DNA of 25,699 bases. Origin: a virus. This document shows positions 1-25,699 of this stretch, one piece after another. Made by a program: the position numbers and the translations under genes. Position 1 is the stretch's first letter. Each line of letters starts with the position of its first letter. Location: the IMG/VR virus record IMGVR_UViG_3300008262_006604, positions 1-25,699 of that record; one strand, written 5' to 3'. The notes under the pieces are model-generated. The model was not told the DNA's origin, did not search any database, and worked only from the letters and a program-made list of their open reading frames with translations.

Positions 1-145
1 CTTCGACAGCCTTTGGCTTGGAACCGAAAAGTTCTTGTTTGGATTTAAGATTTCCAACTTCATCTGAAGAAGGATTTTGTAAGCTGTGTTTTTCAGCTTC
101 GTTTAAGAGAATTTGTTCGTAGATATCAGAAAGAGGATTTTTCAT
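1..145 (-). CDS. N-terminus of an unrecognised phage protein (partial, runs off left edge)
   Basis: Reading the minus strand from an ATG at 143-145 gives an open frame of 48 codons to the window edge, beginning MKNPLSDIYEQILLNE. The predicted piece is acidic and hydrophilic, with no signal peptide or membrane segment. It lies 25 bases after the stop of the 1037-residue tail protein and on the same strand, so it probably belongs to the late virion block. The start is preceded by the A/T-rich box GATAAATAA (153-162) instead of a Shine-Dalgarno site. I do not recognise the family. Position suggests a structural or assembly protein, but nothing in the visible residues proves that. Confidence 0.7.
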   Translation of the reverse strand, partial: MKNPLSDIYEQILLNEAEKHSLQNPSSDEVGNLKSKQELFGSKPKAVE

Positions 146-154
146 GAGTAATTT

Positions 155-162
155 TATTTATC
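155..162 (-). promoter_or_regulatory. Possible T4-like late promoter or start-associated A/T box (GATAAATA)
   Basis: On the minus strand GATAAATA lies in the 25-base gap before the ATG at 143-145. T4-like late promoters are TATAAATA, and related phages use NATAAATA, with no -35 element; none is seen here. The transcript would start only a few bases before the ATG. The same octamer occurs at 17885-17892 before another start codon, so it may instead be part of translation initiation. Confidence 0.3.
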
Positions 163-170
163 TAATTTTA

Positions 171-3100
171 TTAATTTTTACAGGTTGGATCAAAATATTT
201 TGCAACCGATTTCAAATTTGTCCATAGTTGTTCAGACAAACGGTTGATTACTGCATTGGTTACAATTTCGTTTTGTCCTAGTTTTAAATCTTCTTTGACA
301 TAAGTTGGTTCAGCATAGCTCTTGCAACCTTGGATTTCATAGAAGAGAGAATTTCTAAACAACTCGATGTTGTCCCATAAACGATGGAAAGATTTTAAAT
401 ATACCCATGGCTGAATATATTCTTCTTTGTCAATTAAAATCGAATCCAGACTCCATAAATTAAATGTCGAGTAATTTTCATAAGATAGCTCATCGATTGT
501 CATTCGGTCTATAATTTTTAAAATTGTATTATTCAAAGTAACATAAATGTTTCTGTTCTTGTCCTGAACAATACTAGAAAATTTATTCAAAACGCTGTCG
601 TCTACGCAAGGATAGTCATTAATAATGTAATGAGAAAACACGCCGGTTCTAAAATATTTTAAAATACCTTTATCATAGGTAATATAAATCGTTTCGTCAT
701 TAAAGTTCGAATTAATTTTTGTTCCTGTGATGCCTTCTGGAAGAGAATATTGAAAAGCAAAGTTTGCATCTTTGTCAAAAACATAAACCTTTGAGTCTTC
801 TGCTAAGCAATGCAAGTTATCATTTGAATCGACACATATACTAATTGGGGGATTGTCTTGAAATTTTGTGCTTTGAAATGTGGCAATGTGCCGACCGTTA
901 ATTGTAAGCTTCTTGACACATTCATTTCCAGCATCACAAACCCATACGTTGTTATATTTGTCGATATGTATGTCTGTTGGTTTGTTGAATCCCGTCTTAC
1001 TATTTGACAAGCCGTATCTGCCCCATGTGCTAAACAACACAAAATCGTTTGTTGTTACATCAATAGAAAATACAGAAACCCTTGAAAGAGTTGAATCCAG
1101 TACTGCAATTTTGTCATCCGAAGTTGTTGCAATTCCAGCAATGTTGATAAATTTAAAAACTTTGTCAGCAAAAAAATGTTTGTTTAGCAATGTTGCATAA
1201 TAGTCATTGTTTAATAAATGCAATTCGCTTTTGTACGCAAGAACTAACATGTCTAAGTTGTTTAATCTTGCTATTCCTGTGTACTTGCACGTTTCGTCTT
1301 CTTGTATGCAGTTCCATACATTAAATTCCAAGGGCTCGATAGTCGGAACATGCCAATAATCGTTTCTTCCACATCCAAGTTCATCAACAAGAGAACAGTC
1401 TTCCCCAGCCCACGTGACTGCATATTCTTGATCGCACTTCGTATTTTGCCAAGTCGTATACGTAGTTGAACTTCCACACTTTCTTGCAGCCCACTTCCAA
1501 TCAAAACAATACTTTCCGAGACAAGAACCTTCAGGAGCCGGGGTGGGTTCCAGTCTACCGTTAATTTTATTTGTTGTGTTATAGATTCTTGCGTAGCTTC
1601 TTAGTTCTTCTACAGTGTCATTAAATTTAACAAAAATACTATTGATGTTATCTTCCGTTACCCATTCATTTGGAGACAATCTGGGGGCGTAATCTTCTGT
1701 CAACACAGAGGGAGAGGAATCGACAGATCTGTATGAAGATTCACTAACTTGGTCGTAATAAGGGACGATTTCGATAAAGTCTTTTAAAATTGTTGTTACG
1801 GAACGAGCCTGGTTGTCTTGATCGGTAAAATTTATCGTTGCTGACATTGTAACCGTGCCAACATCTTCATAACTAGCTGTTTTGAAACATAATGTATTAG
1901 AACCCGGACTGCATACCTCTGACGCACTAAACACTAACGGTTCCTCGAGTCTTTCAGAGGAAAGAACGACACTCGTGACTGTTATATTAAAACGATCCTC
2001 TGCAATGTTATAAAATTTTATTTCTTCCCCAGTCAAATAATAATAACTTGAAGTATAAAACCTACCGATCGGCATTCCAGCTACGACATTTGATTCTGTT
2101 AAAACTAATGGAACCGTGCGACATAACCAATCATTCGGAGGCAAATTAATTTCCGTCGACTTATAAACAGAAACTGTTGTGGTAACCGTTGTATCAAATC
2201 CTGCAGAACACTTAAACAAAAAGTCATTAATATTGTTTTGATTGTAGTAAGATAAAGGAAAAGAATAGCCAGTTACTCCACCAAAAATAGTGGTTGTATT
2301 TTCCCAATCCGGATTTGGTTCCTGCGTGTCAGCAACTGATTCCAACTTCCATCTTGTAGCATAAAAAGATTCTGTTAAAAATGCAGACTGATTATTATTG
2401 CTTTGAACAGTAGCTAAGAATCTTGTCGGAGTAAAGTCGTATGGAAGAGATGTAGGATACGCAGACAACTGAGAGACTATGTCATAATTTTCGACAATCG
2501 GATATGGCCTAACATCAATAAAATTTCTTAATCTTCCGTTCAACTCACTAGCAGAGCCTGTTATGTGAAAAGTTGAGCAGAAAAAAGGATAAAAAGATAT
2601 CAATCCGGTTAAATCGTCATATGTGTATATTGGACCAGTTAATTTAATTTTAGAATCCGTTGTCCACAAACTTATTGGATATTGCTTTTCTAAAGCAGGA
2701 GAGCTCGTTATAGAAACTGTAGCTGTTCTATTGGTAACGGTACTAACAACTGTGTTCGAAGAACCTCCTTCGATAGAAGATAAGCTGTTGCCTACAAACC
2801 AGTTGGCTGTAGAATAGTTAGAAGACAAATTGATCGTTTCTGTATGACCCTCCCCATAAAAATAAACGCCAGAACTTTGAGTATAATTCGTTGAATCAAG
2901 AGTTGTTAGTGTTCCATTATATTCGTTAATTCTGAGTGTGGGATAAGCAACAAAATCGGCACTCGGAAAAGAAGAAACGTACTGAGCAGATAGTGTAAAT
3001 GTTCCGTAATATTCAATCGGATTTAGTGAAGAAACAAACACAGTTATGCTAGAGAGACACTCAGCAGTTCTTTGAAATTGCTGGCAAGTTTGTAAGTCAA

Positions 3101-3284
3101 TCATCGGTCGTCTTGCAGAATTATTAATCGAAAACTCCGCTTGATACCAATCAATTAATTTTAATTCTGGATTTTCTTGATCAACGAGCTTGAAAATTAC
3201 ATCATGAGGAACTGAGGACACTGCTCGATAGAATAGTGTATTGTTCGAAGAGCGCTCGTAATTTGCAAATAAATCCAATGCCAT
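171..3284 (-). CDS. Large tail/baseplate structural protein with Cys/Trp module and NHL beta-propeller
   Basis: This is a 1037-residue protein, ATG at 3282-3284. Residues 1-580 are beta-rich and Ser/Thr/Asn-rich with several immunoglobulin-like stretches. Residues 586-668 form a Cys/Trp-rich module with the pattern TW-x4-C-x3-Y-x2-TW-x4-C. Residues about 675-930 carry NHL-type propeller blades, the clearest at 766-805 (KPTDIHIDKYNNVWVCDAGN). The C-terminal 100 residues (from YENYSTFNLW) look like a conserved module that I associate with large structural proteins of marine T4-like phages. There is no signal peptide or membrane segment, as expected for a virion protein. It is the penultimate visible gene of the minus-strand late block, 39 bases after the 822-residue protein. 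NHL propellers bind protein or glycan ligands, so an adhesin or tail fibre role is reasonable but inferred. Confidence 0.85.
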   Translation of the reverse strand: MALDLFANYERSSNNTLFYRAVSSVPHDVIFKLVDQENPELKLIDWYQAEFSINNSARRPMIDLQTCQQFQRTAECLSSITVFVSSLNPIEYYGTFTLSAQYVSSFPSADFVAYPTLRINEYNGTLTTLDSTNYTQSSGVYFYGEGHTETINLSSNYSTANWFVGNSLSSIEGGSSNTVVSTVTNRTATVSITSSPALEKQYPISLWTTDSKIKLTGPIYTYDDLTGLISFYPFFCSTFHITGSASELNGRLRNFIDVRPYPIVENYDIVSQLSAYPTSLPYDFTPTRFLATVQSNNNQSAFLTESFYATRWKLESVADTQEPNPDWENTTTIFGGVTGYSFPLSYYNQNNINDFLFKCSAGFDTTVTTTVSVYKSTEINLPPNDWLCRTVPLVLTESNVVAGMPIGRFYTSSYYYLTGEEIKFYNIAEDRFNITVTSVVLSSERLEEPLVFSASEVCSPGSNTLCFKTASYEDVGTVTMSATINFTDQDNQARSVTTILKDFIEIVPYYDQVSESSYRSVDSSPSVLTEDYAPRLSPNEWVTEDNINSIFVKFNDTVEELRSYARIYNTTNKINGRLEPTPAPEGSCLGKYCFDWKWAARKCGSSTTYTTWQNTKCDQEYAVTWAGEDCSLVDELGCGRNDYWHVPTIEPLEFNVWNCIQEDETCKYTGIARLNNLDMLVLAYKSELHLLNNDYYATLLNKHFFADKVFKFINIAGIATTSDDKIAVLDSTLSRVSVFSIDVTTNDFVLFSTWGRYGLSNSKTGFNKPTDIHIDKYNNVWVCDAGNECVKKLTINGRHIATFQSTKFQDNPPISICVDSNDNLHCLAEDSKVYVFDKDANFAFQYSLPEGITGTKINSNFNDETIYITYDKGILKYFRTGVFSHYIINDYPCVDDSVLNKFSSIVQDKNRNIYVTLNNTILKIIDRMTIDELSYENYSTFNLWSLDSILIDKEEYIQPWVYLKSFHRLWDNIELFRNSLFYEIQGCKSYAEPTYVKEDLKLGQNEIVTNAVINRLSEQLWTNLKSVAKYFDPTCKN

Positions 3285-3323
3285 TGGGATTACTTATTAG
3301 TCAACTTAAAGAAGGACACTTTC

Positions 3324-5792
3324 TTATAACCATTCAATGTCAACGAAATCGACATAACCAGGATTAATTTCTTCGACGATTTTTTTTATTTCTTCTTTAA
3401 CCATGTTTTTTACAATTGGATCGTCCACTGGAAAATTTGCTAGCTTAATTTTATAAAATGGAGATTTCGAGCCAGGCAATTTGTGTTTAAACACTCTGTC
3501 TATTTTTTCCACATATTGCGTTAACGGAGTTGGCAGCGACCAATAAATGTCTTCAGCAACTATGTTCGAACGAAGAAATAAAATTAATTCTTCTTCTTGC
3601 AAGCAACGATTATAGAGCTTAGCGGATTGTAAGAATCCATTAAAAATCAGAGACGTTGAGCCGATTTCTTTGTTGAATCCATTCTTATAACCAACCGGAG
3701 ACCCAAAAAACCAAGCCGGTTGTTGTTCAAACGATAAACCGTACCGTCCTTCATGTATAAATGAACTTTTAAGAGAACCGTTTACATAAAGTTTGAATTG
3801 TCTGTTTTGATAGGTAACTATAACGTTTTGCCAACTTTTATTATCCCATCCATCTATTGAACAGCTGCAAGTAAAGATACCATAGTCGTTTGCTGTTTTT
3901 TCAAAATCTCTTAATGAAGCTTTTAATATCAATTGACGCTTATCAGAAACTGGAGCTAATTTGCCAAAAACTCGTCTGTGATCATAACCCGTGAAGTCTC
4001 CTTGGCCAAGGTATTCAAATTTGGCTGGATCTTGCTCAAGTTCTTTGAGAATTTGGTTTCTGTACAAATTATTAACATTAATGGTTTTTTGAAGCTGGCC
4101 GTTCATATCCACCATATACAAGACTGCTTCGTCTGCATATTGAATTAATGAGAGCCATTCAAAAGTCTGAGTTGTTCGGTTGTAATGATTAATAAAACTA
4201 ATATGCTTTATTGAGTGTGCTGTGTTTGTTCCTAGATCTGTTTTAAAAACAAACTTGTCCGTTTCATCAGTAAAGCTTGGATTGAGAACTGTTAGATCAT
4301 TATTGCCATGCAGAACCCACAAGCGTCCCATCGGATCAATTTGAAAAGAAGAAGCGTCATTTAAAAACTGATAAAACAGTTCATTGTTTTTATATAAGTT
4401 GAAGTCTGTTTTGCTTATTGACCACTTTGTTTGTTCATCGAATTTAATATCAATACTATTTTCATCAAATACGAATCCATATTGATCTGTAGCAGAGTTG
4501 CTGCTAATAGCAAACACGCTCGTTGAATTTGTTTGTTTTAATGTAGTAGATTTTAAACTAAAGTTGGTATCGAATTGATAAATTCTTTCGGTTGTTATTA
4601 CCCAAATATCATTATTCTGTCCGCAGAATATCCCAAGAGGTAGTTCCGTTTCCACGAAGCCGAAGTCGTTTGTTTTCGAAGACCTTAAAATTGTTCCTAA
4701 GTGATCGATTTTATAAATGGTTCCTGTATTATCGTTGTGACATATTATAATGTTGTGATTTGTATCAACACAAACAAATTTTGGAGTTTTTGCTTCTTCG
4801 AGACTGGTAAATTTAGTTAGTGTATCAGTTACTCCCACTCCATTTTCATTAACTATCAAAACGTGACCGTAATTCGTTTCAGGTATAGCGAATAAAGGAT
4901 AGCTACTCAAACTATCTACAAATACTCCAATGCCGCTGCTCGAAGAAAAGTTCCCAGCAAATTGTGTGGTAGGACAATTTGCCCAATCATCACTACGAAC
5001 CCAAAATGAAAGAGAAAATTCATCAGGAGTTATTAGCTTTTCATCCCAAGCCATATAACATTCTACGTTGCTAGAGTGTTTGAAGCTTATTAAGTTAGAG
5101 TCCACGCGCTGAGGATCTTTAATGTCTGGATATAATTCAGAATTTAAAGCAGGGGAATTGACAGTTACATTTATTTGATTATTAGAAGAATCCACAGAAT
5201 CTGTTCCCCACTCTGTCAAATTGAAAACTTGATATATTTGTTGATCTGTGCCACTAAAAGAATTTACAATCGTTGCTGCAGTATCTTCCCCGACGTGATA
5301 GTATTTGTAAAGCAAGCCAGGTTCTAGTACGAGAGTCGAAGGAACGTCTTCAAAAATTGGATTGTGATTGGTATACGTTGGATATAAAAGATCGCTGACT
5401 GCTATGCTGCTGCTAAAGCTTCCAGGGTCATAGTATCTGTCATACCATTGTTGAGTACCATCCAAGCTTCGATACAGCCACGAGCAGAACCACATGCCGT
5501 TAGCAATAGAAGAAAGGGCTGGTCCATTATTTGTAGTAACTCCGTAATTTTTTCTGCTTTGAAAAATTCTATCAGAAGCAGCAGGAAACGGTCCGCCGAT
5601 AGCTCCGTTTTGAATTAACGTGGAAGCAGACAAAAAAATCGATGAACTGTATCCTGGAATATGAAAGTAAGTTTCGTGATCCTTTTTTAAAACGATTTCT
5701 GTGTTGTCGCTTTGATACCCAAGAACTAATTTTTCGTTTCCTTGTTCCCGATTTTTAGACAAATAAAGCTTATTGTATGCTCTGTTATTCAT
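3324..5792 (-). CDS. Tail structural protein: LamG-like lectin domain apparently split by a beta-propeller
   Basis: This is an 822-residue protein, ATG at 5790-5792, starting 4 bases after the stop of the upstream gene. Residues 150-170 carry a W...STLVLEPG module that also occurs twice in the protein at 10005-12563. Residues 236-305 (DEFSLSFWVRSDDW) look like the first half of a concanavalin A/LamG-like jelly roll. Residues about 306-575 look like a propeller (blade signatures KFVCVDTNHNIIIC and GQNNDIWVIT). Residues 615-742 look like the second half of the jelly roll (WQNVIVTYQNRQFKLYVNGS, then FNGFLQSAKLYNRCL). LamG-type domains bind sugars, so a receptor-binding or decoration role is inferred. 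The C-terminus (from about 745) is charged and may attach the protein to the tail. No frame problem is seen. Confidence 0.82.
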   Translation of the reverse strand: MNNRAYNKLYLSKNREQGNEKLVLGYQSDNTEIVLKKDHETYFHIPGYSSSIFLSASTLIQNGAIGGPFPAASDRIFQSRKNYGVTTNNGPALSSIANGMWFCSWLYRSLDGTQQWYDRYYDPGSFSSSIAVSDLLYPTYTNHNPIFEDVPSTLVLEPGLLYKYYHVGEDTAATIVNSFSGTDQQIYQVFNLTEWGTDSVDSSNNQINVTVNSPALNSELYPDIKDPQRVDSNLISFKHSSNVECYMAWDEKLITPDEFSLSFWVRSDDWANCPTTQFAGNFSSSSGIGVFVDSLSSYPLFAIPETNYGHVLIVNENGVGVTDTLTKFTSLEEAKTPKFVCVDTNHNIIICHNDNTGTIYKIDHLGTILRSSKTNDFGFVETELPLGIFCGQNNDIWVITTERIYQFDTNFSLKSTTLKQTNSTSVFAISSNSATDQYGFVFDENSIDIKFDEQTKWSISKTDFNLYKNNELFYQFLNDASSFQIDPMGRLWVLHGNNDLTVLNPSFTDETDKFVFKTDLGTNTAHSIKHISFINHYNRTTQTFEWLSLIQYADEAVLYMVDMNGQLQKTINVNNLYRNQILKELEQDPAKFEYLGQGDFTGYDHRRVFGKLAPVSDKRQLILKASLRDFEKTANDYGIFTCSCSIDGWDNKSWQNVIVTYQNRQFKLYVNGSLKSSFIHEGRYGLSFEQQPAWFFGSPVGYKNGFNKEIGSTSLIFNGFLQSAKLYNRCLQEEELILFLRSNIVAEDIYWSLPTPLTQYVEKIDRVFKHKLPGSKSPFYKIKLANFPVDDPIVKNMVKEEIKKIVEEINPGYVDFVDIEWL

Positions 5793-5796
5793 TTGT

Positions 5797-6681
5797 TTAT
5801 GTAGAAAACGTTCCCGTAGGAGTAAAGTTTGTCTTTAAAGACATTATATTTACATTAACGTTGTCGGGACTATTTATTAATTTTTCTAAGGTAGTCGAGA
5901 CCAACCAATTGGTAGGAGCAAAATTAGATTCTTGGATTAAAACATTTTTCTTATTGCCAAATGATTCAAATTGATTAAAATATTTTATTCGTTCCATTTC
6001 AAGCAACGGTCCTTTTACTAACTCACTTCTTGAGATTGGAACAGCACTGAGCAGATAATTGTTGAGAACTGTGTTGTTCAGCATCGTACCTGTAGCCATC
6101 ACAGTACCGTCACAACCAGCAGCCAAATATCTGGGCCCTTCTGTAGTGATTGTCTTGAGAGTTAAGGTATCGTTTGAAACATCGACCTCAAACCTTTGAC
6201 GATTAAGTTGTTCTTCGGTTGTGGCCTTTCTGGATTCGTATACTCGAAACGGATAAGAAGAAGATACTTCTAATCTGTAATCTTTACTAGTTAAAATTTC
6301 TACGGTATAATCAGCAACTAAAGCAAAAAACAACGGGGTTTTATTAGTCGAGCTCCACTCAGCATTTCCGTCGTTAATGTTTATATAAGACTCCGAACCT
6401 GGTTGCTTCAAATACAGCAAGGAAGGCATCATCGAAACACCTAATTTTATTTGCTGTTGCTCTAAACACGAGCTAAGTTCAACAATATCAGTTAAAAATA
6501 AAATATTATTTTTGCTTATTACTGCATCCTGAACGTTAGAAAAAATACTATATTTGTTGTAAGCAAGACCGTTAGAAAATAAAATAGGAGTATCTTTTAA
6601 TTCTTCGGTTGTTTTGTATGAATAGTTTATTTCAAAACAATCAACTCCAGATAAAGAATTAAAGGATATTGAGCTTGTCAT
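5797..6681 (-). CDS. Unrecognised beta-rich structural protein of the tail block
   Basis: This is a 294-residue protein, ATG at 6679-6681, with 38 bases between it and the upstream gene, the widest gap in this part of the late block. It is rich in Ser, Thr and Asn with alternating hydrophobic residues, typical of a beta-sandwich or fibre protein. A stretch near residues 180-200 (RYLAAGCDGTVMATG) resembles a beta-trefoil strand pattern, but this is weak. There is no signal peptide or membrane segment. I do not recognise a family. Strand, spacing and composition place it with the tail or baseplate proteins around it. Confidence 0.75.
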   Translation of the reverse strand: MTSSISFNSLSGVDCFEINYSYKTTEELKDTPILFSNGLAYNKYSIFSNVQDAVISKNNILFLTDIVELSSCLEQQQIKLGVSMMPSLLYLKQPGSESYININDGNAEWSSTNKTPLFFALVADYTVEILTSKDYRLEVSSSYPFRVYESRKATTEEQLNRQRFEVDVSNDTLTLKTITTEGPRYLAAGCDGTVMATGTMLNNTVLNNYLLSAVPISRSELVKGPLLEMERIKYFNQFESFGNKKNVLIQESNFAPTNWLVSTTLEKLINSPDNVNVNIMSLKTNFTPTGTFST

Positions 6682-6719
6682 GTATATAATTATTGCTTAC
6701 TGACTCAGAAAGCTCTAAA

Positions 6720-7889
6720 TTAACTATTACCAAATTTTGCTGCAGTAATGTCTTCCCCTATTTGAAGCAAAGCAGAAAATACTTTTTGATCATTGACGTT
6801 ATTTTGCAGTAACTTTATTTTGTTGTTTGTTAGACTATACGTTTGAGGCTTAATCGGGCCAACAGTCGTCGAAGCACAATCAGTCGTGCTCGTGGAGCTA
6901 GCGTATGCAGTAATGCTTGGATAGAAGGAAAATCCAGTGTTTTTGTTTATTGTATAGATATGCTTCACGTCGTAATTTCTTGGATCGTTTGGGTCGCTAG
7001 AAAATACACCAGTATATACAAACGGATCAGAAGTATTAACCGACCATCTCCTTTGAATTAATTGAGGAGAACCGTCACCGAGATCCCAAACAATTTTTTC
7101 AATGGGAAAGCTACCGCATTTGGTAAATCTTGCTGTCAGTGTTGCAGAGAGAGGAGAAATCCGATTAAGAGAGTCCGGTTGAGCGGCACTAAGATATGCT
7201 ACTGGAGAAATTTCTTTAATTTTTATTTTGTTTGCAAGCTTGCTGACTGCAGTGCTACTGGGCCCAACAATAAGAGGAGATTCAAAACAATTTCCAGAAA
7301 CGCTCTGCCAAGTTTTGCTATATACCTCATTGCATGAAGCTTGTTTCCAAGTAATTGAATTATTTGTCAAATCCCCTACTCCGGTATCACATATTTCTGG
7401 AGAATTGCATACGAGCTTATTCCAATTCCAATAAATTCTGCCTCTATCAATTTGCTCAAGTAAATCAAAAACAGGAGCTTGGCTTTCTTCTATTGTTTCC
7501 TGTTGATAAAAGATTGTAGGTTGCTGACCTGTATCAACAGATGTGACGTATTGAATTGTAGTCATTGCTGGTTCATAAATTCCAGGCATTACATAAACAT
7601 GGCAAAAATAAGCTTCATCAAAACCAAGCGATGTTAATAGAACGCTTTCACAATTATAATAATCATTAAAATTAATAGTTCTGAAAACTGTAAGAGCGCT
7701 ATCTGTTGGTTCTGGAGTGGATACAGAAGACAAGCGAATAAAAGCAAACGGAGCATAACCTACTAAATATCCTTCTTCATCGACCTGTAAATCTGTAAGT
7801 TCGGAACTTGTCGGAGAAGGTATTCCGTTGTCCCAACTGTATGTCGAAGGAACGGTTTTAGGCATTACAGGATCGAACGTCGTAATCAT
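6720..7889 (-). CDS. Tail structural protein with Cys/Trp module and PKD domain
   Basis: This is a 389-residue protein, ATG at 7887-7889, one base after the stop of the upstream gene, so probably translationally coupled. Residues 151-201 hold a Cys/Trp module (W154, W156, C161, then TW-x4-C-x3-Y-x2-TW-x6-C), the same pattern as residues 593-630 of the 1037-residue protein two genes downstream. Residues about 245-345 form a PKD domain, shown by WDLGDGSP at 268-275 and the closing strand VKHIYT at 308-313. PKD domains are immunoglobulin-like folds common in phage tail and surface proteins. No enzyme motif is visible. It is probably a minor tail or baseplate component; the exact place in the virion cannot be read from sequence. 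Confidence 0.8.
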   Translation of the reverse strand: MITTFDPVMPKTVPSTYSWDNGIPSPTSSELTDLQVDEEGYLVGYAPFAFIRLSSVSTPEPTDSALTVFRTINFNDYYNCESVLLTSLGFDEAYFCHVYVMPGIYEPAMTTIQYVTSVDTGQQPTIFYQQETIEESQAPVFDLLEQIDRGRIYWNWNKLVCNSPEICDTGVGDLTNNSITWKQASCNEVYSKTWQSVSGNCFESPLIVGPSSTAVSKLANKIKIKEISPVAYLSAAQPDSLNRISPLSATLTARFTKCGSFPIEKIVWDLGDGSPQLIQRRWSVNTSDPFVYTGVFSSDPNDPRNYDVKHIYTINKNTGFSFYPSITAYASSTSTTDCASTTVGPIKPQTYSLTNNKIKLLQNNVNDQKVFSALLQIGEDITAAKFGNS

Positions 7890-7890
7890 A

Positions 7891-9648
7891 TTAGCTTGCA
7901 GAAAGAGTTAGTGAATAGAGAGTACTTCCTATTTCATTACTTATAGAGTACTGAACATGGTACAATCCCGTTGCTGTCAAAGTGCCAGTAAATGTTCCGC
8001 TCGAATTTACTGATATTTGATTCGAAATTGTTCCTCCATCAATTATTTCATAAGAAGTTGGAGTATTCCAACTGCTAACAGCAATAGAAAATGAACTATC
8101 GACTGTTACAGGAATAGCAGAAAGATAATTTGTCAATACAATAGGAGGCATCGTATTTGCTTGGAGCACATGCCTGTTTTCAAAAATTTCGATCGATTCT
8201 AGTTCCAAATCTTCCAATCGTTTGAGTTTGATGTTAATGAAAGCAATGTCCTCGTTTGCATCAGTAGCTAAATAAGTTATTCCAAATGTTCTTGTGGTTC
8301 CGCTGTAGGACAAACGTCCTTCAATTGGAGTATAAGCACTCAAGGATGTTTCTAAAGTATTAATATCTGATTGCTTAATTGGAAATTCTTTTTCCAAACT
8401 GCTGGTATTTAAATCATAATAATATAAAGCAGGAAAGAAATAATTAGCCGTTAATTCTGTAAAGAAACAAGAAACTGCTTTTTCTTGAGGCAAAAACCAA
8501 GTTTGTTCAAAACGAAATTTGTTTGAAGAGAGTTCTTTTGAACGAGTGGCATCGGTTGTTATTTCTATTTGTCCAGAAGAGTAATCATATACTACTCTGG
8601 ATAAAATAAACACGCTGGAAGTGCATACCATTAGAGTGTCGAAAAAGCAATCGATGTCTAATATTTGTTTTCCTGTTAATTGATTGTATATAGTTTCATT
8701 GCTTGAAAACTGTTCAAATAAAGCACTCAACGTTTTTGTTGCAGATTTAATCGACCCGTTATTTGTTTTCACCCACAATTCACCAGGAGTATGAGGTCTT
8801 TGAGCAATCGAAACTCCACTTAAATTTTTAAATAAACCGTATTGGTTTCCGTAAATGTCACTCACCCAAGCATCTAAAGCCTGTTGGGTTTTGCTTAACT
8901 CCTGAGATTCTTGCCAAGCAGAAACATTTCTCACTCCCGTGAAACCGATTGGTTCGTTTGCTTTATCAATCCACTGATCGGCATATGTTCCTCCCCATGG
9001 CGAAAACGTATTGGTAGACTCTACTAAACCTAAAGATGTTTCCAGTACATTTGTTTGATACGGAATAAACGTCTGTAAAGTCTTTGTAAGTTCTTTTTTA
9101 ACCGAACCCGCTAAGCCGTTCGATATTGGAGGCTCTTTAAGCCACTCGTTGCTTTCTTCCCAATCATACAACGTTGGCTGCTCGGAATAAGTCAGCCCTC
9201 TGCCTCCAATATGAATTGTAGTATCTTCTGAAATATAAGTTCCAGTCAATTCAGTAGTTTTTGAGTTAGCTACAAAATTTGTGTTTATGTATTGAGATGC
9301 TCCAAGATTTTGTACTGTAAAATAAGATCCGCTGTCTTTTTGAGAATATGTTTTATCAAGCGTTGGCAATACAGCAACCGTTGGATAGAATCTGTTTTGT
9401 AAATTTAAACTGGAAGCTTCTGTATTGTAGTAGAGAGTTGTGCTTGGATTGTCGGCATTTAAGTTTGGATCGACATTAGATTCAGTTGAAAGTACCCAAA
9501 CAAAGCTGCTTAAAGCATTGTAGAAAATTTCAACGGGCATGCCGTTCATATTGTTTGATAAAACAATGTCTGTTGCAGTTTGGAATGTAGCTATCAAAGA
9601 AAGTATTGCTATAACCCCATTCTTTAATTCCTTTAGATTTAGTTGCAA
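7891..9648 (-). CDS. C-terminal part of a frame-broken giant tail protein (Ig-like C-terminus)
   Basis: The open frame spans 585 codons if a TTG at 9646-9648 is used. The first ATG in frame is near 9545. Neither start is convincing, because meaningful tail-protein sequence in this frame appears to begin near 9570 (QTATDIVLSNNMNG) and the preceding sequence continues in a different frame (see 9530-10162). The middle is beta-rich and may contain propeller-like blades. Residues about 500-585 (SGTFTGTLTATGLYHVQYSI) form a bacterial Ig-like domain. A short motif, VSIAQRPHTPGEL at residues 279-291, resembles VSVANRPYTSQEL in the 1024-residue protein. I think this is the last third of one protein of about 1550 residues spanning 7891-12563, broken by two +1 shifts. 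Separate subunits are the alternative. Confidence 0.7.
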   Translation of the reverse strand: MQLNLKELKNGVIAILSLIATFQTATDIVLSNNMNGMPVEIFYNALSSFVWVLSTESNVDPNLNADNPSTTLYYNTEASSLNLQNRFYPTVAVLPTLDKTYSQKDSGSYFTVQNLGASQYINTNFVANSKTTELTGTYISEDTTIHIGGRGLTYSEQPTLYDWEESNEWLKEPPISNGLAGSVKKELTKTLQTFIPYQTNVLETSLGLVESTNTFSPWGGTYADQWIDKANEPIGFTGVRNVSAWQESQELSKTQQALDAWVSDIYGNQYGLFKNLSGVSIAQRPHTPGELWVKTNNGSIKSATKTLSALFEQFSSNETIYNQLTGKQILDIDCFFDTLMVCTSSVFILSRVVYDYSSGQIEITTDATRSKELSSNKFRFEQTWFLPQEKAVSCFFTELTANYFFPALYYYDLNTSSLEKEFPIKQSDINTLETSLSAYTPIEGRLSYSGTTRTFGITYLATDANEDIAFINIKLKRLEDLELESIEIFENRHVLQANTMPPIVLTNYLSAIPVTVDSSFSIAVSSWNTPTSYEIIDGGTISNQISVNSSGTFTGTLTATGLYHVQYSISNEIGSTLYSLTLSAS

Positions 9649-10162
9649 GAGATTTTTCAGAATCTAAAACTGCCCAATAAGGTTTTGCTCCAACATCGCT
9701 TACAGTATAATTCCAACCACTCAAAGTGTGCTCGAGCAATATTGAAGAAGAAGGTGTTTCAAATTCAATGTCTGCCTTTTCTATTGAGTACTGAGGAACA
9801 ACCGAAAGTTTTGGTATTGTTACGTTCGTATCTGGAAAGGTATAGATGTTTTGATCGTTGTCGACAGCAGTTACTGATATGGAATAAGTTCCAGTTTGAG
9901 GAGGTACGAAAGTAAACGAAAAAATATTTTGGTAAATTTTTGTAGATAAAAACGAGCTATATGTGTACGGACTTTCTAGAACATCGACAAGAGCTGGATT
10001 TTCATCACATTGTATTTTCCAAGCTAATATTGCAGAAATGCTTTGAAAGGACACCGATGGAACTTGATTCAAGAGCAGCCCAAACAGAGCCTCTATTTTC
10101 TGATTGTTGTTCGACAGACACAGTCGACAAATAAAACGACGTCGTGCTTTGAGCTCTTTCAA
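9530..10162 (-). CDS. Middle segment of the frame-broken giant tail protein (PKD/Ig-like)
   Basis: This 210-codon open frame has only a TTG start, and its first 30 residues (MKELKARRRFICRLCLSN) read like out-of-frame noise. Sequence resembling the neighbouring tail proteins begins near 10061 (VPSVSFQSISAILAWKIQ) and runs to about 9580. It contains a PKD/Ig-like strand pair at FVPPQTGTYSISVTAVD. The frame overlaps the end of 10005-12563 and the start of 7891-9648. All three segments read as one continuous beta-rich protein if one base is skipped near 10055-10075 and another near 9570-9590. On its own this segment is unlikely to be a gene. It is either the middle of a broken or recoded gene or a sign of sequence errors. 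Confidence 0.5.
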   Translation of the reverse strand: MKELKARRRFICRLCLSNNNQKIEALFGLLLNQVPSVSFQSISAILAWKIQCDENPALVDVLESPYTYSSFLSTKIYQNIFSFTFVPPQTGTYSISVTAVDNDQNIYTFPDTNVTIPKLSVVPQYSIEKADIEFETPSSSILLEHTLSGWNYTVSDVGAKPYWAVLDSEKSLATKSKGIKEWGYSNTFFDSYIPNCNRHCFIKQYERHAR

Positions 10163-12563
10163 AATTTAAAAAGTCTCCTGGGTTTAAAATAGTTGTTGAT
10201 TCTTCGTCGGTTGACACCCATTCCCCAGCATCGTTTTTCTTTGCAGCAATCCATTTGACCTTGGATGTTGCTGTGTTGTAGTATGGATAAAAACAATCAC
10301 GCGTGTTTTCAAATTTTTTGAATACAGCATAAGGAGGAAAAGGAACATCAACTCTTGAGTCGGCTCTTCTATAAATGTATGCTTTTCCGGGTTCAAGGAC
10401 CATGGTAGAAACATCACCATTTGCTTTATTCCATGTTCCACCTCCCCATGTTGGAGATGTTACTGTTTTATACCATGCAAATCGATTGGACGTTTCAAAT
10501 GTTTGCTGAGAAGAATCCTTCCATGTTTGCAAATCAAATTCTGTTGAATATTCTACAGGAGACTCGCAAATGTAGTCAGCATGTTGATTGTTTTGTTTAA
10601 ACGTTGGTCCGGAATGTCCGTATGGAGAATAATAAGTTTGTTTGCAAGTACAAGATTCCCAGCCCGCGCTTTTGTTTTTTGTTGTTAAAAATGGACAATC
10701 TGAATCATGAGGAACATCAGCGAAAATCGAGCTAAGAGGAGTTAAAGGACCGGTCCAAACAAACTTAGAAGCAGAACCGGAATTAAACAAGTAAGAAACG
10801 CCTGTTTGATTAAAATATTTATAATCCCCATTAACTACTGCAGCAGATGACAACCAGCAACACTCCGTCGCATCTGTTGGATTTGTTTTTTTATAATTTT
10901 CGACTTTATAGATTTTATCAGCAAGTTCGATAGATGAAGCTGCAACAAAATATGAGCTATCAATATTTTGAATTGGAACTGGAGAACATACAGAAGTTAA
11001 ACTTGCCGTAGAAAGATAGTTTAACAATCCTTCCCCGCTTATTTGATCTACTCTGCTATAAGGCCAGAGAATAGTGTTATTGAATCCAGAAGAGATTGGC
11101 AAAGCGGCTTTTTCGAATCTATATAACCAAGCTCCACTCAGAGAACCTCTTGGAACAGTTGTATCTAAATCCCGTTCTGCCCTTATAAAAATGTTGTCGG
11201 AACCATCGGGAGTTTTTCCTGCCTTTGCTCCGCTATCAACAAGAGTGGTTTCGTTAAGTTGCAATTGAGTTGTTGAATCGGCGGGCAAAACTTGAGACCA
11301 ATATGCTTCATTGACAGATGCTTTTGTTGCTGGTGGCAAAAACTGGTATTCGTCTTCAGTTTGAAAAGTTGAGCCCGTCCAATCAATATCTTCTGCAGAC
11401 AGACCATAACCAGGAAACGGAAAGATAAACGAGGTTGTAGTATTTTTATTAATCAGACTAAGAACCGTTTCATTTTCTTCATTATATTCTTTTGAATATA
11501 ACCAAGCAGCTTTGAGATCATCCCCGTTTCTTACAAAGATTGTATCAGCTGCAGACAAAGCCAACCCAGCAGTTGCTCCACCTATTCGCATGGAGCTTAA
11601 AGAGACTTGAGGTAATGGCTCCTCTATTGAAAGACTTGTATCAGTTGTTCCGTAGGGATAGAAAAAATAATTGTTTCCTTGCTGAAGAGGAATTTGATAT
11701 TCCGTTGTAGCAATTAAATTGTCTAAAAATTCTAAATTATATTTGTCTTCCGCTAAAAACTTTTCCACATAATCTTTGTATAAAGCTTCATCGGTTGGTT
11801 CTAATATATTTGAAGTAAGTTCTGATACAAACGATTCGACTGTGGAGGAAGTCGGAAAAGAAAATGTATTAAAAAGCCAATCATCAGACGATAGCACAAT
11901 ACCTTTGGAGGAGAATAATTCTGCTGTTGCTTGATGAAAAATGTCGACATAACCTGATAACGGAGCATATGGAGATTTATCAAGATATTCCCCGTCATCA
12001 TAAAGTTCTTCAACCTTTACAACCAATTGAGCTTTTAATGAACTTAGGCTGGGCAATATGCTTTGAATTCCTGGATCGAATTCTTCATTTTCTGAAGAAA
12101 AGTTTTCTAAAATGTGTTGATAAATTTCTTGTTCAATTCCTCGAATAGTTCCAATCGAATTATAACGTATTTTGACGTTTTTGAGACGCTTTCTTAATTT
12201 TAAATAATATAAAGCAATTTTTTTTAATTTTTTAGCAAAATATGGAATTCCTAGTAAGAGTTCCTTTTCATCTGCTAGATTAATCTTATCGTACCAAGTA
12301 TTCTTTTCTTCGGTGGTAAAAAACAATTGCAATTGATCAAGAAGAAACAAATATTTTTGTCTGAGTAAAAATTTTGTAGAAACTTTTTTTTCTTTATTAT
12401 TACGAAACCAGTCAATAACATAACGGTTGTAATAAAGAAATAAATCTTTTTCTAGTACAGCTGGCTTGGACTGACTCCATTCTAAAAATGAATATGGAGC
12501 ATTAACATCGCCTTTTACTGTTGGCTGAACGTCTACGATTAATTTGAGAAATTCTTGTTCCAC
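10005..12563 (-). CDS. N-terminal part of a giant tail/baseplate protein with repeated modules (frame broken near its end)
   Basis: This is an 852-codon frame with a GTG start at 12561-12563, 10 bases after the upstream stop. Residues 1-200 are alpha-helical and Lys/Leu-rich (LLRQKYLFLLDQLQLFF), unlike the beta-rich rest, and may dock on the baseplate. Two similar modules lie at about 322-397 and 444-518 (DTIFVRNGDDLKAAWLY versus DNIFIRAERDL followed by SGAWLYRF). Two W...LxPG modules follow at 700-736 (STMVLEPGKAYIYRR) and 770-807 (STTILNPGDFLNFER). The last 20 residues (from about 833) look like out-of-frame sequence, and the natural continuation is in the +1 frame (9530-10162). It follows the gp25-gp6 genes in the late block, so a role in the baseplate or the fibres attached to it is inferred. 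Confidence 0.75.
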   Translation of the reverse strand: MEQEFLKLIVDVQPTVKGDVNAPYSFLEWSQSKPAVLEKDLFLYYNRYVIDWFRNNKEKKVSTKFLLRQKYLFLLDQLQLFFTTEEKNTWYDKINLADEKELLLGIPYFAKKLKKIALYYLKLRKRLKNVKIRYNSIGTIRGIEQEIYQHILENFSSENEEFDPGIQSILPSLSSLKAQLVVKVEELYDDGEYLDKSPYAPLSGYVDIFHQATAELFSSKGIVLSSDDWLFNTFSFPTSSTVESFVSELTSNILEPTDEALYKDYVEKFLAEDKYNLEFLDNLIATTEYQIPLQQGNNYFFYPYGTTDTSLSIEEPLPQVSLSSMRIGGATAGLALSAADTIFVRNGDDLKAAWLYSKEYNEENETVLSLINKNTTTSFIFPFPGYGLSAEDIDWTGSTFQTEDEYQFLPPATKASVNEAYWSQVLPADSTTQLQLNETTLVDSGAKAGKTPDGSDNIFIRAERDLDTTVPRGSLSGAWLYRFEKAALPISSGFNNTILWPYSRVDQISGEGLLNYLSTASLTSVCSPVPIQNIDSSYFVAASSIELADKIYKVENYKKTNPTDATECCWLSSAAVVNGDYKYFNQTGVSYLFNSGSASKFVWTGPLTPLSSIFADVPHDSDCPFLTTKNKSAGWESCTCKQTYYSPYGHSGPTFKQNNQHADYICESPVEYSTEFDLQTWKDSSQQTFETSNRFAWYKTVTSPTWGGGTWNKANGDVSTMVLEPGKAYIYRRADSRVDVPFPPYAVFKKFENTRDCFYPYYNTATSKVKWIAAKKNDAGEWVSTDEESTTILNPGDFLNFERAQSTTSFYLSTVSVEQQSENRGSVWAALESSSIGVLSKHFCNISLENTM

Positions 12564-12573
12564 TGCCTACTAA

Positions 12574-15500
12574 TTATTCTAAAAATAACTGTTTTGTAAG
12601 CAAATTATTAAACATAATGTCTACTAGCCCTTCGTCCCCGTACCACTCGTCCCGAGTCGATAAATTATAGTTAATTGTAGTGTACTTCGAATCCCAATCG
12701 ATGACATTATCTTTGTAGCCAATTGCATCTTCGCTGTATCTAAAAAAATGATAGTTGTCAAATATTGGAGATCTCATTTGAGGTAACTCGATCATTGAAA
12801 GAGGATAGGAGGTCAAAGGTCCGATTGGAGATACAAATATTGATTGATATGTTCCGTATCTTCTGTCTTTTGCTATAATAGTTTCATTTGCAGAAATGAG
12901 AGAGGTTTCCGTTATTAATTCTTTTATATTATTTTGGAAATCGGTACTATAAGCGATATTTCCCCTGAGCCTTTGTTTTGGAATAGAAAATAAATTCAAA
13001 AGACGCATGACTGCTGCCGGAAAGTCTTTACCGAACGTCTTTGTACTATATGAGAGCTGATCAGCCATAGATACGAGCTGATCAATTTCTGACGTTTCTA
13101 AATCCGAGTGAGTTTGAACAAAATTAGCTATTCTTTCGTATGAAACTCGTCCGGGACTTTCGTCCGGCAAAGAACCATCCCCAACTATTGCAGGCAAAAA
13201 GTTATCGAAGAATTCTGTATTATTAGACAGATGTTCTGGCAAGGCCAAAGATTTCATATACTTGCCGCAATCAAATGTTTCGTTTACCTTAGCTATTTGA
13301 TAATCGTTTATATCAAACACTCTAAACGGAGTAGAAGTATTAGCTATGTCTTCATCAAAGAATGCATATTTTTGATACCATCTATTGCCGGTCCAATCAC
13401 TAGTAACTTGAGCAGAACGAGCAGTACTAAGAGGTACAGTTGGTGTTATTGAAGTGGTATAAATATTGGTAGGATTAATGTTTTTAAATACTCCTACTGT
13501 GTTTGTTCTTCCATCGACAATCCAAATACGATTGTAAACATCAATACCTAGACCATTCCATATTTCATTTTCATAGAGGGCTTCATTCAACTCTTGAGAA
13601 GTATAAGGGCGGTTAGCAACAGAAACGGTTGACAATTCGTTTTCAAACTTCCAAGTGCTCAGTTGATAGGTTCTTACATCATACATGCTCAAGAAGTTGT
13701 ATCCGTGAGTAAACCACACATTTGCTTCCCGATCAAGAGCAATATAACTCGGATGTATGAATCCAGTAGATATGGAGCTCAAGAGCTGGCCAGCAGAAGA
13801 ACTATACAACTCCACCGAATTAGAATTGTAACAAGCAACCCAAACGTCTTTGTTCGGATTAATTGCCAATGATACAGGAACGCTCGAAAGAGAGAGCTGA
13901 GAAGCAATTAATAATTGATTTCCTTGAGAATCAAATTTGATTAGCATCGAGCTTACAGGATGGGCACAGCAAGACCATATGTTATTATCTTGATCCGTTT
14001 CAACTGTTGTAGAAGCAACAATTGGGCTTCCTTCTACTTCAGCATCAAATGCTACAGTAACCGTTGGAGTAGCAGAAAGTATTAAATTTAAATTTTTATC
14101 AAATTTTAATAGTTCATAACTATTATACATTGAAATCCATACGTCGTTATTTCCGTCAATTGAAAGATAAGAAGGAACGCTTGGAAATATTCCTGTAATT
14201 GAAGACAGAGTTTTTCTGAATGTCAAAGTATAAGGTGGGTCAAAGTATTGTATTGTGTCTTGGTCCCCGTCTAATGCATACATCCTATCAATGAGAGGAT
14301 TAAAAGCAATTCCGTATGTATTGGATGTTCCTGTTATTTCGTAAAACCCTGTTGTATTAACGACAGACAAAGCTGGAACACTGACAACGTATGTATCAAA
14401 TGTTTGAGACTCGTAAGGAGAAAAATTATAGTTATAAAAAGATATTACGTTAATATTGCTTCGGAATGGATTATTAACGAACGTTTGAGCGTAAATTGGA
14501 TATCCATAAGGAAAGCTAAACGAACCTTCTTCTGGGAGCTCTGGACTCTGGGCGGTCGAAGAAAGAGCAACTCTAACGTTGTACGGAAAGGTCGTTAAAG
14601 GAGTTATAGTTGTAAAAATATAACCTGGGCAAGGAATGCCGTTTTCGTCTGTTGCCTTGAAATATAAAGGAGAATCTACTTGATAATAAGAAGTAGGAAT
14701 AGAAAATCCATCCCCGATCAAAGTTAAATTGATTGGATTTTGAAGACCAATTTCGTTTGTTCTTGGATAGCCAATTACATCCGATTGTTCTTGATCCAGA
14801 TTGGGAGGAGTAAACCGACACGTAACCATAACTGGTATTGGTACGTCTTTCCATTTGATTGGATATATGTCGTTTAAATAGTTTTCAGTAATCTTGTAAT
14901 TTGTTACAGGAGTATCGTTAACATGCCAAACTAATGTAGCTTTTGTGTTTTTAGGATTGCTATAGCTTTTGTGTTTGTAGTATTGAGACTCCGGAGGATA
15001 CGAGAAATTTTCGGTGCTTAGCGTTGCATTTAAAAGTATAGGACTTTCGTTGTCTGTTCCAAGACCAGTTGATGAATCGTCAATATAATAAAATGATAGT
15101 TGCCCAGAAACACCAATAACAGTAGAATTTTTATAAAGAGGAACAGTGTTTACAACGACACTATCCCCAAACGGAACTTTTGTTTCTGCATCGATGAACC
15201 TCCATTTTGGAACCAAAAAGCTCCATTTATCAGGCACAGCAAAATGAGGAACTGATCTGGAATTGAATGAGTATAAACAAACACTAATTGATTCGTCTAT
15301 TCTTGATGATGTAAGACTCAAAACAAAAGGAGTAAGCGTTTCCCTTCCTGCCATACCAAACTCGGAAGGGATTTGAGTGAATACTAAACCATCCCGACAA
15401 ACAAGATCTGTATAAACTGGAGTAGAATCTATTAGAGGAGGCTGATTATAATTTCCTGCTGTTACCGATACTTGATATGTTCCAGGATGATTATATACAT

Positions 15501-15648
15501 GAGAAACCTCTTTTTGATTATAAACAAACGTTCCGTCCCCAAGATCCCAAGAAATGTATTCGTAGGTATTTAAAAGGGCATGCTGAAACGTTGTAGAATA
15601 AACGTCGCCAGATAAGCTGCTAGGAACTGTGGTGAAGTAAGTGGCCAT
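12574..15648 (-). CDS. Large baseplate/tail protein: PKD domain, NHL beta-propeller, conserved C-terminus
   Basis: This is a 1024-residue protein, ATG at 15646-15648, 3 bases after the end of the gp6 C-terminal piece. A PKD domain lies at residues 20-70 (ISWDLGDGTFVYN, then VSHVYNHPGTYQVSVTAG). Residues about 440-725 form an NHL-type propeller with regularly spaced blade strands NDVWIS (501), NNIWSC (555), KDVWVA (600), ANVWFT (642) and NRIWIV (706). Residues 750-1024 are a mixed alpha/beta region ending in DEWYGDEGLVDIMFNNLL, which I remember as a conserved end of large structural proteins in marine T4-like phages. Its size and place right after gp25-gp6 match T4 gp7 (about 1030 residues), so it may be a positional analogue, but I see no direct gp7 motif. 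Confidence 0.82.
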   Translation of the reverse strand: MATYFTTVPSSLSGDVYSTTFQHALLNTYEYISWDLGDGTFVYNQKEVSHVYNHPGTYQVSVTAGNYNQPPLIDSTPVYTDLVCRDGLVFTQIPSEFGMAGRETLTPFVLSLTSSRIDESISVCLYSFNSRSVPHFAVPDKWSFLVPKWRFIDAETKVPFGDSVVVNTVPLYKNSTVIGVSGQLSFYYIDDSSTGLGTDNESPILLNATLSTENFSYPPESQYYKHKSYSNPKNTKATLVWHVNDTPVTNYKITENYLNDIYPIKWKDVPIPVMVTCRFTPPNLDQEQSDVIGYPRTNEIGLQNPINLTLIGDGFSIPTSYYQVDSPLYFKATDENGIPCPGYIFTTITPLTTFPYNVRVALSSTAQSPELPEEGSFSFPYGYPIYAQTFVNNPFRSNINVISFYNYNFSPYESQTFDTYVVSVPALSVVNTTGFYEITGTSNTYGIAFNPLIDRMYALDGDQDTIQYFDPPYTLTFRKTLSSITGIFPSVPSYLSIDGNNDVWISMYNSYELLKFDKNLNLILSATPTVTVAFDAEVEGSPIVASTTVETDQDNNIWSCCAHPVSSMLIKFDSQGNQLLIASQLSLSSVPVSLAINPNKDVWVACYNSNSVELYSSSAGQLLSSISTGFIHPSYIALDREANVWFTHGYNFLSMYDVRTYQLSTWKFENELSTVSVANRPYTSQELNEALYENEIWNGLGIDVYNRIWIVDGRTNTVGVFKNINPTNIYTTSITPTVPLSTARSAQVTSDWTGNRWYQKYAFFDEDIANTSTPFRVFDINDYQIAKVNETFDCGKYMKSLALPEHLSNNTEFFDNFLPAIVGDGSLPDESPGRVSYERIANFVQTHSDLETSEIDQLVSMADQLSYSTKTFGKDFPAAVMRLLNLFSIPKQRLRGNIAYSTDFQNNIKELITETSLISANETIIAKDRRYGTYQSIFVSPIGPLTSYPLSMIELPQMRSPIFDNYHFFRYSEDAIGYKDNVIDWDSKYTTINYNLSTRDEWYGDEGLVDIMFNNLLTKQLFLE

Positions 15649-15651
15649 TTC

Positions 15652-16212
15652 TTATACAAACGAAGTACTTTCAATAATCTGTATTTTGTTTGCTATATCA
15701 AACAAACTATCAAAATACACAACCTCGAAGTCTTTAAAGTTAATGTTATTAGTAACAACCGACTTATCTAAAGTTGGAAAGGTTGGATTCCAATAAAATA
15801 AAGATAAACCATCATACGTTTCATTTGTATCCAATCTTCTTGTTATAATCTTGCTTACCCCATCGATGGAGAGCAAGCTTGCAGTTATCTGACTGTGATC
15901 GTGAATTCCTCCTAGTGTTGCTTTAGTCGGATCAAAATATGAAGTAAATGTAGTTACTACCTCATTTAATATAGAGCGAGATGATCTTTTGCTTGTTGAG
16001 AGTTTGACTATTTCTAGAATGCAAAAATCTTTGTCGTCAATATCTGTTTCAGTATCAGCAGACTTTACACCAAAAGCAAATGTTTTTACTACAAGATCTA
16101 AGAACGTTATTTCTGTAGTTACAGTTTTAAGTGGCTGAATGTCGGTCAAAAGAATTTCCTTCTGAGCAGGTAACAGATATTTTAAAGAAGAGGTTTGTGA
16201 AATTTTAGGCAT
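15652..16212 (-). CDS. C-terminal piece of the gp6-like baseplate wedge protein
   Basis: The frame can start at ATG 16210-16212 (186 residues, MPKISQTSSLKY). It stays open upstream through codons reading ADSCNFNNLYICA to a stop codon near 16256. That upstream text and the following LLPAQKEILLTDIQPLKTVT resemble the C-terminal third of gp6-type wedge proteins (a cADSCNFNNxYxxxVP phrase, then a helix that precedes NPLKTLTVEV-like sequence). I therefore read it as the displaced end of the gene at 16244-17332, reached by a +1 shift. It could be translated separately from the internal ATG; there is no Shine-Dalgarno site. Its product would sit in the baseplate wedge, where gp6 forms the dimer ring linking the wedges. 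Confidence 0.7.
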   Translation of the reverse strand: MPKISQTSSLKYLLPAQKEILLTDIQPLKTVTTEITFLDLVVKTFAFGVKSADTETDIDDKDFCILEIVKLSTSKRSSRSILNEVVTTFTSYFDPTKATLGGIHDHSQITASLLSIDGVSKIITRRLDTNETYDGLSLFYWNPTFPTLDKSVVTNNINFKDFEVVYFDSLFDIANKIQIIESTSFV

Positions 16213-16243
16213 CGCACAAATGTACAAGTTATTAAAATTGCAA

Positions 16244-17332
16244 CTATCTGCATATAAAACTTATAAATGTTTCGTAATCTTGTTTTGTTACTAAACGGTA
16301 TTGGCTCTTAAAGTTAGATGGAGCATTTTTTCGAATGCTGTCCGCGTCCTCAATGTCTTTTGGTATTGTGGAACCAACAATGTTATTAAAATACAAATTA
16401 TTAAATTGATTTGTATTAAGGAATTCCACTCCGTCGCTTGTATCAGAAACAACGGAAGAAAAGTTAGTGGATGAATAAACTGACTTCTGAGCAGTGGACA
16501 TTTGCTGAGGACCAACAACACCTCTTTCCCCAGAACTTTGGAGATAATAAATTATTACTTTGTCACCTGTTTCCAGCTTTCTGCCATTAATGCCATCTCC
16601 AAATACGACTTCGTATGTTAAATTTGAGTTAAGACGTCTTTCAAACACACGAGCGAATGAAGGTTCGACATAAAGATTTGGGACGTTTTTATATTGCAAC
16701 CAACGGTTTTGATCTGATTCGAAAACATAAACATCAATGTTGAAGTGATCAATGAGAGCACCGTCATTGTTGGTTATTGTTACAATTTCACTTTCATCCC
16801 CAGCTGCTGTGTATATAGAGGTTTCCCGGTAAGTTCCTTGAAAAAGAAGTTTCTTGTTGGTTAAGTCTTCCAACTCTTGGACTCCAGATGAGCCTTGTGT
16901 AATTTTAAAATTAATGTCTTCATTAAAAGAAAACGTTACATTTCCTAAATTTACATAAGAATAGCGCGGAATAGTATAAATTCCAGGACTGAATCCCACT
17001 GCAGAACATTGAAAGGCAAGAGTGGAAGTCTGATAGCCAATTGGCTTATAGTCCAACATCTTAACAATCCTGTTGATGTTTTCGTAAAGTTGGGCTTCAC
17101 TAAACATTGATTCCGTACTCGTTCTATTGAGATAGTAAATTAAAGTATTGAATGAATAAGAAACGATATCAATAATCGATGCAAGGTTTGACCCGATATA
17201 GTTTTGATCCGTAAATATTCCTTGATCATTGAGTCTTTCGATAATCAAATTCCGTAAAGCAATTGCATCAAAAGCAGCATAGCTATCTTTTGGAATTGGA
17301 AAAAGATTTGAGGGTTCAGAAGTCGTTGCCAT
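16244..17332 (-). CDS. Baseplate wedge protein gp6-like (baseplate J family), N-terminal piece
   Basis: This is a 362-codon frame, ATG at 17330-17332, 2 bases after the gp25 stop. The N-terminus (DFDAIALRNLIIERL-like helix, then ASIIDIVSYSFNTLIYYLN at 51-69) and the central FGDGINGRKLETGDKVIIYYL at 241-261 are characteristic of T4 gp6/baseplate J-like proteins. The end carries RLVTKQDYETF, a phrase normally followed by some 200 more residues in this family. Here the frame stops five codons later, at TAG 16244-16246, and C-terminal family sequence resumes in another frame (15652-16212). gp6 with gp25 and gp53 forms the inner wedge ring, which changes shape on sheath contraction. The neighbouring gp25 supports the call. 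The gene is broken or needs recoding here; an intact gp6 should be essential. Confidence 0.85.
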   Translation of the reverse strand: MATTSEPSNLFPIPKDSYAAFDAIALRNLIIERLNDQGIFTDQNYIGSNLASIIDIVSYSFNTLIYYLNRTSTESMFSEAQLYENINRIVKMLDYKPIGYQTSTLAFQCSAVGFSPGIYTIPRYSYVNLGNVTFSFNEDINFKITQGSSGVQELEDLTNKKLLFQGTYRETSIYTAAGDESEIVTITNNDGALIDHFNIDVYVFESDQNRWLQYKNVPNLYVEPSFARVFERRLNSNLTYEVVFGDGINGRKLETGDKVIIYYLQSSGERGVVGPQQMSTAQKSVYSSTNFSSVVSDTSDGVEFLNTNQFNNLYFNNIVGSTIPKDIEDADSIRKNAPSNFKSQYRLVTKQDYETFISFICR

Positions 17333-17334
17333 GA

Positions 17335-17835
17335 TTATTTGTTTCTTGATGTTTCAACAAAAATGAATGTTTGGTTTTTCACATCTAAAGTAGTATTTAT
17401 AGAGGTAGTTGTATTAAAAATAGGGATAGAAACTACAATTGTTATATCATATTGATTTTCGTCCGGCATAGCTACAACATTGCATTGTCTTAAAGTTACT
17501 CGAGGCTCGAATGTTTCAATAGACGAAGCAATTTTTTCCCCTATGAGTTGACCATTTTCCCTAGAAACCGATTCAAAAAGATACTGGTTTAAATCCAATC
17601 CATACAGAGGAAATAAAAATCTTTGGCCAGGCTTTGTGTTAAAAAGGTTCTTAAGAGAATTTATTATAGCACTCGTATCAAAGTCTGCTTGAACGTCGTT
17701 TCCTTCAATTCTAGAATTTAACGTAGTATTGTAAACATACGTTTTAGCAAAGTCTAAATGCAGGTCTTTATAATAATAGGCTTTCCGCTCATATTGTTTA
17801 GAAATTTGCTCGAGATTTGTTATCTTAATGGCCAC
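17335..17835 (-). CDS. Baseplate wedge protein gp25-like (GPW/gp25 family)
   Basis: This is a 166-residue protein with a GTG start at 17833-17835. It shows the gp25/lysozyme-like wedge fold signature: KDLHLDFA near residue 23, an AIINSLKNLFNTKPGQRFLFPLYG core (about 56-79), LFESV, and the family hallmark FEPRV near residue 110. Length and order of motifs match the family. gp25 sits at the contact between baseplate wedge and sheath and is thought to start sheath assembly. It is the first gene of the minus-strand late block and is followed directly by gp6. Its promoter should lie in 17836-17898, but I see no clear late TATAAATA on that strand. The start is preceded by AATAAGTAAT, identical to the box before the gene ending at 3284. 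Confidence 0.9.
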   Translation of the reverse strand: MAIKITNLEQISKQYERKAYYYKDLHLDFAKTYVYNTTLNSRIEGNDVQADFDTSAIINSLKNLFNTKPGQRFLFPLYGLDLNQYLFESVSRENGQLIGEKIASSIETFEPRVTLRQCNVVAMPDENQYDITIVVSIPIFNTTTSINTTLDVKNQTFIFVETSRNK

Positions 17836-17862
17836 AAAATTACTTATTCCTGAAAAACTATA

Positions 17863-17890
17863 TTGAGATTTTTCGAATAAAAATGATAAA
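17863..17890 (+). promoter_or_regulatory. Promoter-like element TTGAGATTTTT-N11-GATAA before the plus-strand block
   Basis: TTGAGA (17863-17868) and GATAAA (17885-17890) are separated by 16 bases, a good match to a sigma70-type -35/-10 pair. The 11 bases TTGAGATTTTT and the N11 spacing to GATAA are exactly repeated in front of hsp20 (24150-24176), which raises confidence. The -10 overlaps GATAAATA, so late and early recognition may overlap. Transcription would start just before or at the ATG at 17899. Confidence 0.6.
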
Positions 17891-17898
17891 TAAGATTC

Positions 17899-18426
17899 AT
17901 GAGTAACTTTGAAAAACTTTACGAAGCCGAATCAGAAAAATTCCAAAATGGAGGATTTATGGTGGGCCAGCGTGTTCGTTTTAAACCTGATGCTTTGAAA
18001 AGCGATTACGTTAAAAGTCGAGCACAATCCTTCCAAGACATCATTAAAGCATGCATGGAGCCTTCCTTTGATTTAAATCTTCGCATTGGAGCAATTAAAT
18101 CGATTTATCCTACAACTACTCAAAATTACGGAAACGGAACCCAGCAGGCTATGGGAGTATTTTTTGACGTATATATTGAATATGCCCCGGGTTTATTTCG
18201 TAACCCCATTACAATTCCACTAGAAATCGTTTCTCCTATAGAAGAAAATGACAGAGGACCGATTCCGGACAGTCTCAAACGTCCAAATAATGTTCATGGA
18301 CCAAAAGAACAAAAAGCTGACTCAGACATTAAAGCTGACGTCAATCTTAAAAACCAAAACGTCCAAATGCCTGGTGCCAATAAATGGGATGACACCAAAC
18401 CAGGTGGTGGAAACTTTAAGTCCTAA
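17899..18426 (+). CDS. Conserved phage protein of unknown function, first gene of the plus-strand block
   Basis: This is a 175-residue protein, ATG at 17899, divergent from gp25. The first 115 residues contain a compact, probably SH3-like beta barrel beginning GFMVGQRVRFKPDAL, then LRIGAIKSIYPT and GVFFDVYIEYAPGLF. The last 60 residues (from about 115) are Pro/Asn/Lys-rich and probably disordered (NDRGPIPDSLKRPNN, GANKWDDTKPGGGN). I remember similar proteins near gp25 in T4-like marine phages but know no function. There is no catalytic motif, signal peptide or membrane segment. The promoter-like element at 17863-17890 lies immediately upstream. Confidence 0.8.
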   Translation: MSNFEKLYEAESEKFQNGGFMVGQRVRFKPDALKSDYVKSRAQSFQDIIKACMEPSFDLNLRIGAIKSIYPTTTQNYGNGTQQAMGVFFDVYIEYAPGLFRNPITIPLEIVSPIEENDRGPIPDSLKRPNNVHGPKEQKADSDIKADVNLKNQNVQMPGANKWDDTKPGGGNFKS

Positions 18427-18482
18427 GTAGAAAAAAATAAAAACCAAATGACAATATCACGCACAACCTATCTTTAAAAATA

Positions 18483-18671
18483 ATGAAAACCTTATATTAC
18501 AAATTCTTAGTAATGTTTTTTTATTATGTTGGTGATATTGCATGCAGATTTAATTTTGAATGGTGCTACAACCTTTATCAAAAAGCCATGAATCTTTCTG
18601 TTCATTACGACGAACAGATTAATTTCTGGTGGTGGAAAGAACCTCGATTAAATGAAGACGATGAAATATAA
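18483..18671 (+). CDS. Small phage protein, aromatic-rich, possibly membrane-associated
   Basis: This is a 62-residue protein, ATG at 18483, after a 56-base gap. It begins MKTLYYKFLVMFFYYVGDIA, a hydrophobic aromatic stretch that could be one membrane helix or a buried amphipathic helix, followed by RFNFEWCYNLYQKAM and a Trp-rich acidic end. Its last 20 bases overlap the start of the next gene, which suggests coupled translation. Small proteins of this type (a GDIASRF-like phrase and an LYQKAM-like phrase) occur in T4-like phages. I know no function. Confidence 0.65.
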   Translation: MKTLYYKFLVMFFYYVGDIACRFNFEWCYNLYQKAMNLSVHYDEQINFWWWKEPRLNEDDEI

Positions 18672-19401
18672 CCCCATTAAACGTAAGTTAGGCATATCGT
18701 TCTTCGAGCATTTTGCAAGAAAAGAAGCTCTCAGAGAAGGCTTGGAAATTTCGTATGGTTCAAATAGCCTGAAGGCTGCTTTGTTCAGCTCATTCAAAAA
18801 TTATATCGTAGAAGTAGAAGACATTCCTTTAGTTCAAACAACAAAGCCGTACAAATTTGGTGTACCCAACACCGTTACGATTGTTGTAAAGAATGCGGGA
18901 TCTTTTAAAGAAAAATCCGACGAATTGAACAGAATACTAAATCAGCAAGGATATTTTATTGTAAAACAAGAAACTGTTGGAGAGGATGTGGACTTGTATC
19001 AATTCGAACCAAAGTATTCCGTAACAATCAGCAAGAACGAGATCGAATCTTTTCGAGTATTTCATGTTGCAGAAAAAGACAGAAAAGAAAAAATATTAAA
19101 ACTTGGTTTAATTCCTAAGGATTCTAGAACTAGCTTCAAACACAAAGGAAACAGAATTTATTTGTTTGTAACCAACGAACCACAAAAGTATGTTCCCAAC
19201 CTTTTGAAGACGCTTTCTAAAAGAGTTAATGAAGAAGAAGCTGAAGTTCAAAAAGATATGATTGTTTTTGAAATAGACAAAAAAGGAATTTCAAGCGAAG
19301 ATCTGTATCTTGACGAATCTTTTGATTTTAAACCAGATTATTATGCAGTATTTACGCTGCATCCAATTAGATCAAATTATATAAAAATTTATGAAAACTA
19401 A
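18652..19401 (+). CDS. Putative ADP-ribosyltransferase-like protein, function unproven
   Basis: This is a 249-residue protein starting at ATG 18652, inside the end of the previous gene. The N-terminal half (1-125) is unrecognised. The C-terminal half has an order of motifs like the ADP-ribosyltransferase/RNA 2'-phosphotransferase fold: FRVFHVAEKDRKEKILKLGL (134-153), a His-containing first strand followed by a helix and GLIP; then RIYLF (168-172); a VFEID strand (205-209); and a final strand TLHPIRSNYIKIYE. H138 and Y170 would be candidate NAD-contacting residues. T4-like phages use ADP-ribosyltransferases to modify host RNA polymerase or to act on RNA, so such an activity is plausible here. 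This is a pattern judgement only; a catalytic Glu cannot be fixed. It overlaps nrdB by 11 bases. Confidence 0.5.
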   Translation: MKTMKYNPIKRKLGISFFEHFARKEALREGLEISYGSNSLKAALFSSFKNYIVEVEDIPLVQTTKPYKFGVPNTVTIVVKNAGSFKEKSDELNRILNQQGYFIVKQETVGEDVDLYQFEPKYSVTISKNEIESFRVFHVAEKDRKEKILKLGLIPKDSRTSFKHKGNRIYLFVTNEPQKYVPNLLKTLSKRVNEEEAEVQKDMIVFEIDKKGISSEDLYLDESFDFKPDYYAVFTLHPIRSNYIKIYEN

Positions 19402-20380
19402 TAGACCTAAAATATTTGAAGAACAAATTGCTAGAAAACCAAACCATTTTTCTTGGACAGACTCGTTCGTTGAAAGTATACAAAACGGATTTTGGACGCA
19501 CAGAGAATTCAACTTTAAGTCGGACATCCAACAATTTAAAGTCAATCTAACGGATCAGGAACGAGATATTATTATCCGCACGCTTTCTGCTATTGGACAA
19601 ATTGAAATTGCTGTAAAAACATTCTGGGGAAAGCTCGGAGAGAATTTGAGATTTCCAAATTTTTCTGACCTAGGTTATACTATGGCCCACACAGAAGTCA
19701 TTCACAATAATGCTTATGAGCGTCTTATTGATGTATTAGGCTTAAGTGAAGTGTTTGAAGAAAACTTAAAACTCGATTGGATTCAAGGACGTGTTAACTA
19801 TCTTCGTAAATATACACACAAGTTTTATAAAGATTCGAAAAAGCAGTATCTTTATGCTATTATTCTGTTTACTTTGTTTGTTGAGAACGTTTCGTTGTTT
19901 AGTCAGTTTTATATTATTAATTGGTTTGCGAGGTTCAAGAACGTGCTCAAGGATACTGATCAACAAGTGAAATATACTCGCAATGAAGAAAACCTACATG
20001 CTTTGATTGGTATTAAAATTATCAATACCATTAGAGAAGATTATCCAGAAATGTTTGATGAGGAGCTTGAGCAAAAAATTCTTCATGAAGCAGAAGAAGC
20101 ATACAAGTCCGAAGCAAAGATTGTTGACTGGATGATTAACGGCATCCAAGAAGAAGGATTAACTGCTCCAATCCTTAAAGAATTCATTAAGAATAGAATC
20201 AACGAATCACTAAAACAAATTGGTTTTAAAACGGTTTTCGAAGTTGATAAAGAGCTTTTAAAGACTACAGTGTGGTTTGATGAAGAATTGCTTGGAGAGA
20301 ATGCGACGGATTTTTTTCATAGCAGGCCGGTTTCATACGCTCGGTCTAATCAATCATTTTCTGAAGACGATTTGTTTTAA
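19391..20380 (+). CDS. nrdB: Ribonucleotide reductase class I, small subunit
   Basis: This is a 329-residue protein, ATG at 19391, overlapping the previous stop by 11 bases. It generates and stores the radical used by NrdA to reduce ribonucleotides for phage DNA synthesis. Metal ligands can be placed as E72 (AIGQIEIAV), E102 and H105 (HTEVIHNNAY), E165 (LFVENVSLF), E200 and H203 (NEENLHALIG). Y109 is at the position of the E. coli Tyr122 radical. The first ligand is Glu where E. coli has Asp. The tail SFSEDDLF is the expected NrdA-docking end. No N-terminal ATP cone is present. The order nrdB before nrdA is opposite to T4. It is separated from nrdA by one frame-broken unknown gene and the homing endonuclease. 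Confidence 0.93.
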   Translation: MKTNRPKIFEEQIARKPNHFSWTDSFVESIQNGFWTHREFNFKSDIQQFKVNLTDQERDIIIRTLSAIGQIEIAVKTFWGKLGENLRFPNFSDLGYTMAHTEVIHNNAYERLIDVLGLSEVFEENLKLDWIQGRVNYLRKYTHKFYKDSKKQYLYAIILFTLFVENVSLFSQFYIINWFARFKNVLKDTDQQVKYTRNEENLHALIGIKIINTIREDYPEMFDEELEQKILHEAEEAYKSEAKIVDWMINGIQEEGLTAPILKEFIKNRINESLKQIGFKTVFEVDKELLKTTVWFDEELLGENATDFFHSRPVSYARSNQSFSEDDLF

Positions 20381-20383
20381 GAT

Positions 20384-20869
20384 ATGAGTAAATCAAACGC
20401 TCGGAACAAAGATTCTAAAAAGCTGGAGCAAATCTACGAAGCAATTCGTAGCGTTGATTACTTTGTTAACGACGAGAAAAAGTTTGAATGGAATAACTTT
20501 GAAAAATTACACGTCGAAAATTTCAATTATAATTCTTTAAATCCCGAACTTGAATACTTTTTAGAAAGCTTCGAAAAAATTAAATCTGCTTCGCCAACGA
20601 AACATGGACAAGAAGATGTTTATGAGGTTGTGCTTCATAACGGGTTAAAATTTTATTTACATATCAATTTCATCCAACCTTCAGAGACTAAAGAATTCAT
20701 TCAAACAAAAATTGTTAATGCGGAAATTAAAAATCAAAACGAAGCATTAGCAGACTATCAAAAGCATTTTTCAAATATTGAAAAAAATGAGTTGATTTGT
20801 ATGTACAAAAAAGGTCGGAATGTCATCAAAGGAACTTTTTGTAACTCTAAAGAACGCGTTGTTGGATAG
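20384..20869 (+). CDS. Unknown phage protein, N-terminal part (frame break near 20808-20820)
   Basis: This is a 161-codon frame, ATG at 20384, 3 bases after nrdB. Residues 1-140 read as a soluble alpha/beta protein (EDVYEVVLHNGLKFYLHINF; NIEKNELICMYKKG). After the A6 run at 20807-20812 the sequence of this frame looks unnatural (RNVIKGTFCNSKERVVG), while the +1 frame continues with MSSKELFVTLKNALLDS, the text expected from similar phage proteins. I therefore think the real gene is 20384-21056, about 223 residues, with one extra base or a +1 shift. No known domain or catalytic motif is visible. It lies between nrdB and nrdA, which hints at a role in nucleotide or DNA metabolism, but only by position. 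Confidence 0.65.
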   Translation: MSKSNARNKDSKKLEQIYEAIRSVDYFVNDEKKFEWNNFEKLHVENFNYNSLNPELEYFLESFEKIKSASPTKHGQEDVYEVVLHNGLKFYLHINFIQPSETKEFIQTKIVNAEIKNQNEALADYQKHFSNIEKNELICMYKKGRNVIKGTFCNSKERVVG

Positions 20870-21056
20870 TATGTCAACTAAAAGCTGGAATGATATCAAA
20901 GCTATCGGCGCCAGAGTTAACATTGATGAAAACAAAAGAACCAATTTTTACAAATTTTTATTTCGAAAGTTTTTTAGCGATAGACTTCCGAATATTTTTG
21001 AGGATAGTGAAACAGAATCAGATAAAAACCTCAAACTAGTTTTTGCAACAAAATAA
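20820..21056 (+). CDS. Unknown phage protein, C-terminal part of the frame-broken gene
   Basis: This is a 78-codon frame beginning with ATG at 20820 (MSSKELFVTLKNALLDS), overlapping the previous frame by 50 bases. The content (SWNDIKAIGARVNIDENKRT, NFYKFLFRKFFSDRLPNIF) is a plausible globular end of a longer protein. It joins smoothly to ICMYKK of the preceding frame if one base is dropped from the A6 run. There is no Shine-Dalgarno site before 20820, so separate translation is less likely than one continuous gene. It ends 6 bases before the original nrdA start at 21063. Confidence 0.6.
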   Translation: MSSKELFVTLKNALLDSMSTKSWNDIKAIGARVNIDENKRTNFYKFLFRKFFSDRLPNIFEDSETESDKNLKLVFATK

Positions 21057-21062
21057 TAATTT

Positions 21063-21209
21063 ATGACCGAAAAATACTACTGGCTTAACAAAGACTCACG
21101 AAAATTTCAAAAGAAATTATATAATACCGGCATTGTATTGCTTAAGTATTTCTGTGAAAAGAAAATATCAAAAAAGACTATCCGTAAGCAAGCTAGATAC
21201 ACCTACTAA
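21063..21209 (+). pseudogene. nrdA: Displaced original 5' end of nrdA (48 codons, only the first 15 nrdA-like)
   Basis: From ATG 21063 the reading frame gives MTEKYYWLNKDSRKF, the expected beginning of a short NrdA. After codon 15 it turns into unrelated sequence and stops at TAA 21207-21209. The same beginning (TEKYYWLNKDS) reappears 1.1 kb downstream at the start of the intact nrdA (22181). The homing endonuclease gene lies between. The simplest reading is that the endonuclease inserted a few codons into nrdA and left this 5' stub. The stub may still be translated as a 48-residue peptide and may help ribosomes reach the endonuclease frame, which overlaps it. Confidence 0.75.
21066..21098 (+). 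repeat. Direct repeat copy 1: nrdA codons 2-12 (original 5' end)
   Basis: These 33 bases encode TEKYYWLNKDS and match 22190-22222 at 27 of 33 positions. The longest exact stretch is 15 bases, GAAAAATACTACTGG (21069-21083). All six differences are synonymous. Confidence 0.85.
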
Positions 21210-22189
21210 AGAATTTTATGTGTATTGTCTATATTACTCAGAAACCCAAGAAGATGCAAAATATACAGAAGATCGAGTGTTTTATATAGGCAAAGCTAAA
21301 GCAAAATTATTTCCTTGTTTAAGAAGAGAAAATAAACACATACAAGATGCATATTACGACAAACAACGAGCTCATTTTCCAAAATCTAGAAAAATAAGAA
21401 AGCTTTTAGAAAATAATTGTTTTATCATGTCAAAAATTTTACAAGAATATGATACAGAAGTTGAATCGTTTTTAGGAGAAATTAAATGGTTCAAGTATTT
21501 CGAAAACAAAAATATAAAACTTACAAACATAGCCGAATGTGGAGTTCAGGGTGTAGGTAGCGGCGTTTCTCATCCGAGCTATAATCACGAAATACGTCAA
21601 CACTCCAACGAAATATGTAATTTATATGAAAATCATCTATGGTCTATGGACAGACTTAGCAAAAAATATAATTGTTCTAGTAGAACCATAAAATCTATTC
21701 TTAACGAAAACAAAATTTCTTTACGAGAAGATGCGATTAGAAACCCTATTTGGTTAAAAAAAGAGGAAATATTAAAAAAATATGATGAAGGATATTCGTT
21801 AAATCAATTAGCAATAGAATATAAAGAATATTCCGCTAATGTGAATTTTTATTCTGATATGCTAACAAAGTTGGGCCGCACTATACGTCAAACAGCAGAG
21901 TATAAAAGATCCGGTGCCTGGAAGCACGCTCAAGAAATTATTGGCAAGTACAACCAAGGGATTTCAATTAAAGAGCTTTGTTCACAATACAGCTGTGATT
22001 GTTCAGTTATTGACGGAATTTTTAAGAACAACAATGCAACAAAAAGAAAAAACAACCGGTCGTGGGTATGGAATTATGCTCATGAAATAATCGAGCTCAA
22101 AAAACAAAAATACACTATAAAACAAATAGCTGCAAAATATAGCGTTTGTGTACAAGTTATAACAAAAATATTAAAACACTATGAAAACA
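21106..22189 (+). mobile_element. Homing endonuclease gene insertion in the 5' end of nrdA (boundaries approximate)
   Basis: The inserted stretch starts where the nrdA stub stops resembling NrdA (after codon 15, about 21107) and ends where NrdA sequence resumes (22190). It carries one GIY-YIG endonuclease gene and no visible terminal repeats or transposase. It does not behave as an intron, because nrdA codons are duplicated on both sides and the downstream gene has its own ATG. It is more A-rich than nrdA, which fits separate ancestry. Confidence 0.65.
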
Positions 22190-22194
22190 ACTGA
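21133..22194 (+). CDS. GIY-YIG homing endonuclease with four C-terminal helix-turn-helix repeats
   Basis: This is a 353-codon frame with no suitable ATG; TTG 21133 or GTG 21154 are possible starts. The first in-frame ATG would remove the catalytic domain. The GIY-YIG nuclease is at residues 28-132: YVYCL (GIY strand), FYIGKAK at 50-56 (YIG strand), Arg64/65 in CLRREN, Glu116 in FLGEIKWF, and KLTNIAE at the end. Residues 160-353 hold four related helix-turn-helix units (about 160-197, 212-250, 268-300, 318-350; for example DRLSKKYNCSSRTIKSIL and KQIAAKYSVCVQVITKIL), expected to read a long DNA target. Such enzymes cut an allele lacking the gene and spread by repair; Aeromonas phage Aeh1 has the comparable mobE in nrdA. 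The final codons overlap the new nrdA start by 14 bases. Confidence 0.88.
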   Translation: MYCLSISVKRKYQKRLSVSKLDTPTKEFYVYCLYYSETQEDAKYTEDRVFYIGKAKAKLFPCLRRENKHIQDAYYDKQRAHFPKSRKIRKLLENNCFIMSKILQEYDTEVESFLGEIKWFKYFENKNIKLTNIAECGVQGVGSGVSHPSYNHEIRQHSNEICNLYENHLWSMDRLSKKYNCSSRTIKSILNENKISLREDAIRNPIWLKKEEILKKYDEGYSLNQLAIEYKEYSANVNFYSDMLTKLGRTIRQTAEYKRSGAWKHAQEIIGKYNQGISIKELCSQYSCDCSVIDGIFKNNNATKRKNNRSWVWNYAHEIIELKKQKYTIKQIAAKYSVCVQVITKILKHYENN

Positions 22195-23836
22195 AAAATA
22201 CTACTGGTTAAATAAGGATTCAGTCGCCTTTTTAAAAAGAGGTTATTTGCTTGAAGGAGAAGAGCCAATACAGAGATTTAAAGATATAGCACAAACTGCT
22301 GAAAAATATTTAAACATCAATGGATTTGCTGATAAGTTTGAAGACTATTTGTCTCGAGGATTTTATTCAATTAGCTCCCCAATCATTTCTAACTTTGGAA
22401 GAAAGCGCGGACTCCCGATCAGTTGTTTTGGTTCTTATATTTCCGATACAATGGAATCAATATTACACAAGGTTGCTGAAGTCGGTATTATGACCAAGCA
22501 TGGTGGAGGAACTTCTGCTTACTTTGGAGATATTCGTGGTAGAGGTACTCCAATTTCATGTGGAGGAGAATCTACTGGTTCGGTTCACTTCATGGAACTT
22601 TATAACAAGTTAATGAATGTGGTTTCCCAAGGCAATGTTCGCAGAGGTTCTTTTGCTGCATATCTTCCCATCGACCACAAAGATATTGAAGAATTTCTTG
22701 AGATTCGTTCTGAAGGCCACGACATTCAAGAAATGTCATTTGGAGTATGTGTTTCTGATCAGTGGATGAAAGATATGGTTGCTGGAGACAAAGACAAGCG
22801 CAAGATCTGGTCGAAGGTCATTAAGAAGCGCTTTGAGTCTGGATATCCATACATTTTCTTTTCGGACACGGCTAATAACAACGCTCCTCAAGTTTACAAA
22901 GACAAGGGATTAAAGATTTATAATTCCAATCTTTGCAGCGAAATTTTTCTTTCTAACTCAGAAGACGAGTCATTTGTTTGTGATCTGTCGTCACTTAATC
23001 TCGAAAAGTGGGATGAAATCAAAAATACAGATGCTGTACAAACATTAGTGTACTTCCTCGATGCAGTCATGTCAGAATTTATCGATAAGACGGAAGGCAT
23101 GCAATTTATGGAAGCTCCAAGAAAGTTTGCTATTAATCAAAGAGCTCTTGGAGTAGGTGTTCTTGGTTGGCATTCTTTGCTCCAATCTAAGATGATTGCT
23201 TTTGAGTCATTTGATGCAAAGATGCTTAATGCAGATGTTTGGAAGACAATCCGGGAACGAGCTGACAAAGCGACAGAAGAGCTTGCGAAGCTTTTTGGAG
23301 AACCAGAATTGCTCAAAGGTTATGGAAGAAGAAATACTACAACTTTAGCAATTGCGCCCACAACCAGTTCGGCTTTTATCTTGGGCCAAGTATCCCAATC
23401 GATTGAACCTTACAATTCAAACTATTATGTTAGAGACCTCGCTAAAGGTAAATTTTCATACAAAAACCCATACCTCAAGACTCTATTAAAACAAAAGAAT
23501 AAAGACAATGATGAAACCTGGACTTCAATTCTTGCTCATGGTGGTTCTGTTCTGCATCTTGATTTCTTGTCAGATCATGAAAAAGATGTATTCAAAACTT
23601 TTGGCGAGCTTTCCCAAAAAGAAATCGTCATTCAAGCGGCACAAAGACAAAAATACATCGATCAAGGTCAGTCATTGAACGTAATGATCCCTCATGACGC
23701 AAAGCCAAAAGACGTCAATGAGCTTTTGATCTTTGGTTGGGAACAAGGAATTAAAAGTTTCTACTACCAAAAGAGTACAAATCCTGCACAGAAACTAGCT
23801 CGTTCAATTCTGACTTGTAAATCTTGTGAAGGTTAA
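22181..23836 (+). CDS. nrdA: Ribonucleotide reductase class I, large subunit (short form)
   Basis: This is a 551-residue protein, ATG at 22181, and the gene is complete. It reduces ribonucleoside diphosphates with NrdB. Active-site residues are present: C82 (PISCFGSY), N250-x-C252-x-E254 (SNLCSEIF), C267 (FVCDLSSLNL), the radical-transfer pair Y528-Y529 (SFYYQ), and the C-terminal cysteines C546 and C549 (TCKSCEG) that are re-reduced by a thioredoxin-type partner. It lacks the roughly 90-residue N-terminal ATP cone of E. coli NrdA; C82 corresponds to E. coli C225. The start codon and first residues (MKT) come from the end of the inserted endonuclease gene, followed by TEKYYWLNKDS, a copy of the original 5' end. 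There is no Shine-Dalgarno site; translation is probably coupled to the endonuclease stop. Confidence 0.95.
   Translation: MKTTEKYYWLNKDSVAFLKRGYLLEGEEPIQRFKDIAQTAEKYLNINGFADKFEDYLSRGFYSISSPIISNFGRKRGLPISCFGSYISDTMESILHKVAEVGIMTKHGGGTSAYFGDIRGRGTPISCGGESTGSVHFMELYNKLMNVVSQGNVRRGSFAAYLPIDHKDIEEFLEIRSEGHDIQEMSFGVCVSDQWMKDMVAGDKDKRKIWSKVIKKRFESGYPYIFFSDTANNNAPQVYKDKGLKIYNSNLCSEIFLSNSEDESFVCDLSSLNLEKWDEIKNTDAVQTLVYFLDAVMSEFIDKTEGMQFMEAPRKFAINQRALGVGVLGWHSLLQSKMIAFESFDAKMLNADVWKTIRERADKATEELAKLFGEPELLKGYGRRNTTTLAIAPTTSSAFILGQVSQSIEPYNSNYYVRDLAKGKFSYKNPYLKTLLKQKNKDNDETWTSILAHGGSVLHLDFLSDHEKDVFKTFGELSQKEIVIQAAQRQKYIDQGQSLNVMIPHDAKPKDVNELLIFGWEQGIKSFYYQKSTNPAQKLARSILTCKSCEG
22190..22222 (+). repeat. 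Direct repeat copy 2: codons 4-14 of the intact nrdA
   Basis: These bases encode TEKYYWLNKDS like 21066-21098, but with different codons for Thr, Leu, Asn, Lys and Asp. After the repeat the two copies differ in protein as well (RKF in the stub, VAF here). Confidence 0.85.
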
Positions 23837-23863
23837 TAATTAAAATTAGCAACACGCTGCTTT

Positions 23864-23871
23864 AGAAAGGA
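23864..23871 (+). promoter_or_regulatory. Ribosome binding site for the 70-residue protein (AGAAAGGA)
   Basis: AGAAAGGA ends 11 bases before ATG 23883. It is one of the few Shine-Dalgarno-like sites in the window, where most starts have none, and suggests strong independent translation of this small gene. Confidence 0.5.
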
Positions 23872-23882
23872 CACATATACAC

Positions 23883-24095
23883 ATGGCTAAAAATGCTTTT
23901 GAAATCCGTTTGGATATTCTTCAAATGGCTCATGCAGATGCTCAGATGCGTTATTTGGAAAAGCTTAATACAGTGAGAGATAACTCAGGAAAAATTACTG
24001 ATAAACAACTCATTGAAGATCTTTTCCCAAAGACATCTGATATTATTGAACGAGCAGAAGAACTCTATTCTTTTGTTGAAGACAAGGGTCTTTAA
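23883..24095 (+). CDS. Small conserved T4-like phage protein of unknown function
   Basis: This is a 70-residue protein, ATG at 23883, 46 bases after nrdA. It begins MAKNAFEIRLDILQMAHADA and ends ERAEELYSFVEDKGL. The whole chain is predicted helical (two amphipathic helices with a short turn at DNSGK). I remember similar small proteins (an NPFEIR...L start and an AxELYxFVxxK end) in T4-like phages of marine bacteria, without known function. It is followed immediately by a strong terminator, so it closes the plus-strand transcription unit that includes nrdA. Confidence 0.8.
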   Translation: MAKNAFEIRLDILQMAHADAQMRYLEKLNTVRDNSGKITDKQLIEDLFPKTSDIIERAEELYSFVEDKGL

Positions 24096-24109
24096 CGGAG
24101 TCGAACCCC

Positions 24110-24149
24110 AAATCCCTCTGGGCTACCAACCTGGAGGGATTTTTTTTTG
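24110..24149 (+). terminator. Strong intrinsic terminator after the nrdA transcription unit
   Basis: The arms AAATCCCTC (24110-24118) and GAGGGATTT (24134-24142) pair perfectly. The stem continues through two G-T wobbles and two G-C pairs to a 7-base loop (CTACCAA, 24123-24129), then a run of Ts up to 24148. The hsp20 promoter begins at once, at 24150. Confidence 0.9.
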
Positions 24150-24177
24150 TTGAGATTTTTTGCAATTTTGAGATAAT
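24150..24177 (+). promoter_or_regulatory. hsp20 promoter, TTGAGATTTTT-N11-GATAAT
   Basis: TTGAGA (24150-24155, 5 of 6 to TTGACA) and GATAAT (24172-24177, 5 of 6 to TATAAT) are 16 bases apart. The first 11 bases and the spacing are identical to 17863-17889. It lies between the preceding terminator and hsp20, so it should drive hsp20 alone, with the transcript start near 24183. An alternative is the Bacteroidetes-type -7 element TAnnTTTG, matched by TAAATTTG at 24178-24185, which would move the start downstream. Confidence 0.65.
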
Positions 24178-24181
24178 TAAA

Positions 24182-24210
24182 TTTGTTCAGCGCCGCAAGG
24201 GTTGAACAAA
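24182..24210 (+). promoter_or_regulatory. Hairpin with GCAA tetraloop at the predicted 5' end of the hsp20 mRNA
   Basis: TTTGTTCAGC (24182-24191) pairs with GTTGAACAAA (24201-24210), with one G-T wobble. Inside, CC (24193-24194) pairs with GG (24199-24200) around a GCAA loop, leaving G24192 bulged. It is not followed by a T run, so it is not a plus-strand terminator. Placed at the start of the transcript, it could protect the mRNA from 5' decay or act as a temperature-sensitive or protein-binding element. Confidence 0.65.
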
Positions 24211-24231
24211 AACAATCATAGATTATAAATT

Positions 24232-24711
24232 ATGACACAACTAACAACATACGTTCCGGGGCACTTTGCCTCAACAGAACGGGTTTATCGTCAGTTACCC
24301 GCTCTGTTCAACGATAACTGGCTAAACAATATCTTCGGAGAAGTCGACAAAGCGTTTGACGTCCCGAATGCAGTATATCCTTACAATGTTCTTCAAGTAA
24401 GGAACTCTAAGGAAGAGATTATTCAATACGAAGTTGAAGTAGCTCTTGCTGGAGTTGGTAAGGATAATATTGATGTGAAAGTCCGTGATGGCAAACTGCA
24501 CATTGATATCAACAAAGACAAAGAAGAACTGTCAGAAACTGTGACTTACCTCAAAAAGGGAATCAGTCAAAGGAAAGGAAGCATGACTTTTAATCTTGAT
24601 GAAAAAGTCAATTCCAAGAAGATTAGTTCTTCTTATAAAGACGGTCTACTTAAAATCGTTATTCCTGCTGTAAAGCCGGAAACTATTGATATTGATATTA
24701 AAGTAGAGTAA
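24232..24711 (+). CDS. hsp20: Small heat shock protein, Hsp20/alpha-crystallin family
   Basis: This is a 159-residue protein, ATG at 24232. The alpha-crystallin domain covers about residues 50-152: VEVALAGVGKDNIDVKV (68-84), the strand KLHIDI (88-93), the loop to KKGISQRKGSMTFNL (108-122) and the hallmark DGLLKIVIP (137-145). The N-terminal arm (1-49) is short and hydrophobic, and the C-terminal IDIDIKVE could serve as an IxI oligomer motif. Small heat shock proteins hold unfolding proteins in a soluble state without ATP. Hsp20 is common in T4-like marine phages, probably helping virion protein folding or scaffold handling. It forms a single-gene unit with its own promoter, 5' hairpin and terminator. 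Confidence 0.95.
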   Translation: MTQLTTYVPGHFASTERVYRQLPALFNDNWLNNIFGEVDKAFDVPNAVYPYNVLQVRNSKEEIIQYEVEVALAGVGKDNIDVKVRDGKLHIDINKDKEELSETVTYLKKGISQRKGSMTFNLDEKVNSKKISSSYKDGLLKIVIPAVKPETIDIDIKVE

Positions 24712-24733
24712 TCAACCAAACATTAACAAACTT

Positions 24734-24767
24734 AAAGAGGGCTTCGAGAAGAGGCCCTCTTTTTTTT
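24734..24767 (+). terminator. Intrinsic terminator after hsp20, between convergent genes
   Basis: AAAGAGGGC (24734-24742) pairs perfectly with GCCCTCTTT (24754-24762). Three more inner pairs close a GAGAA loop, and the T run extends to 24767. It lies between hsp20 and the minus-strand gene ending at 24769. The minus-strand side has only a weak T tract, so two-way action is uncertain. Confidence 0.9.
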
Positions 24768-24768
24768 G

Positions 24769-25699
24769 TTACCTACTAACTTCTTCCCAATCCATGGAAG
24801 CAAACATTCCAGAACCATTAACAGTATCTGTAGAAGCAACTAAAGTAATTTCATACGGAGTCTTTGTTAAGTTGTTTCGTTCTAATTGGAATTTAAACAA
24901 AGCTTCCTTGAGAACATCCAAATTTGGAGAACCTTGATTAGAAGCATTTAGGAACCCGCTAGCCAATATTCTACCACCAGCGTAGCTTGTTCCAGTAATA
25001 TTATACTCAACAGCACTATCATCCCCAGCACTAATCCATGATCCTCCACTAGTAACTCCTGTAGCTCTTACTTGCCAATTATAGTTGATACCATTTCCTT
25101 TTCCGAGAATGGATAAAGCAGTCAAAATAACAATAGCATCCATCCTGTCCGGAGTAGTTTTTAAACGAATTGCAATAATTGGATAATATGTATTAACAGC
25201 GGCAAATAACACAGGAGTTATTATAGGAATGCTAACTGCTTGTTGCAAACCTCTTAATTCATAACCGCCTTCAGAAATTACCGTAGAGCAAACTTGTTTT
25301 AAAGTATGAGAACCGTTTGTTGCTCCTTTGTTAGTAATTTCGTATCTTAGTGGCAGAGAAGCAGTCGTAATATACGTAGAAGCAATTAGATTTGCGTGAT
25401 GGAACGAATGACAAACAATAAATTGACCGTTGATAACAAATCCGCAGCGCACTGTTCCGACTCCAAGCCACTCAACATCCATCCAAAAGATCTGAGCTTT
25501 TGTAATGTCTAATGTAATTTTTGAAGGACCTGTTCCATCAAGCTTGTCGCCATTCCATGCAGAAAGAGGAACAATTGTTTCAGAAGAAGGAGAGCCATTG
25601 ACTAGACTTCTTTCAACAAAGCTGATTGTGCTGTCATCCAGCTGAACATAAATTCCGTTATCCTGACCAAAGTAACCAACTCTTTGACGAAGATTAATT
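24769..25699 (-). CDS. Phage structural protein, partial (N-terminus beyond the right edge)
   Basis: The minus-strand frame is open without a stop from the window edge (25698) to TAA at 24769-24771, about 309 codons. An internal ATG at 25482 would give 237 residues, but the upstream codons (reading RQRVGYFGQDNGIYVQLDD, then WNGDKLDGTGPSKITLD and TKAQIFW) are clearly coding and continue into DVEWLGVGTVRCGFVINGQ. The true start is therefore outside the window. I recognise this WLGVGTVRxGF...CHxFHHAN pattern as a conserved virion protein of marine T4-like and giant phages, possibly a fibre- or capsid-associated beta-sandwich; the function is unproven. The strand matches the late block at 1-17835, and it is convergent with hsp20. 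Confidence 0.85.
   Translation of the reverse strand, partial: INLRQRVGYFGQDNGIYVQLDDSTISFVERSLVNGSPSSETIVPLSAWNGDKLDGTGPSKITLDITKAQIFWMDVEWLGVGTVRCGFVINGQFIVCHSFHHANLIASTYITTASLPLRYEITNKGATNGSHTLKQVCSTVISEGGYELRGLQQAVSIPIITPVLFAAVNTYYPIIAIRLKTTPDRMDAIVILTALSILGKGNGINYNWQVRATGVTSGGSWISAGDDSAVEYNITGTSYAGGRILASGFLNASNQGSPNLDVLKEALFKFQLERNNLTKTPYEITLVASTDTVNGSGMFASMDWEEVSR

Follow-up and report, generated by a model that had tools for sequence, protein, structure and literature searches.

The nrdB–nrdA locus and its putative nuclease gene

The window, which is the whole stretch of DNA analyzed here, is a virus record of 25,699 nt (25.7 kb). It contains, in order, nrdB, a frameshifted spacer open reading frame (ORF), a short additional copy of the nrdA start (copy 1), a nuclease ORF and a complete nrdA that begins with copy 2. 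These features are laid out as follows:

19391..20380, + strand: nrdB, ribonucleotide reductase small subunit (Pfam Ribonuc_red_sm, E=1.8e-44; 97% amino acid identity to nrdB of contig L001); left flanking gene
20384..21056, + strand: resident spacer ORF, frameshifted (pieces 20384-20869 and 20820-21056)
21063..21107, + strand: copy 1, a 15-codon stump of the resident nrdA 5' end (MTEKYYWLNKDSRKF); its nearest relative is the uninterrupted start in L001
21108..21153, + strand: nuclease upstream flank; left junction just after ...CGAAAATTTC, from comparison with L001, L082 and L015
21154..22194, + strand: putative free-standing homing endonuclease gene, with a GIY-YIG-like N-terminal domain and several helix-turn-helix (HTH) units
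22181..22390, + strand: copy 2, the imported nrdA 5' tract, codons 1 to ~70; SVAF replaces SRKF and Ile replaces Trp at codon 69
22391..23836, + strand: nrdA body of the resident lineage, sister to L001 (100% support)

The downstream nrdA is complete (22181-23836, 551 aa; Pfam barrel domain, E=4e-97) and its start is overlapped by the nuclease stop codon. With the gene complete and its 5' codons present twice, a group I intron or intein splitting nrdA was ruled out. The GTG start of the nuclease at 21154 was placed by alignment with the ATG of its homologues in L015 and L082, and the ORF is open from a TTG at 21133. An intact homologue of the spacer ORF (230 aa; 49% amino acid identity over 132 aa) precedes nrdA in L180. 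Homology of copy 1 to nrdA stops abruptly at about 21107, and its reading frame continues into unrelated residues up to a stop at 21207-21209.

Both copies encode TEKYYWLNKDS, at 21066-21098 in copy 1 (ATG at 21063) and 22190-22222 in copy 2 (nrdA ATG at 22181). Recomparison of the two segments confirmed the initial annotation's count of six differences in 33 bases, all synonymous (Thr, Leu twice, Asn, Lys and Asp codons). In a repeat search of the 4.6-kb region, no direct repeat was longer than this pair (33 nt, 82%, spacing 1124). We consider the copies homologous rather than alike by chance because copy 1 matches the L001 nrdA start at 38/42 nt and directly follows a spacer ORF of the type that precedes nrdA in L180.

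Homologues of the window nuclease were identified only in L015 (43% amino acid identity) and L082 (52-53%) among the viral contigs searched. They are placed between nrdB and nrdA with the same orientation and end before a complete nrdA, so that the family occurs as a separate ORF in the nrdB–nrdA spacer of three phages, and not in an intron or intein. Genome contigs and single-sequence searches of viral contigs yielded no members beyond these three, and tblastn found no relative of the window protein in GenBank phages. The L082 homologue matches the GIY-YIG family PF01541 above its curated cut-off (E=3e-5, 24.7 versus 22.6 bits); the window and L015 proteins give no PF01541 match, and the whole family has in common the motif FYVYCL...FYIGK, with invariant Arg, Glu and Asn positions downstream of it in the family alignment. 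The window protein can thus be called GIY-YIG-like on the basis of its own motif and its L082 homologue. Its AlphaFold model was poor (mean pLDDT 69.5, pTM 0.34), and neither a PDB sequence search nor Foldseek on that model returned anything useful.

Mosaic nrdA genes with a common breakpoint

The closest relative of the window by nrdA body is L001 (a 217-kb contig; 93% amino acid identity overall), and the two are united by the body tree with 100% support. L001 is also, in a tie with L012, the nearest relative of copy 1, while copy 2 agrees with copy 1 at 30/42 nt and ranks about 50th among the matches to it. Nucleotide divergence between the window nrdA and that of L001 is 0.363 up to codon 70 and about 0.13 (0.133) beyond, with the change-point at codon 70 (2-log-unit support, codons 69-81; 0/300 permutations). 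Our first tree of the 5' tract grouped copy 2 with L015, L082 and L105 (97/96), and an approximately unbiased (AU) test rejected uniting copy 2 with L001 for this tract (p = 2e-5); the nrdA bodies, conversely, reject a clade of L015, the window, L082 and L105 (p = 4e-45). The divergence break, the conflicting trees and the match of copy 1 to L001 therefore identify copy 1 as the resident start and show that copy 2 begins with an imported tract. This supports the earlier proposal that one copy came from a different nrdA allele through endonuclease-linked recombination: the 5' tract goes with carrier-type alleles and the body with L001, and the two copies are not recent sisters.

All three carriers of the nuclease family (the window, L015 and L082) have a mosaic nrdA with breaks at codons 69-74, so that in each of them recipient and donor ends are combined in one chimeric gene. 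The cleanest case is L015, with ~38% divergence before the break and 0.5-1.7% after it when compared with two relatives lacking its nuclease family. Against L149, in which nrdA directly follows nrdB with no nuclease between, divergence is 0.377 over codons 1-69 and 0.017 thereafter (break at 69-70), with zero differences from codon 70 to 165; against L157, whose spacer holds a different putative nuclease of NUMOD3 type, it is 0.375 before and 0.005 after (break at 73-74). L015 compared with L149 and L157 thus provides nuclease-present and nuclease-absent alleles at one locus with co-conversion of the flank, although in the short 5' tract the grouping of L015 with L149/L157 was not rejected by the AU test (p = 0.106). 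L082 shows the same structure relative to L094 (0.376 before, 0.151 after; break at 70-73), and L105 carries the tract of L082 (4.5% apart) on another backbone, without this nuclease family (break at 70-73 relative to L029). A fragment of the recipient end beyond the nuclease gene is present in the window and absent from L015 and L082.

As a control, we compared 270 allele pairs with nrdA body divergence <0.20. The 16 largest 5' excesses all come from comparisons of a carrier tract (window, L015, L082 or L105) with a different allele; without a carrier tract the excess reached at most 0.125, and the top 14 carrier-tract pairs ranged from about 0.14 to 0.36. Because excess above 0.125 is confined to carrier-tract pairs, the N-terminal region of nrdA is not simply fast-evolving.

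The 33-base comparison is wholly synonymous only within the chosen boundaries. Directly after the segment, copy 1 reads CGA AAA TTT CAA (RKFQ) and copy 2 reads GTC GCC TTT TTA (VAFL), and the upstream starts are also unlike (MT versus MKTT). Among 8,128 nrdA allele pairs, 311 differ at six sites in these 11 codons, and in 7% of those every difference is synonymous; where the 8-codon core YYWLNKDS differs at five sites, the share is 33%. Given these frequencies and the protein differences just outside the segment, the synonymy is ordinary and provides no evidence of recoding; the six differences look like the normal divergence of two separately inherited alleles under purifying selection. We therefore set aside the suggestion that they are a selected recoding protecting the target, the more so as the imported tract also has the replacements R15V, K16A and W69I.

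Comparable duplications were also seen at the other end of the spacer. In L001, a 567-aa ORF after nrdB mirrors the window: its last residues, NNQSFSEDDLF, repeat the NrdB C-terminus. This ORF matches Pfam DUF723 and, below threshold, a restriction-endonuclease-like family. L103 likewise has a second NrdB C-terminus, on a NUMOD3 ORF. We examined 43 loci whose spacer is 100 nt or longer; clear cases of such stumps occur only in L001, L103 and the window. The 3' ends of nrdB are mosaic in L157/L015 versus L149 (0.6-0.9% versus 18%) and also among L025, L029, L094 and L105. Because the 3' excess of L001 nrdB is small (0.096 versus 0.152), import of its nrdB end is suggestive only.

Probable intronless homing and competing explanations

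Taken together, we are fairly confident that intronless homing, driven by a free-standing GIY-YIG-like endonuclease in the nrdB–nrdA spacer, produced the arrangement in the window and replaced a gene end. The endonuclease would cut an endonuclease-free nrdA near codon 70, ~200 bp downstream of its own gene, within the conserved region SSP[IV]W[SA]NFG..RGLPISC, which would place the cut ~150 nt beyond the repeated segment. According to PMC2988022, the free-standing endonucleases of T4 cut hundreds or thousands of base pairs from their own genes, with co-conversion. The template for repair would be a donor that bears both the endonuclease gene and a cleavage-resistant nrdA 5' end of its own. To the right, repair would return to the resident nrdA body just past the break; to the left, it would copy the donor 5' tract together with the endonuclease gene. 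The resulting nrdA would be chimeric yet complete, with codons 1 to ~70 from the donor and the remainder from the resident. A stump was left in the window because the left join lies inside the resident nrdA, after codon 15, whereas L015 kept no old start because its left join is at the nrdB stop. The left join in the window may have been made through homology to a stump already present in the donor, as in the proposal for yeast WHO elements (PMC7282813), or by illegitimate joining; the stump and its junction were seen in one contig, and no donor carrying that junction was found.

The breaks might instead mark an ordinary recombination hot spot: phage nrdA alleles would often cross over at the conserved motif of codons 71-82, with the nuclease simply hitchhiking. 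These codons are indeed highly conserved, such tracts also occur in L105 and L180, where this nuclease is absent, and nrdB 3' ends are mosaic too. However, 5' excess never rises above 0.125 outside the carrier-tract group, the break occurs in all three known family members, and tract-only transfers such as L105 are expected as by-products of homing as well, leaving this explanation unlikely.

We regard as quite unlikely a history of the reverse polarity, in which the ancestral 5' tract is the one in the window and L180, the tract of L001 is the foreign one, and the stump and nuclease arrived later as a unit upstream of an unchanged nrdA. It would account for L180, where the homologous spacer ORF leads directly into a copy-2-like nrdA start without this nuclease, but the body clade of the window and L001 is nested among alleles with SRKF/Trp69-type starts, and L180 is the more distant relative (window body divergence 0.266, versus about 0.13 (0.132) to L001). 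The carrier L015 also represents a derived state, because the near-identical L149 and L157 share the other tract.

The stump junction comes from a single metagenome-derived contig, and assembly could have artificially joined copy 1 to the nuclease region of another phage in the sample. Such a chimera is very unlikely: L015 and L082 independently pair the nuclease with a chimeric nrdA, copy 1 stands directly after the spacer ORF, where nrdA of L180 begins, and the left side of the window is that of a normal relative of L001.

A 33-nt repeat with synonymous differences only is what would be expected had the nrdA start been duplicated in place when the nuclease inserted, followed by synonymous drift or by selected recoding for resistance. 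This scenario is hardly credible, given that the two copies have different nearest relatives, that copy 2 and L001 are rejected as a group for the 5' tract, that divergence of copy 2 spans 70 codons with many amino acid changes and then ends abruptly, and that L015 and L082 show the same tract break without any repeat. Chance similarity, or simple duplication and drift, is ruled out by the different nearest relatives and the tract structure.

Trp69 and relation to known homing systems

Under the homing interpretation, it is plausible that the imported tract is resistant to its own endonuclease. Codon 69 is Trp in 124/128 nrdA alleles, the exceptions being the three carriers, all with Ile or Val, and L105. 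Trp has a single codon, and a TGG-containing site therefore cannot be escaped synonymously; Trp69 is a better candidate for the immunity determinant than synonymous recoding. Fisher's exact test of carriers against Trp69 gives p = 1e-5, a value that ignores the shared ancestry of the tracts and was not treated as a probability.

The change at Trp69 was rejected as an exclusive mark of carriers. A pattern scan for Ile/Val alleles returned at least ten further contigs with non-Trp alleles and no match to the nuclease family, in addition to an eleventh that is L015's own; this list is incomplete, as the L082 and L105 contigs were not returned although both match the pattern locally. One non-Trp allele, L180, with no family member detected nearby, has the 5' tract closest to copy 2 (0.197), behind the homologous intact spacer ORF. 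In L171 and L175-L178, also non-Trp, nrdA has an insert after Cys82, which in L177 matches intein-splicing and LAGLIDADG families. Once further non-Trp alleles were added, the separate 5' tract clade of carriers seen in the first tree was lost; instead, one side of the 5' tract tree contains all 12 non-Trp alleles and a single change of state accounts for them, a grouping that is weak without codons 66-70 (50/68). On the nrdA body tree, by contrast, the non-Trp state requires six changes, and uniting these alleles in one clade is rejected (p = 1e-30). The pattern agrees with transfer of a resistant class of gene starts from one backbone to another, and a functional NrdA variant spreading for other reasons could also explain it. 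More tentatively, phage nrdA may possess two long-lived 5' classes, sensitive (Trp69) and resistant (non-Trp69), with several kinds of homing element aimed at codons 70-82 (the free-standing nuclease here, a Cys82 intein in other phages) spreading the resistant class by replacing the gene start; we consider this possible, with the balance of judgment against it.

The proposed process is already known in kind: phages have free-standing endonucleases that cause co-conversion, and both yeast WHO elements and mobile ORFs of fungal mitochondria are described as replacing gene ends and leaving a fragment behind. In WHO elements of Torulaspora and Lachancea yeasts, a nuclease gene lies beside an essential gene, and homing is proposed to replace the host gene end by a cleavage-resistant donor version, leaving the recipient end fragment beyond the nuclease gene; 5' and 3' gene trees conflict, and cleavage and the resistant allele were shown experimentally (PMC7282813). 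The window resembles them in having a nuclease beside essential nrdA, a replaced end, a leftover fragment and conflicting 5' and 3' trees. It differs in that WHO nucleases are intein-like with a zinc finger and act at the FBA1 3' end, as opposed to a GIY-YIG-like/HTH protein at a phage nrdA 5' end, in that cleavage and resistance are inferred here from comparison of sequences, and in that two of three phage carriers lack the fragment. Pfam detected no intein domain in the phage family, only GIY-YIG (in L082) and HTH; the resemblance to WHO elements thus lies in how the nuclease acts, not in its ancestry.

In fungal mitochondria, mobile ORFs (Glomus, Allomyces atp6) bring an endonuclease ORF and a foreign gene end, producing a hybrid gene with the native end duplicated; in Glomus atp6, the native C-terminal part differs from that of a close relative by synonymous changes only (PMC3630166). 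The arrangement of hybrid gene, endonuclease ORF and duplicate native end is shared with the window, whereas the fungal cases are mitochondrial, concern C-terminal ends and, in the atp6 example, involve a LAGLIDADG enzyme.

Among T4-like phages, excerpts of PMC2988022 describe free-standing endonucleases associated with essential genes (SegF/gene 56, SegG/gene 32 and MobE/nrdB), with MobE in T4 located in the nrdA–nrdB spacer. Common to these and the window are a spacer gene beside an essential gene, a distant target in the neighboring gene and co-conversion of the flank. Unlike them, the window protein has no tblastn homologue in GenBank phages, its inferred target is the nrdA 5' region, and a host-gene stump is present, for which those excerpts contain no mention in T4-like systems. 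The same excerpts report that a mobE insertion in phage Aeh1 splits nrdA into two pieces with the enzyme still working; this too is a homing endonuclease in a phage nrdA locus, but the window nrdA is complete and the fragment left is a 15-codon stump. What appears to be new is the combination of these features in phages: replacement of a gene 5' end, by a nuclease family without a detected GenBank phage relative, three times over at one codon. We found no description of such gene-end replacement in phages in the papers searched, a set that includes only a minority of subscription papers.

In uncultured phages, these loci provide probable natural homing events at a resolution of a few nucleotides, with recipient-type and product alleles that can be cloned, and suggest that gene-end replacement, known from yeast WHO elements and fungal mitochondrial ORFs, also takes place in phages. 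They further call for caution with nrdA and nrdB trees, which mix different histories within one gene, and they single out Trp69 of NrdA as a specific candidate immunity residue. If the two-class model is true, WHO-like homing elements would exist in bacteriophages, with immunity set by an amino acid change at a near-invariant residue that has a single codon.

Copies of the NrdB C-terminus on spacer ORFs

Among the compared nrdB–nrdA loci, the C-terminus of NrdB is duplicated on ORFs in the spacers of L001 and L103. The spacer ORFs described here are the following:
L001:1258-2961, 567-aa ORF 3′ of nrdB, Pfam DUF723
L103:911-1639, NUMOD3-type putative nuclease, with a copy of the NrdB C-terminus at its own C-terminus
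window 20384-21056, ORF in the nrdB–nrdA spacer, broken in two by a frameshift

In L001, the closest relative of the window by nrdA body, the duplicate forms the last residues (NNQSFSEDDLF) of the DUF723 ORF, and this arrangement is the mirror image of the window's stump, the 15-codon nrdA 5′ end upstream of its nuclease ORF. The copy in L103 (SQSFDESDLF) is joined in frame to the nuclease C-terminus. The spacer ORF that follows the DUF723 ORF in L001 begins with MSK, as does that of the window, and an intact 230-aa homologue of the latter lies between nrdB and nrdA in L180.

Mosaic nrdB 3′ ends

Otherwise close nrdB genes (L015, L157, L149, L025, L029, L094 and L105) show a mosaic pattern over their final ~55 codons, and in several of these loci the adjoining spacer holds different putative nucleases.

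A second break and inserts in nrdA

The nrdA genes of L105 and L025 are 17% diverged before ~codon 354 and identical from there to the end, a second sharp recombination break that is unrelated to the one at codon 70. Directly after Cys82, an insert is present in the Ile69 alleles of L171, L175, L176, L177 and L178 and in 0 of 66 distinct Trp69 contexts; that of L177 has matches to intein-splicing and LAGLIDADG families. Near codon 252, nrdA is split in L170, L173 and L174 by ~0.8–1.1 kb of other sequence, which is probably another intein or intron.
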